Below are positions 1 through 64,000 of a stretch of DNA of 64,000 nucleotides, piece after piece. Position 1 is the stretch's first letter. The number at the start of each line of letters is the position of its first letter. The stretch is taken from positions 20,328 through 84,327 of the forward strand of contig CANQXP010000003.1 in NCBI GenBank assembly GCA_947627885.1. Direction: 5' to 3'. The translations under genes and the position numbers were made by a program. Source of the stretch: an uncultured Rikenella sp. GTDB lineage: Bacteria > Bacteroidota > Bacteroidia > Bacteroidales > Rikenellaceae. The notes beneath the pieces were generated by a model that saw only the letters and a program-made list of their open reading frames with translations, was not told the DNA's origin and did not search any database.

Positions 1-128
1 AACGCGGCCTGTACGGATCAATAAATTAATGGAGATGCGCAGAGATAATTATTGATAAAAGTGCCGGAAGGTAATACTTTTAAATTATAAATGTTTATTT
101 TCGAGTGGCGGTGTTAATTCGAATAGCG

Positions 129-646
129 ATGAAAAAAATCTTTGCTTTAGTATTAGTCATTCTGGCTGTTGGTTTGGGTATGTCGGCCATCGGTCAGGAT
201 TTCGACGCCAAGCTCAAACGGTTCGTAACGATCTCCCACGGGAAATACGCCCCGGAAATTTCGTGCGACGAGGCGGTCAAATTGGGATTTACGGTCAATG
301 ACTATAACCGATTCGTGGAATATGTCGGGCAGCTCAATATGAAGACCGCCCCGGCTCTGACACGACCGGAAAATCTTTTTCTGTGCTCGTTCATAGAATA
401 CGACGGGGATAAAGTCGTTTTGACCATTCCGTTGGAAAAGGCGCTTCGGGCGGGTGCGACGGTGCAAGGGTACTTTCAAACGCTGGAGAACCTGGGTGCC
501 ATAAACGAAATTCTGCCGGCGAACGAGAAAAAAGAGAATTGGGATTTATACGGGAAACGCAACAAAAGATGTTGGAGTATGCCAGACAGAACCCGGACAG
601 CAGTGCGGTGAAGAAATTCTTTACTGCACCGCCGATGCCGCAGTGA
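129..646 (+). pseudogene. small secreted protein, apparent frameshift in A6 tract at 528-533
   Basis: Signal peptide MKKIFALVLVILAVGLGMSAIGQ. ORF 105..611 continues sensibly in another frame as RELGFIRETQQKMLEYARQNPDSSAVKKFFTAPPMPQ* if one base is added in the A run. Confidence 0.6.
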
Positions 647-674
647 TGTCCATTGATATGAACGGATCATATAT

Positions 675-712
675 GAAGAAGGCTGACTTTCCGCAGGAAG
701 TCAGCCTTCTTC
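675..712. terminator. hairpin terminator, 15-bp stem
   Basis: GAAGAAGGCTGACTT / AAGTCAGCCTTCTTC inverted repeat between convergent genes. Confidence 0.7.
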
Positions 713-722
713 ATTTTCTCCG

Positions 723-2566
723 CTATAAGTCGAGCTTGAGTTTTTCATTGCCTTGTGTGTCGTAGACCGTGAGGGTCATTGCGTCGCCTTTGCGTTGGAG
801 CACCATCACCGTGGCCCCCTCCGGCTTGAAGCCCCCGCCGACCACCACCGGAAAACCGTTCCCGGCGGTATTGGCCGGATGGTAGGCGAAGCGGTGGGTA
901 TGCGCATTGATCGACACCGCGAACGGCGCTTTTTTCAGCAGCGGATCCCACAACTCCCGGCAGGGATTGTACCTGTCCGTTTCGCCGTAGATCGGGATAT
1001 GGTGGATCAACACCCGTTTCCCGGCCTTTTTGAAGGCTTTGGACGAGAGTTCGGTCTGCAGGAAACAGACCTGGTCTTTACGCAGCCCCTCGAAATCGTT
1101 GAGGCCGTAATAGACCCAGTGGTCGTCCGGCTTATCCTCGCCGCAGTCCAGCATCACGAAACGGGTGTCGCCCCAGCTGAACGCCCCGTAGGTCTTGTCG
1201 CCGACATAGTCGAACAGCTCGCGCAGGCCGATCGAGTAGGCGTTGCGGATCTCGTGGTTGCCGCGCAGGAAGAATACCGGGATGTCCTCGGCCCCGATGC
1301 CCGAAGTGTAGTACGAAAGGGTGGCAACCGCCTGTTTCTGCGAGGCCGGGTCGTCGATGCAGTCGCCGTTGAACACTGCGAAATCGTAGTTCACGCCTTT
1401 CTCCCGGATAACCTTCAGCAGTGCGTCGAACGTGCCGAGGTATTGGTGCAGGTCGTTGAAGATCACCGCCGTGAAATCCTTATCGCCCGGTGCGGGGAGG
1501 GTAAACGAGTGGAACGGGCTGACCGCCGTGCCGCCGAATATCTTTTCGTAGCCGCCGTAGAACAGGATCTCGCGCGAGTGGATGCGGTAATAGTATTTCT
1601 GTCCCGGCGTCAGGCCGTTGAGGCGGATCTTGTTCAGTTCGTTGCCCGCCATCGCCTGCCCGTCCACCAGCGTGCGGGCCATGGTCAGGTCGGCGGTATC
1701 GGTGCCGTATTCCACCCAGCTGTAGGCCGGGGTGTTGGTCAGCCACGTGACCGTAATGGCGTTCCCCGTCGGGTTTTGCAGGTAGGGATCGGTACGCAGG
1801 ATATTTCCGAAGGTCACGTCGGCGAATGCCGGGCGGTGATCCGACTGGTACGGGGCGTCGATCACTCCGTTATCACGCACCTGATAATAGCGGTCGCCGC
1901 CGATATAGCCCCAGATATAGTCGATCGTCTCCCGCGGCTTGTGGGCCGGAAAACTTTGCAGTTTGGTATTGTTCAGCGGTACGAAACTCTACGCAGCGCC
2001 TTGAACTGTTCCGAATCCGGCGTGAAGTTGAGGTCGCCCGCCAGGAAGACGGCTTTTTCCGGATAGAGTGCCGCAATACTGTCGACCATCCGGATGGAGG
2101 TCATCTGGTCGGCACCGGTCAAGGAGAAATGGGTGGCCATGAACACATACTCCGGGAATTCGGCGACGATCAGCGCACGTGCCTCCTCGCGGCCCGGCAG
2201 GGCGATGCGTTTCACCTGCTGCGGTTCATCTTTATAGAGCAGGCCGATGCCGTAAGCCCCGCCGTCGTAGTCGATGGCTTTGGCGAAAGTGCCGTGCATA
2301 CCGGTACGCTCGGCGAACTCCTGCAAAGCATAAGTCTTACCGTTTCGCCCCGTGATGCTGTCCAGCTCCTGCAAGGCGCAGATGTCGGGCTGATGCTCGC
2401 GGATCACGGCCGACGCCCGGTCGTAATCCCGCTTGTCGTCCATGCCCATTCCCCCGCGCACGTTGTAAGTCATGATGCGCAGTTTCTGCGGCGTATTCCT
2501 GGCCGGGGATTTGAGCGGCGCTCCGGCCAGGACGAGGGCCGCCGCTGCGATCAGGGTAAATCTCAT
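723..2566 (-). pseudogene. secreted two-domain protein: endonuclease/exonuclease/phosphatase (EEP) domain followed by purple-acid-phosphatase-like metallophosphoesterase; split by one frameshift at about 1974-1991
   Basis: ORF 1973..2566 has EEP motifs (LRIMTYNVRGG, ALQELD, GDLNF). ORF 723..1880 read upstream gives ..YIWGYIGGDRYYQVRDNGVIDAPYQSDHRPAFADV (EEP C-terminal SDH motif), then FN3-like and metallophos domains (GDCIDD, GNHE, HTH). Confidence 0.75.
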
Positions 2567-2651
2567 AAAAGGTAGGTGTTAGTTTGGACTTTCAATTGAT
2601 GCTTCCAAAGATAGCGATTTCATCTTGCAATGCAGAATGCAACTTTTTTAA

Positions 2652-2666
2652 ATAGAATTATTCTAA
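2652..2666 (+). promoter_or_regulatory. PerR-box-like inverted repeat upstream of catalase
   Basis: ATAGAATTATTCTAA, a 7-1-7 palindrome resembling the PerR consensus TTATAATNATTATAA, just upstream of a catalase gene. Confidence 0.6.
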
Positions 2667-2720
2667 TTTGAGAATAATTTCTATCTTTACGGCATGAAAA
2701 CCACTAAACCCGTTATCATC

Positions 2721-4232
2721 ATGAAAGAAGAAAAGAGATCCCGGCTGACCACGCAGGGCGGAAAGCCCGTGGCTGACAACCAGAACATAGAAACGGCAGG
2801 CGAACGCGGCCCGGCGCTGTTGCAGAACGTTTGGTTCCTCGAAAAACTGGCCCATTTCAACCGCGAGCGCATCCCGGAGCGTGTGGTGCATGCCAAAGGG
2901 TCGGGAGCTTTCGGCACCTTTACCGTGACCAACGACATTACGAAATACACTAAGGCTTCGATTTTTTCGGAGGTGGGCAAGCAGACGCCGATGCTGGCTC
3001 GTTTCTCGACGGTGGCCGGCGAGCGGGGCGCTGCCGACACGGAACGCGACGTGCGCGGCTTCGCCCTGAAGTTCTATACCGACGAGGGGAACTGGGATTT
3101 GGTGGGGAACAATACCCCGGTATTCTTTATCCGCGACCCGCTGAAATTCCCGGATTTCATCCATACACAGAAGCGCGACCCGAAAACCAACCTGCGGAGC
3201 AATACCGCGATGTGGGATTTCTGGTCGCTGAGTCCGGAGTCGCTCCACCAGGTGATGATCCTGATGAGCGACCGAGGCATCCCGAAGAGCCTGCGCCACA
3301 TGCACGGCTTCGGGAGCCATACTTACAGCTTCATCAATGCGGCCGGCGAGCGGTTTTGGGTGAAGTTCCATTTCAAGACCCGACAGGGGATCGAGAACCT
3401 GACCAACGCCGAGGCGGCGCAGGTCGTGGCGTACGACCGCGAAGCTTCGCAGCGCGACCTGTTCGAGTCGATCGAAAAGGGCGATTTCCCGAAATGGACT
3501 ATGTACGTGCAGGTCATGCCGGAGGCCGAAGCGCTGACGTATAAGGTCAATCCGTTCGACCTGACGAAGGTGTGGAGCCACAAGGATTACCCGCTGATCG
3601 AAGTGGGCGTTATGGAGCTGAACCGCAATCCGGAGTACTATTTCGCCGAGATGGAGCAGGCGGCTTTCAATCCGGCCAACAATGTGCCGGGGATCGGTTT
3701 TTCGCCGGACAAAATGTTGCAGGGACGCCTGTTCGCTTACGGCGATGCGCACCGCCACCGTCTGGGCGTCAATTTCGAGAGCCTGCCGGTGAATCGGCCG
3801 CATGTGCCGGTGCATAATTACCACCGCGACGGCTTTATGCGGCTGGACGAGAACGGAGGTCCGGCGGTCAACTACGAGCCGAACAGCTTCGACGGCCCGG
3901 TGGACGACCGTAAACTGAGCGAGCCGCCGTTGGCCGTGCACGGCGATGCGTTTAATTACAACAACCGGATGGACACCGATTATTACAGCCAGCCGGGTGC
4001 GTTGTTCCGCCTGATGCCGGAGGACGAGCAGCTGCGCACGATCTCGAACGTGGCCGAGGCGATGGACGGGGTGCCGGACTTCATCCGCCTGCGTGCTGCG
4101 GCGCGGTTTTACCTGGCCGACGAGCGCTGCGGAACGGGGATTGCCGAAAAGCTAAGCCTGTCGGCGGATGACCTGAAACAGGAGGCGGCGCGCCTGCTGG
4201 AGGACGACAAGAGACGGGCGGCTGAGAAATAG
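2721..4232 (+). CDS. katA: catalase (heme, monofunctional)
   Basis: [61 protein letters not shown]. Start placed at the second Met because the putative -7 box abuts the first ATG (2694). Confidence 0.93.
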
Positions 4233-4322
4233 CCGCCTATCCCGAACCGATGCCGCGGAAATCTTCCTGAAAAGGGAGTCTTTCCGCGGCATTTTATTAA
4301 CTTTACAAACACTAACAGAAAC

Positions 4323-4664
4323 ATGATGGAGTTTTTACAGGACTACCGGCTGCTGGGGCTGGTGATCGGCATATGCACTTTCCTGATCATCGGCGTGTTC
4401 CACCCGGTGGTGGTCAAAGCGGAATACTACTGGGGAACGCGGTGCTGGTGGATTTTCCTTGTGCTGGGCATCTTCGGGGTGGCCGGTTCGCTGCTGACCG
4501 GCAATGTGTTGCTGTCGGCTTTGCTGGGAGTGTTCGCCTTCTCGTCGTTCTGGACGATCAAGGAGGTTTTCGAGCAGGAGGAACGGGTGCTGAAAGGCTG
4601 GTTCCCGATGAACCCGAAGCGGGCGGCCTATTACGAAACTGTCAGACAACGAAACCGGAAATAG
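4323..4664 (+). CDS. DUF4491-like small membrane protein
   Basis: three hydrophobic segments; ends FPMNPKRAAYYE typical of the family. Confidence 0.75.
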   Translation: MMEFLQDYRLLGLVIGICTFLIIGVFHPVVVKAEYYWGTRCWWIFLVLGIFGVAGSLLTGNVLLSALLGVFAFSSFWTIKEVFEQEERVLKGWFPMNPKRAAYYETVRQRNRK

Positions 4665-4667
4665 GAT

Positions 4668-5345
4668 ATGATCGAAAAATCGACGCTGGAGTTCCTGGAC
4701 GACCTGCGGCGCAACAACTACAAGGAGTGGTTCCACGAAAACCGGGCGCGTTACGACGCGGCGCGGGAAAATGTGTTGGAAAACGCGGCGAGGCTGGTCG
4801 AGGGGATCAACCTGTTCGACCCGTCGCTGGGTTATCCCGACGTGACCAAGCTGATCTACCGGATCAACCGCAACCTGCGCTTCTCGGCCGACAAGACGCC
4901 TTACAAAACCCATTTCGGGGTGGTGATGAACTCGGACGGCGACCGCCACAGCCCCTTGTCGTGCTATTATATGCACATCGAGCCGGGCGGATTGTCGGTG
5001 GTCTCCTGCGGCCTTTACATGCCGGAGGCGATGTCGGGCAAGCTGAACGAGATCCGGCAGGCGATCGACACGGACTGGGAGGAGTTCAGCGCCATTGTGA
5101 ACGATCCGGAATTCAAAAAGCATATCGGCGACCTGAGCCGCGAGGATAAAGTGCTCAAACGGGTGCCGAGGGGGTTCAGCGCGGATTCGCCGGCGGCGGA
5201 GTACCTCAAGCTGAACCACTTCTATGCCTGGGTGCATATGCCGGACGACTTGGTGACGAGTCCAGACTATATTCCGGAGGCGTTGCGGCTTTTCAAGTTG
5301 ATGAAACCGCTGCATGATTTCCTCAACCGGATCGTGAGGCCGTAG
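4668..5345 (+). CDS. DUF2461 domain-containing protein
   Basis: FLDDLRRNNYKEWFHENRARYD, YRINRNLRFSADKTPYKTHFG. Confidence 0.85.
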   Translation: MIEKSTLEFLDDLRRNNYKEWFHENRARYDAARENVLENAARLVEGINLFDPSLGYPDVTKLIYRINRNLRFSADKTPYKTHFGVVMNSDGDRHSPLSCYYMHIEPGGLSVVSCGLYMPEAMSGKLNEIRQAIDTDWEEFSAIVNDPEFKKHIGDLSREDKVLKRVPRGFSADSPAAEYLKLNHFYAWVHMPDDLVTSPDYIPEALRLFKLMKPLHDFLNRIVRP

Positions 5346-5435
5346 GGCTGTTTCACTTGAGCCGGTGTTCCGGTTGGCTGCACTGAAGAGCGGGCGGGGT
5401 GGGTCTGCTTTGCGTCTCCCCCTTCCGTATCCCCG

Positions 5436-5786
5436 TCACTCCCGTACGCAGCGAACGGGAAAACCGATAGCGGGAGCCGGCCAACCTCCGTTACAGCCGC
5501 TCGGATTGACATCGCTCTGCGTCGCATAAAGGTAATGTACCTCGCCTTGATCGCAAGTGGCGGACATGCAGCCCGATTCGACAGTAACCAAGTTGAACCC
5601 GCCGCTTGACCACAGCCGGTATCCGGCAGCCGGATACCAGGCTGTGCCGGAAAGCCCGTGAATTACCGAATTAAATGTACGGCCGCCGGAAACATCCCAT
5701 ACGCTGTTTTCCTTGCCGAATGCTTTCCAAGGGCTGGGGTTCGGTATGTCCGAAGGTGTTCCGCTTTTGGGCACCCGCCATCCCAC
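5436..5786 (-). pseudogene. fragment of a FISUMP-type (Fibrobacter succinogenes major paralogous) domain protein
   Basis: C-terminal signature DPCPVGWRVPKSGT...GGWPAPAIGFPVRCVRE; upstream in-frame stop and no signal peptide or start. Confidence 0.5.
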
Positions 5787-5937
5787 CGGACAGGGGTCGA
5801 AAAGGGTCTTTACATCATCCTGCCAAAGCGAGGCATTCTGCGGCGAAGTCCATTAGGTAGGTTATATCTCGGTCGGCAGGCCAGCAAGACAGCCAACGGC
5901 TGCGAGAAATAGAAGCCGGTGAGTTACCCATAAAAAA

Positions 5938-5976
5938 AGCCGGGCCGATTTTCCAAACAGGAAAATCGGCCCGGCT
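5938..5976 (-). terminator. intrinsic terminator
   Basis: 17-bp stem AGCCGGGCCGATTTTCC/GGAAAATCGGCCCGGCT followed by T7 on the minus strand. Confidence 0.85.
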
Positions 5977-6000
5977 GTTCGTATACGTCGAGAAACGGAA

Positions 6001-6177
6001 TTATTTCTTGGATTCTTCGAGCGATACCTGACGGAACTCTTTCATCAGTTTGGTCAGTTCCAGCGTAGCTTTGCGGGCACGCGTACCGGCAGCTTTGTTG
6101 CCTTTTTCGTACTGCTGCATAGCGTTTTCCTGAAAAGTGGCGATCTCCGCAGCAATCTTCTTGAGTAATTCTTCCAT
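6001..6177 (-). CDS. histone H1-like (Hc1-type) small basic protein, 58 aa
   Basis: MEELLKKIAAEIATFQENAMQQYEKGNKAAGTRARKATLELTKLMKEFRQVSLEESKK; below the ORF-track length cutoff; own terminator. Confidence 0.75.
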   Translation of the reverse strand: MEELLKKIAAEIATFQENAMQQYEKGNKAAGTRARKATLELTKLMKEFRQVSLEESKK

Positions 6178-6522
6178 AATTGTTTTTTTAAGTTTTCGAA
6201 TCCCAAAAGTAGTAAAATCCTTGTAAAAACAAGCGTTCGGAAAGTTTATCGTAAAAAAACGTCCGGATGCGTTGCCGGACGAGGTGCCGTTTCGTTCGGT
6301 TTATTCCGTTCGCCGTCTGGTCGAAATCCGCGACTCCGGGCTGTTATTTGGACGACTGTTCTTTAAATTTTTTGTTGGCGGTATAGGTATTATTCTCGGC
6401 AAAGAGGTTCAGCTTGTATTATTTGATCGTTTTTCTTATAATTGTACGAGACGGCCGGTGGCAAAGATGGATCGCCGGCCTTCCGGTCGCACATGCTTCA
6501 TTAATCTTTAAATCCAAAGCCA

Positions 6523-6939
6523 ATGAAAGATTTTCTCTCCAACAAAAAATTACAGACCCTTTATGCGGGTCTTATCCTGCTCCTGCTGTTTTGTGCGGCG
6601 CCTATTATCAGCGGGCCGCGCGGTTTCGGGGTGAGCATGTATTCGATTTTCGGGGAAGGGATCTTCGCCAACGTCGCAGTGTATCTGGTTTTCAACATCC
6701 TGATCGCCGTGCTGTTCCTGCTGCTGCCGATTCCTGCCGTGTTCGGCGGTGTGAGCGAGAAGGTCAAAGCGATCATCCGGCTGGCCGGCATCTGCCTGCT
6801 CGCTTTCGTGATGCTCATCACATTGATGGGTATCTGGCGTCTGGCTTGGGGCTGGGGATTGTGGCTGATCGTGATCCTGACGATCTTGTTGTTCGTCAAT
6901 GTGCTACTGAACAATAAAGACCTGTTGGGGAAAGCCTGA
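6523..6939 (+). CDS. small multi-pass membrane protein, unknown function
   Basis: four hydrophobic segments, terminator immediately downstream. Confidence 0.65.
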   Translation: MKDFLSNKKLQTLYAGLILLLLFCAAPIISGPRGFGVSMYSIFGEGIFANVAVYLVFNILIAVLFLLLPIPAVFGGVSEKVKAIIRLAGICLLAFVMLITLMGIWRLAWGWGLWLIVILTILLFVNVLLNNKDLLGKA

Positions 6940-6951
6940 CGGGGACGGGGT

Positions 6952-6990
6952 AAAAAAAGAGGCGCTTTCCATGGAAAGCGCCTCTTTTTT
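6952..6990. terminator. bidirectional intrinsic terminator
   Basis: AAAAAAAGAGGCGCTTTCCATGGAAAGCGCCTCTTTTTT. Confidence 0.9.
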
Positions 6991-7003
6991 AGTGCTATTT
7001 AAA

Positions 7004-9562
7004 CTATTCCGGAATAATCTCGAAGATCTCCACATCCCCTTCCAGCTCCATTTTCGCCGCGCCTTTGGCAACGGTTATCTGGAAGAACGGAGCGTCGATG
7101 GCCGTTTCTGAGACTACCGTCCCTTTTGCATCGAGTTGCCTGAGCTTCGGTTGGGCCGAGGGGCTGGTTTTCAGCAGCAGGGTATATCCCGTGGTATTCG
7201 CAGGGATTTCAAAAGAGAGTACGCCGCTGTTGATAAAAGAGGTGCCCGGATTCCTGTCGAAAGCATAAAGCGCTTTTGCCGCCAGCGAGTCCGCCACATC
7301 GATGCGGAAACCGAGCTTTTCCGCACTGACCGGATTGACTTCGAACGACCGGATCGCGGCCCAGTTCGTTTTGGACGACTTGAGTCGCTTGAGCCGCACA
7401 TACCGCGCCTTCACCGGATCGCCCGCCCAGCGGATGACATATTGCTTCACGAGGCTGTCGGTGAGCGGCAGCCACGTATGGCCGTCCGCCGAATATTCGA
7501 GGATGGCATGGTCGAAATAATCCACATCGTCCTTCGAATTACGCCCCTGGAGGATGTTGACCTCCGACACCTCCCGCACGCATCCCAGGTCGGCGCCGAT
7601 CCAGCTCCTGCCGTTCTGCGATACTCCGGACGTATAGAAGGTCGTGGAATCGTTGTCGAACATCAGTTTCGCCTGCGGAGTCCCCAGGTTGCGGAACGAG
7701 CCTATACCTTTATAGGAAGCCGGTACGGTTCCGGCGATCTTGGTATAGAACGCCGCCAGAATGTCATCCATCGTATGCTCGTAGAACGGCTGGAGCTTCA
7801 TCGTTCCCGATTTGTGGGCGTTGTACGCCTTGCGGTCGTCCTCGCTCATCAGGTTCTGCACATAGGCCGCCCATAGCGCCGAATCGTCACCTGTTTCGTA
7901 CAGCTTGATGATCTCCAGGGCTTTCCGTCCCCGCGTCCCCAGCTTGCCGAATTCGACCAGCCACGGGCGCAGCTCATTCAGCAGCTCTGCGTTTTTGCAT
8001 CCCGCTTCCATTTCGGCCGGAACTTTCTCAATCTTTTCGAACTCTTTCAGCAGGGCGTCGTACTGCTCCGGGGTGTAATTCCCGATGCGGAACGTTTCGG
8101 TTTCCCACGACTCCGCCCGCCGGTAGCCCGTTTCCGTGTCGCACGAGTGGATCGCGAACGTCCGGTATGCATCTTTTACCTCCGGCGCCAGCTCCACGAT
8201 CCCGCGCTCCCAGTTGTCGATCGGGTTATAGGCACCGATATTCCAGGTGTAGTCCGCCACCCCGTACAAAGCCAGTTTCGACGCCTCGCCGTGCTCCATC
8301 GGGTTGCTCACCAGCCCGCTGACATTCTCCGCCGTCAGCGTCGTGTCGAGGCCGTAGACCGGCCCCTGCATCACGATATGGCGCACGTAGTCCGTCACCG
8401 GATAGTTCCACCAGAAGAAAGCCGGCCGTTTGATCCGGGAGTTGACCCAGTCCAGCGTCTGGCGGGTCATGTCGGTGCATACGGCATCCCCCGTCCAGAA
8501 CACCTCGACCGACGGGTCGAGCGTGTTGCCGTAGACGACCAGACTGCCTTTCGGTGTCGGATTGGCCCACAGTTTCGTGTAGTCCGTCGGGCAGACGACC
8601 AGCGGGTTCACGTCCCCCTTCGCCTTCACGAACTCCTTGTTGAGTCGGTTCAGCAGCTCCGTTTGTTTGACCGGATCGGTTCCCTCGCCCGAAATGTCGT
8701 CGAAGAAGATCGCGAACGAGCGCACGCCCAAGTCGTACATCATCTCGAATTTATGAACCAGGTTGTTGTAGTCCTCTTCGTTCCACTTGATATCCTGCCC
8801 CGGGTGGATCGCCCAGAAGAAATCGACGTAGTTGCGGTTGCAGGCCTCCACCAGCTCGCGGATATTCCGCGCCTCCTTTTCCGGATAGGGCAGCCGCCAG
8901 TTGGGGGAGCTGTGGTATGGATCGTCTTTGGGACCGTATAGGTAACTGTTCATCTTGAACCGGCCGTAGAAGTCGATCAGTGAGAGCCGCACCTCATGCG
9001 GCCACGGCGTGCCGTAGAAACCTTCGACTACGCCCCGCAGGGGGAGATCCGGATAGTCGTTGATCTCCAGGTAGGGAAGCGTGAGGTTTTCGGCGATCGG
9101 GCTCTCGGCGATCTGCCAGAGCGTCTGGATGCCGTAGAAAGCCCCTCGCTCGTCATATCCGGTGATGGCGATCCCTTTCTTGCCGATGCTCAGCGCATAA
9201 GCGCCCGAAACTTCTTTCACACCGGCCTTGGCGGCGGCTTCCGGGCCGAAGTCTATGGTGAGTTTCACGCCTGTTTTCCCCGCGGTGACGAACCCAAGGT
9301 CATTGGAGAATTTCCCCTGTTTGTCGATCAGCCGTATCCCTTGGGAGTAGTCCAGCCTGCCGTCGTCATAGATATTCAGGCGGTGTGGTGTCGGATTGAT
9401 GATGAGTCCTTTGTGGTCCAGTTTTTTTCCGGGTACCATCAGTACGTCCTGCGCTTCGGATCGCTGCGAGGAGAGGTCGAAATTGCTCTCCTGGGCCGAA
9501 AGGGTGCCGCAAACCAGAATGCCGGCGGCCAATGCTGTCAGTAAATTTTTCTTTTTTGCCAT
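7004..9562 (-). CDS. GH84 family beta-N-acetylglucosaminidase (O-GlcNAcase-like) with C-terminal discoidin/CBM32-like domain
   Basis: RGVVEGFYGTPWPHEVRLSLIDFYGRFKMNSYLYGPKDDPYH and catalytic FFDDISG; signal peptide. Confidence 0.92.
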   Translation of the reverse strand: MAKKKNLLTALAAGILVCGTLSAQESNFDLSSQRSEAQDVLMVPGKKLDHKGLIINPTPHRLNIYDDGRLDYSQGIRLIDKQGKFSNDLGFVTAGKTGVKLTIDFGPEAAAKAGVKEVSGAYALSIGKKGIAITGYDERGAFYGIQTLWQIAESPIAENLTLPYLEINDYPDLPLRGVVEGFYGTPWPHEVRLSLIDFYGRFKMNSYLYGPKDDPYHSSPNWRLPYPEKEARNIRELVEACNRNYVDFFWAIHPGQDIKWNEEDYNNLVHKFEMMYDLGVRSFAIFFDDISGEGTDPVKQTELLNRLNKEFVKAKGDVNPLVVCPTDYTKLWANPTPKGSLVVYGNTLDPSVEVFWTGDAVCTDMTRQTLDWVNSRIKRPAFFWWNYPVTDYVRHIVMQGPVYGLDTTLTAENVSGLVSNPMEHGEASKLALYGVADYTWNIGAYNPIDNWERGIVELAPEVKDAYRTFAIHSCDTETGYRRAESWETETFRIGNYTPEQYDALLKEFEKIEKVPAEMEAGCKNAELLNELRPWLVEFGKLGTRGRKALEIIKLYETGDDSALWAAYVQNLMSEDDRKAYNAHKSGTMKLQPFYEHTMDDILAAFYTKIAGTVPASYKGIGSFRNLGTPQAKLMFDNDSTTFYTSGVSQNGRSWIGADLGCVREVSEVNILQGRNSKDDVDYFDHAILEYSADGHTWLPLTDSLVKQYVIRWAGDPVKARYVRLKRLKSSKTNWAAIRSFEVNPVSAEKLGFRIDVADSLAAKALYAFDRNPGTSFINSGVLSFEIPANTTGYTLLLKTSPSAQPKLRQLDAKGTVVSETAIDAPFFQITVAKGAAKMELEGDVEIFEIIPE

Positions 9563-9732
9563 TTTTTAATGAATCGTGTGTTGCGAATTTGCCGGATGCT
9601 TCCTGCGCTCGGCTTGTTTTGCACAAGATAGCATTTTAATCCGGTCTCCCCATCACGATTCGCTCCATTTTGCCGTAATATCCTGACAGGCATAATTATG
9701 CAAACCACCCTGAATTACGCTCTCAAGAAAAT

Positions 9733-9770
9733 GAAATAAGCATGCAATCAGCCGATTACATGCTTATTTC
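9733..9770 (-). terminator. hairpin directly 3' of tRNA-Leu
   Basis: GAAATAAGCATG/CATGCTTATTTC inverted repeat. Confidence 0.55.
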
Positions 9771-9771
9771 G

Positions 9772-9854
9772 TACTCCGGGCGGGACTTGAACCCGCACAG
9801 CCTAATGGCCAAAGGATTTTAAGTCCTTCGTGTCTACCATTCCACCACCGGAGC
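9772..9854 (-). tRNA. tRNA-Leu (anticodon TAA)
   Basis: GCTCCGGTGGTGGAATGGTAGACACGAAGGACTTAAAATCCTTTGGCC...GGTTCAAGTCCCGCCCGGAGTA; cloverleaf with acceptor stem GCTCCGG/CCGGAGT. Confidence 0.95.
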
Positions 9855-10040
9855 CCAACTTGCGACGTGCCCTTGTTGAGCACAGTTTATTCCCCGCCAC
9901 GAAGATAGCTATTCCGGCCTGAACCCGCAAATTTATTTCCCGCAGGGCCGGCCTATACCAAGGATGCCTGCCTGACCGTTTTTAGTATAAATCGTTATCT
10001 TTACCCACAGGAAACCGAATAAAACCCTACGATAGTTAAA

Positions 10041-12551
10041 ATGAGAAAGAAAAGTTATCTGTTCCTGGCGATGGGCCTGCTGTGCGTGAGTGCGCTGTCG
10101 GCGCAGGTGCGACGCGAGTTCCTGTTGGAGAAAGGCTGGAAATTCACCCGCACGGACGATTCGCTGGCCAGCGGCATTACGTTCGACGACCGCGGATGGC
10201 AAACGGTCACCGTGCCGCACGACTGGGCCATCTACGGGCCGTTCAACCCGAATAACGACAAGCAAAACGTGGCCATCGTTCAGGACGGGCAGGTGGAGCC
10301 GAGCGAACACGCCGGACGCACCGGGGGGCTGCCGTTCGTCGGGACGGGCTGGTACCGGACGAAATTCAGCGTGCCGGAATTCGCCGGCAAGAACGATAAA
10401 CGCGTCACCGTGCAGTTCGACGGGGCGATGAGCGGGGCGCAGGTGTGGGTCAACGGCAAAAAGGCGGGGGAGTGGCCGTATGGATATAATACTTTCTATT
10501 TCGACGTTACCCCCTACCTGAATGCCGACGGCGAGGACAATGTCCTGGCGGTGCGATTGGAAAACCTGCCCGAATCGTCGCGCTGGTATCCGGGGGCGGG
10601 GCTGTACCGCAACGTGCATGTGATCGTCAACGAAGGGGTGCATATCCCGGTGTGGGGTACTTATGTGACCACTCCGGTGGTGAACGACCGTTTCGCTAAG
10701 GTGAACCTGAAAACGGAGGTGGTGCTTCCGGAGGGCTTCGAACCGAACCGTTACCGGTTGGTGACGGAGATCCTGGACAGCGCGGGGCGTGTGGTGACGG
10801 GCGTTACCTCCAAACTCGGCGAATACGACGAAGGCGTATTCACGCAAGAGATGATCGTGGACGATCCGATGCTGTGGGATCTGGACAATCCGGTGCTTTA
10901 CACGGCGGTGTCGAAACTCTACGAGGGCAACGACCTGAGGGACGAATACAGCACGCCGTTCGGTATCCGGACGATTGAAATTCGGTCCGACGACGGGTTC
11001 TACCTGAATGGCAAAAAGACCGTTTTCAAAGGGGTGTGTAATCACCACGACCTGGGGCCGCTGGGCGGTGCGGTCAACGAAGCGGCCATCCGCCGGCAGG
11101 TGCGTATCATGAAGGATATGGGGGCCAACGCGATCCGCACCTCGCACAATATGCCGGCCCCGGAGCTGGTGCGGGCCTGCGACGAGATGGGGATGATGCT
11201 GATGGTCGAGACTTTCGACGAATGGAAATCGCCGAAGTGCCAGAACGGCTATAACCGCCTGTTCGACGACTGGGCCGAGAAAGACCTGACCAACGTGATC
11301 CGCCATTACCGCAACAATCCGAGCGTGGTGATGTGGTGCATCGGCAACGAGGTGCCGGAGCAGGGGATGGAGCACGGGGCCAAGATCGCCCGCTGGTTGC
11401 AGGACATCGCCCACCGCGAGGACCCGACGCGTCCGGTGACGCAGGGGATGGACAATCCGGGGGCGGTCATCAACAACAACTTTGCGGCGGTGATGGACGT
11501 GGCGGGCTTCAACTACCGGCCGTTCATGTACCCGGAGGACTACCGGAAGCTGCCGCAGCAGATTATTCTGGGCACCGAGACGGCTTCGACCGTCAGCTCG
11601 CGCGGGGTCTATAAATTCCCGGTGGTACGGGCGGCAATGAAGACCTATCCGGATCATCAGGCTTCTTCCTATGATGTGGAGCACTGCGGCTGGTCGAACC
11701 TGCCGGAGGACGATTTCATCCAGCACGAGGATTTGCCGTATGCGATCGGGGAGTTCGTCTGGACGGGCTTCGACTACCTGGGCGAGCCGACGCCGTACTA
11801 CACCAACTGGCCGAGCCACAGTTCGCTGTTCGGGATCGTCGATCTGGCGGGGATACCGAAAGACCGCTATTACCTCTACCGCAGCCACTGGAATCCGACT
11901 GAGGAGACGTTGCATATCCTGCCGCACTGGACGTGGCCGGAGGAACGTATCGGGGATACCATCCCGGTGTTCGTCTATACCAATTACCCGATGGCTGAAC
12001 TGTTCATCAACGGGATGAGCCAGGGTATCCGTGCGAAAGACAAAGATGTGAAACTCGAAGGGTCATACACCCCGGAGGCGCAGAAGTCGTTCGAGCGTCA
12101 GAAGCGTTACCGGCTGATGTGGATGGACACCCGGTACGAGCCGGGGACGCTGAAGGTCGTGGCCTACGATTCGACCGGCAAAGCGGTGGCCGAACAGGAG
12201 ATACATACGGCGGGCAAACCTCACCATATCGAATTGACAGCCGACCGGACGGTGCTGGATGCGACCGGCAAAGACCTGTCGTTCATCAACGTGCGGGTGG
12301 TGGACAAGGACGGGAACTTGTGCCCGGACGATACGCGTGAGATCAGTTTCCGGGTCAAAGGGGCGGGGAGTTATCGCGCTGCGGCGAACGGCAACCCGGC
12401 GTCGCTGGAGCTGTTCCACCTGCCGCAGATGAAGCTGTTCAGCGGCCAGCTGACGGCCATCGTGCAGAGCGGGGAACAGCCGGGCGAGATTGTTTTTGAA
12501 GCGACGGCGCCGGGCGTGAAGGGGGCGAAGCTGACGTTGCAGAGCAGATAA
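10041..12551 (+). CDS. GH2 family glycoside hydrolase (beta-galactosidase-like, with DUF4982-type C-terminus)
   Basis: TVTVPHDWAIYGPF, GVCNHHDLGPLGGAVNEAAIRRQVRIMKDMGANAIRTSHN, MWCIGNEVPEQ. Confidence 0.92.
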   Translation: MRKKSYLFLAMGLLCVSALSAQVRREFLLEKGWKFTRTDDSLASGITFDDRGWQTVTVPHDWAIYGPFNPNNDKQNVAIVQDGQVEPSEHAGRTGGLPFVGTGWYRTKFSVPEFAGKNDKRVTVQFDGAMSGAQVWVNGKKAGEWPYGYNTFYFDVTPYLNADGEDNVLAVRLENLPESSRWYPGAGLYRNVHVIVNEGVHIPVWGTYVTTPVVNDRFAKVNLKTEVVLPEGFEPNRYRLVTEILDSAGRVVTGVTSKLGEYDEGVFTQEMIVDDPMLWDLDNPVLYTAVSKLYEGNDLRDEYSTPFGIRTIEIRSDDGFYLNGKKTVFKGVCNHHDLGPLGGAVNEAAIRRQVRIMKDMGANAIRTSHNMPAPELVRACDEMGMMLMVETFDEWKSPKCQNGYNRLFDDWAEKDLTNVIRHYRNNPSVVMWCIGNEVPEQGMEHGAKIARWLQDIAHREDPTRPVTQGMDNPGAVINNNFAAVMDVAGFNYRPFMYPEDYRKLPQQIILGTETASTVSSRGVYKFPVVRAAMKTYPDHQASSYDVEHCGWSNLPEDDFIQHEDLPYAIGEFVWTGFDYLGEPTPYYTNWPSHSSLFGIVDLAGIPKDRYYLYRSHWNPTEETLHILPHWTWPEERIGDTIPVFVYTNYPMAELFINGMSQGIRAKDKDVKLEGSYTPEAQKSFERQKRYRLMWMDTRYEPGTLKVVAYDSTGKAVAEQEIHTAGKPHHIELTADRTVLDATGKDLSFINVRVVDKDGNLCPDDTREISFRVKGAGSYRAAANGNPASLELFHLPQMKLFSGQLTAIVQSGEQPGEIVFEATAPGVKGAKLTLQSR

Positions 12552-12718
12552 ACTTTGCCGAATCGTATGAAAATCCCTGTGCGGCGATGCCGTGGAGGGA
12601 TTTTTTATGCCGTGAAACGGACGGTAAAATATACCGAAAAGCCAAATCGGCTTTCAGGGTGAAATATCCTGCGGAAACTGTTGGCTGTGTCACGGGCTTT
12701 CCTTATTTTCGGTCAGTC

Positions 12719-13411
12719 ATGCAGGTACCCGATTCGACATACCCGATCCACATCTACGTCCTGGAGCTGGAGGACGGTTTCTGGTATGTGGGCAAAACCC
12801 ATTACCCGGATTCGCGCTACTGGCAGCACACGCACGGCAAGGGAGCCGAGTGGACGAAGCTGCACAAGGTGGTTCGCTGCGTGACGCGGCAGGTGTTCTA
12901 CGTGGAGACGGAGTACGACGAGGACAAGTACGAGAACCTCACGACCATCGAGTGGATGGAGCGGGAGGGGTGGCGGCAGGTGAGGGGAGGGCAGTGGTGC
13001 GAAGTGTCGGAGGAGAAGACGCTGAGGAAACTGCACCGCTGCGGCTATTTCAAACAGGTCAAAGCCTCCCGGCAGGAGTTCGCTCCGCAGTCGCTGGTGA
13101 GGTATGTGCTGGAATTGAAGGAAGGGAAATATTTCGTCGGTTACACGCGCGACCTGAAACGCACCCTGCGTAAGCACGAGTACGGCCGGGGCACGGAATG
13201 GACGAAAAAGTACAAACCGTTGGGATTGGTGAGTGCCGAACCGTTCGAAACGCCGAGCGGGGCGATCCGCAACCGGCGGGATGTCGATCCGGTGGTGATC
13301 GACTGTTTCCGTCGTTACGGTTGCGAGAATGTGCGCGGCGGTTCGTTTTCGGCCGTGGACGAGGACGCACATCTGGAGGCCCTGATCAAATACGGCGTGG
13401 AACTCGATTAA
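12719..13411 (+). CDS. protein with two tandem GIY-YIG-like domains
   Basis: HIYVLELEDGFWYVGKT...GKGAEWTKLHKVVRCV and RYVLELKEGKYFVGYT...GRGTEWTKKYKPLGLV; both repeats end in VRGG(Q/S). Confidence 0.75.
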   Translation: MQVPDSTYPIHIYVLELEDGFWYVGKTHYPDSRYWQHTHGKGAEWTKLHKVVRCVTRQVFYVETEYDEDKYENLTTIEWMEREGWRQVRGGQWCEVSEEKTLRKLHRCGYFKQVKASRQEFAPQSLVRYVLELKEGKYFVGYTRDLKRTLRKHEYGRGTEWTKKYKPLGLVSAEPFETPSGAIRNRRDVDPVVIDCFRRYGCENVRGGSFSAVDEDAHLEALIKYGVELD

Positions 13412-13616
13412 TGCCTCTTTCGATCGGCTCTGTTTCGTTTTTCGGACGACTGTCGGAAATGGAAGGGGCCAGTCTCGCAAAACGCACTTCGAATACTTTC
13501 AGGATTCAGGAATAGGCACGGTAAACCAGTGTTTTACGCTTTTTCAGCCACGGTTTGCCGAGGGTTTCTTGTCATCTTTGACAGTGGATTACAGTCACTA
13601 AAAAGGAGGACAGGAA

Positions 13617-14192
13617 ATGAAAAAAATGGGTTTTGTCAGGTATCGTCCGGCGGCGGCCGAGCTCCGCGCGGCGATAGAAAGATTGGCGGCCTGCGGCGTG
13701 GCCGAAGCCGATATCCTGGTGGGTGCGGACATTCGGGAGTGCTGGCAGGCGCTTGCGGCCGGCGACACGCTGGTGGTCGGTGAACTGACCGAAGTGTGCA
13801 CCGATATCGTCAGCCTGCTGGCGTTGCTGAGCGAAATGGAAGAGCGGAATGTGGCTTTGCAGTCCATCTCGGACCCGTGGCTGGATATGTCGCAGGGATC
13901 GCATGCGCGCGCCCGGCTGCTGAAAGGGTTGAACCGTTTCGGCTGGGACAGCCTCGCTATCGGGGTGAACGAACGCGCCGCCGGGCAGCCGAGGATCCGC
14001 AAACGCGGCCGGCCTCAGGGTATTTCGGGCGAACGGCTTCGCAAATCCCAGACCGGAATGCTGCTCTACCAGCATTCGGACCTGAGCGTGGCCGCCATCT
14101 GCGATATGATCGGCCTGGAGCAGCGGAGCTTCTACCGTTACCTGAACGCCAACAAAGAGGTGCCGCGTCGCCGCCGGCACGGCGAAGCATGA
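13617..14192 (+). CDS. serine-recombinase-fold protein lacking the catalytic serine, with C-terminal HTH (putative regulator)
   Basis: GDTLVVGELTEVCTDIVSLLALLSEMEERNVALQSI matches resolvase GDTLVVWKLDRLGRS.., and KRGRPQGIS...LSVAAICDMIGLEQRSFYRYL matches the resolvase HTH; the YARVS-type N-terminus reads FVRYR. Confidence 0.65.
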   Translation: MKKMGFVRYRPAAAELRAAIERLAACGVAEADILVGADIRECWQALAAGDTLVVGELTEVCTDIVSLLALLSEMEERNVALQSISDPWLDMSQGSHARARLLKGLNRFGWDSLAIGVNERAAGQPRIRKRGRPQGISGERLRKSQTGMLLYQHSDLSVAAICDMIGLEQRSFYRYLNANKEVPRRRRHGEA

Positions 14193-14256
14193 CCGGGCGG
14201 GGTAACTGGCACTAATCTTGTTAAGAGATAGGCCGGTACTTTAAAACACGCCGGTT

Positions 14257-15993
14257 ATGGGAAAAAAAGTGGCAGACCAGCTGGTCGAAACGATCGAAAA
14301 GGCAGGGATCAAGCGGATCTATGCGGTTACGGGCGACAGCCTGAATGAAGTGAACGACGCGGTGCGCAGGCGCGGCACGGTGCAGTGGGTGCACGTGCGG
14401 CACGAGGAGGCCGGGGCTTATGCGGCTGCGGCGGAGGCCGAGCTGAACGGGATCGCCTGCTGCGCGGGCAGCAGCGGCCCCGGCCACGTGCATCTGGTCA
14501 ACGGGCTGTACGATGCGAACCGGAGCAACGCCTCGGTATTCGCCATCGCTTCGACTTGTTCATCGACGGAATTCGGGACGAAGTACTTCCAGGAGACCGA
14601 TACGACGAAATTATTCGCGGATTGCAGCGGCTACAACCAGCTACCCGTCACTCCGGTGCAGTTCTCGCGGATGATCCAGGCCGCGTTGCAACATACCATC
14701 CAGAAAAAAGAGGTGGCCGTATTGGGCCTGCCCGGCGATCTGGCGGCCGCCAAGGCCGTCGAGGGGCCTACGGCCGCTTTCGCATTGCCGACCAAGGGTA
14801 TTTACCGGCCGCAGGATTCGGAACTGCGGAGGTTGGCCGATATGATCAACTCGTCGGAGAGGATCACGATCTATTGCGGGATCGGAGCGCGGGACGCTCA
14901 CGACGAGGTGGTCAGACTGGCGGAGACGATCAAGGCTCCCGTCGGCTACAGTTTCAAGGCCAAAATGGCGATCCAGCACCACAATCCGTATGAAATAGGA
15001 ATGACCGGCCTTCTGGGGCTGCCGTCGGCTTATGCCAGCATGCACAGTTCGGATCTGCTGATCCTGCTGGGCACGGATTTCCCTTACGAATCGTTCATGC
15101 CGGAACAGTGCCGGATTGCGCAGGTGGACATACGGCCCGAACGGATCGGCCGCCGTGCCAAGGTCGATCTGGCCCTGGGAGGCGATGTGAAGGATACGCT
15201 GGAGGCTTTGTTCCCGATGATCCGGGCGAAGGAGAATGACGATTTCCTGATGGGGCAGTTGCAGGTTTATGAGAAGGTGAAGGAGCATATGGTTACGCTG
15301 GCCGAGAAAAAGGGCGGCGACTGCACCATTGCGCCGGAGTTCGTGACGGCCCTGATCGATAAGCTGGCCGACGAGGATGCGATATTCACGGTCGATACGG
15401 GGATGTGCTGCGTGTGGGGTGCGCGGCTGCTGGGCGCTACGGGCAAGCGGGAGATGCTGGGTTCGTTCAACCACGGCTCGATGGCCAATGCCATGCCGAT
15501 GGCGATCGGGGCGGCCTTCGCCCGGCCGGGACAACAGGTGGTGGCCCTGTGCGGCGACGGCGGTATCTCGATGCTGTTGGGCGACCTGGCGACGATCGTG
15601 CAGTATAAATTGCCGGTCAAGCTGGTCGTGTTCGACAACCGGGCTTTGGGGATGGTCAAGCTGGAGATGGAGGTGGCGGGGCTGCCTGACTGGCAGACGG
15701 ATATGTATAACCCGGATTTCGCGGCGGTGGCTAAGGCGATGGGAATGGAGGGTTATTCGGTGAGCGCTCCGGCCGAGGTCGAAGGGGTGTTGAGGAAGGC
15801 GTTTGCCGCTGAAGGCCCGGCGTTGGTGCGTGTCTGCACCGATCCGAACGCGCTGGCGATGCCGCCGAAGATCGAGTTCGACCAGATGAAGGGTTTCGCT
15901 ATTTCTATGGCCAAACTGATCCTGGCCGGGCGCAGCGAGGATGTGTGGGAAACGGCCCGGAGCAATATCAAGCATATCTGGGGAATCCTTTGA
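14257..15993 (+). CDS. poxB: ThDP-dependent pyruvate oxidase/dehydrogenase (PoxB-like)
   Basis: RHEEAGAYAAAAEAELNGIACCAGSSGPGHVHLVNGLYDANRS, CGDGGISMLLGDLATIVQYKLPVKLVVFDN. Confidence 0.9.
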   Translation: MGKKVADQLVETIEKAGIKRIYAVTGDSLNEVNDAVRRRGTVQWVHVRHEEAGAYAAAAEAELNGIACCAGSSGPGHVHLVNGLYDANRSNASVFAIASTCSSTEFGTKYFQETDTTKLFADCSGYNQLPVTPVQFSRMIQAALQHTIQKKEVAVLGLPGDLAAAKAVEGPTAAFALPTKGIYRPQDSELRRLADMINSSERITIYCGIGARDAHDEVVRLAETIKAPVGYSFKAKMAIQHHNPYEIGMTGLLGLPSAYASMHSSDLLILLGTDFPYESFMPEQCRIAQVDIRPERIGRRAKVDLALGGDVKDTLEALFPMIRAKENDDFLMGQLQVYEKVKEHMVTLAEKKGGDCTIAPEFVTALIDKLADEDAIFTVDTGMCCVWGARLLGATGKREMLGSFNHGSMANAMPMAIGAAFARPGQQVVALCGDGGISMLLGDLATIVQYKLPVKLVVFDNRALGMVKLEMEVAGLPDWQTDMYNPDFAAVAKAMGMEGYSVSAPAEVEGVLRKAFAAEGPALVRVCTDPNALAMPPKIEFDQMKGFAISMAKLILAGRSEDVWETARSNIKHIWGIL

Positions 15994-16188
15994 TAGATCA
16001 TGGAGCCGGGAGGCTGTGTTTGGCAATGCGGTACCCGCTTCCACCGGCGCGATCATCGTGAATCCCGGAGCCGGCAAAGAAGTAGTAGGGCGGAGCAGGT
16101 CGATTTGGGACAGTATGGTGCGAGTCGTAGAATCGCCGGCCTTTGCGCTGAAGCCGCTGGTCGGCAGGGAAAGACCCTTTTTAAAGCC

Positions 16189-16222
16189 GCAGGGCCGGTT
16201 TCCAGACGGAAACCGGCCCTGC
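16189..16222. terminator. hairpin terminator between convergent poxB and gdhA
   Basis: GCAGGGCCGGTTTCC/GGAAACCGGCCCTGC. Confidence 0.75.
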
Positions 16223-16249
16223 GTATGTTAATGAAAAAACGTCTTTACG

Positions 16250-17605
16250 CTATACGATCCCCTGGGCCAGCATGGCGTTGGCCACTTTCCGGAAACCGGC
16301 GATATTTGCGCCTTTCACGTAGTTCACGTAGCCGTCCGGCTCGGTGCCGTATTCGACGCAGACCGAGTGGATATTCTGCATGATCGAGTGCAGTTTGGCG
16401 TCCACCTCTTCGGGGCTCCATTTCAGCCGTTCCGAATTCTGGGTCATCTCCAGCCCGGATGTCGCCACGCCTCCCGCGTTGGAGGCTTTGCCCGGCGCAT
16501 AGAGGAGCTTGTGCTGCTGGAAAGCATGGACCGCCTCCGGGGTCGAAGGCATGTTGGCCCCTTCGGCCACGCAGATGCAGCCGTTCGCGATCAGTTTGGC
16601 GGCGTCGTCCCCGTCCAGTTCGTTTTGCGTCGCGCACGGCATGGCGATGTCGCACTTCACGCCCCACGGACGCTCGCCCGCGAAGTATTTGGCATTCGGG
16701 TAACGTTCGGCATATTCGCTGATGCGCCCCCGGTAGATGTTTTTGAGCTCGAAAATGTAGTCCAGCTTGTCGGCGTCGATGCCCTCCGGATCATAGATGT
16801 ATCCCGACGAGTCCGAAGCGGTCACCACTTTGGCCCCCAGCTGGGTCATTTTCTGGATGGCGTACTGCGCCACGTTCCCCGAACCCGAAATGGCGACGAC
16901 TTTCCCTTTCGGGCTGTCGCCTTTGGTGGCGAGCATCTCCTGTGCGAAGTAGCTCACGCCGTAGCCCGTGGCTTCCGGACGGAGCGGGCTGCCGCCCCAG
17001 TCCAACCCCTTGCCGGTGAAAGTGCCCGTAAATTCGTTCCGCAGCCGTTTGTACTGGCCGAACATGAAGCCGATCTCGCGCGCCCCCACGCCGATGTCCC
17101 CGGCGGGCACGTCGGTGTCGGCGCCGATATGCCGCTGCAATTCGGTGACGAAAGACTGGCAGAAGCGCATCACCTCGTTATCCGATTTTCCTTTGGGATT
17201 GAAGTCCGAACCGCCTTTGCCCCCGCCCATCGGCAGGGTGGTCAGCGCGTTTTTGAAAGTCTGCTCGAAAGCGAGGAATTTCAGGATGCTGAGATTCACG
17301 GAGGCGTGGAACCGCAGCCCTCCCTTGTACGGGCCGATGGCGCTGTTCATCTGTACCCGGAACCCGCGGTTGATCTCCACTTCGCCCTTGTCGTTGACCC
17401 ACGGCACGCGGAAGATGATCACGCGCTCCGGTTCGGCGATGCGTTCCAGCACCTTCATCTTCATCAGGACGGGGTTTTCGATAATATACGGTGCCAGGCT
17501 TTCCACCACTTCGTGGACGGCCTGGTGGAATTCCGGCTCGTTCGGGTTCTTAGCTTCGATGCGCGACATGAAGTCGCTGATGTACTGCTGCACTTGCTTT
17601 TCCAT
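16250..17605 (-). CDS. gdhA: glutamate dehydrogenase (NADP-type)
   Basis: NRGFRVQMNSAIGPYKGGLRFHASVNLSILKFLAFEQTFKNALTTLPMGGGKGGSDFNPKGKSDNEVMRFCQSF. Confidence 0.96.
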   Translation of the reverse strand: MEKQVQQYISDFMSRIEAKNPNEPEFHQAVHEVVESLAPYIIENPVLMKMKVLERIAEPERVIIFRVPWVNDKGEVEINRGFRVQMNSAIGPYKGGLRFHASVNLSILKFLAFEQTFKNALTTLPMGGGKGGSDFNPKGKSDNEVMRFCQSFVTELQRHIGADTDVPAGDIGVGAREIGFMFGQYKRLRNEFTGTFTGKGLDWGGSPLRPEATGYGVSYFAQEMLATKGDSPKGKVVAISGSGNVAQYAIQKMTQLGAKVVTASDSSGYIYDPEGIDADKLDYIFELKNIYRGRISEYAERYPNAKYFAGERPWGVKCDIAMPCATQNELDGDDAAKLIANGCICVAEGANMPSTPEAVHAFQQHKLLYAPGKASNAGGVATSGLEMTQNSERLKWSPEEVDAKLHSIMQNIHSVCVEYGTEPDGYVNYVKGANIAGFRKVANAMLAQGIV

Positions 17606-17752
17606 CGGTTTTTTTTAGGTTTACGGTTTAAAATCTTTCTCCAAGTTGCAAAAATAGAATTCCGCGCGGGTTCTGCAACTTATTGTTTTGTTTTTAACAT
17701 CACAGGTGAAATCCGAACGTATTTTGTCGTTCACATTCCACGGGCTTTGCCG

Positions 17753-17760
17753 TATCTTTG
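17753..17760 (+). promoter_or_regulatory. Bacteroidetes -7 box TATCTTTG, 4 nt upstream of the lrgA ATG
   Basis: TATCTTTGcggcATG. Confidence 0.55.
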
Positions 17761-17764
17761 CGGC

Positions 17765-18148
17765 ATGAAATTTCTGGTGCAGTCGTTCTGGCTGCTGTTT
17801 TTCTACCTGCTGGGCCTCGGCCTGAGCGTGCTGATCGGGGGCATCATTCCGGGCAGCGTGCTGGGAATGGTGCTGCTCTTCATGGTCTTGGCTTTCGGAT
17901 GGCTTTCGCCGGATCGGGTGAGCCGGGTGTCGGAGCTGCTGATCGACAATATGGTGCTCTTCTTCCTGCCTGCGGCGGTGGGGCTGATCGCCTCCGTGGG
18001 TTTGATTACGGCGAACCTGGTCGCCATTCTGGTGGCGGCTGCGGTCAGCACGGTGCTGATCGTGGCGGCTGTGGCCGTGACCCAGCAGCGGATGGAGATC
18101 CGCAAACGGAAACGAAAGATTCGGGAGGGCGGCCATGAAACTCGATAG
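17765..18148 (+). CDS. lrgA: LrgA/CidA-family membrane protein
   Basis: GGIIPGSVLGMVLLFMVLAFGWL, LLIDNMVLFFLPAAVGLI. Confidence 0.88.
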   Translation: MKFLVQSFWLLFFYLLGLGLSVLIGGIIPGSVLGMVLLFMVLAFGWLSPDRVSRVSELLIDNMVLFFLPAAVGLIASVGLITANLVAILVAAAVSTVLIVAAVAVTQQRMEIRKRKRKIREGGHETR

Positions 18149-18851
18149 CACGCTGGAGGCATTGGAATTGCTGGTCGGCTCGCAGATCTTCCTGCTGACC
18201 TTCACCATCGGGATCTATGTGTTGTCCCTGTGGCTTTTCAAGCGCACGCGGCTGGGATTGCTCCATCCTCTCATCACTTCGGGGGCGGTGATCATCGTCT
18301 TCCTGCTGGCTACGGGGATCACATACGAACAATATCACAGCGCTACGGCGTTGATCGACTTTATGCTGGGACCGTCGGTGGTGGCGCTGGGATACGCCCT
18401 ATACCGGCAGGTGGAACAACTCAAGGCCAATGCGGTGTCGATCGTGACTTCGGTGGTGGTGGGGAGCGTGGTCGGGATCGTGAGCGTGATCCTGATCATC
18501 CGGTTGTTCGGCGCGGGGGCGACCATCGAGGCGTCGCTGGTGCCCAAGTCGGTGACCACGCCGATCGCCATGTCGATCTCGGAGCGGGCGGGCGGCATCG
18601 GTTCGCTGACGGCTATCGTGGTGATCCTGACCGGTATTTTCGGAAGCATCGTGGGGCCGTTCGTGCTGCGGAAACTCAATATCACCAGCCGGATCGCCAA
18701 GGGGTTGGCCTTGGGCTCGGCGGCGCACGGTGTGGGCACGGCCAAAGCGATGGAGATGGGGGCGGTGGAGGGGGCTGTGAGCGGCCTTGCGATCGGATTG
18801 ATGGGCCTGATCACGGCTTTGCTCGCCCCGGTGATCGAACAGATTTTATAA
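18135..18851 (+). CDS. lrgB: LrgB/CidB-family membrane protein
   Basis: KSVTTPIAMSISERAGGIGSLTAIVVILTGIFGSIVGP, GSAAHGVGTAKAMEMG; overlaps lrgA. Confidence 0.93.
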   Translation: MKLDSTLEALELLVGSQIFLLTFTIGIYVLSLWLFKRTRLGLLHPLITSGAVIIVFLLATGITYEQYHSATALIDFMLGPSVVALGYALYRQVEQLKANAVSIVTSVVVGSVVGIVSVILIIRLFGAGATIEASLVPKSVTTPIAMSISERAGGIGSLTAIVVILTGIFGSIVGPFVLRKLNITSRIAKGLALGSAAHGVGTAKAMEMGAVEGAVSGLAIGLMGLITALLAPVIEQIL

Positions 18852-18870
18852 TGTCGGGGACGAAATGATA

Positions 18871-18896
18871 CGGGCCGGCAGTTTACTGCCGGCCCG
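18871..18896. terminator. hairpin between convergent genes
   Basis: CGGGCCGGCAGTTTACTGCCGGCCCG. Confidence 0.65.
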
Positions 18897-18901
18897 CATA
18901 T

Positions 18902-20065
18902 CTATAGTTGATTCTCCGGGAAATCCCTTTGCAGGGTGATGATATTGATCTCCGGCCATGCACCGAAACGGAAGGGCACCGTGCCGCCCGCGCCAATCGA
19001 GACGTATAGCGTCCGGTCTCCGTCGCGGTAAATACCGCCCCATTCGGGATAGGCCCACCGTGCCGGGGAGAAATGGCCGATCATAAGCTGCATGGCGTGC
19101 GTGTGGCCAGAGAGCGTCAGCTGGATGTCCGTCTTGGGCAGCACCTCGCGCCGCCAGTGCGTCGGGTCGTGGCTCATCAGTATTTTGAAAACTCCTTCCG
19201 GCACTCCCTCCATCGCTTTCCGCAGGTCGCCCCGCGACGGGAACGGCGGACGGCTGTCGTTCTCGACCCCGATCAGGGAGATGCTGTCCGTTCCGTGCCG
19301 TATGGTGCGGTTTTCGTTCAGCAACAAGTCCCAGCCGAACCCTTGCTCGCGACGTTTCAGCTCCGCGAGGTTGCGCGCAGCGCCGTCGGCCGTGTCGTAA
19401 CGGCGGTAGGTGCAGTAGTCGTGGTTGCCCAGGATCGAGAAAACGCCGTCGCGGGCCTTGAGCTGCGGCAGGATACCCATGAAAGGATCGAGTTCGTCCG
19501 CCGAAGAGTTGACCAGGTCGCCAGTGAAAACGATCAGGTCAGGGTGCAGGGCGTTGACCCTTTCGACCAGTTCCCGGAGGTAGGCGGTATCGTTGCCGAA
19601 CGTCCCGACGTGCAGGTCGGAGAGCTGCACGAGGCGGTAGCCGTCGAACGATGCCGGAAGATCGGCTGAAGCGATCGTGACCTCCTTCACTTCCAATCGT
19701 TTCCATCCGCGGGCAAAGCCGTAGGCGAAAGCGACGCAGGTGACGGCGGCCACCGCGATGCCGGCAACGTTCCCGACCGTGGCGGCATAGGGGACGGCCA
19801 GCCCGACGCCCCGTCCGGCCAGCGATACGATCGAAAAAAACAGCTTGGGTGCGGCGACGCACAGCAAGATCCCGAAAAAGAGCTTCATCAGCCAGTCCTG
19901 ATGGCTGCCGACTGTCCAGGCCACCAAGGCGGCGACCGCCAGCAGCGAGGGTATCCAATAGGCGATGCTCCAAAAGGTCGGGGCCGCGCCGCGCACGAAC
20001 GCAAGCCAGATATAGAGGTCGGGCAGCAGGAGCAGTAAGATGAACAGGACGAGGAAGAGTATCAT
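18902..20065 (-). CDS. membrane-anchored metallophosphoesterase
   Basis: LVQLSDLHVGTFG, TGDLVNSS, GNHDY, GHTHAMQ, N-terminal TM helices. Confidence 0.88.
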   Translation of the reverse strand: MILFLVLFILLLLLPDLYIWLAFVRGAAPTFWSIAYWIPSLLAVAALVAWTVGSHQDWLMKLFFGILLCVAAPKLFFSIVSLAGRGVGLAVPYAATVGNVAGIAVAAVTCVAFAYGFARGWKRLEVKEVTIASADLPASFDGYRLVQLSDLHVGTFGNDTAYLRELVERVNALHPDLIVFTGDLVNSSADELDPFMGILPQLKARDGVFSILGNHDYCTYRRYDTADGAARNLAELKRREQGFGWDLLLNENRTIRHGTDSISLIGVENDSRPPFPSRGDLRKAMEGVPEGVFKILMSHDPTHWRREVLPKTDIQLTLSGHTHAMQLMIGHFSPARWAYPEWGGIYRDGDRTLYVSIGAGGTVPFRFGAWPEINIITLQRDFPENQL

Positions 20066-20161
20066 TGTTATATCCGGTCGGTCGTTTGGTTTAAAGAAAC
20101 GGTTGCTTCCGATTTTTATTGGTTCGGTGATCCGATTATCCAAAAATCGTTCCGTACCGGC

Positions 20162-20701
20162 TTAAACATGAAATCCGGCTCGATAAGCCTGCTCCATGGC
20201 TGGCGTTCCCTCGATCTCGCCCACGCGCCATGCCCCGACGCCGTAGATAACTCCCTTTTCCCGCGGGTTTTCGAGGCAGTCGAGGAAGCCGCGGAAACAC
20301 TCCACGGTGCGCTCCATGGCGGGAACACTCCGCTCGGCCGCCGACACGATAAAGTAGAACTCTTTGTTCCGCATTTCGAGGTAGCGCGCACAGGCCCGGT
20401 CGATCAGCGTCTTCATCTGGGCGCAAAGCGTGTAGAAGTAGACCGGGGTGGCCATCACGATAACGTCCGCCGCGATCATTTTGTCCAGTATCCCGGCAGC
20501 ATCGTCGCGCTGCGGGCATGGCCGGGCGCCGTTGAAGCAGGTGCCGCAACCCGTGCAGTAACCGATCTTGTAATCTTTCAGGAAAACCTTCTCGGCCTCG
20601 TGTCCGGCCTCTTGGGCACCGGCCAGGAAACGTTCGCACAGCCGGTCGGAATTGCCGCCGCGCCGCGGGCTCGACGAGAGGATCAAAATTTTTTTGCTCA
20701 T
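20162..20701 (-). CDS. flavodoxin-like / NADPH-dependent FMN reductase
   Basis: ILSSSPRRGGNSDRLCERF, MATPVYFYTLCAQMKTLIDR. Confidence 0.88.
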   Translation of the reverse strand: MSKKILILSSSPRRGGNSDRLCERFLAGAQEAGHEAEKVFLKDYKIGYCTGCGTCFNGARPCPQRDDAAGILDKMIAADVIVMATPVYFYTLCAQMKTLIDRACARYLEMRNKEFYFIVSAAERSVPAMERTVECFRGFLDCLENPREKGVIYGVGAWRVGEIEGTPAMEQAYRAGFHV

Positions 20702-20781
20702 TGCGTAATTCGTTTAAAATTGTCGTCGGTATATAAGGTTTGCCGTACAATACGAAGATAGCGGTAAAAGACTTTTCATCG

Positions 20782-21345
20782 TTATTCGGTTCGGATCGGC
20801 CTTATCACTTGGGCCGGAACACCTCCGGCGACCACGTTGTCCGGAACGTCCCGCGTGACGACCGCGCCGGCAGCCACTATCGCGTTTTCCCCGATCGTCA
20901 CGCCCGGCAGGATCACGGCCGCCGCCCCGATCCATGCGTTGCGCTTGATGACAACGGGTTTTGTGTAAACATTGTGCCGCAATTCGGGCTGTTCGGCGTG
21001 GTTCTCGGTAATGATGTTCACCTGAGGCCCGACGAAAACGCCGTCTTCGAGGGTAATGCCTCCGCGGTCCATGAACATGCATCCGCTGTTGACGAACACT
21101 TTCCGGCCGAGGCGGATGAATTGGCCGAAGTCGGTGTGGAACGGCGGCACGATCCAGATGGTTTCGTCTATTTTCTGCCCCGTCAGCTCGCCGATGACTT
21201 TACGGACTTGCTCCGGGGTGTGGTACGATGCGTTGAGCTGCCCCGTGATCCGCATGCCTCTCAGCAAAGCCTCATACAATACCGGATATTCCGGGTCGCT
21301 TTCGAGGATCAGATCGCCCCGGCGCATCCTTTCGAAAATGTCCAT
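20782..21345 (-). CDS. maltose/galactoside-type O-acetyltransferase (left-handed beta-helix)
   Basis: hexapeptide repeats NAWIGAAAVILPGVTIGENAIVAAGAVVTRDVPDNVVAGGVPAQVIRPI. Confidence 0.9.
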   Translation of the reverse strand: MDIFERMRRGDLILESDPEYPVLYEALLRGMRITGQLNASYHTPEQVRKVIGELTGQKIDETIWIVPPFHTDFGQFIRLGRKVFVNSGCMFMDRGGITLEDGVFVGPQVNIITENHAEQPELRHNVYTKPVVIKRNAWIGAAAVILPGVTIGENAIVAAGAVVTRDVPDNVVAGGVPAQVIRPIRTE

Positions 21346-21348
21346 CTC

Positions 21349-22377
21349 TTATTTCAGGTTTTCGTTGAAAAATGCCTCCAGTTTATCAAAGGGAATAAGG
21401 CTCGTACGGTCGTAGAGATCGACGTGGCCCGCACCCGTCACGATCAAAAGCTCTTTCGGTTCGGCAGCCCGCTTGTAAGCGTCCTCGCTGAACTCGCGCG
21501 AATGGGCGTTCTCTCCGGCGATGAAGAGCATCGGCCGCGGCGAGATGGTTTCGATGTCGTTGAACGGATAGAAATTCATAAATTTCACATTGCTCGTCAG
21601 GGTAGGGTGGGTGGTGGTCAGCGGGTCGGCTCCCTGCGGAATGACCTCGCCACGCGGCGTGCGGTAGAACTCGTAAAACTCGCGCTCGACGGGCGTGGAA
21701 CTCTCCGTCAGCTCATGCACCGAACCGCTGGTGTATTTCGCGGGGCCGCCGGAGAATTCGGTGTAGCGTTGTTCGGCGGCTTCCGCCAGGATTTGTTTAC
21801 GCTGTTCCAAGGAGAGGGCATGTCCGAGTCCGTCGCGGTTGGCCGCTCCCATGTCGTACATGCTGACCGTTGCGATGGCTTTCAGCCGCGGGTCTATCTT
21901 CGCCGCGCTGACGGCGAAACTGCCGCTGCCGCAGATGCCGACCACGCCGATCCGCTCGCGGTCGATAAAGTCGCGGGTGCCGAGATAATCCACCGCCGCG
22001 CTGAAGTCTTCGGCGTAGATGTCAGGCGAGACGGCATTGCGTGGTTCACCCTCGCTCTCGCCCCAGAAAGAGAGGTCGAGGGAGAGGGTCACAAAGCCGC
22101 GTTCGGCCAGTTTCGTGGCATAAAGGTTCGCGCTCTGTTCCTTGACGGCGCCCATCGGATGGCCTACGATGACGGCTGGGCGTCGCTCCCCGGCTTTCAT
22201 CTCCTTCGGCAGGAAAAGGTTCGCGCCTACTTTCATTTTGTAAAGATTCGGGAAGGAGACCTTCTCGATGTTCACGGAATCGCTTTGGTAGAAATTTTCC
22301 GTGTCGGCCTGTGCGTAAGACCGGGTCGATGCGAGTGTCATAAGGCAAACTGTCGTTAAAGTAAGTATTCGTTTCAT
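21349..22377 (-). CDS. secreted alpha/beta hydrolase (dienelactone-hydrolase-like)
   Basis: signal peptide MKRILTLTTVCLMTLASTRSYA; GICGSGSFAVSAA nucleophile elbow; GAGHVDLYD. Confidence 0.88.
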   Translation of the reverse strand: MKRILTLTTVCLMTLASTRSYAQADTENFYQSDSVNIEKVSFPNLYKMKVGANLFLPKEMKAGERRPAVIVGHPMGAVKEQSANLYATKLAERGFVTLSLDLSFWGESEGEPRNAVSPDIYAEDFSAAVDYLGTRDFIDRERIGVVGICGSGSFAVSAAKIDPRLKAIATVSMYDMGAANRDGLGHALSLEQRKQILAEAAEQRYTEFSGGPAKYTSGSVHELTESSTPVEREFYEFYRTPRGEVIPQGADPLTTTHPTLTSNVKFMNFYPFNDIETISPRPMLFIAGENAHSREFSEDAYKRAAEPKELLIVTGAGHVDLYDRTSLIPFDKLEAFFNENLK

Positions 22378-22434
22378 GATTATTGCTTTCGGATTTTGTA
22401 CCTTGCAAAGGTAAAGGGCGGCTTGCGGCGGGTC

Positions 22435-22570
22435 GGTAGACGGATTACGGTTTGTTTTACCCGGATTACAGGTCGTTATTTTTTTTATTCTTTCCGATCT
22501 ATAATTACTAACGCTCTGTTTCGGAGCGTGGCAGGTAGACGGATTACAGGTTCTTTTACCCGGATTACGG
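22435..22570. promoter_or_regulatory. two tandem operator-like elements, each with a pair of CGGATTAC boxes 21 bp apart
   Basis: GGTAGACGGATTACGGTTTGTTTTACCCGGATTACAGG (22435-22472) and GGTAGACGGATTACAGGTTCTTTTACCCGGATTACGG (22534-22570), between divergent hydrolase and araC genes. Confidence 0.65.
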
Positions 22571-22638
22571 ATTCCGCTGCCGGGCAGGGCGGGAAAACCG
22601 GGAAAGCGTGTATTTTTGCCCTTATAAACGACAACGCT

Positions 22639-23541
22639 ATGGACAATAAAATTCTTCACCTCGAAACCGTCGATGCCTATAACAAGCTGCTGGAGATCGA
22701 AACGCTCCATCCGCTGGTCAGCGTCATCGACATGTCGCAGGCAAAGCCGATGCGGCACATGCGGCACACTTTCGAATTGTATGTGATCTTCCTCAAAGAG
22801 GTCAAATGCGGGGACTTGCGGTACGGCCGGCACTATTACGATTACCAGGAGGGCACCTTGGTCTGTGTCGCCCCGGGGCAGGTGGTCGGGGTGGAGGATA
22901 ACGGCGAGGTTTTCCAGCCGAAGGGGTGGGCGCTGGTGTTCCACCCCGACCTGATCCGGGGTACCTCGCTGGGGCAGCATATCAAAGAGTATACGTTTTT
23001 TTCATACGAGTCCAACGAGGCGCTCCACCTCTCGGAGCGGGAACGCGAAATGGTGGTCGAGTGCCTGCAAAAGATCCGGCACGAGTTGGAGCATGCCATC
23101 GACCGACACAGCAAGCGGTTGATCGCCATCAATATCGAGATGCTGCTCGACTATTGCCTGCGGTTTTACGAGCGGCAGTTCATTACGCGGTCGAATGTCA
23201 ACCGCGATGTGCTGACCCGTTTTGAACGGCTGCTCGACGATTATTTCGCCGGCGACCGGGCGCAGCGTGACGGCTTGCCATCCGTGAAATACTGTGCGGG
23301 AGAACTGTGCCTTTCCCCGAACTATTTCGGCGACCTGGTCAAAAAGGAGACGGGCAAAACCGCCCAGGAGTATATTCAGCTCAAGTTGATCGGCGTTGCA
23401 AAGGAGCGCATACTGGATCCGGAGCGGACGATCGGGCAGGTCGCTTATGAACTGGGGTTTCAATACCCGCAGCATTTCACCCGGCTGTTCAAGAAAGTGA
23501 CTGGCTATACGCCCAATGAATATCGGGCACGTGCCAATTGA
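22639..23541 (+). CDS. AraC-family transcriptional regulator
   Basis: YCAGELCLSPNYFGDLVKKETGKTAQEYIQLKLI...IGQVAYELGFQYPQHFTRLFKKVTGYTPNEYR. Confidence 0.93.
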   Translation: MDNKILHLETVDAYNKLLEIETLHPLVSVIDMSQAKPMRHMRHTFELYVIFLKEVKCGDLRYGRHYYDYQEGTLVCVAPGQVVGVEDNGEVFQPKGWALVFHPDLIRGTSLGQHIKEYTFFSYESNEALHLSEREREMVVECLQKIRHELEHAIDRHSKRLIAINIEMLLDYCLRFYERQFITRSNVNRDVLTRFERLLDDYFAGDRAQRDGLPSVKYCAGELCLSPNYFGDLVKKETGKTAQEYIQLKLIGVAKERILDPERTIGQVAYELGFQYPQHFTRLFKKVTGYTPNEYRARAN

Positions 23542-23597
23542 CGTTTGGAAGGCAGGTTCAGTACCGGTGATAAGGCACGGATGCCACGAAACCGGGA

Positions 23598-24446
23598 TCA
23601 GAGTTCTTTCTCCCACTGCATGAACAGATCGACCGTTGCGGGGTCGTAGTGCGAGAAGAAAAGGCTTTCGCCCTTGTCCAGTGCAGCGATGGCGGCCATG
23701 TCTTCGGCCGTAAGGACGAAATCGAACACATCGAGATTCTCGACCATACGCTCCTTATGCGTCGATTTCGGGATGACCGCCACGCCCCGCTGAATCAGAA
23801 ATCGCAAAGCCGTCTGCGCAACCGATTTGCCGTATCTGGCACCGATCTTTTCCAGCGTCCCGTTCGTAAAGAAATCGTTGCGCCCCTCCGCGAACGGCCC
23901 CCACGACATAATCTGCGTGCCATATCTCTCCATAATCCGCTGCGGAGCGGTCTGCTGGTTGAAGACGTGCGTTTCCACCTGGTTCACCGCCGGCTTGATC
24001 TCCGCATGTTCAGCCAGGTCGATAAAACGGTCAGGATAGAAATTCGACACGCCGATGGCACGGGCTTTCCCCATCCTGACGGCCGCTTCCATTGCCCGGT
24101 AGGCTCCGTAATAGTCGTTGAAAGGCTGGTGAAGCAAAAGCAGGTCGATGTAACCGGTCTGCAATCTGCCGAGCGATTCGTCGATCGAGGCGGCGGCTTT
24201 CGCCTCGCCATAATTGTTTAACCAGATCTTCGTCGTGATAAAAAGTTCTTCGCGGGGCACACCGCATTTGCGAAGGGCTTTGCCCACACCTTCTTCGTTG
24301 TGGTAAGCCTGCGCCGTGTCGATCAAGCGATAGCCCGCTCCGATGGCGTCCGATACGCAACGTTCGCACTCACGGGGATTGATTTGGTAGACGCCGTAAC
24401 CCAGTATGGGCATCTTAACTCCATTGTTTAATTTTACAAATTCCAT
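23598..24446 (-). CDS. aldo/keto reductase
   Basis: MPILGYGVYQINP, GYRLIDTAQAYHNEEGVGKAL, AIGVSNF, PKSTHKERM. Confidence 0.94.
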   Translation of the reverse strand: MEFVKLNNGVKMPILGYGVYQINPRECERCVSDAIGAGYRLIDTAQAYHNEEGVGKALRKCGVPREELFITTKIWLNNYGEAKAAASIDESLGRLQTGYIDLLLLHQPFNDYYGAYRAMEAAVRMGKARAIGVSNFYPDRFIDLAEHAEIKPAVNQVETHVFNQQTAPQRIMERYGTQIMSWGPFAEGRNDFFTNGTLEKIGARYGKSVAQTALRFLIQRGVAVIPKSTHKERMVENLDVFDFVLTAEDMAAIAALDKGESLFFSHYDPATVDLFMQWEKEL

Positions 24447-24473
24447 ATTTTTTCCGTTATTATTTTAGTCTGA

Positions 24474-24505
24474 TACGGCCTGTTTTTATCGCCTGTACGG
24501 CCTGT
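24474..24505. repeat. direct repeat TACGGCCTGT x2, 22 bp apart, upstream of aldo/keto reductase
   Basis: copies at 24474-24483 and 24496-24505. Confidence 0.6.
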
Positions 24506-24562
24506 ACTTCTTTACTGTCAGCCTGAAAAGTCGACGTTCATCTGCCTCCGGTGTGAATGGCA

Positions 24563-25804
24563 TTACTCATTTTCAGGTACCACTTCATTCAGGCAGGCGA
24601 CAGCGTTAAGCGTACGCGGATAACCGATATAAGGCAAAAGCTGCGTCACAACCGCCAGCAGCGTGTCTTTGCCGTTTCCGACGTTCAGGTTACCCTGGAT
24701 ATGGCCCTTGACCTGCGATTCGCAGCCGCCTAACGACACGAGTATCGAAAAAGTAAGCAGTTCGCGCTGCCGGGCGTCCAGTCCGGTGCGGGTCTGGTAG
24801 TCGCCGAAACAGTTGGCCGAGAGGTAACGCTGAATATGCTTCTGGTTCTGCGGAGCAGCCTCATACATCCGGTCGATCTGACCGCCGAATATCTCTTTTT
24901 GCAGCGCGAGTCCCTTCTCGAAACGCGTTTCGGGCGAGGTCGTAGACTGTCCCTCCAACGGCAGTTCCACACCGTTGACCGTCAGGAAATCGTTCGTCAC
25001 ACCGATAAAATCGACGACTTTTGCCATACCTACATAAGGTACGGCATGGTAAAGCACCTCCTTGATCTCGACCGGTGTGATGCCGTTTGCCATCGCTGCG
25101 CGAAGCGTCAGGCGGTATGTTTCGGCGGCTTGCTGCGCTATGGCGGAGGCGAGGGTTACCAGGATGCGCGTCCGGATATCCAGTTCTCCGTACCGCTGCG
25201 TTTCACCGAAAGCGAAATTGCCGAAGATTTCGGCCAGCTCCGGATCGTTTTCCAAATGGGCATTCCATGCCGGGAGTTGGCGCTCCGATGTCTCCGAAAG
25301 GGTGCCGCCCGTTGCTTCGTCATATTGCTTGTCATCCACCGGGCCGAGCCAGGTTGACTTGTTCGTTTGCGGGTTGCATGTGACCGCAAGGTGCGAGAAC
25401 CAACTGTCCGGGGCGGCGCCGTGCCAGTGCACTGCATCCGGGGCGATCTCTACTACGTCGCCCGGCAGAAGTTCACGGGCCGGTTTGCCCTCTTCCTGAT
25501 AGTAACCGCGGCCTGCCGTGACAATGAGCAACTGGCCCCCCGTGTGGCTGTGCCAGTTGTTGCGGCAGCCCGGTTCGAAGGTCACGTTCGATACGGGAAC
25601 GTTCAGCTCCTTGAGTTGCGTGAGCGGGGCCAGATAAGACTGCCCGATAAAGTATTGCGCATAGGCGGTGTTCGGCTCGCCCTGCGGGAAAATCTGTTGA
25701 AATTTCGTTTCGTGTTCCATATCCTTTGCTTGTGCGTTTATCGGATCGCCGAAGCCGAATAGTAATCCGGCAATGGCAATCACATTCAAAATACTTTTTT
25801 TCAT
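24563..25804 (-). CDS. secreted cupin + carboxymuconolactone-decarboxylase (two CMD domains) fusion
   Basis: cupin NVTFEPGCRNNWHSHTGGQLLIVTAGRGYYQEEGKPARELLPGDVVEIAPDAVHWHGA; two CMD/AhpD-like repeats ending in LYHAVPYVGMAKV and VTQLLPYIGYPRTLNAVACL. Confidence 0.9.
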   Translation of the reverse strand: MKKSILNVIAIAGLLFGFGDPINAQAKDMEHETKFQQIFPQGEPNTAYAQYFIGQSYLAPLTQLKELNVPVSNVTFEPGCRNNWHSHTGGQLLIVTAGRGYYQEEGKPARELLPGDVVEIAPDAVHWHGAAPDSWFSHLAVTCNPQTNKSTWLGPVDDKQYDEATGGTLSETSERQLPAWNAHLENDPELAEIFGNFAFGETQRYGELDIRTRILVTLASAIAQQAAETYRLTLRAAMANGITPVEIKEVLYHAVPYVGMAKVVDFIGVTNDFLTVNGVELPLEGQSTTSPETRFEKGLALQKEIFGGQIDRMYEAAPQNQKHIQRYLSANCFGDYQTRTGLDARQRELLTFSILVSLGGCESQVKGHIQGNLNVGNGKDTLLAVVTQLLPYIGYPRTLNAVACLNEVVPENE

Positions 25805-25876
25805 CGAAATTCATGTTAATCGGTTAACTTTATCCCATATTGCAATATTACGGCAGGAGTTTTATCATAAGGTTAT

Positions 25877-25898
25877 ACGGATTACGGTTTCAGTTACC
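25877..25898 (-). promoter_or_regulatory. third operator-like element upstream of the cupin-CMD gene
   Basis: ACGGATTACGGTTTcagTTACC, same core and spacing as 22440-22461 (ACGGATTACGGTTTgttTTACC). Confidence 0.55.
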
Positions 25899-26316
25899 AG
25901 AATCAACGATTGTGATTAAATACGGATAAATCGATTTTATAAACGGGTAATCGTCCCGCTTTTTTTGGAGAAAATGCGGATGTTAAGGTATTCATGAGAA
26001 GAAATGGCGTTGATTCATTAAAGAAAATTACAGCCGGGATCGACAAACTGGAGGTATTCCTTTTGTCCCGTGGAAATAAAGATCCGGATATGATTGAATT
26101 TTTCCGAAAAGTGCAAGCTCTCCGGTCTTTCGACGTGGCGCACCGCACAAGCTCTGACTCAGGAAAGGGGGAACCTATCGAGACATATTTTTAAATAGAT
26201 ACCAGAAGTAAACGCGAAATCTTGGATGGCATTTTCGATGGATTCGTGGGTTATCTGGGAAAATTGCGGTCTGCATTTATGGAAATTTGAATGCCAAGGG
26301 TATTAAATGTATCTGG

Positions 26317-26345
26317 GCCGGACAGCGATAGTTGTCCGGCTTTTT
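26317..26345 (+). terminator. intrinsic terminator
   Basis: GCCGGACAgcgatagtTGTCCGGCTTTTT. Confidence 0.75.
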
Positions 26346-26497
26346 GTTCATGTAGGTATGTAAATATATAATTGCAGTTATTTAGGTAAAATTACCTGAA
26401 TTATTTGTGCGAATAGTCCTCTTTTCTTTAACTTTACCACTATTAGAAGGTTCGATACCGGATTTATCAATTATTCAATTACCCCCAAATTTATTGC

Positions 26498-28006
26498 ATG
26501 ATGAAAAGAAAACTACGCTACTTATTTACCTTGGCGCTGCTGGCGGTAGTGTCCTGTACGAAAACCGACCTGACAACCCCCGATCCCGGCGCTGTCCAGG
26601 AGGCTATTACCCTTAGCGCCGAGGAAACGGAGCGGCTGCCCTTGTTTGAGTCCGACTACAACCGTTCACACGAAGAAGTGCTTGCGATAGCGGACAATCT
26701 GATGCAGCAGATTGTCAAAGACCGGCAACTCGTAAAAACACGGTCGCAGGCCGGACGGCCCATCCTGTCGGATTCCATCGTGATCGCCACACCTGCTACC
26801 CGCAGTGCAACCGCCAACGTACCGGAAGAGACAAAGATATATGTGGTGAACTTCGGGGAAAAGGCAAGCTTTACTCTGATCGCCGCAGATAAACGGGTAC
26901 TCACACCGGTATTGTCCTATTCGGAATCCGGGGACTTCCGCACCGACACCGACAATCCGGGGGCACAATTGGCGGTGGAATATATGCAGAGTTACGTGCA
27001 GGAGGAGATAGCCCGGCTGGAGGAAATGCGCGGAGATTCCATTTACGTGGCGTTACAGCATCGGTATGGTTTCGGGGCCGCCAAAGAGCCTGCAACGGAA
27101 AACGTAGCGACTCGCGCAAGATACGACGCGCCCTATTATCCGATGGAGGGGATGCCGGGCGGCTCGCCGGACAATCCTTACGGCACTAAACAAGGTTCCA
27201 ACTGGCAGGTGGTGTCTAACGGTTTGACCTGGTACTGGGCGCCGGTAGACCGGATGGTCGATGCGGAAACGCCGTGGTACCAGGAGATGCTGACCCTCGT
27301 CTATCCGATGATCCCGACCCAGTGGGGGCAGGACTGGCCCTACAATACGGAGGTGAAGAGAGTGAAAGGAGTACCCAAAACCGGTTGCGGGCCGACGGCG
27401 ATGGCCCAGATCATGGCTTACCATCGCAAGCCCGCCGGATATATGTGGAGCAGCTACGGGTATAACCTCTTGACCAACCTTAATAGGGAGTATAACTACG
27501 ACTTCAGCTGGGAATGCAAATCATCGGCAGTGATAGACAATATCGGGAAGTTGCTGCTCGATGTCGGAACCATTTCGGGGGCGCAATATATGCCGTCTTT
27601 AACAGGACTCTATACTGCGGATGCTGCGAAAGGTTTTCGGGCAATGGGCTATTGGTGCGATTATAGGAATTATTATGACCAAAGGCTCATCGAATATAGT
27701 TTAACTGACAAAAAACCGGTCTATATGAGCGGCGCACGGAAAGATGGGGGAGCGCATGCCTGGATCGTGGACGGCTACGGACAAAAAGCAGATTACAACA
27801 TGGTCTATAAGAATTGCTATTACCAGGGGGAATATGTGGGTTATATCAAAACCGCTTCCGTCAATTTCACGATGGACGAATACTACTACCACTGTAACTG
27901 GGGGTGGCACGGACAGGACAACGGCTGGTATCTGGCCGGTATGTTCAACCCGCCGAGTCACGGGAACTACGAGGATTACCAGTATATGATTGTCGAGATC
28001 CAATAG
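26498..28006 (+). CDS. C10-family (streptopain-like) cysteine peptidase, lipoprotein/secreted, with Spi-type prodomain
   Basis: VSCTKTD lipobox; PTQWGQDWPYN, TGCGPTAMAQIMAYHRKP (Cys), GGAHAWIVDGYG (His). Confidence 0.9.
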   Translation: MMKRKLRYLFTLALLAVVSCTKTDLTTPDPGAVQEAITLSAEETERLPLFESDYNRSHEEVLAIADNLMQQIVKDRQLVKTRSQAGRPILSDSIVIATPATRSATANVPEETKIYVVNFGEKASFTLIAADKRVLTPVLSYSESGDFRTDTDNPGAQLAVEYMQSYVQEEIARLEEMRGDSIYVALQHRYGFGAAKEPATENVATRARYDAPYYPMEGMPGGSPDNPYGTKQGSNWQVVSNGLTWYWAPVDRMVDAETPWYQEMLTLVYPMIPTQWGQDWPYNTEVKRVKGVPKTGCGPTAMAQIMAYHRKPAGYMWSSYGYNLLTNLNREYNYDFSWECKSSAVIDNIGKLLLDVGTISGAQYMPSLTGLYTADAAKGFRAMGYWCDYRNYYDQRLIEYSLTDKKPVYMSGARKDGGAHAWIVDGYGQKADYNMVYKNCYYQGEYVGYIKTASVNFTMDEYYYHCNWGWHGQDNGWYLAGMFNPPSHGNYEDYQYMIVEIQ

Positions 28007-28034
28007 CTACTACTAACACTAATATACTACAACT

Positions 28035-28709
28035 ATGAAACACGCTCTGAAAAGCCGGGCTATCGTCCTGGTCTCCGTACTGGCAACCGGCACCGGGCTG
28101 GCGGGTTGCTCGAAAGAGAAGGCCCCGGAAAAAGCCATCGAGTCGGAACCCTACGATAACGAAGTCGTCCTGTATGTCACGCTCCAGAATAAGGTGCTGA
28201 ATGTGGGGTCCTCCTTAACATATCCGGATTGTACCGGCACGCCTGAATCTCCGGCTTGGTATACTGTCGATATCCGGTTGACAAACAAAGCGGGAATTAA
28301 ACAGGATACGGCTTGGATCGCCGACGGCACCAAGTTTATTCGCAAAGAGCTGCCTGACAAACCGATAACCGGAGTAGAGATCATCGCCAATGCGGACTAC
28401 GACCAGGCGCACCCCAAAGGCAGCTCCCTGATTGACCTGATGGAGATTGACTACCTGAAAAGCGATGGTTCCGGATACCTGTCGATGGATCTGGCGGAAT
28501 ATTTCTCCACGCTTGGAAAAGTGGATTGGCAAGAATGGACTTTTCGGCTGGCGGCTACAACACCACCGTCGAAAGAGAATGAAATCGGTTTTTATGTCAA
28601 TGAAGACCACCCGGAAAATTTTGCCGGAGTGACGCTGAAGCTGACGCTGGAAGACGGGACGGTAATAGAGACTGTGCCGGACGACTGGGGACCTATGCCG
28701 ACGGAGTGA
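28035..28709 (+). CDS. lipoprotein of unknown function downstream of C10 peptidase
   Basis: lipobox LAGCSK; short intergenic distance to 26498..28006. Confidence 0.75.
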   Translation: MKHALKSRAIVLVSVLATGTGLAGCSKEKAPEKAIESEPYDNEVVLYVTLQNKVLNVGSSLTYPDCTGTPESPAWYTVDIRLTNKAGIKQDTAWIADGTKFIRKELPDKPITGVEIIANADYDQAHPKGSSLIDLMEIDYLKSDGSGYLSMDLAEYFSTLGKVDWQEWTFRLAATTPPSKENEIGFYVNEDHPENFAGVTLKLTLEDGTVIETVPDDWGPMPTE

Positions 28710-28762
28710 CCTTTATCCAAACTGAAAAACGATTCTCAGACTACTTCTAACGCCACGAGAAA

Positions 28763-29377
28763 ATGAAACACACGTTCAAAAGCCGGGCTATTGTCCTGGC
28801 CTCTGTACTTGCAACCGGCACCGGGCTGGCGGGTTGCGGAAGAAACGCCCCTCTGCGAGGCGCCATACAGTACCGAAACGACGGTTTATGCAACGGCACA
28901 AAACCAAGTTCTGGATGCCGGGGCAGTTTATTACAGCCCTGAGGTTGCAGCCGGGATGACAACGACGGAACCGTCGTGGTATCAAATCGAATTATCGCTC
29001 ACTGATGGTATGAAGGCGGAATCAAAGACCGATGGGTTCGCAATGACACCCTCTTTGCGAAAAAGACATTCGAGCCCTTGAAAATCGTCGGAATAGACGT
29101 GATCCTTGAGACGGACTACGATGCGAATCATCCGAAGGGATCGTCTATCGCAGACCAGTTCGACATCGAGTCATCCGGCGGGACAAGAGCCGATATGCAG
29201 GAATTTTTTCGAACTGGTGGCGTTGTGGAATGGAAGGGAGGAAAAGTATGTTCGCTGATCGCCAGGACTTTTCCTTCGGTCGGATATAACAAGTCGGAAT
29301 TTTTCGATTGGCCGCGTCCAACGACGTCAAGTCATCGTGGTTTCGGAGCGATCCTGCGCCTTACATTGGAAGACTGA
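28763..29377 (+). pseudogene. decayed tandem paralog of the 28035..28709 lipoprotein, at least two frameshifts
   Basis: MKHTFKSRAIVLASVLATGTGLAGC nearly identical start; homologous blocks in three successive frames (..TVYATAQNQVLDAG.., ..WVRNDTLFAKK.., ETDYDANHPKGSSIADQ). Confidence 0.85.
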
Positions 29378-29744
29378 ACCCTCCCTTAACGCCGTCTATT
29401 ACGCACCGGGATCGGCCCCTTCCCAGGAAAGATAGCGGCACAAGGCTTTGGTGCGTTCTGTAGTAAAAACTTGTATTAACTTTGTTCAAAGGTTTTCCCC
29501 TGTATTGGGGAAAAGAGACTTGATCGACGTTAGAAAATTTTGGTAAATTTTCGTCCGGAAGATCAAGCACGTCATCCGCGTTCCATCAGGTACGGCGGAT
29601 GGATCGTTCCATCATCCTAACAGGCATGGGATCGTGCTTGTATGCCACACGGGTTTACCAGAGCCTTACTGTTCGTACAGACATGATACCCACGCTTCTT
29701 TTCATAACCCTTTTATTTTAAACGCATTAAAATACCATAAGGAT

Positions 29745-30079
29745 GGCGCTCTATCGCTCGATCCCTTTTTTGTAGCGGACATGACCGTCGAGCCGGAAGA
29801 TATACGCCTATTTCCGTTGGCCTCTCGTCGGTAAAAACCAAACGAAGCCCAACATACTTTTGTCCCTAGTTACATCCGGGTACAATGGGTATAAACCCCG
29901 CCGTCCCGTTCCAACGGTTCGATAGGTAAATGGAACCCATCGGTTATGGCATGATAAATGCAAGACAGGGAATCCGTCAGCTCGGATACCATAACTTAGG
30001 CATGTTTTGCCCGTGCCGGCGTTGGATGCAAAGTCCCACCGGTAAGAAAAAATAACAAGCTGAAAATTAATGGCTTCAT
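29745..30079 (-). pseudogene. decayed and internally deleted paralog of 30170..30910
   Basis: MKPLIFSLLFFLTGG start; DGFHLPIEPLERDGGVYTHC, DKSMLGFVWF, LDGHVRYKKG match DGFHFI.., VPIEPLHWDGEVYTHC, DRAYMGFVWLF, LEGHVAYKRG in different frames. Confidence 0.75.
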
Positions 30080-30169
30080 AGTGCAATAAAGTTAAAAAAA
30101 TTCCCGTATTCTGCATCGGAATACGGGGAATAAGATACCGACATATCAACCGGATTGCGGCCCCAGGGA

Positions 30170-30910
30170 TCACTTCGACTTTTCCATCCTCTTGATCCAG
30201 TCCGGCTTGTGCCAGCGGCCTCTCTTGTAGGCTACATGGCCCTCCAGGGCGTCCATATACTCCTGCCGACATTTGTACCCTTCATCGGTAAAGAGCCAGA
30301 CAAAACCCATGTAAGCGCGATCCTTTCGGGAGAGGTACATGGAAACGCAATGGGTGTAGACCTCGCCGTCCCAATGCAGCGGCTCGATGGGAACCTCGAA
30401 CACGAAGACCGAGTCGGCATTGAACCGCCGCCGGGCTTCACGGCCCGAGATGACGGTCACGTAGTCGTCGAAAACGATATCGGATCGACCCAACTGGGCC
30501 ATCAGATATCCCAATATTACGTCCCGATGTCCCCAACGTTGCTCCATGTAGGCTCCCCTGTAGGTTGCCGGATTCCGGACACCATGAAATTGCCCTTCAA
30601 TGATATAGTGATAGATCACTTCGCATTGCCGGTCGGCGGACTGAAGGACTGCACCAAGTGCGGCTATCCGATGCCAGCTCTTTTTCCAGACACCGCCTAA
30701 ATCCCGGCGTTTGTCCCAACACGTGTCGAATACCATCGATCGGTTATCCTCGATAAAGTGAAATCCGTCGGGGATAGTTCTTTTGATATGAAATTTGTCC
30801 GATTCTTTATTTACCAGGTCGGACATTGTGTTCTGTGCCTGCGAATATCCGACAATACAGCAGCCGAGCAAAGCCACCATACCAATCTTGCAGCATGAAT
30901 TCCTTTCCAT
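30170..30910 (-). CDS. secreted protein of unknown function
   Basis: signal peptide; complete ORF; homologous remnant next door. Confidence 0.65.
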   Translation of the reverse strand: MERNSCCKIGMVALLGCCIVGYSQAQNTMSDLVNKESDKFHIKRTIPDGFHFIEDNRSMVFDTCWDKRRDLGGVWKKSWHRIAALGAVLQSADRQCEVIYHYIIEGQFHGVRNPATYRGAYMEQRWGHRDVILGYLMAQLGRSDIVFDDYVTVISGREARRRFNADSVFVFEVPIEPLHWDGEVYTHCVSMYLSRKDRAYMGFVWLFTDEGYKCRQEYMDALEGHVAYKRGRWHKPDWIKRMEKSK

Positions 30911-30975
30911 GAATTTTGGGTTTAACAGTTCGGATTCCGTTTGATAACTCCCCGGTGCTTTTCCATACTGGGGAG

Positions 30976-31803
30976 TTAATGGTTACGGAGCACTTGGAAA
31001 GCGTCGGTTACATCCCTTTTATTAACCGGATACGGTAAATTTCGATTCTGGGGATCAGTAATCAAATAGGTGCTATCCGAATCGGGCCCCCAATACATCA
31101 CCGCATGGCCTTCACCGGCACCAGTACCTATTAAAAGCATGATTCGGGACTGTTCATTATTGTGTGAGACGATATTGTCCATCGAATATCGGGATACGTT
31201 ATTACGGCCGAACATGTATTGCAGCGTCGGCAATACTTTATTCGAGGGAATGCCGTCTTGGTAAGTGACCGTTACATAATTATTGGCAAACGTATAATCA
31301 ACCCCCGGATAACCGAGCTTATTCCCCATTTCATCGACACAACAGGCAAAGCAATCGTTTCGCGAGGGATCGAATAATCCGGGACTTTCCCAAAGTTGTC
31401 TTGTCTTCGGAACGAGTTCCGCAGTTTTCAAATTTTCGGCGAGAACGGCATTCCCCCGCTCGGCGACCTGAAGGACTTGTTCGAATACAGCCGGGGATAC
31501 TTTGACCTGTTCGGGCGAGGGGGCTGCGATCTCCCACCATCCGTCTTTCTGGGTAAGATGCGCTCGTTTTAGGGCTTCAATAAGAATGAGGAAATTAGAA
31601 TCCGTTGGATCGTCGAAGGAGCCGGTGAAATCTTCGGTAAAGTCGAGATAAGTCCATTCGGCCTGTGGAGTAATGCCTGCGGACAAATTAGGTTCCGGCA
31701 CGGCGGCCTCTTTCTGGCAGGAAGTAACCCAGACTCCTGCGCAAAGGCTAAAGACTACGGCCATACCGGCGAGTGTCAATCGGGTGGTGAATTTTCTTTT
31801 CAT
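30976..31803 (-). CDS. lipoprotein with putative papain-like (C39-like) Cys/His/Asp triad
   Basis: lipobox VTSCQK; NDCFACCVDEMGNKLG, GEGHAVMYWG, LITDPQNRN in the order expected for a papain-like fold. Confidence 0.6.
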   Translation of the reverse strand: MKRKFTTRLTLAGMAVVFSLCAGVWVTSCQKEAAVPEPNLSAGITPQAEWTYLDFTEDFTGSFDDPTDSNFLILIEALKRAHLTQKDGWWEIAAPSPEQVKVSPAVFEQVLQVAERGNAVLAENLKTAELVPKTRQLWESPGLFDPSRNDCFACCVDEMGNKLGYPGVDYTFANNYVTVTYQDGIPSNKVLPTLQYMFGRNNVSRYSMDNIVSHNNEQSRIMLLIGTGAGEGHAVMYWGPDSDSTYLITDPQNRNLPYPVNKRDVTDAFQVLRNH

Positions 31804-31815
31804 TGTAACAAGGTA

Positions 31816-33411
31816 TTAGTGGTTTTTAAGTGAATCGGTATGTCCGGACCGGTTGTCCGTGCTGTCGATCAGTTGCCGCATCTCATGCCTTACCGCGTAG
31901 ACGACGGATGACGGCACTTTGATCTCTTTCTCAAGTATCGCCGCGGCTACTGCACGGGCCTCGGCCGTGCTCCCGGTCGCCGCGTAGATCCTTGCCAGCT
32001 TATAAGGGGGTATGAACCGCGCGGGACACATGGCAGCGGCCTGCCGGAAATATTCCTCCGCCTGGTCGTACCGTTCCAGTTTCATACAGTCGTTGCCCGA
32101 TACCAGTTGCAGGTAGTAGTCGGCCCATATCCGGCCGCACTCTCCGGCCACCGCGAGGCTCCGGTCATACCGGCCGAGATCGCTCAGTTTGACCGCGTAG
32201 TTATACAGGAAAAAGCGGTCGTGGGCGAAGTAGCCATATAATCGTTCGTATCGTGCCTGTATTAGTTCCGTATTCCCGGCCAACGGTATTCGGTTAGCTT
32301 TGCACCAATCGAGCCGGCAGCGCATATCGAGCAGGGTGAGCACGCAAACCGATACGGCGGCAATCCCGGCCACGATACGCACTGCCGCATGGACGGGCCA
32401 CGGCCGGCCGAAAATGATCCACAGGCAGAAAAGCGCCATGACCCAAGTGAATGGATATAAGAAGGGATAGGAAAACAGAGAGAATGTCCCGATCGAGACC
32501 AGAGACAATCCGGCGGCCCGTATAGCCGGATCTATCGTCTCCCGCCTCCGGTACCGGCGGGCCACGAAATATCCCAAAACTGCCAGCACTGCCAATCCGA
32601 ACAGTCCGTAATCGACGGCCACGCGCAGGTATTCGTTATACGGATGGTGGACGTAGTCGGCCAACTGTGCGTACGGGCTGTCGGGATGAACCCGGAAATA
32701 ATCGGCCTGGTAGTTCATGTAATGGGCCGTAAATCCTCCCGGCCCATGGCCGAAGACGGGTTTGTCGGCCACCATCTCCAGCGAACAGCGCCAGATGAGC
32801 AGCCGTCCGTCGGCCGAGTCCTTTTTGAGGAAATATAAGCCGGCCAGCAAAACGGGCAGAAGGACAAATAGCGCCCATCTGAACCCGCGTATGCGGTGGA
32901 TCAAAGGAAACAACCAGAATAAGGCTATCACAATTACGCTGACAATCCCGGCGCGGGAGTAAGATAGGAATATGGCGCCCATCATAACGAGTGCGGCTGC
33001 GGCGGCAAAGAAACGCACCCGCTTGCGCCGGTTCCTGAAAAAGCAGAGGGCGAAAGGCAGCCCTGCGCACAAAGCGGCGGCAAAGCCGGCCGGATTATCG
33101 AAGCTGCCCGTGACTCGGAACTTTCCGAAAGCGGGAAGGAACTGGAAAAACTGGAGTATTCCGTATACTGCCTGCGCCAGGCAAGTGGCGGCCACGATTA
33201 GGACAAGGAGGTAGAACCGACGGCGTATCAAATCCCGCCCGGAGATGGCCGCCGCCAAGACCAGGGAAAAGCCGAGGGCTAAGGCGTACCATTTGGGCAG
33301 CGAGCGTGTATCGATGAAAGCATCGGATACGGTGAAGACAGTCCCGACGCAAAGCGCCGCAAAGCAGCCCAGCAATAGGCAAAAGATAATATTAGGGACG
33401 TATCGGCCCAT
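31816..33411 (-). CDS. O-antigen ligase/polymerase-like (Wzy_C) membrane protein with C-terminal TPR-like region
   Basis: many TM helices, GHGPGGFTAHYMNYQADYFRVHP...VHHPYNEYLRVAVDYGLFGL, TPR-like C-terminus. Confidence 0.85.
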   Translation of the reverse strand: MGRYVPNIIFCLLLGCFAALCVGTVFTVSDAFIDTRSLPKWYALALGFSLVLAAAISGRDLIRRRFYLLVLIVAATCLAQAVYGILQFFQFLPAFGKFRVTGSFDNPAGFAAALCAGLPFALCFFRNRRKRVRFFAAAAALVMMGAIFLSYSRAGIVSVIVIALFWLFPLIHRIRGFRWALFVLLPVLLAGLYFLKKDSADGRLLIWRCSLEMVADKPVFGHGPGGFTAHYMNYQADYFRVHPDSPYAQLADYVHHPYNEYLRVAVDYGLFGLAVLAVLGYFVARRYRRRETIDPAIRAAGLSLVSIGTFSLFSYPFLYPFTWVMALFCLWIIFGRPWPVHAAVRIVAGIAAVSVCVLTLLDMRCRLDWCKANRIPLAGNTELIQARYERLYGYFAHDRFFLYNYAVKLSDLGRYDRSLAVAGECGRIWADYYLQLVSGNDCMKLERYDQAEEYFRQAAAMCPARFIPPYKLARIYAATGSTAEARAVAAAILEKEIKVPSSVVYAVRHEMRQLIDSTDNRSGHTDSLKNH

Positions 33412-33858
33412 AAATCACTGTGTTACAACTTTCGTGTCCAGTGAACGAAGCAGGGATGTCGCCCGATGGCCGAACGGCCGGAGCGAAACTGTGATCGAAC
33501 AGCGGCGGTGCATCCCGGAAAAAGCTGCACGCCGACCCTAACAACGAACATTTTACCCTTTCAGCCCCATCGTATCGGGGGCTAAAGATGAAAACAGCCC
33601 GTAGTGTTAGTAGTGTCCAAATATAGCAAAATACGGTTGAATTTTCTGACATTTTACCGAATTAATTTTGTAGACGTCAGGGGGATAGCACCTTGTATAC
33701 CTTCTGACTGAGGCGCGGGACACCGGACTTCCCTGCTATAAATAAAAGTTACAGACCAAAGAGAACAACCAAAAGCGTGCATAACACAAAATCAGTATTT
33801 TACATTTTATTTCGGCGAATTATTGTAAACTTTTTCTGTCACACTGCAATCCAATCCA

Positions 33859-33866
33859 TATCTTTG
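33859..33866 (+). promoter_or_regulatory. Bacteroidetes -7 box TATCTTTG
   Basis: TATCTTTG 18 nt upstream of ATG at 33885. Confidence 0.5.
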
Positions 33867-33884
33867 CAGAATAAACAAGCGTGC

Positions 33885-34493
33885 ATGAAAAGGTTTTACT
33901 TATTACTGGTACTGGGGGCCGCACTGACCGCCTGTCAAAGCAGCCCGGCGACGAAAGACCGCCAATTCAAAGACAGCATCGCCCGCGCCGACGGGGACAA
34001 GGCGCTGGGCAATATCCGCTTCGGGGTGACTATGGATGAATTCGAAACACAGCAGGGGCAATTCCTCGCAGAGCATAACCACGAGCTCTACGGCCAGTAT
34101 ATTGATAAAATAGAAGGCGAAACCACTTCGGATAACCAGATATACGAAGTACGGATATATAGTAATGACAAAGAAGACCACCAATGGAACGAATTGCCGT
34201 TCCGGGATTTCCTGCTGGCCAAATACGGAATGGAAACTGAACGCAACGTATGGGTGGTGGGCGACCGGATATTATCCCTGAAGCGTCATGTCTTTTCCGA
34301 AGCGACCAAAGCCACTCTCAGGAGGTGGAGCCCCGGTATTACAGATGCTGAAATGCGTAACCCATGGTACCTGAGAATAGTGGATAAGAAGCTGTGGGAA
34401 ATACACGCACAACAGATACGAGCATACGAAGAAGAACGCCAGCAAAAAGCCCAAGAACTGGAAAAGAAAAATGGTGATTTGAAATCGCTGTAA
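33885..34493 (+). CDS. lipoprotein of unknown function
   Basis: MKRFYLLLVLGAALTACQSS lipobox; intact ORF with promoter and downstream hairpin. Confidence 0.75.
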   Translation: MKRFYLLLVLGAALTACQSSPATKDRQFKDSIARADGDKALGNIRFGVTMDEFETQQGQFLAEHNHELYGQYIDKIEGETTSDNQIYEVRIYSNDKEDHQWNELPFRDFLLAKYGMETERNVWVVGDRILSLKRHVFSEATKATLRRWSPGITDAEMRNPWYLRIVDKKLWEIHAQQIRAYEEERQQKAQELEKKNGDLKSL

Positions 34494-34513
34494 TATCAGA
34501 ACCATTGTCCGCA

Positions 34514-34544
34514 AGAAGCCCTTCCCGCCTATGCGGGGAGGGCT
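34514..34544 (+). terminator. hairpin terminator
   Basis: AGCCCTTCCCGCctatGCGGGGAGGGCTTTTC. Confidence 0.7.
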
Positions 34545-34748
34545 TTTCGTAACCTCGTATAATCTTCACGGGCCGGACCTATATGATGGCGGCCATCAGA
34601 AAACTTTCAACAGCCCCTAACTGCTTATATTTTATTGACATTAAGTTTTCTAAGGTATTGTATAAAACTAAGAACTTGGTTTTCCCATTTAATAATTTGA
34701 AAGTTAATTTTGATTCCACAACGATTCTGACTGCCTCCAAATTTTTAA

Positions 34749-35560
34749 TTAGATATTCCAGATTGACATTGGAAATGAATATTCGAAATCTTTATCGTCT
34801 TGAAGTACGAGACTAAGCGCATCGACCTTATTGGAGTAGGAGGATTCATTCGGAATTTTATAAACTTTTATTGTCTTATCGTTATACTCAATCTCTCCAC
34901 GCAAATAATCAACAGGAGCGTTGTAGTATATCCTCATTAACTGCATTAGACAATCAAAATGCAATAATACATCGTCTTTCTCGGTAAAGCTATCAGCATT
35001 GATGTATGGTACTTTTTTTATGGTTATTTCATCATTCGCCGCTGAATCTTTAAATCCATAATTAAATAAAGGATAAAATTTACTATTATCTATAGTAAAA
35101 CAATAATCTTTCTTGCGTTTAGCTATTTTGAAATCATCCTCCAGCGCTATGGATATGCCATAATAGTTTTTGATATTTCAAATCCTGCTCGATTTAGAAG
35201 GAATGATGCTTTGTTCTTTTTATTCTTTGCAGAATAGCTTTATGCTACTTTGTCTATGTAAAAAAGAGATGCTGTACTGCTTAAAAATCTTATTAGTAAT
35301 AAATCGGGATCTAGAAAAGTCAATAACCGCATCTTTGTTATCGTAATTATAATGCCCATTTCGACATCCAATCAATGACCCAAAATTGGTATAATCACTT
35401 TCTTTAAAGAAAATATCGAGTTGCGAACTCAAAGTAGTACTTAAAGCCGATTATATGCAAATGAATAAACTCCGATCATCATCTATATTTAAAGAACTAG
35501 CAACAAAACCATTATCGGTTTTGGAAAAATCAAGACCTTGTATTTTTATATTGAAAGTAG
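34749..35560 (-). pseudogene. decayed ORF of unknown function with at least one in-frame TAA and a frameshift
   Basis: NQYEIATFNIKIQGLDFSKTDNGFVASSLNIDDDRSLFICI*SALSTTLSSQLDIFFKESDYTNFG..., then YYGISIALEDDFKIAKRKKDYCFTIDNSKFYPLFNYGF...MSIWNI*. Confidence 0.55.
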
Positions 35561-35574
35561 CTATTTCATACTGA

Positions 35575-36999
35575 TTATTCCTCTTTCCAATTTGCTAAAT
35601 GATTAAAATTTCTCCATTTGACCCAATCTAAATTAGTTACTATATTTTCCCTAGTAAAACCTATCTCCATTAGGAATGCACAGGTTAACAGTATCTTTAA
35701 CCTTTCTGACAAATAGAAAAGATCAGCTCCTTTAAGTGCTTTCTTTTCTAGTCGCTTGTCGTAATGAGTATAATAATTTCGAGAATTTTTAACATTCAAA
35801 ATAAACTTTTCCTTATCCCCTAATATCTGATCCAAAGTAGAGTTTGAATATTTATCTATCAGTTCGGTTAATCGAGAATGAAGATTTAAATAGTTCCCAA
35901 AATTGAATTGATCTTTCAACCATTCATGGTATTTGTTAGGGGCTAATTTAAGTATGTCGTTCTTCATTGCTTTATATTCATCTGGTGGTATTCTCGTATG
36001 GTCGTGGACTCTTGCATGAAATGTTTCTGCGGACTGAGCCAAATTTAGAAATGTATTTATAGTAAATCCTTTGGTGTAAAATTGTTCAAATAATAAATCA
36101 AATGCAGGCTCCAGTATTTCATATTTTTCATACCAATTCTTAATTATTTCATTTGGGTTATCTCCCAATTTGTGATATGTAAAAAGCATTTCTATATCCA
36201 TTTTTTCCTCCTCATCAAACTTTATATCTCTGGAAGAAAAGTATAGCTCAATTTTTTTATTGTGTAACTCTCCATTTCCATAATCTTTTTTATGTTTATT
36301 CCCTCGCAATGAAATGGCTATAGGATAAGTACTCCGATATAATGCAAGAGAGATAAAATTCTGAAATGTGAATAAATATTTCAATAAATTCTCGATCGTT
36401 TCCTCTCCTTGGGATTATACCTCAAATTCGACTCTCTGTTTTATCGTAACTATTTTTTGATGCCTAGTCCAATTCGATTCTTTTGCGCTAAAATTAAATC
36501 GTCCTTTAAATTCTTTTGAAATATCAAACTCTATAATCTCAGGTAATTTATAATGAATACAGCATTCATTATTCTTATATGATTCAACATTAAAGTCCTT
36601 TTTGAATCCACTGATTCCAAGCCATTCCCCTAGATTGAATATTTCGGCAGAGATTTTATTAAAAGTTAAATCACCCCTATTATATATATGAGTTCCTAGT
36701 AATAAGAAATGTGCAGAATAAGTTATAGTCGGTTTCCCGCATTCTTCTCCAACAATAAGTTTAGTGCTACCTCTTTTTGTTACGAGGCAACTAGATAGAG
36801 TTATTTGTTGGCTATCAGAAGTTATTCCTAAGATAATGCTTTCGTCTTTATCCTTAGGAAGGATAAAGCCATCCTCAAAACTTCCATATAATTTAAGCGT
36901 TATACCATCTAAGGGGAGATAGGCAAGTGTGCCCGAAACTCGATTTTCTCTGTTCGTAGGAAGAAACCACTCTCCAATATATTCAATCTTCTCTCTCAT
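35575..36999 (-). pseudogene. ApeA-like anti-phage HEPN protein interrupted by a single in-frame TAA (36415-36417)
   Basis: N-terminal ApeA-NTD-like part (GEWFLPTNRENRVSGTLAYLPLDGITLKLYG) and C-terminal HEPN part with RNYYTH (Rx4H); the two ORFs are in the same frame, joined by ..VEFEV*SQGEETIENLLKYLF.. Confidence 0.75.
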
Positions 37000-37096
37000 A
37001 ACTAATTAATGAATAAACCCAAATTAAGTTCAAATTTAACAAATTATACCTGATGTTTGGTATTCCACAATTTTCATTGCTGATGTTATCGATCTA

Positions 37097-37700
37097 TTAT
37101 AACGGATATTCTTTCTTTACTTTTACATATTTAAATGCAATTAACTCTTTGTACTGTTCATCCATCCTTAAAGCCGTTACAAAATAGGCCAATGTAACCT
37201 TTTTGGGTAATCGCTTTCGCCGCTTATTTAATTGATAAGAGATATTCATTTCGTTGTCGGGCGGTAAATCGACACAGTTGTATTTAGTGGTAATGACGCT
37301 CATTGCATCCTTGTCCCATACAGGCGGGGTTACGCCTTTAGTCATGCAGAAGTCGCATATCGCCTTATAAAATCGGAGAACCGACTTGGTTATTAACTGC
37401 TGTGTAGCTTAATGATTGTTCCGTTATCTCATAGCCTTTGGGGATAGCCTTTATTACTCCCAATGCCTCGCATTCATTTAATAGGGCGGTTGTTTTATTT
37501 CGGCTTATCCCGATAGCTTTGGCAATCTTGGATTTGCTTCACAGAACGGTATCGGTATTATTAAGGCATATAGAACGCAACAATAGCATAAAACCTGCTA
37601 CCCCTGATTTTCGGGACAGGAGGGAGTGCGAGTATCCATTTCGAAAACCAATCGTTTACGACCAGTTCAGAGTGTTTGGTAGCAGTTCCGGCATCCATTA
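37097..37700 (-). pseudogene. mobile-element debris: HTH-like and other coding fragments
   Basis: minus-strand fragments NKTTALLNECEALGVIKAIPKGYEITEQSLS and ORF 37097..37345, without intact ORF structure. Confidence 0.35.
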
Positions 37701-37751
37701 CAGAGATTAATACGAAATATGTTTACTACTATCTGATAGGGAATATCCGTA

Positions 37752-38837
37752 TTGGAAAACGGGTTTAAAGGTGTGGCGCTCCAGCATATCCGCAGAGATT
37801 ACATTGAACAAATCGATATCCCGATCCGACCCAAAAAGAGACAGGATCAAATCGTCATTCTATTGGATCGTATATCGAATCTCATCCGCAGGCGTGTCGA
37901 AACGATTCGCTCCTGCGACGATCTGGGTAAATCTATGTTTATCAATAATTTCGGCGATCCTGCAATCAATCCTAAAAACTATCCAGTAGAGGTTTTACGT
38001 AATTACGTTGAGAAAATCCAGGGAGGACTGAACCTTAAGAATAAAAATGAAACTCGCAGCAATCCAGGGCAACGTGTATTACTTAAGCAGGATGCAATTA
38101 CAAAACGTTTTTTTGATCCTCAGCAGCATAAAGTTCTCTTGGATAATGTAAAGGAGCAGGATTCGAAGATGAAAATAGAACAGAATGATTTACTCATATC
38201 CAGAAAAAATACGAAAGAATTGGTCGGTGCCGCGGCCTTCGTATTCGATCCCTGTAATGATACTTATTTCCCTGACACTATACTGTGCCTCCATTATACA
38301 AGGCTAATTTCTGGAGTTTATCTATATTACTTATTGAATGACTTGAACTTCAGACGTAATTTTGAGAAAATTTCAGGTGGAACCATGGATTCAATGTCCA
38401 ACATCAGTCAGGAAAATATACTGAAGTTGCAAATTCCATATCCTCCATTCGAGGATCAAATGTCGTTTGAAAAAAACATTCGCCAAATCCATGAATACAA
38501 ACTTCGGCTGAGCGAAAATCTCAACAAGTTGAAGCAATTGTTGACTTTTTATTCAAAACAGGTCTTTGAAAAAAATATATTACTTGATATCGATTTTGAA
38601 TTAGACGTATTCATTGAATCCGTTGACTTAGAACGTAGACAAAATGATCTGAACCGAATGAAACGAGCTCCCATCTTACGCAAACTTGTCGATCGGATCA
38701 GTAATGCCTCCGACTTTTTTACGGATAAGGAGACTTATGTTAAGGCTGCCAAAGCAGTTTTACACCTGCTTTATGAAAAGGCTCTAAAGCAGAATTATGA
38801 TGAGGAAAATGAAGGAATTAAGCTGCAGGTAGAATGA
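37752..38837 (+). pseudogene. HsdS-like specificity subunit, 5'-truncated (one full TRD left) with C-terminal helical extension
   Basis: IPIRPKKRQDQIVILLDRISNLI, FINNFGDPAINPKNYPVEVL, LQIPYPPFEDQMSFEKNIRQI; no first TRD and no upstream methylase. Confidence 0.75.
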
Positions 38838-40518
38838 AACTCCTCCGTTTTAAAATAGGAAACCTTCCCGAAGGAACACAGTTTCGAAGTTTATATTCCG
38901 GATTCGAGATTTTATTCCATGAACCCGAGGTTGAGGGAATGGATACCCTCGGCCAATTCAATCCATTCTGTTTCGCAGGGTTAAATGGACGTGGGAAATC
39001 GAATGTCTTGGAGGCTCTAGCCACAATTTTTTCCCACTTAGAATGCTGTGTGGCCAAATTTTTACCGAAAACATTCGTTTCATTTCGTCCGGAAGTTTGT
39101 GCCGTAGACGCTTTTATCGTCGAATACCTAATTCAGCGACCGAACTCGTCCTATTCCTTGGATAATTTCGACCGGATAACTGTGTCGAAAAAATCCGGCG
39201 AAGCCCCTAAAATGTACCGGAGCACATTCCCAAGTACAGACAAGCGAAAAAATCTCCCTGAAACCTTTTTTAAACAAGTCAAGGGATATCGTGGAATCGG
39301 CTCCTGGGAAATTATATTTACCCGATATCATCGTAGGCTACTCATCGGGTGAGAACGAGATTCTGAGTGTCCCGTTTCGTAAGAGCAGGCTGATCAATTT
39401 TGATAAATATACAGAGGATTTTTTCCGGAATCGAACGTTTGAAATGCCAGAGAACAGCCTGATTTATATTGATGCGGGTATGAGTCAAGCTGTTCTGCTT
39501 GCGAATCTTTTGTTTGAAGACCATACGACAACTCTCAGTTCATTCAAAAAAATTCTTAAAATTCGGGATATTCTCAGCTTTAGAATGAATATCAATCTAC
39601 ATCGATATTCGGATGAGCAACACAGGTTAATCGTGGAGCATATTCAAGGCGAGATAGAAAAGCTCAAAAAGTGTGCTACCTGTTATTATGAACAACCCGA
39701 AAGGAGCGATGAAGAGGGTAGTGGCACCAGATCACTCGTACTTGACTTTTACGTGAATGACGTAACCCGGACTCTATTTCGCAAATACTTTAAATCGGCG
39801 TTCAACTTTTTTCGCTTTTTCCAGGTTCTCTATGAGTTGAATAACTACTTTATTCCTGAAAAGCTAAAACAAGATGTTTACACCTCCAAAGGAGTTTATA
39901 CCGAGGGGAAATTACCTGAAGGTAGTCCAGAGCAAAACATCTTCTATTTTCTCGACTTTTTCATCCTCAAGGAGACGGGTGCGAATACTCCCCCGAAGCC
40001 GCTGTTACTGAAAGAATTATCTGACGGAGAACATCAGTTTATCCATTCGATGTGTGTATGTCTGATGTTACGTGATCAAAGAAGTCTCTTGTTGTTGGAC
40101 GAACCCGAAACCCATTTCAATCCGGAATGGAGGTCGAAATTCATTCAGATGCTCAACCGGAGCCTGCAGGTCTGCGGGAATGTTAATTTACAGCAAGATG
40201 TGATCATTTATCATATCTGATTGCAAACCTTATAATGTTATAATTTTCAAACCGAACGAGCATGGACAACCGACTGCCATGAAAGCTGCCGCACTGCATA
40301 TCAAAACGTATGGAATGTCTGTAAATCTTCTGACTACAAGGGTTTTTGAAGAGGGACAAACCATAGGTGATTATGCGCTGGAGAAGATCAGATACTACCG
40401 ATGCCGATTATCCAAAGGTGAAAGAATTGAAAATTTACTCGATGAAATAAACCGTGAATTGGGGGATTCAGTAGAGAAACTCCTGCTGATCCATGAGTTT
40501 AATACCTATAATCAATAA
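38834..40518 (+). pseudogene. restriction-system-associated AAA/ABC-type ATPase (PtuA/Septu-like), two lesions
   Basis: Walker A FAGLNGRGKSNVLEAL; LKELSDGEHQF signature; SLLLLDEPETHFNPEWR Walker B; broken at about 39.28-39.31 kb and at 40.2 kb; ATGA overlap with the HsdS-like gene. Confidence 0.8.
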
Positions 40519-40625
40519 TGCTACAACCCTATCTTTATTAGAGACATCCGGTACAAAGGGCACAGTCATTTGTAAACTATCTTTTTTTAGAGGTAATTTT
40601 CAGAGCTTCTCGCCTTAGAAATAAG

Positions 40626-41502
40626 GTGTTCTCCCCTGCTATGGTAAAGCCGCTTAACTACCGTAAGCTCATCGAAGGGGTGGATTCGAAATACATGTTG
40701 ACTCCGTTAAAAAAGATATACTCCAAATGTAAGAATCTCCCCCGAAAAGACATAAAAATATTGAGTCGAGCTGTTCTTGCAAATAATTGCATTGAGGAAT
40801 TATGCAGGGCAAAGTATGCTCCTGTGCTATATAGCGATTTGGAAGCGATTGACAGAGAATTATCGGATACGATTAAATCCTTTTGTACGAACCTTTATAA
40901 GCATGTTATGCCGTCGGCGACCTTTATTAAAATTTTCGGGTCAATTGCTCAATACTATAAAACCCTGGCAGGAAATGGTCATGCCTGTCATTTTTGTGGA
41001 ATGGATAGTATTATTTCCCAATATGAAAAAAATAGAAGCGCGCTGGATCATTATTTTGCAAAAAGCTTATATCCATTTACTTCGGTAAATTTCCACAACT
41101 TAGTGCCTGCCTGTGAAAAATGTAATACCACATATAAACGGGATAAGAATATTTTATTTTTAAAGCCCCCTAAAAAATATAAAACAGTATTAGGAGCGCG
41201 CGTAAAAGCCTTTTATCCTTTCTGCAACGACACTCCCAATATCGATATCGCCGTTAAGTCCGGATGATTTTGACATGACAATTCAGAGTGCCGCTGCCCA
41301 ATAGGAAACGGAAAATTGGCGGAGAATTTACAACATTGATAGTCGATACAAGGCGTATTGTTGTTCGGACGCCATGAAAAGTTATATCGAACACCAATTT
41401 ATTGCCTTTGTAAACAAAGGGTTGCTTCCGCATGAATATATTAATTCATTAAAAACGAATCCGATGAATGAACAAAACTTCCTTAAAATTCCTTTTTTTT
41501 AG
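40626..41502 (+). pseudogene. HNH endonuclease (PtuB-like) with frameshift and in-frame TAG in the C-terminus
   Basis: CHFCGMDS...ALDHYFAKSLYPFTSVNFHNLVPACEKCNTTYK; downstream frame encodes ETENWRRIYNIDSRYKAYCCSDAMKSYIEHQ... Confidence 0.75.
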
Positions 41503-41935
41503 AAAATGTCAAAACCATTTTTTACCCTTTAGGAGAAAAAAGGATTAATTCAGGCAACTTACAGGTGTATTTTGCAGAAATAAACCATTTTTTATTTATT
41601 GAGACAAGCCCTTTGTTTCTCTGATAATATCTTAATCGTCCTGGTGGATAAGAGTAAAAAGGGAATAATATTCTTCGCCCTTTCTGGTGCTGCGTGGTGT
41701 AATCAGGCCATTCATATTCGGTGTCTTGGTATGGGGGTATCGTGTAGGTCTTTTATAGGATATTCTGCTCCTTGCTCCTGTCTGGGTTGATCGAACAGGG
41801 GGTATAAATCGGTGGCTGCTGGTCTTTCTCTCTTAGGAACAGACGAGTTACGATCAGGATGTCGATGTCGCTTTCTACGCATTAGGTTGTCGGCGCGATC
41901 TATGTTCAACACTTTTCTTCTCATATTTACTCACC

Positions 41936-42140
41936 CAGCCTCTTCAGATCATCGTGAGCGATAATGTCGGAGCATTCGGTTCTTACGATACGAGGAGAGC
42001 TCTACGCCAAGGCTGCTTCGAAGGACAAGGACCTCTACATTATCGGGGGTGCGAGCCACTATGATCTCTACGACAATCCAACGACTACCGACAAGGCTGT
42101 GGCCAAATTGACCGAGTTTTATCGCCGGACGCTGAAATAG
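41936..42140 (+). pseudogene. 3' remnant of an alpha/beta hydrolase gene, frameshifted
   Basis: LQIIVSDNVGAFGSYDT / ELYAKAASKDKDLYIIGGASHYDLYDNPTTTDKAVAKLTEFYRRTLK*. Confidence 0.75.
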
Positions 42141-42162
42141 TAAAGTGCGGTATAATAAATAG

Positions 42163-42191
42163 CTCAGGGGAGACCATCGGTCTCCCCTGAG
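42163..42191. terminator. hairpin terminator
   Basis: CTCAGGGGAGACCatcGGTCTCCCCTGAG. Confidence 0.75.
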
Positions 42192-42195
42192 TCGT

Positions 42196-42516
42196 TTACC
42201 TCTTTGTCTGCTGTTCCTTATGATGCGCTATCAATTCCTGTAGGCATTCATCCGTGCTTTTGATTATTCGTTCCCGCAAGAGCTTTTTGATTTCGCGAAT
42301 TTGATAGTAATACTTTCCACCTATGCCGGAGTAGGCTATCTTCCCGTCCGACCTCAACCGTTGCAACGTCCGATTGCTGATCTTCAGAAAACCACAAATT
42401 TCGTGGCTATCCACCCAATCGTCACTCTCATCCACTGCTGGCGGTTTCAACGAACTCACATAATCGGACAAAGCATCCAGTTTCTCCATCAATTGCTTAA
42501 AGGACTTTGACTCCAT
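42196..42516 (-). CDS. HTH_17/excisionase-like DNA-binding protein typical of Bacteroidales mobile elements
   Basis: DDWVDSHEICGFLKISNRTLQRLRSDGKIAYSGIGGKYYYQIREIKKLL. Confidence 0.8.
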   Translation of the reverse strand: MESKSFKQLMEKLDALSDYVSSLKPPAVDESDDWVDSHEICGFLKISNRTLQRLRSDGKIAYSGIGGKYYYQIREIKKLLRERIIKSTDECLQELIAHHKEQQTKR

Positions 42517-42855
42517 TGTTATTACTTCCATTTTGCAAAATCGCTTACCGTGAAATCTATTGGAATCAATTTACAACCTAGTTCCTCGTTCAGTTGCCTC
42601 ATAAGAATAGGAGGAGAAAATCTGAAAAGTTGAAAATATCAAGTCAAAATTTAGTTATTGGCTGGCACAGATTTTAATACATTGCTGATAAGATATTAGC
42701 ATATAATGAATTTTATATGCGTTCCTCGGAGATTTTTTACGAGCATTTGAAGTCACAACTCACTTATTGTCAACAGGCATTCTTTATTCCTTAAGGATCA
42801 AAGAGATGGATTGTTGATTTTTACTATTATTAATTTGTCCGAAATTCATCAATGC

Positions 42856-43935
42856 TTAAAATCCCAGCGGGATCAAACCGAGATTATTGATCGACTCATT
42901 TGCAAATTGCAGTGATTCATGGACTTTCAAAACCTCCTCGTAGTCCCAGTATTTCACTTCGTCCTTCACCGATAAGGTCGCTACTTCCTTCTTTATTTTC
43001 TCAATCTGCTTCTGATCCGTGACAGCGATGATCCCCTGTACGGCTTTGTTGTTTTTCGCCTTCATCAGGTTCAGGATCAGGCTGTCGATCGAACCGCTGG
43101 TCTGAACCTCGAAAACATAGATAACACGTCCCATGTTGCCGATCGTGACCTCCCACACCGCATCGACAATCGCACCGGCGGCGATTTTCTTTTCCACATC
43201 AGCACTGAATCCCAAGAAGCGTCCGATGGCGGCGATTTTATCCCGAATGTCGTTATGAATAAATGCAGCCTCTTTGTTGTTTTTAGGGATCAACTCTTCC
43301 GTTCCCTTTTCATTCGTTGCTATCGGCTCAGGTGTCGCCCGGAATTCATGCCAGATAAATGAGTTCAGGGTCAGCATATCGAATACCTCGTCATACTTAT
43401 TGTCCTTTGCATAAGCGACAATCTCGCGCCCTTTCGCTGAAAGGTATTCATAGATCTTCCCGTTCAATCTCGCCTCATAACGAGGCAGGTCGGGAATTTG
43501 CAAGACGCTGAATCCGTTATACGTTTTTCGATTCCAAAGCAGGTATCGATCCGGATAGGTTTTGCAAAGCAACTCACTCATCATAGCTGGACCGACACCC
43601 TTAATCTTTGAACGAAATGCATCCCATCGCTTTTCAAGCGAAACAGATCCATAAATCAGGTTCGTGAATTGCTCCCTCAGCAAAGGCATGCCGTTGGCTT
43701 CGATAATATTATCCACCTGATAGTGCTTATTTCCCCACATCGCCATTGCCCATAATGGAGCAATGTAGTCGAAGAGTTCTTCTTCGGACATATTTTGCAG
43801 CCGTTCCTGGGTGTAGCCCCGAACCTTTGCCGCAAGCTGCTCCCGTTCGATCCGCTCCGTCGCCGCCTGATCTTTATTGGCCTTGAACCACTTTCTGAAA
43901 GCGGCCAGGTATTGTGTGAGTTGTTGGGTATTCAT
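42856..43935 (-). CDS. HhH-like + PD-(D/E)XK-like putative nuclease adjacent to RM genes
   Basis: KIKGVGPAMMSELLCKTYPDRYLLWN (HhH-like) and GAIVDAVWEVTIGNMGRVIYVFEVQTSGSIDS (candidate D..ExQ core). Confidence 0.5.
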   Translation of the reverse strand: MNTQQLTQYLAAFRKWFKANKDQAATERIEREQLAAKVRGYTQERLQNMSEEELFDYIAPLWAMAMWGNKHYQVDNIIEANGMPLLREQFTNLIYGSVSLEKRWDAFRSKIKGVGPAMMSELLCKTYPDRYLLWNRKTYNGFSVLQIPDLPRYEARLNGKIYEYLSAKGREIVAYAKDNKYDEVFDMLTLNSFIWHEFRATPEPIATNEKGTEELIPKNNKEAAFIHNDIRDKIAAIGRFLGFSADVEKKIAAGAIVDAVWEVTIGNMGRVIYVFEVQTSGSIDSLILNLMKAKNNKAVQGIIAVTDQKQIEKIKKEVATLSVKDEVKYWDYEEVLKVHESLQFANESINNLGLIPLGF

Positions 43936-44008
43936 ATTGAAGGCTATGAATTTAATTTTTCTCGATGCGAGTTCTGTCTTCCAAACAAGTTAGCTTTTGA
44001 CCTTCCGG

Positions 44009-45424
44009 TTATCCCAGTATTATTTTTTCAATTTTTGCCTTGGCTTGGTTTATTATTGTCATTGCTTCTTCTTCAAGTGAAGCTGCCTTGATGTACATTG
44101 CCTCAATATAATTGACTATTTCATTTTGATTATCCGGAATCAGAATTTGTTGTTTTAGAAAGCTGTTCATCACCAAATTGCGTATGCCATTTGTCTGACT
44201 TTGCATTGATTCTGTCGTTCCAACACGATACATGGTTGACAGGAAATGATAGACATATCTTGGATTGATCTCTTTTTTATCAATTCTTATTTTGTGGATA
44301 AAATTACTATAACCAAGAGTATGATGATCCAATATCTCTTTGGTAATTATCGCAACCCGCCCCACTGGTTGTTCTGGACTGCCTCCTGATTTCTCAATTA
44401 GAATATCATCTTCCTGTACATCCATTTTGTGGAGTTTGCTACTTTTTATCTTGCGGTATTTGACTCTGGAATTGTCCAATTTCAGATTATATTTCTTATC
44501 AAACTCTGTAGCACGTATTACTAAGCACTTCGTATAATCATCGCCTGTTTCTTCATTTTCCCCTATACCCTAGTCTCCTGCAATACTCGAAACAAGCATT
44601 TCATTTATAGTTTTTTTCTTTAGCTGACTTGTATCAATCAACTCTTTTATTTTTAATGTTTTATCATTATAAGAAAGTGGATTCAATCTTTCGCCTAAGA
44701 TGTCTGATAATTTCACTTCAAAAGCTAATTGTCGCTTCTGCTCCTTAGGAAGTACAATATTTAGTTGGTCGAGTAAATAGGTGTCAATGCTTTTTAAAAG
44801 TTCTTTTGCCTGTTGCTCTTTTGCTTGTTTTTCGGTTTGCGCTTTCGTATAAAAATTAATGATTTCCTTTTGAACCTCAATTGGGGGCAAAGGAATTTTG
44901 ATTGACTTTAAATAGGAACTTGACACGCGTTGTTGGCCTGCTGAACCACCAAAAGAATTTTTAGCCGATTCTAAGACTTTAGGGTCACGTAAAATATAAT
45001 GAACATATTCTATTAGAATATTTGTATTCTTAGGTCGAAGTACATAAAACTCCGTTGAGCCGCAGCCAACACCATTTTCAAGATTTCTAACAATCGCCGA
45101 TTTGCCATTTTGCATACAAGGTGTAATTTTAGCCCACAGCAAATCATTATTTTCAAATTTTGTAAAACCTTTATTGTTTGCAACTATCGTGGTTCTATAT
45201 TCGGAAATCACACCATTCTTTTCATCTATTACCTCCATCGGAATAAATGAAATTAGATCATCGTCAGATAGTCCTTGATAGTTGACCCTGGGATTTACAT
45301 GCAGCAAATTATGTAGTTCAATCGATGGATGAATTTTTGAAATAAAGTCAAATCTATCCTTATAAAAGGATACATCCAACCGACTGCCAAAACTCTGCGA
45401 TATATGTATTTTATTTACTTCCAT
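44009..45424 (-). pseudogene. hsdS: type I/IIB specificity subunit HsdS interrupted by a single in-frame TAG (44570-44572)
   Basis: ORFs 44570..45511 and 44009..44479 are in one frame: ..NEMLVSSIAGD*GIGENEETGDDYTKCLVIRATEFDKKYNLKLDNSRVKYRKI..; ATG overlaps hsdM stop region. Confidence 0.85.
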
Positions 45425-47423
45425 CGATAAACTCGTTAATCCGTTTTGCTGCTTCCGGTAATTCACTTCCCTCCATCTTTTTCCCGGTAGGATCGTAGCC
45501 GATATTTTCAATTTCCAACATCAAAACCTCATAATCCGAAGAGTACGTGAAAATGTGTTCTTTGTATAGCTCTAAGATGCGTTCAGCTCGTTGTTCTTTA
45601 TCTAAACCCTTTTCGCCTTTAACCAACATCTTAACGTCGCTAAGCGTTTGCTCGAACTGCGCTGTCAATGCTGCCGGGTGCTTTCTCAAAAAAAGTATAG
45701 AAGACTTTACGCTCGCTTTAACGTGCGAAAAAGTATGCAAGGGTAAGGATACGACCGCCATAATACGGAATTTCTCAATCATCCAATCTCGTACATACTG
45801 GTTTGTTGAGTTTGTCAATATGCCATCCGGAACAACGATCGCCAAATAACCGTTCTCGCAAAGGTATTTGTGGCAACGCTCCAGGAATAGAATTTCCGTA
45901 CTTTGAGACGACCGCCATTTATTTTTGCAACTGTCGTCTGCAATACGATCTTTGGGCTCCGTGAAACCGAGATTCCTTTCGAAGAGTTCATACTCCTTGT
46001 AATAACCGACCTCATCGGCCTTGATCGTAGAACCAAACGGCGGATTGGTCATAATGAGGTTGAATGTTCCATCCTGGAAATTGAGGTTCCTGTTTTCAGT
46101 TTCTACAGAGCGGTTGTTTTTCAAACCGTCATTGGTAATGATATTCGTATGGCCATCGTCGTGAATAATCATATTCATCTTAGCCACACGAGAAATCTGT
46201 TCGTTTATCTCGATACCGTACAGTTTTTTCTCTGCAAAGTCATGCCAGTATGTATGCCATGAACTGCCGCGATTTTCCCCATATATTTCATTCGCTTCAT
46301 CCCGGACTGTTTTCAACGCGTGAAGCAAAAAGCCCCCGCTACCGCACGAGGTGTCCAATACTTTCCAATCCTTGTCTACGCCTATCGATTTAACCACAAA
46401 ATCGACAATAACGTCCGGTGTAAAGAACTGGCCGAAATCGCCACGGAAGAACTCGCCCATAAAACTCTGGAATGCCAATCCTTTGGCGTCGAGGTCTGTT
46501 TTAGAGAGGTTGATGTCCTGTAGATACTGAACGACTGTAAATATCTTATTCTTATCCAGTTTGATGTCGTCTTTAAATACCTCCGGGTCTTTCTTGCGAC
46601 CGTGCTCGTACAAATCCCGAATACGCTTCTCAAGCTCCGTTTTCGCTTTTGTATTCAGCTTGTCTTCTTTGTCTTCCGGATAATAAATGATCTGGAACGC
46701 GAAGGGTTCGCCCTTGCTTTTAGGGGCATTATCCACCCATCGTTCATCCCAAATCTTGCAGAAAATCAATTTGTCCAACTCATCAAAAGCAGTCGTTGGG
46801 GCCAATGCGCCGCCGCCCCACAGGGCATCGTGTGCCAATTTGAATTTCAAAATCAACTCACTCTGCAACCCCTTTGCCGGTTCAATACTACCTTTCACAT
46901 ATTTAAACCGCTTTACTTCTCCGTCACGCTTGGGAATGTCGCTAATGCTGATTCGCTCAACAGGCGCAACTTTGGCAATTTCGAAATACTCATCTTTGAT
47001 ACCCGATGTTACCCACACATAAGCGGCAGCCTTTGCATGGGCATAACTATATGCCTGGTCAACAGCTATCTGAAACTGCCGTTCGTTGATGTTTTCCTCT
47101 TTACATTCGACAACGATAAGTATCTTATTATTTTTATCGTTGTAAACCAATATATCGGCTTCTCTGGTTTCCGAGCCCATTTGCACAGATTCATTAACCG
47201 AAATATTCTGCGGCAAATAATTGTACTCATAAATCAATTTCAAAAAAGCCTCGGCCTGGACAGGTTCTTCGGGGTTCAATAACCGCCGGGGTTTATTGGC
47301 GTTCTTGCAATTGTATTTGATGGAGGACATATCATCATTGATGACAATATGTTTATCCTTTATTCCCCTTTGGAAAAGTTCTGTTGATAAGAGTTCCTTA
47401 ACCTCTTCCGGAGTTTTTGCCAT
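45411..47423 (-). CDS. N-6 adenine DNA methyltransferase with N-terminal HsdR_N-like nuclease domain (BcgI-like/type IIB arrangement)
   Basis: EADILVYNDKNNKILIVVECKEEN (PD-ExK) then FGQFFTPDVIVDFVV, VLDTSCGSGGFLLHAL, MTNPPFG. Confidence 0.88.
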   Translation of the reverse strand: MAKTPEEVKELLSTELFQRGIKDKHIVINDDMSSIKYNCKNANKPRRLLNPEEPVQAEAFLKLIYEYNYLPQNISVNESVQMGSETREADILVYNDKNNKILIVVECKEENINERQFQIAVDQAYSYAHAKAAAYVWVTSGIKDEYFEIAKVAPVERISISDIPKRDGEVKRFKYVKGSIEPAKGLQSELILKFKLAHDALWGGGALAPTTAFDELDKLIFCKIWDERWVDNAPKSKGEPFAFQIIYYPEDKEDKLNTKAKTELEKRIRDLYEHGRKKDPEVFKDDIKLDKNKIFTVVQYLQDINLSKTDLDAKGLAFQSFMGEFFRGDFGQFFTPDVIVDFVVKSIGVDKDWKVLDTSCGSGGFLLHALKTVRDEANEIYGENRGSSWHTYWHDFAEKKLYGIEINEQISRVAKMNMIIHDDGHTNIITNDGLKNNRSVETENRNLNFQDGTFNLIMTNPPFGSTIKADEVGYYKEYELFERNLGFTEPKDRIADDSCKNKWRSSQSTEILFLERCHKYLCENGYLAIVVPDGILTNSTNQYVRDWMIEKFRIMAVVSLPLHTFSHVKASVKSSILFLRKHPAALTAQFEQTLSDVKMLVKGEKGLDKEQRAERILELYKEHIFTYSSDYEVLMLEIENIGYDPTGKKMEGSELPEAAKRINEFIDGSK

Positions 47424-48139
47424 ATCTATTTTCCGTCTTTACTATTAATTGATTTCTTGGGGCAACTTGCAGTATCTTAACTATCACGAATAGTAATTCA
47501 AGGTTAGGTTGTCTACGATTACAAACATAGGCATTAGTTTGACAAAGCACTTGCCTATGTTTTTACTAACTAAGCTTGTTTAAGATATTTATAATCTGCA
47601 ACTTCCTTTATTCTCTTGATGGTTGTGCGTATCTCATGTGGATTATTCCTTATTGTAAAGATAAGGAATATTATGCTATGCAAAATATAATCGAGTTGAA
47701 GCTTTTGTCTTTTCATACTAATTTTCTGTTTGCATAGCGCGTATGGCATAATCCTAAAAAACTATTAATTTTCACATGCTCTTCTGGGTTGGTGATGATA
47801 TCGTGATATTTGTAAATGGTGTGGGGTTAGTTTCCGCTTATCCGTAATCAGAGGCGGATGCTCATGCGGGCGCAGATTTTTTGCGAGTTTATAATTCACC
47901 TGACAGCTTACGTACTTGACCATGGCATACAGATGCATTCCACTAATGCGGGAAAGACATAGTTAAATAGTGCGTCGCCTCGTAACACTGGTAATCCCAT
48001 TTATCTGGTCGATCAATAGGACTCTGACGATCCGGTCGAATTTGATCTATTCATAGAAGATCATACAGCCCCAATGCATGTATACAGAATTTATAAACAA
48101 GCCGTCCGATCAAGTCATAAAAATCTTCCATCATATAAT

Positions 48140-49381
48140 TCAATTACTTGTTTTACCTATTTTAGCGATTATTCCTCCGACTTCTTTCTTTTGGTCTTGA
48201 TCGAAATTTCCAAGATATTTTTCAGTAGTGGAAATTGAAGTATGCCCAAGACCCTGAAACATTGTTTTTCATAAGAATAGTGGCCCATGTATGACGAGCC
48301 ACGACAGTTGTGGCTCGGTTTTTTATATCGAGTTTTCTGATTATTTTCCTCATCGCTTCATTTATTACCCGTACAGCAAGACGGGCAGTGTCGGTTCGTG
48401 CTTCGGCATCCATGGTCTCGTCGAAAACCCCGAAAATAAATTTATCCTTCTTACGCCGGCCCGGAATTGCCCAGCGGTCAATAATATCTATAGCCTGAGG
48501 TATAAGATAAATTTCAATTTGGGTCGCTTGCCTGGAAGTATATTTCGTTTTTTCCCGGACAAAGTACAGAAACCCATTCTTTATGTTTTCCCATTTCAGA
48601 TTGAATATATCGATCATATTCATTCCATTACAGTAGAAACTGAATAGCCATATATCGCGCCCCCAAGCTTCCTCTTCGGCTGGCTTGTAGTCTATGATTT
48701 TCTTTAATTCCTCCTCTTCCAATGCCCGTTTGCTTGTCCGCGCATTAGGGATTTCATATTTATTGTGAACCCTTCTCCCGAACGGATAATGATAACTCCC
48801 CGGTAACGCGCCATATTAACGATTGCCCGCAAATGCCTAAGCTGGATACCGATAGTCGAAAATCCGTATTTTTTCCTGAGCATATGACGTTCATATTTGT
48901 TTAGGAATTCGACTGTAATATTGTGGAATCTAAGCCGCTTCCTGAAAGTCATTAACGACTCCATCGAATGCTGATAGATTAAAGCCGAACCAATGCGGTC
49001 CTCTTTCTTTAATACCGCTATCTTTTCCTTGTAAGTGGCATACACATCTGTTTCGTCGTATTTGGGTGCTTCACGACCGAACATCTTTTGTTCGAACTCT
49101 TCGAAAGTAAAGTAATCGCCCAACAGCCGAATTATCTCACTCGCTTTTGCCTGTATCGCAACAAGTGCTCCTTTTTTATTATCACCTGTATTAAACATCG
49201 AATGGGACTTAAGTTTGTCTCATTCTTTGCGTGTAACATAAATATTGAGAGGATAACTTTTCTTCTCCTGTCTGTAGACGTTTATAAATAGACGCAGGTT
49301 GTACTGTCCCGACTTCAACTTGCGCCGGAAGTCCGGCCTTATGATTACACTTATTTCAAGATCAAATTTATGTTCGTACAT
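48140..49381 (-). pseudogene. tyrosine recombinase/integrase with in-frame TGA and two frameshift/deletion lesions
   Basis: N-terminus MYEHKFDLEISVIIRPDFRRKLKSGQYNLRLFINVYRQEKKSYPLNIYVTRKE*DKLKSHSMFNTGDNKKGA; C-terminus VARHTWATILMKNNV and QGLGHTSISTTEKYLGNF in another frame. Confidence 0.85.
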
Positions 49382-49723
49382 ATAGATGTTTCGTAGGTTA
49401 TTTTTAAAATTATGCGTCCATGACTCTCTGTAAAAGGTAGAAGGGCGTTATTCCTTTTTTTTGTATATTGCACATATAAATGTAAATTAAGGGGGTAAGA
49501 CTTAGCTTTATAGTTATGGACCAACGACCCACTGATTATGAGTCAGGTGCACTTAATTAGTCTTATTTCTTATTGATTATATGATTTTGATCATCAGGCA
49601 TATATATTCTTGTTGTGTTTATTGCCCGAACTTACTAATATAAGATTTCTTATAACAACAAGGCACATAGTCAAGGCACATGATACTTTTTTTACTGATT
49701 CCCCGAAAACCCCGTCCAATTGT

Positions 49724-50021
49724 CTAGTCTGTTTTTTCAGCAGTCGGTAAATTAGTCTTGCCGAGCCGTGTATTGCTGAGTTTTTCGGCGAGTTTATCCA
49801 TCTCGTCGCTGACCGTTTTGTCGACGATTCGTGCATAGATCTGGGTCATACTAATCTTGGTATGGCCCAGCATCTTGCTGATGGATTCGATGGAGACCCC
49901 GTTGGCGTAAGTAACGGTCGTTGCGAACGTGTGCCGGGCAAGGTGTGAAGTGACGTTTTTCTCGATGCCGCATTTTGCCGCAATCTCCTTGAGGTAGAGG
50001 TTATACTTGGTCCCGTTGCTC
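49724..50021 (-). pseudogene. C-terminal remnant of a Bacteroidales CTn-type tyrosine integrase
   Basis: YLKEIAAKCGIEKNVTSHLARHTFATTVTYANGVSIESISKMLGHTKISMTQIYARIVDKTVSDEMDKLAEKLSN. Confidence 0.85.
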
Positions 50022-50771
50022 TATTTCGCCTTTATATCCGTAACACTACATGCACAGGAGCCAATATTTGATACGCTGACTGTAAAACACGGATATAAGT
50101 TTCAGAATAACCACTCCTTATACTTGGCATATCAATTCATATATCCGTCAGGTAATACGGCTCCGATTAGAAGAATCAGAGAACAGATAACCAACGATTT
50201 TTTCTCTTATACGGATGCCGTCACAAAAGTCCTCGATAACCATTCTTCCCCGTCCGACAGGCAGGATGATTCGCACCGTGCTTTGAATCTTATTGCACGA
50301 CAATACGAAGATGCGATTATCGAAGAAATTGCGACACAGTTGAAAGTGGAGGATAACGGTTTCACGGGGAAAAACTACGATGAAAAATATTCAGCGGTCA
50401 GCACCGTCAATAACAAAGTATTCGTTTACATGATGCAGGGTTATTGGTATCGTGGCGGATTACACGGGTTGGAAACGACCACCACGACCAACTATGACTT
50501 ACAAACGGGCGACAAAATAACGATAGACGATTTATTCCCCGAAGAATCCCAATCGGTCATGCTCGAATTGGTAAAGCAGGAAATAGACGAATCCTTATGG
50601 CCTAAGGTCATGCTAACCGATAACTTTATGATACTGCCTAAAGGAATACGATTCCGATTCAATCCGTATGAAATAGCCTCGTATGGCGATGGCAGAATAG
50701 ACGCCACCGTCAAATACACAGATTTCCGTCATTTACTGAAACCAACAGCCATACGGTATTTCAAGCAATAG
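50007..50771 (+). CDS. secreted DUF3298-like protein, 5' end truncated at integrase junction
   Basis: LLYFAFISVTLHAQEPIFDTL (signal peptide without n-region); TTNYDLQTGDKITIDDLFPEES...PYEIASYGDGRIDATVKYTDFRHLL. Confidence 0.65.
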   Translation: MVPLLYFAFISVTLHAQEPIFDTLTVKHGYKFQNNHSLYLAYQFIYPSGNTAPIRRIREQITNDFFSYTDAVTKVLDNHSSPSDRQDDSHRALNLIARQYEDAIIEEIATQLKVEDNGFTGKNYDEKYSAVSTVNNKVFVYMMQGYWYRGGLHGLETTTTTNYDLQTGDKITIDDLFPEESQSVMLELVKQEIDESLWPKVMLTDNFMILPKGIRFRFNPYEIASYGDGRIDATVKYTDFRHLLKPTAIRYFKQ

Positions 50772-51075
50772 CCTTTAGAACAGCCTTAACTACCTCGCTC
50801 TGGAGAACAGGGCGGGGTTTCTTTTTTTGGGCACAATTTGGCCTAAGACTAATTAACAATCAGTAAGATAACTAATTTATTAACCCGTAGATAGTATGTA
50901 ACCAGTGTTGCACACAGTGTGTAACATTTCCCCAAAAACACCCCATTTTTCCCTGAAATCCGCCCGATTTACTCCTGCCAGCCGATAAACGAAACTCCCC
51001 GCACTGTATGATGCAGGAAGTTGTAACCGATTGATTATAAAAGAAAAACCGCCTGTTTCCAGACGGTTTGCAGTG

Positions 51076-51148
51076 AGCGGAAAACGAGACTCGAACTCGC
51101 GACCCCAACCTTGGCAAGGTTGTGCTCTACCAACTGAGCTATTTCCGC
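51076..51148 (-). tRNA. tRNA-Gly (anticodon GCC)
   Basis: GCGGAAATAGCTCAGTTGGTAGAGCACAACCTTGCCAAGGTTGGGGTCGCGAGTTCGAGTCTCGTTTTCCGCT. Confidence 0.97.
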
Positions 51149-51293
51149 AGGTTTACGGCTACAAAAATAGAACGAAAATCCGAATCTGCAAAATGTTTTT
51201 GCGATACAACTGAGCTTGATGCGGTTAAAATATTCAGGCTGAATTAGCTAAAGTGGCCGCATTTTTGTTAGATTCGCAATAAAAACGAACAGG

Positions 51294-51722
51294 ATGGAAC
51301 AAGTTAAACTGGATTGGAAAGGCGGGATGCAATTCGATGCACAGGTTGGGGACCATGTCATTACTCTCGATGCTTCGGAAGAGCTCGGCGGCATGAACCT
51401 CGGTGCACGGCCGAAACCCCTGTTGCTGGTGGCGCTGGCCGGATGCACCGGGATGGATATCGCTTCGCTGGCCCGCAAAATGCGGGTGGAATTCGATAAG
51501 ATCGAGATCGAAGCGGATGCCGAAAAAAACGATGAAATACCGACTGTTTACACTTCCATGACGCTCATATACCGGTTCGAAGGAAAAGGGATAGATCCTG
51601 CCAAACCGTTGAAGATGGTCAACCTGTCGCAAGAGAGGTATTGCGGTGTGGCGAATATGCTGCGAACAGTGGCTCCGATCGGTTTCGAGGTTTACCTAAA
51701 CGGAGAGCGCATCGACCGGTAG
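51294..51722 (+). CDS. OsmC-family protein
   Basis: PKPLLLVALAGCTGMDIASLARKMRV, size and fold pattern. Confidence 0.88.
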   Translation: MEQVKLDWKGGMQFDAQVGDHVITLDASEELGGMNLGARPKPLLLVALAGCTGMDIASLARKMRVEFDKIEIEADAEKNDEIPTVYTSMTLIYRFEGKGIDPAKPLKMVNLSQERYCGVANMLRTVAPIGFEVYLNGERIDR

Positions 51723-51766
51723 GTCGTTATCGGTTTGATTATTAACCGGAACCGGTCAGGAGCGAA

Positions 51767-52417
51767 TTATTTGACCTTGATAAAAGCGGAGGTCTCGGAC
51801 AGTACCAGTTCGGGACCATCCCAATTTACAGTCGCCAACGCATCCGCGCTGTTCGGTACCATAAATACGACGACCGATTCGCTCAACCGGCCCCAATGTC
51901 CTTCCGTGATGCCGTAAGAGTTGGCAGGAACATCGTGCGTGGTCATTTTATAGGTGTAATCGTCGTGCAGCTCCAACGTGATTTGCTGCGACGTGGTGTC
52001 GGCCAGTTTGTCGATATAGCGCCCCGCGAGGCGTTGTTTCGGATTGCAGTGGCGCAAGGTATCGAATTGCCCGAACCGAGTGATGACCAGCTCCAGCGGA
52101 TACCCCTCGGCATGGCCGGCCTTAGGCTGGAGATAGCCCTCCATAACGGCGTAACAGGGAAGCATCTCCGGTCCCGGCAATGCCGTATAACGCCTTTCAG
52201 CGTTCAGGTTGTCGCCCGTCTGGGCGATAGGGAGCGTGACGCCCGTGGCACAGTCGGTGAGCACCGCCGCATCGGCGTAATAGACGTAATCGCCGCTGAA
52301 GAAGAAATCCTTGGAGGCCAGCATCGGATCGGTGATCTTGTTGCTGTTGCTGTTGTTCGTGACGCCGCCGCAGGCGGTCAGTAACGGCAATAATAGGAAG
52401 TTGATAAGCTTTTTCAT
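51767..52417 (-). CDS. lipoprotein, possibly NlpE-like
   Basis: LLPLLTACGG lipobox; FFFSGDYVYYADAAVLTDCATGVTLPIA. Confidence 0.55.
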   Translation of the reverse strand: MKKLINFLLLPLLTACGGVTNNSNSNKITDPMLASKDFFFSGDYVYYADAAVLTDCATGVTLPIAQTGDNLNAERRYTALPGPEMLPCYAVMEGYLQPKAGHAEGYPLELVITRFGQFDTLRHCNPKQRLAGRYIDKLADTTSQQITLELHDDYTYKMTTHDVPANSYGITEGHWGRLSESVVVFMVPNSADALATVNWDGPELVLSETSAFIKVK

Positions 52418-52521
52418 AAGTGGGGCGGAACAAAGTAAACTATACAAAATTAATAAAACCCGCCATATTTTCGCAGGTATGACGAAAATATGGCGGGTTT
52501 TTCGAAAAGGTTTCTGTCAGA

Positions 52522-53946
52522 TTATCTGACGTGGTTGAAACAGCTTTGTGTCTGCGGCTGTTTCTTATTCCATTTTTCGGCGCTGTTGGTCGGGTTTTCG
52601 AGCGCGTCGAGTTCAGCGACACAAGCTTTGAGGTCTTTCATCAGCAGGTCTGCGAGGTCGATGCCTACGCCCTGGCGGGCAACGATACGCATGATAACCA
52701 CCTCCTCCATGTTAGCCGGCATGGTGTAGGCCGGAACCTGCCACCCTTGGATATGCAGGCGGTCGGAAAGATCGTAAAGCGTCCATTTGCGGTTCGGGTC
52801 CTCTTTCAGCTTCCAGATGAACAGCGGATTAGGCATTTCGTCGGTGAAGAATTCGAAGATGCCCATTTTTTTCAGCTCTTCGCGCAGGTAGAGGCAGACG
52901 TTGAGTGAGCTGGCCTGCACGTCGTGGTAGCCGTTCCACCCCAGGCGGATCAACTGGTAGTATTGCGCGAGCACCTGGTTCCCCGGGCGCGAGAAGTTGA
53001 TCGAGATGCTGGGCACTTCGGCGCCGAGGTAGTTGACGGCGAAGTTCATCTCCTGGGGCAGGTAGGATTTGTCTTTCCACACGACCCAGCCCACGCCCGG
53101 ATATACGAGTCCGAATTTGTGGCCCGAAGTGCTGATCGAGAGTACCCATTTGAGGCGGAAGTCCCATTGCACGTCCGGATAGATGAAGGGCAGGATGAAA
53201 CCGCCGGTCGCGGCGTCCACGTGGATGCAGATTTCCCAACCCGTCTTGGCGTTCAGCTTGTCGAGGGCGTCGTTGATGGCTTTCACGTCGTCGTTCAAGC
53301 CGGTGATGGTCACACCCTGGATCGGCACCACGCAGATGGTGTTCTCGTCGCACATCTGGACAACCTGTTCCGGATCGAGGGTAATGTGGTTCATGTCCAC
53401 CGGTACCTGGCGCATCTCAACGTCCCAGTAGATGGCGAATTTTTCCCATACCACCTGGAAGCAGGATGAGATGATGAAGTTGGGCTTGTCGGTCGGTTTG
53501 CCGGCTGCTTTGCGGCGTTTTTTCCAACGGAAGAGGGCGGCAATACCGCCGAGCATACAAGCTTCGGAAGAACCTACGGTACTGGTCCCCATGCAGTATT
53601 GTCCGTCGACGGCTTCGGGCGAGTTCCACAGTTTGGCGATGATGTTGACGCAGCGGCGTTCGATCTCGGCGGTCTGCGGATATTCCGTCTTGTCGATCAT
53701 GTTCTTGTCCATGGTTTCGGCCATGATGCGGCGTGCGCTGTCGTCCATCCAGGTGGTGACGAACGTGGCGAGGTTCAGCCGCGCGTTACCGTCGAGCATG
53801 GCTTCGTCGTGTACGATCTGGTAGGCGATGTCTTCCGCGGTGCCTTCCTTGGTCAGTTCGGTCTTGGGGGCAACGCGCTGTTCTTCGTTCGAGCCGAAGA
53901 TCGGAGTATCGACAATGTCCTTTTTAAGCATAGGGAATTTTTTCAT
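52522..53946 (-). CDS. gadB: glutamate decarboxylase (PLP-dependent)
   Basis: YCMGTSTVGSSEACMLGGIAALFRWK, HVDAATGGFILPF, SISTSGHKFGLVYPGVGWVVWK. Confidence 0.95.
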   Translation of the reverse strand: MKKFPMLKKDIVDTPIFGSNEEQRVAPKTELTKEGTAEDIAYQIVHDEAMLDGNARLNLATFVTTWMDDSARRIMAETMDKNMIDKTEYPQTAEIERRCVNIIAKLWNSPEAVDGQYCMGTSTVGSSEACMLGGIAALFRWKKRRKAAGKPTDKPNFIISSCFQVVWEKFAIYWDVEMRQVPVDMNHITLDPEQVVQMCDENTICVVPIQGVTITGLNDDVKAINDALDKLNAKTGWEICIHVDAATGGFILPFIYPDVQWDFRLKWVLSISTSGHKFGLVYPGVGWVVWKDKSYLPQEMNFAVNYLGAEVPSISINFSRPGNQVLAQYYQLIRLGWNGYHDVQASSLNVCLYLREELKKMGIFEFFTDEMPNPLFIWKLKEDPNRKWTLYDLSDRLHIQGWQVPAYTMPANMEEVVIMRIVARQGVGIDLADLLMKDLKACVAELDALENPTNSAEKWNKKQPQTQSCFNHVR

Positions 53947-54142
53947 AGCTTTTGGTTTTAGTGTTTTCGAATTGTTTTTTGTCTCGATAAGTTGTACGCA
54001 GCCATGCTTGCGGACGTCCCAAAATATCTCAAATACTATGCCATTCCCGGAGTGCCCGACGGTTATTCCGGGATTAGACACGCTGCCGGCAGGCCTTTCC
54101 GGATTCCGGAGAAAACCGACGCCCGGTTCGGGAAATGAAAAA

Positions 54143-54171
54143 GGGCGTCCCCCCGTGAAGGGGGAACGCCC
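54143..54171 (-). terminator. hairpin terminator downstream of guaB
   Basis: GGGCGTCCCCCcgtgaaGGGGGAACGCCC. Confidence 0.65.
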
Positions 54172-54217
54172 GATAAAATGATAGGGAGAAAAGGATAGAG
54201 TAGTAGTGCCTTTTGTG

Positions 54218-55690
54218 TCAGTCCTGGCGGCTGTAGTTCGGAGCCTCGCGCGTGATGGTCACGTCGTGCGGATGGCTCTCCTGCATCCCAGATGAGGTGA
54301 TGCGCACGAACCTGGCGTTTTTCAGCGCCTCGATATCTTTGGCCCCGCAGTAACCCATCCCGGCCCTGAGGCCTCCGACGATCTGGTAGATCACCTCCGC
54401 CAGCTGCCCTTTGTAGGGCACCCGTGCGGCGATCCCTTCCGGAACCAGTTTCTTGATGTCGTCTTCGGCATCCTGGAAATAGCGGTCTTTGGAGCCTTTC
54501 TGCATCGCTTCCAGCGAACCCATCCCGCGGTATGACTTGAATTTACGGCCGTTGTAGATGATAGTTTCCCCCGGCGACTCTTCGACGCCTGCGAACATGG
54601 AGCCCGCCATGACACAATCGGCCCCCGCCGCAATGGCCTTCACAATGTCCCCCGTATAGCGGATCCCGCCGTCGGCGATGACCGGCACGCCGGTTCCTTT
54701 CAGGGCCGACGTCACGTCGTAAACCGCATTGAGTTGCGGCACCCCGACGCCCGCGATAATACGCGTCGTGCAAATGGAGCCCGGCCCGATGCCGACCTTC
54801 ACTCCGTCCGCCCCCGCCGCTACGAGCATCCTCGCCGCATCGGCCGTCGCGATATTTCCGACGACCACATCGAGATCCGGATATTTCGCTTTGACTTCCT
54901 TGAGCTTTTCGATCACGCCTTTCGAATGGCCGTGCGCCGTGTCGATCACGATCGCGTCCGCGCCCGCTTCGTAAAGCGCCGCCACGCGTTCCATCGTGTC
55001 GTGGGTGACCCCTACGCCCGCCGCCACGCGCAGCCGCCCCTTCGAGTCTTTCGCCGCATTGGGGTTGTCCTTGACTTTGGTGATGTCCTTATAGGTAAGG
55101 AGTCCCACCAGCTTGCCGTTTTGGTCGATGACCGGCAGCTTTTCGATCTTGTTGTTGAGCAGGATTTTGGCGGCTTCGTTCAGATCGGGGTTGTGGGTGG
55201 TGACCAGGTTCTCCTTGGTCATCACCTCGCTGATCTTTTTGGCCGCATCGGTCTGGAACCGCAGGTCGCGGTTGGTGACGATCCCGATCAGTTTGCAGTC
55301 GTCGTCGATCACAGGTATCCCGCCGATCTTGTTCTCGTGCATCAACGCTTTGGCGTCGCCCACCGTCCCGTCGGCCTTGATGGTGATCGGGTCGTAGATC
55401 ATCCCGTTCTCGGCGCGTTTCACCTTGCGCACCTGGTGCGCCTGCGCGTCGATCGGCATGTTTTTGTGGATCACGCCGATCCCGCCCTGCCGGGCGATGG
55501 CGATGGCCAGTTCGGCCTCGGTCACGGTGTCCATGGCCGCCGACACGATCGGGGTGTTGATAGGCACATTACGGGAGAATCGCGAAGCCACGGAAACTTC
55601 GCGCGGAAGGATTTCGGAGTAGGCGGGAACGAGGAGTACGTCATCGAAGGTCAGGCCTTCGGCTACGATTTTTTCATCTATGAACGACAT
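54218..55690 (-). CDS. guaB: IMP dehydrogenase
   Basis: [21 protein letters not shown] pair, [37 protein letters not shown]. Confidence 0.98.
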
Positions 55691-55751
55691 AATGGCTACC
55701 TGTTAATAAATTTGGGCAAAGGTAATGCTTTTTCTCGAATCTGGGGGCGTT

Positions 55752-56159
55752 TCAACTGAAAAAAGGAGCGAGTTTTTCGAGCAGCGCACGTGGCGGACGG
55801 CAGGCGGTCTTGGTGTCGGCGTGCATAAAGGCCAGCGTCACAGCGCCCGTGGTGATCCGTTCGCCGTTTTCGCGGAAAACCTCGTAGTCGAATTTGATTT
55901 TCACGCCCGGCATTTCGCGCAGGGTCGTCCGTATGGTCAGCAGGTCGTCGTAATAGGCCGGATTCTTGTAGTTGACCTCTACTTTCAGCACGGGCAGCAT
56001 CACCCCGGCCGCTTCGATCTCGGCGTTGGGCAGCCCGATGTGCCGCATCAGCTCGGTGCGTCCCATATCGAAAAGTTCCACGTAGTGCGAGTGGTAAAAG
56101 AAGCCCATGCGGTCCACGTCCCCGTAGGGAACACGGAATGTCGTGTCGTGTACGATCAT
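55752..56159 (-). CDS. YbgC-like acyl-CoA thioesterase
   Basis: FRVPYGDVDRMGFFYHSHYVELFDMGRTELMR hot-dog motif. Confidence 0.9.
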   Translation of the reverse strand: MIVHDTTFRVPYGDVDRMGFFYHSHYVELFDMGRTELMRHIGLPNAEIEAAGVMLPVLKVEVNYKNPAYYDDLLTIRTTLREMPGVKIKFDYEVFRENGERITTGAVTLAFMHADTKTACRPPRALLEKLAPFFS

Positions 56160-56288
56160 ATGTTTGGTTTCGGAGTGAGCGTTTCGTTCGAATAGAACAA
56201 AGATAGCGAAAATCGGCGTATCCTCACATCCGATTCCGGCTTTCGATACGTCTTATTCCTGATGTTTCATTTAAACTTAATTTTCAAG

Positions 56289-57494
56289 ATGATGATACGA
56301 AGCCTTCTTTGTTCAGCATTGGTCTTGTGCGTTTGCGGCGAAGCCGTTGCGGCGGCTAAAAAAGCGGAACGTGTCGAAGTGGCGCTGAAAAATGCCGGGG
56401 ACAGCGTGGTGGCGATTTATTATGCCGTCGGTGGCCCCATGCCCGATGACCGGGACATGAAGACATTGCCGATGCTTGACGGACGTTTTTTGCTGGATGT
56501 GCCGCAAACGGATTCGGTTTACGAAGTGCTTTTCTATCCCGTTGCAGCAACGGAACTGATGAACCTGAGAAGGCCGGGCCGCGGATGGGTGCCGGAGATC
56601 AAAGTCTGCCGTTTTTACCTCTTTCCCGGCGAGCGTGTCCGGGTCACGGGCGAGTTGAACGATTCGATGCTGGTCTGGAGTGCCGATACTCCGCTGTATG
56701 AACTGAAACAACGAGCAGAGCGGGGGGAGTTTACGGATTACAGGCTGAAGGAGTACCGGGCTGACCGGAAAGTGGAGCTTCTGTTGGGTGGCGGCGCATC
56801 GCACGATGAGTTGAGGGCGGCCTCCGAAGAGTCTAAGCGTTGGCGAAACGCCCGGCGGGCATGGGAACAGGCGTGGCTTGGAAAGCATCCGGAACAAGAG
56901 TTGGCCGGGCTCTATCTGTTGCAATCCCGGTCGGACGATCTCGATTCGCTGTATAATATGCTTGGGGAGAAAGTACGCACTGGAAGGCTGAAGCCGTTGT
57001 TGGACAGCCGTATGGCTTCGTATAATGAATACCGGGCCAATACGGCGGCCCGTGAGCAGATGAATGCCGGAAAAGAGTTGCCTGCGCCGGACTTCACGCT
57101 GCCCGACGTGCAGGGTAAACCGTTCAAACTTTCGTCTTTATACAACCGGGGCAAATACACCGTGTTGGACTTCTGGGGCATGTGGTGCGGCTGGTGTGTC
57201 AAGGGGATTCCGCTGATGAAGGAGTACTACGCGAAATACAAAGACCGGGTCGAGTTCGTCGGCCTCGACTGCAACGAGCCGGAACAGACCTGGCGCAAGG
57301 GCCTCGAAAAACACCGAATGCCCTGGATCGGGGTCTGGGCCGGAAACGACCGGAGCGTGCAGACCCAATACGGTATACAGGCTTTCCCGACCAAGGTTGT
57401 GATCGACCCGGCTGGCGTGATCGTCAAGCGTTTCGAAGGCGAAAGCGAGGAATTCTACCAGTATCTGGATTCGCTTTTCGGCGCAGCCGAGTAG
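56289..57494 (+). CDS. TlpA-like thiol-disulfide oxidoreductase with DUF4369-like N-terminus
   Basis: PDFTLPDVQGKPFKLSSLYNRGKYTVLDFWGMWCGWCVKGIPLMKEYYAKY. Confidence 0.88.
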   Translation: MMIRSLLCSALVLCVCGEAVAAAKKAERVEVALKNAGDSVVAIYYAVGGPMPDDRDMKTLPMLDGRFLLDVPQTDSVYEVLFYPVAATELMNLRRPGRGWVPEIKVCRFYLFPGERVRVTGELNDSMLVWSADTPLYELKQRAERGEFTDYRLKEYRADRKVELLLGGGASHDELRAASEESKRWRNARRAWEQAWLGKHPEQELAGLYLLQSRSDDLDSLYNMLGEKVRTGRLKPLLDSRMASYNEYRANTAAREQMNAGKELPAPDFTLPDVQGKPFKLSSLYNRGKYTVLDFWGMWCGWCVKGIPLMKEYYAKYKDRVEFVGLDCNEPEQTWRKGLEKHRMPWIGVWAGNDRSVQTQYGIQAFPTKVVIDPAGVIVKRFEGESEEFYQYLDSLFGAAE

Positions 57495-57501
57495 TAAAAA
57501 A

Positions 57502-58290
57502 TCAACGGCCTATATGCTCGCGCAGCGTTTCTATCCGGGAGTAGTCGGTCAGATCCATCTGTACCGGAACCACCGCCACGTAGCCGTGCGTCAGCGCCCA
57601 CTCGTCGCTATCTTCGGCTTCGTGTTCGAAGTTGTAGAATTTGCCTGACATCCAGTAATAGTCGCGGTTGTGCGGATCGGTGCGGTGGACGAAATCCTCG
57701 CGCCAGTTCCCTTTGGTCTGGCGGCAGACTTTGATCCCTTTTATCTCCGCCAGCGGAATATCCGGGATATTGACGTTGAGGCAAAGCCCCGCCAGCCGTT
57801 CCGCGGGCATGGCCAGCACCTGGGCGATGATCTCCCGCGCATAATGCACCGATGCGGTGAAATCGGCTGCGGGCGAATGGTCGGTCAGCGAAAAGCCGAT
57901 CGACGGAATGCCGTACAAAGCCGCCTCGGTCGCCGCCCCCATAGTCCCGGAATAGATCACGCTGATATTGGCGTTGGAGCCGTGGTTGATGCCCGAGAGG
58001 ACGAGGTCCGGAATGCGGTCTTTGAATATTTCGTCGAACCCGATCTTGACGCAGTCCACCGGTGTGCCCGTGCAGGAATAGACTTCGAGCCCCGGCTCGC
58101 AGGTCACGGCGCTGACGAACAGCGGGCGGTGCATGGTGATGGAGTGGGACATCCCGGAGTAGCTCTCGTTCGGGGCCACGGCCACCACATCGCCGAATTC
58201 GGTTGCCAGTTTGATCAGGGCGGCAATGCCTGCGGCCTGTACGCCGTCGTCGTTGGTCACGAATATGAGGGGTCTTCCGGATGCTGTCAT
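57502..58290 (-). CDS. surE: 5'/3'-nucleotidase SurE
   Basis: ILVTNDDG-type start PLIFVTNDDGVQAAGIAAL, VLSGINHGSNANISVIYSGTMGAATEA. Confidence 0.96.
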   Translation of the reverse strand: MTASGRPLIFVTNDDGVQAAGIAALIKLATEFGDVVAVAPNESYSGMSHSITMHRPLFVSAVTCEPGLEVYSCTGTPVDCVKIGFDEIFKDRIPDLVLSGINHGSNANISVIYSGTMGAATEAALYGIPSIGFSLTDHSPAADFTASVHYAREIIAQVLAMPAERLAGLCLNVNIPDIPLAEIKGIKVCRQTKGNWREDFVHRTDPHNRDYYWMSGKFYNFEHEAEDSDEWALTHGYVAVVPVQMDLTDYSRIETLREHIGR

Positions 58291-58516
58291 TCTGTTCAGG
58301 TCTTTGGTATTTGGAAACACAAATTTACCCAAAATATTTTGCCCGTTGTGAATTAATCGTTACTTTTGCGTCGCTTTTGTGCAGGAATCTCTTATGGAGG
58401 GTGCGGGAGATAATGGGGCAGTGGCCCCGTTTGCTTTCCAGAAACGGAAAATCCCGGCGCCCGACGGAAACCGTAACATTCCGCACGTTAACCCCTTTTA
58501 GATTCGGTTCCAAACA

Positions 58517-58876
58517 ATGAACAATCTGATCGCAGTAGCCCAGGAGGCTTTCAAACAGGAGACCGCCGAAGTCCCCGCATTCAAGGCAGGTGACACCGTC
58601 ACCGTAACCATCAAGATCCGCGAAGGTAACAAAGAGCGCCTTCAGAATTTCCGTGGCGTGGTGCTTCAGCGCCGTGGCTCGGGAGCCACCGAAACCTTCA
58701 CCGTCCGCAAGATCTCCGACGGGATCGGCGTGGAGCGTATCTTCCCGGTGAACTCGCCGACCATCAGCAAGATCGAGCTGAACAAAGTCGGGGTGGTGCG
58801 CCGTGCACGCATCTTCTACCTGCGTGACCTGACCGGTAAGAAAGCGCGTATCAAAGAGAAAAAGCTGACCAAATAA
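58517..58876 (+). CDS. rplS: 50S ribosomal protein L19
   Basis: [60 protein letters not shown]. Confidence 0.98.
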
Positions 58877-58912
58877 GTCGCTTCCTTTTCTCTTTAGGGA
58901 TACTTTTCGAAG

Positions 58913-58937
58913 GCCTTGCATATCCGATATGCAAGGC
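58913..58937 (+). terminator. rplS terminator
   Basis: GCCTTGCATATccgATATGCAAGGCTTTCTTTG. Confidence 0.8.
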
Positions 58938-58970
58938 TTTCTTTGTTAAGTGTTCATCCGGAATGGGCGG

Positions 58971-60413
58971 TCATTCGTTTTCGACAAAGAAACGCTCGTC
59001 GTAGTTGACCAGATAGAGCCGCTCCGTGGCCCGCGTCACCGCCGTGTAGAGCCACCGCAGCAGTTCCAGGGTCATCAATTCGTCGCCGAACAGCATCACG
59101 TCCAGAAAGATGGCCGACCATTGCCCGCCCTGCGCCTTGTGGCACGTGATCGCATAGGCGAATTTCACCTGCAAAGCGGAGTAGAATTCATCCCCAAGCA
59201 CCGCCTTGTAGCGTTTCCCCTTCTGTTTGATCTCCGCATAATCCTGTTCCACGGCCAGAAACAGGCGCGACTGCTGCTCCCGGCTCAGGGAGGGCGCGTC
59301 GCTGTGCAGCACGTCCAGCAACAGCCAGCATTCTAAGCTGTAATCGTCGTAGTCCGGGAATTCCAGCTCCGCGTAGGCGAAATGGAAACCGTATTTCTCC
59401 CGCGTTTTATAGATCCGGTGCACCCGCGCGATGTCCCCGTTGGCGATGAAGTCCATCTTTGCATTCGGGTCGCGCTCCACGTAGTGGTAATTGTTCTTGA
59501 CCACCATCAGCATATCGCCCGAACCGATCTCCTCGTCGTAGTCCAGGATCGTCCGCCTGACGCCCTGGTTGTAGTGGTTCGCCCGCTTGTTGGAGCGCGT
59601 GATGATCGCTGTTTCCGACTGTCCGTACCGCCCGTAGCAGGAGTCGATCTCGTCGATCAGTTCCCGCCCGTCGAGCCGCACTACGTCCGGGAAATCGACG
59701 CTGAACTGCGGAATGTCCGCGAATCCCGCCTCGATCATACCCCGTATCTCCGTGGCATTGTAGAGAATGCCGGAATCGCTCTGCTGGCGCACCACCTCCG
59801 ACAAGGTGAAATTCCACACCGTACCGTATTTGGCCATGTATTCCGGGCTCAAAGCCGGGGAATAGTCGTAGCCCACCGGCGGCAGCTGCGCCTGGTCGCC
59901 CACCAGGATCACTTTGTTGTTGCGTCCGAGGCGGATGTAGTCGAACATATCTTCGATCAGGTCTCCCGTGCCGAACGCCGAACCGTCGCCGCTCAGGGAC
60001 GCCGCGCGTCCCGTCAGCATCGAGGCTTCGTCGATCAGGTAGAGCGTGTCGTTGGACTTATTGAAGTTCAGGTCGAATTTGGAGCCTTCGGCTCCCCCGG
60101 CAGTCCGTTCCCGGTAGATGGTCTTGTGGATCGTATAGGCGTCGGCCCCGGCATAGCGGCTCATCACCTTGGCAGCCCGTCCGGTGGGGGCCATCAGCAC
60201 GCACGGAAGTTCCATCTGGCGCAGTGTCCGCACCAGCGCCCCGATCACGGTGGTTTTCCCCGTTCCGGCATAGCCGTTGATCAGGAAAACGGCACTTTCG
60301 TCCCCGGAGGTGAGGTATTCCGCCAGCGCGTCGATCAACTTTTTTTGCTCCGCTGTTGGTGCGAATGCAAAATTGCTGTATATTTGGGTCGCAATATGGC
60401 TGCTCAGGGACAT
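58971..60413 (-). CDS. RecD-like/UvrD-type ATP-dependent DNA helicase
   Basis: FLINGYAGTGKTTVIGALV, LIDEASML, VGDQAQLPPV, AYAITCHKAQGGQWSAIFLD. Confidence 0.92.
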   Translation of the reverse strand: MSLSSHIATQIYSNFAFAPTAEQKKLIDALAEYLTSGDESAVFLINGYAGTGKTTVIGALVRTLRQMELPCVLMAPTGRAAKVMSRYAGADAYTIHKTIYRERTAGGAEGSKFDLNFNKSNDTLYLIDEASMLTGRAASLSGDGSAFGTGDLIEDMFDYIRLGRNNKVILVGDQAQLPPVGYDYSPALSPEYMAKYGTVWNFTLSEVVRQQSDSGILYNATEIRGMIEAGFADIPQFSVDFPDVVRLDGRELIDEIDSCYGRYGQSETAIITRSNKRANHYNQGVRRTILDYDEEIGSGDMLMVVKNNYHYVERDPNAKMDFIANGDIARVHRIYKTREKYGFHFAYAELEFPDYDDYSLECWLLLDVLHSDAPSLSREQQSRLFLAVEQDYAEIKQKGKRYKAVLGDEFYSALQVKFAYAITCHKAQGGQWSAIFLDVMLFGDELMTLELLRWLYTAVTRATERLYLVNYDERFFVENE

Positions 60414-60484
60414 GGCTTTCGGGGGTTTCAGGAGGTGGTCGGTTGCTGCTAACCGTAAACAAACTTAAAAACTAAAATCATAAG

Positions 60485-61114
60485 ATGAAAAAAATTCTTC
60501 TCCAGGTCCTTTTGCTGGCGGCGATCGTAGCATTGGTGTGGTGGCTTTATTCATTGTTCAATACGCCGCTCGAATTCGAACGCGCCCGTAAGGAACGCGA
60601 AACGAAGGTGGTCGAACGGCTCAAGGATATCCGTACGGCACAACGGGCTTTCCGCTCGAAATACCTGAAGTTCACTCCGAACTTCGACTCGCTGATCGCT
60701 TTCGTGGAGCATGACTCGCTGACTTTCGAACGGGCGATCGGATCGGAAGATGACTCGGTGGCTGTGGCTCAGGGGCTCGTGCACCGTCAGAAATTCCAGG
60801 TGGCGGTTAAGGATACCATCGAATTTTTCAGCCTGGGGGGGGATGTCAATAACCTGCGTTATATTCCGGGATCGGTGGAAGCTACCGGTTCGTTGCAGCA
60901 GTTCGCTATGGACACCGCTTCGATCGAAACCGAATCGAAAGTCGTCGTTCCGGTGTTCGAGGCCTTTGCCCAGTACCCGACTTTCCTGGGTGATCTGGAT
61001 AAACAGGAACTGATCAACTTCCGCGACTACCAGGTGAAAACCCTGAACCGCGCGGACGGCCTGAAGGTAGGTTCACTGACCGCTACCACCAACGAGGCCG
61101 GGAACTGGGAGTAG
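60485..61114 (+). CDS. conserved single-TM protein of unknown function
   Basis: N-terminal TM; lies in an operon-like run with DUF3822 and rsmD. Confidence 0.75.
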   Translation: MKKILLQVLLLAAIVALVWWLYSLFNTPLEFERARKERETKVVERLKDIRTAQRAFRSKYLKFTPNFDSLIAFVEHDSLTFERAIGSEDDSVAVAQGLVHRQKFQVAVKDTIEFFSLGGDVNNLRYIPGSVEATGSLQQFAMDTASIETESKVVVPVFEAFAQYPTFLGDLDKQELINFRDYQVKTLNRADGLKVGSLTATTNEAGNWE

Positions 61115-61173
61115 GTACGGGAGCCTGCGAGGTTGCGATCCCCCCCTTCCGAAACTTTAGATATTCAGGAACA

Positions 61174-61914
61174 ATGCAGGAAGTAACCCGGCATTATCTA
61201 AGGAGCAGAGAATTATCCATTCAGGTCGGTCTGAATGGATTTTCTTTTGTCGTGTTCGACATCTCGCCCGCCATGGGCGGGGAGGCGATCCTGCGTTCCG
61301 TGGCCTACCGTGACACGGATATGGCGTCGATCCTGGCGAGGGAACCGATGCTGACCGCCGCAGCCCCGCCGTTGGATAGGGTTTTCGTGGGATGCTCGAC
61401 GGATAACGTTCTGCTGATTCCGCAGCCCCTGTTTGAGCCGGAAAGAGCGGAACAGTACCTGAAGGCGGCTAATATGTTCGTGCCGGGGATGACGACGCTG
61501 TCGAACAACCTGCTTTCGGGGCAGGCCGCCGCAGTTTGGCAGGCGGATGCGGGATTGGTGGCAGGCCTGATGCAGTTGTATCCCGGCGCCCTCTTTTACC
61601 ACCCTCTATTACTGGAGGTGGATGCGGTGCAGGCCAACCAGGTGCATGCGGTACTGGACGGTGACCTGGTTCACCTGACCATCTACCATACCGGCCTGTA
61701 TGCCGCTGAAACGCTGCGGGCGGACACTCCGGAAGAGTTACTCTATTATATACAGAAACTGGTCAAGCACGACGGATTCACCTCTTACCGGCTGCTCCTG
61801 ACGGGGGAAGGGGCGGAGCAACTGCGGGGATTTTTCATGCGGTATTTCAGCGAAGTGGACGCCCGCGAGATCAGGTTTTACAATCATCAACGAATCAGGG
61901 AGATATGCGTATAG
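61174..61914 (+). CDS. DUF3822 family protein
   Basis: LSIQVGLNGFSFVVFD, followed directly by rsmD. Confidence 0.8.
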   Translation: MQEVTRHYLRSRELSIQVGLNGFSFVVFDISPAMGGEAILRSVAYRDTDMASILAREPMLTAAAPPLDRVFVGCSTDNVLLIPQPLFEPERAEQYLKAANMFVPGMTTLSNNLLSGQAAAVWQADAGLVAGLMQLYPGALFYHPLLLEVDAVQANQVHAVLDGDLVHLTIYHTGLYAAETLRADTPEELLYYIQKLVKHDGFTSYRLLLTGEGAEQLRGFFMRYFSEVDAREIRFYNHQRIREICV

Positions 61915-62450
61915 TAGGAGGTGCCCGCAAGCGTCGGCAGATCATTCCGCCGCGCAATTTCAGGGCCCGGCCGACGACCGATTTCGCCAAGGAAAACCTG
62001 TTCAATGTGCTCCAGAACCTGTACGATCTGGAGGAGGTGGAGGTTTTGGATCTGTTCTCCGGGACCGGCTCGATCAGTTATGAATTTGCGTCGCGCGGGG
62101 CGAAGCGGGTGGTATCGGTCGAAATGAACCCGCTGCACCAGCGCTTTATCGCGGCGACGGCCAAGGAGCTCGGCTTCGGACAGGTGCAGAGCGTCAAGAC
62201 CAATGTCTTCGTCTACCTCAAGAGCATGGCGGGAGCTGAGGCTTTCGATATCGTCTTTGCCGATCCGCCGTATGACATGGACGGGGTGGAGACATTGCCG
62301 GGGCTTGTTTTCGAGGGGGGATTTGTGCGGGACGATGGGATTTTTATTCTGGAGCATTCGGCGGAGAAAGATTTTTCGGGATTCCCAAATTTTTATGAAC
62401 GAAGAAGTTACGGAAGCGTGCAATTCTCGTTCTTCAAAAAAGAGGAATAA
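61905..62450 (+). CDS. rsmD: 16S rRNA (guanine966-N2)-methyltransferase RsmD
   Basis: MRIVGGARKRRQIIPP, RPTTDFAKENLFNVL, LDLFSGTGSISYEFASRGA, FADPPYD. Confidence 0.95.
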   Translation: MRIVGGARKRRQIIPPRNFRARPTTDFAKENLFNVLQNLYDLEEVEVLDLFSGTGSISYEFASRGAKRVVSVEMNPLHQRFIAATAKELGFGQVQSVKTNVFVYLKSMAGAEAFDIVFADPPYDMDGVETLPGLVFEGGFVRDDGIFILEHSAEKDFSGFPNFYERRSYGSVQFSFFKKEE

Positions 62451-62515
62451 AAACGGTATCGCGGTTTGCAGAATCCGGAGATTTGGTTACCTTTGCACTG
62501 CAATCGAAAAAAACT

Positions 62516-62589
62516 GGTGCGGTAGTTCAGCTGGTTAGAATACCTGCCTGTCACGCAGGGGGTCGCGAGTTCGAGTCTCGTCCGCACCG
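62516..62589 (+). tRNA. tRNA-Asp (anticodon GTC)
   Basis: GGTGCGGTAGTTCAGCTGGTTAGAATACCTGCCTGTCACGCAGGGGGTCGCGAGTTCGAGTCTCGTCCGCACCG. Confidence 0.97.
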
Positions 62590-62727
62590 CAGTGATCGAA
62601 GCGTTTACGATTCCGTAAACGCTTTTTTTGTATCCCGTTTTATCCCCGTGAACCGTAGTCCCGGCAAGATGTCCGGTAGTTCTAACGATTTCTTTCTCAA
62701 GGATTAAGATCGAAAAAATATCTGTAA

Positions 62728-62747
62728 TACGGGTAATATTATCCGTA
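62728..62747. promoter_or_regulatory. near-perfect palindrome upstream of TonB receptor promoter
   Basis: TACGGGTAATATTATCCGTA, just upstream of TTTG(62758)-17 nt-TATCTTTG(62779). Confidence 0.5.
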
Positions 62748-62791
62748 ATTTATGTAATTTGCCGAAAGTTCAGAGGGGTATCTTTGTAACG

Positions 62792-64000
62792 ATGAAAAAA
62801 AGCATATCCATAACTTTATTGACCCTCAGCCTGACTGTCCCGGTACAGGCTGAGGGTGTGGCCGATACTTTGCCGCAACGCAGGATATACGCTGCGGACG
62901 AAGTAGTCGTCACCGGCACGCGCAGCGAAACCGATGTCCGCCATTTGCCGATGACAGTTACGGTCGTGGGAAGGGAAAAGATCGAGCGAAGCAATGAACC
63001 GTCGCTGTTGCCGATCCTTTCGGAGCAGGTGCCGGGTCTTTTTACGACCAGCCGCGGGATGATGGGCTACGGTGTTTCGGGCGGTTCGGCAGGCCAGATG
63101 TCGCTGCGCGGGATCGGCGGCGCTCCGCAGGCGGGAATGCCTACGACCGGCCTGCTGGTATTGATTGACGGCCATCCGCAATATGCCGGCCTGATGGGGC
63201 ATCCCATCTCCGACGCTTACCAGTCGATGCTCGCCGAGCGCGTCGAAGTGGTGCGAGGCCCGGCGTCGGTGCTGTACGGTTCCAACGCCATGGGCGGCGT
63301 AATCAATATCGTAACCCGAAAGATGCGGGAGGACGGAGTGAAAACCCATGTGAACCTGGGGTACGGCTCTTTCAATACCTTGCAGACCGAAGCCACCAGC
63401 CGCATCCGCAAAGGGCGTTTCACCGGCATCGTCGGAGCTTCGTACAACCGCACCGACGGCCACCGGGCCGGGATGGGATTCGAGCAATACGGCGGTTATG
63501 CGAAATTGGGCTATGAAATCTCGCAGGCCTGGAACGTGTGGGCCGACGTGAACCTGACTCACTTCAACGCCTCGAATCCGGGAGAGACTTTCGATCCGCT
63601 AATTGATAACGACCAGCGCATCACGCGCGGCATGGCTTCGCTGGCTTTGGAGAACGACTACGGGCATACTTCCGGATCATTGAGCTTCTTCGCCAACTGG
63701 GGCAACCATTGGATCAACGACGGTTACCATCCCGGCGAAGAACCGCTGGACTACCGTTTTAGATCCCGCGATAAGATGCTGGGGCTTTCGTGGTTCCAGA
63801 GCGCGCAGCTGTTCCGGGGCAATCGGCTGACCGTCGGTGTGGATTATTTCCATTTCGGCGGCGATTCGTGGAACAAATACCTCGACGGTAAAAGCGATCC
63901 GATCGTGGATAAGACGCAGGACGAAGTGGCCGGTTACGTCGATTTCCGTCAGGATATCAGCAGCTGGCTGACGAAAATCGACGTAACCGGCCACTTCGTC
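62792..64000 (+). CDS. TonB-dependent outer-membrane receptor, 3' end beyond window
   Basis: signal peptide; ADEVVVTGTRSETDVRHLPMTVTVVG TonB box/plug; ERVEVVRGPASVLYGSNAMGGVINIVTRK. Not in the ORF track because no stop lies in the window. Confidence 0.95.
   Translation, partial: MKKSISITLLTLSLTVPVQAEGVADTLPQRRIYAADEVVVTGTRSETDVRHLPMTVTVVGREKIERSNEPSLLPILSEQVPGLFTTSRGMMGYGVSGGSAGQMSLRGIGGAPQAGMPTTGLLVLIDGHPQYAGLMGHPISDAYQSMLAERVEVVRGPASVLYGSNAMGGVINIVTRKMREDGVKTHVNLGYGSFNTLQTEATSRIRKGRFTGIVGASYNRTDGHRAGMGFEQYGGYAKLGYEISQAWNVWADVNLTHFNASNPGETFDPLIDNDQRITRGMASLALENDYGHTSGSLSFFANWGNHWINDGYHPGEEPLDYRFRSRDKMLGLSWFQSAQLFRGNRLTVGVDYFHFGGDSWNKYLDGKSDPIVDKTQDEVAGYVDFRQDISSWLTKIDVTGHFV

Follow-up and report, generated by a model that had tools for sequence, protein, structure and literature searches.

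A decayed M-S-AAA-HNH module in an uncultured Rikenella genome, and its intact relatives with and without HsdR

Known ATPase–nuclease pairs and the locus in the window

Septu, which includes the effectors of retrons Ec78/Eco7, is a two-gene system independent of restriction enzymes, in which an ABC ATPase, PtuA, stands beside an HNH nuclease, PtuB. PtuA-PtuB requires its Walker and HNH residues, the catalytic pair of PtuB being numbered H75 and N91, and cleaves tRNA-Tyr (PMC13096335). An ABC-ATPase nuclease is also found inside type I restriction loci, in the case of PrrC with EcoprrI and of RloC. PrrC is reported to be invariably linked to a type Ic system, to be silenced by it and to be activated by the phage Stp peptide (PMC2610378). 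ABC ATPase-nuclease pairs, HNH included, that are attached to modification systems as back-up effectors are presented in PMC12839542, among them the OLD-ABC plus HNH dyads of BREX; for RM-like systems, that paper refers to Krishnan et al. 2020. Finally, the NCBIfam family TIGR04435 (restrict_AAA_1) carries the name 'restriction system-associated AAA family ATPase', so that the link of this ATPase to restriction is already a matter of curated record.

The locus described here lies in the window, i.e. the whole 64,000-nucleotide stretch of DNA that was analysed, from an uncultured Rikenella sp. An HsdS remnant, an ATPase and an HNH gene follow one another head to tail at ~37604–41499, and every gene is broken. 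The parts are as follows.

37604..37753 (+): HsdS N-terminal remnant in another frame, matching residues 52-103 of the S protein of the Alistipes MAG relative L053 (tblastn with the S proteins of L053 and L032 as queries)
37752..38837 (+): HsdS specificity subunit remnant, 361 aa (Methylase_S, E 5e-6)
38652..38834 (+): winged-helix-like C-terminal tail of S, ~last 60 residues (tail profile 29.3 bits; model pLDDT 89, helix-helix-hairpin order)
38834..39217 (+): N-terminal piece of the PtuA-like ABC ATPase (TIGR04435, 111 bits), with Walker A GLNGRGKS at 38978-39001
39246..40208 (+): middle piece of the ATPase, frameshifted (TIGR04435, 341 bits; 55% identical to L053)
40204..40500 (+): C-terminal piece of the ATPase in the third frame (TIGR04435, 56 bits)
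40515..41249 (+): gene of the HNH endonuclease, whose frame meets a stop after 7 codons; the core is intact
41263..41499 (+): HNH C-terminal remnant in another frame, with one in-frame stop

The initial annotation of this DNA had described an HsdS-like protein with an additional C-terminal region, overlapping by ATGA with an AAA/ABC ATPase that was followed by an HNH protein, in a decayed locus devoid of methylase. All of these elements were recovered. The S remnant begins further upstream than had been thought, at ~37604 and in a different frame. The 37752-38837 frame is without residues 1 to ~100 of an intact S; counted from ~37604, alignment with intact relatives shows that ~50 N-terminal residues are gone. 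The ATPase starts inside the stop codon of S (ATGA, 38834-38837), and its three pieces match successive parts of TIGR04435. They are separated by two breaks, one between 39217 and 39246 and one near 40204 that costs the protein ~four residues at the H-loop. Besides the Walker A, the LSDGE signature (40017-40031) and the Walker B LLLLDEPE (40086-40109) are readable, as is the HNH core CxxC-DH-N-CxxCN at 40986-41126. Neither the window nor the rest of the genome, which is 79% complete, yielded any trace of the cognate methylase. The search returned an N6-methylase at 45411-47423 as a weak and unrelated match; it was rejected as the missing partner because it lies on the opposite strand, is 27% identical over part of its length only and has S genes of its own. 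The type I components, an N6-methylase M and S, are both present in the intact relatives, and M has been lost here. The window copy is a dead copy of an M-S-AAA-HNH module.

The window ATPase is a member of TIGR04435, its middle piece alone scoring above the family cut-off of 300. The likeness to Septu proposed at first proved partial. On the ATPase side, the protein belongs to the PtuA-like group: the ATPase profile of the module ranks PtuA structures first, and the best PADLOC profile for the L053 ATPase is a PtuA (188 bits). The family is nevertheless a separately curated one, and the first ATPase piece of the window, taken by itself, scores 13 bits with NCBIfam PtuA, where the cut-off is 500. 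On the nuclease side, the HNH protein falls short of a full-length PtuB. It has long helical flanks and matches PtuB only over the 50-70-residue catalytic core, with 14.6 bits for NCBIfam PtuB against a cut-off of 150 and a PADLOC match likewise restricted to the core. Within that core the H-x15-N spacing is the same as that of H75/N91 (H180 and N196 in L053; invariant in 44/44). The PADLOC-DB candidates PDC-M01 and PDC-M62, which also consist of an ATPase plus an HNH, are the best PADLOC matches of the HNH core, and span only ~50-130 residues of the HNH protein and part of the ATPase. Since Pfam gave no domain in the HNH gene, its recognition rested on the PADLOC cores and on alignment. No solved structure was matched by the HNH model (pLDDT 89) in Foldseek, and none came up when a profile of the HNH family was run against solved structures. 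In the annotated plasmid loci the HNH partner is called 'hypothetical protein' by NCBI in four cases out of four.

Gene order in the intact relatives

Relatives were gathered by their ATPase only; their neighbouring genes are therefore unselected. The 42 intact loci comprise 25 from GTDB genomes, 13 from two samples of ~400 genomes each and 4 from plasmids. The initial annotation had proposed a search for intact methylase-S-AAA-HNH operons in other genomes, and these turned out to be widespread and invariant in order. The HNH gene lies directly downstream of the ATPase in all 42. S lies directly upstream of it in 41, mostly through the ATGA overlap seen in the window (4 nt in 30 loci), and nearly all readable loci have a methylase with an NPPF motif beside S. 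The neighbour of each intact TIGR04435 locus is either S or a methylase-like partner. Nearly all 42 loci have retained the ATPase motifs GxNGxGKS, SDGE, DEPE and THSP as well as the HNH core; the core residues C, C, D, H, N, C and N are invariant in 44/44 aligned proteins, window included, and NPPF is kept in every M read except that of L048. M, S with a predicted winged-helix tail, a PtuA-like ABC ATPase and an HNH protein form an obligate four-gene module, with HsdR upstream as an optional addition. Unlike Septu, the module was always accompanied by M-S in the loci read, as judged from gene content. It differs from PrrC, a one-chain anticodon nuclease that goes with a complete R-M-S, in having two chains, an HNH nuclease and often no R.

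The sources are mostly Bacteroidota, and also proteobacteria, Desulfobacula, a myxococcal MAG, a cyanobacterial plasmid and a Priestia plasmid. In two samples around the organism of the window, the TIGR04435 cut-off was passed in 8 of 396 and 8 of 395 genomes. Among 399 genomes around a gammaproteobacterial member, only the already known genome passed, and one more had a frameshifted copy. The ATPase was not found in phage records.

Several loci carry further genes. A tyrosine integrase (L079:4508-5680) stands directly upstream of an S-AAA-HNH set without adjacent methylase, as in phase-variable S loci. An AbiEi-AbiEii pair lies upstream of M in L036 (4960-6545), and a homologous gene pair is found in L054 (4176-5788). 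Inserts between M and S (L044:6973-8025, L066:5710-7427) include a DUF1016 PDDEXK nuclease and, in the other locus, a membrane protein with a protein annotated as a GIY-YIG nuclease.

Full-length PtuB-like proteins next to PtuA-like ATPases, adjoining M and S, occur in seven more distant relatives with scores under the TIGR04435 cut-off (L085, L086, L088-L091 and L093); Septu-type pairs proper are therefore also attached to M-S. The gene order in L086 is S-PtuA-PtuB-M, and several S proteins of this set end in a different winged-helix-like tail.

The C-terminal tail of S

At their C-terminus, the S proteins of the module carry a tail of ~60-90 residues. It was recognised in 35 of 41 proteins, with the protein's own cluster held out, above the best of ~26 control S proteins. 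With the full profile, the S protein of the window scores 29 bits and that of L141, which was outside the training set, 22.7 bits, as against at most 2.6 bits for the controls, from which the extension noticed at first is thus absent. That this extension follows the ATPase, as initially suspected, agrees with a search of 295 genomes of the class with the profile, which is not very sensitive: the three significant matches, in three genomes, were each on an S protein beside the ATPase, and four further hits did not exceed chance level. AlphaFold2 predicts for the window's own tail helices followed by a β-hairpin, in winged-helix order (pLDDT 89). A fold search with the tail gave no significant match, the winged-helix matches being all insignificant. 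A resemblance to the kleisin C-terminal domains that bind SMC heads is only suggestive (E 1.7, probability 0.38) and was discarded as evidence.

In four of eight close pairs of loci, the tail is 67-80% identical while the S body is only 30-44% identical, the target domains having been swapped; in the other four, tail and body diverge alike. The former pattern, which is indirect evidence, fits a coupling domain constrained to match the ATPase, with target domains that are free to change.

It is unlikely, in our view, that the genes merely travel together, i.e. that an orphan methylase-S pair was joined in one operon with an independent Septu-like pair for co-transfer only, with no functional coupling. 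Defence genes do cluster, AbiE, SIR2, patatin and the DUF1016 nuclease being found in the same operons, and PtuA relatives that are more distant can lack M-S (L095, L096). However, 42 loci from several phyla show no variation in linkage, order or adjacency, and the tail is specific to the S proteins linked to the ATPase.

In L048, a 693-residue methylase-like protein (L048:7440-9521) takes the place of S between a patatin-like protein and the ATPase-HNH pair. Motif I is present, NPSI replaces NPPF, and the protein carries the S-type tail too (12.8 bits). It may be a methylase that has lost catalysis and serves as a sensor.

HsdR in the module and the proposed role of the ATPase-HNH pair

HsdR is present in 20 of the 42 loci and absent or replaced in 18; four are unreadable, the contigs ending too early. 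Where present, it sits directly upstream of M with its helicase motifs intact. Among the 18 loci without it, 15 have nothing in its place, its slot is occupied by a SIR2-domain protein in L040 and by a patatin-like protein in L048, and L079 has neither M nor R upstream. In the ATPase tree, the window falls into a 13-row clade (support 99/100) together with Bacteroides fluxus (L032) and an Alistipes MAG (L053). This clade consists of 11 R-less rows, one R-bearing row and the window; HsdR is thus absent from the window and from 11 of the 12 intact loci of its clade, and is present in other clades. The R-less label needs ~nine changes on the tree.

We regard it as very unlikely that the ATPase and HNH only assist a classical HsdR enzyme, for example by clearing or processing cut DNA. 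Such a role would suit the 20 of 38 readable loci that keep an intact HsdR directly upstream, but not the 18 of 38 that have none, nor a well-supported clade dominated by the R-less state. Nor do these counts support, as the whole story, the back-up effector that the initial annotation saw in the pair. Moreover, cognate-type HsdR (EcoEI_R_C) is missing genome-wide in 13 of 14 R-less genomes. Most of these carry other, unrelated HsdR proteins, which could act in trans. The HNH gene is under purifying selection in two R-less pairs, with dN/dS values of 0.12 and, at near-saturated dS, ~0.05. Taken together, the R-less loci and clade, the missing cognate HsdR and the selection on HNH indicate that the ATPase-HNH pair is more than a spare for HsdR. 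It seems to provide the restriction system with an alternative cutting arm and, judging from gene content, can be the sole nuclease of the operon.

We favour, with a probability of about 0.5, a reading in which M-S, through the S tail, licenses the ATPase-HNH effector, either beside HsdR or without it. M-S would recognise its own sequence on unmodified incoming DNA, and the winged-helix tail of S would dock the ABC ATPase dimer. Binding and hydrolysis of ATP would then free or activate the HNH nuclease, which would be an effector beside HsdR where the latter is present and the only effector where it is absent. We infer both the trigger and the target of the HNH, which may be invading DNA or, as for Septu, host RNA.

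The main rival is a guard of the PrrC kind, a possible though doubtful account. M-S, or R-M-S, would silence the ATPase-HNH pair until a phage anti-restriction protein hits M-S and frees it; the HNH would then disable the host, possibly by tRNA cleavage, and M-S would be a decoy in R-less loci. The silencing of PrrC by a type Ic system and its activation by phage Stp (PMC2610378) provide a precedent, as does tRNA-Tyr cleavage by Septu PtuA-PtuB (PMC13096335). The invariable linkage to M-S is also expected under such a scheme, and another HsdR is encoded in most R-less genomes, so that an Ocr-like inhibitor could still matter. However, M-S alone protects nothing in R-less loci, which leaves no evident function to be guarded, and the target domains of S keep swapping in R-less pairs too, favouring a role for sequence recognition.

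More tentatively, M-S-AAA-HNH may constitute a separate, HsdR-less class of restriction. There, a winged-helix arm of S would dock the ABC-ATPase head as kleisin does that of SMC, an unmethylated site would lead to HNH activation, and the R slot would be free for HsdR, SIR2, patatin or nothing.

The HNH proteins are only ~36-41% identical in the pairs L043/L056, L057/L059 and L040/L061. In two of these three pairs, the ATPase and methylase beside them are 84-93% identical, as if the nuclease had been exchanged or were diversifying fast. Because of this divergence beside nearly constant partners, the HNH may answer to something other than M-S.

The name of TIGR04435 does not cover the HNH pairing, the R-less lineage or the S tail. 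Our literature search found no paper naming TIGR04435, nor any description of the R-less lineage or the S tail, and the accessible part of PMC12839542 describes neither of these two features nor the obligate four-gene order. The obligate pairing with HNH, the R-less lineage and the S tail appear to be undescribed so far. If M-S does license the ATPase-HNH effector, the recognition part of a restriction system would drive a Septu-type effector directly, joining two defence families that are usually treated apart. The S tail would then offer a defined physical handle on the triggering of Septu-like ATPases, and what is annotated as an orphan methylase with an S gene may in fact be a complete defence system, its nuclease passing for a hypothetical protein.

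Other defence genes flank the locus. A broken ApeA-type (HEPN) gene lies at 35575-36999 (-), split so that ApeA_NTD1 is in one ORF and the HEPN part in the next (PDC-S58/Cas13-ApeA profiles). A second defence locus, at 42196-49198 (-), contains an N6-methylase fused to an HSDR_N-like domain (670 aa), a frameshift-split S gene, a 359-aa protein with only a weak match and a small HTH protein. It also includes a split tyrosine integrase at 48222-49198, which suggests a mobile element. Some 14 kb of the window are thus a defence graveyard.
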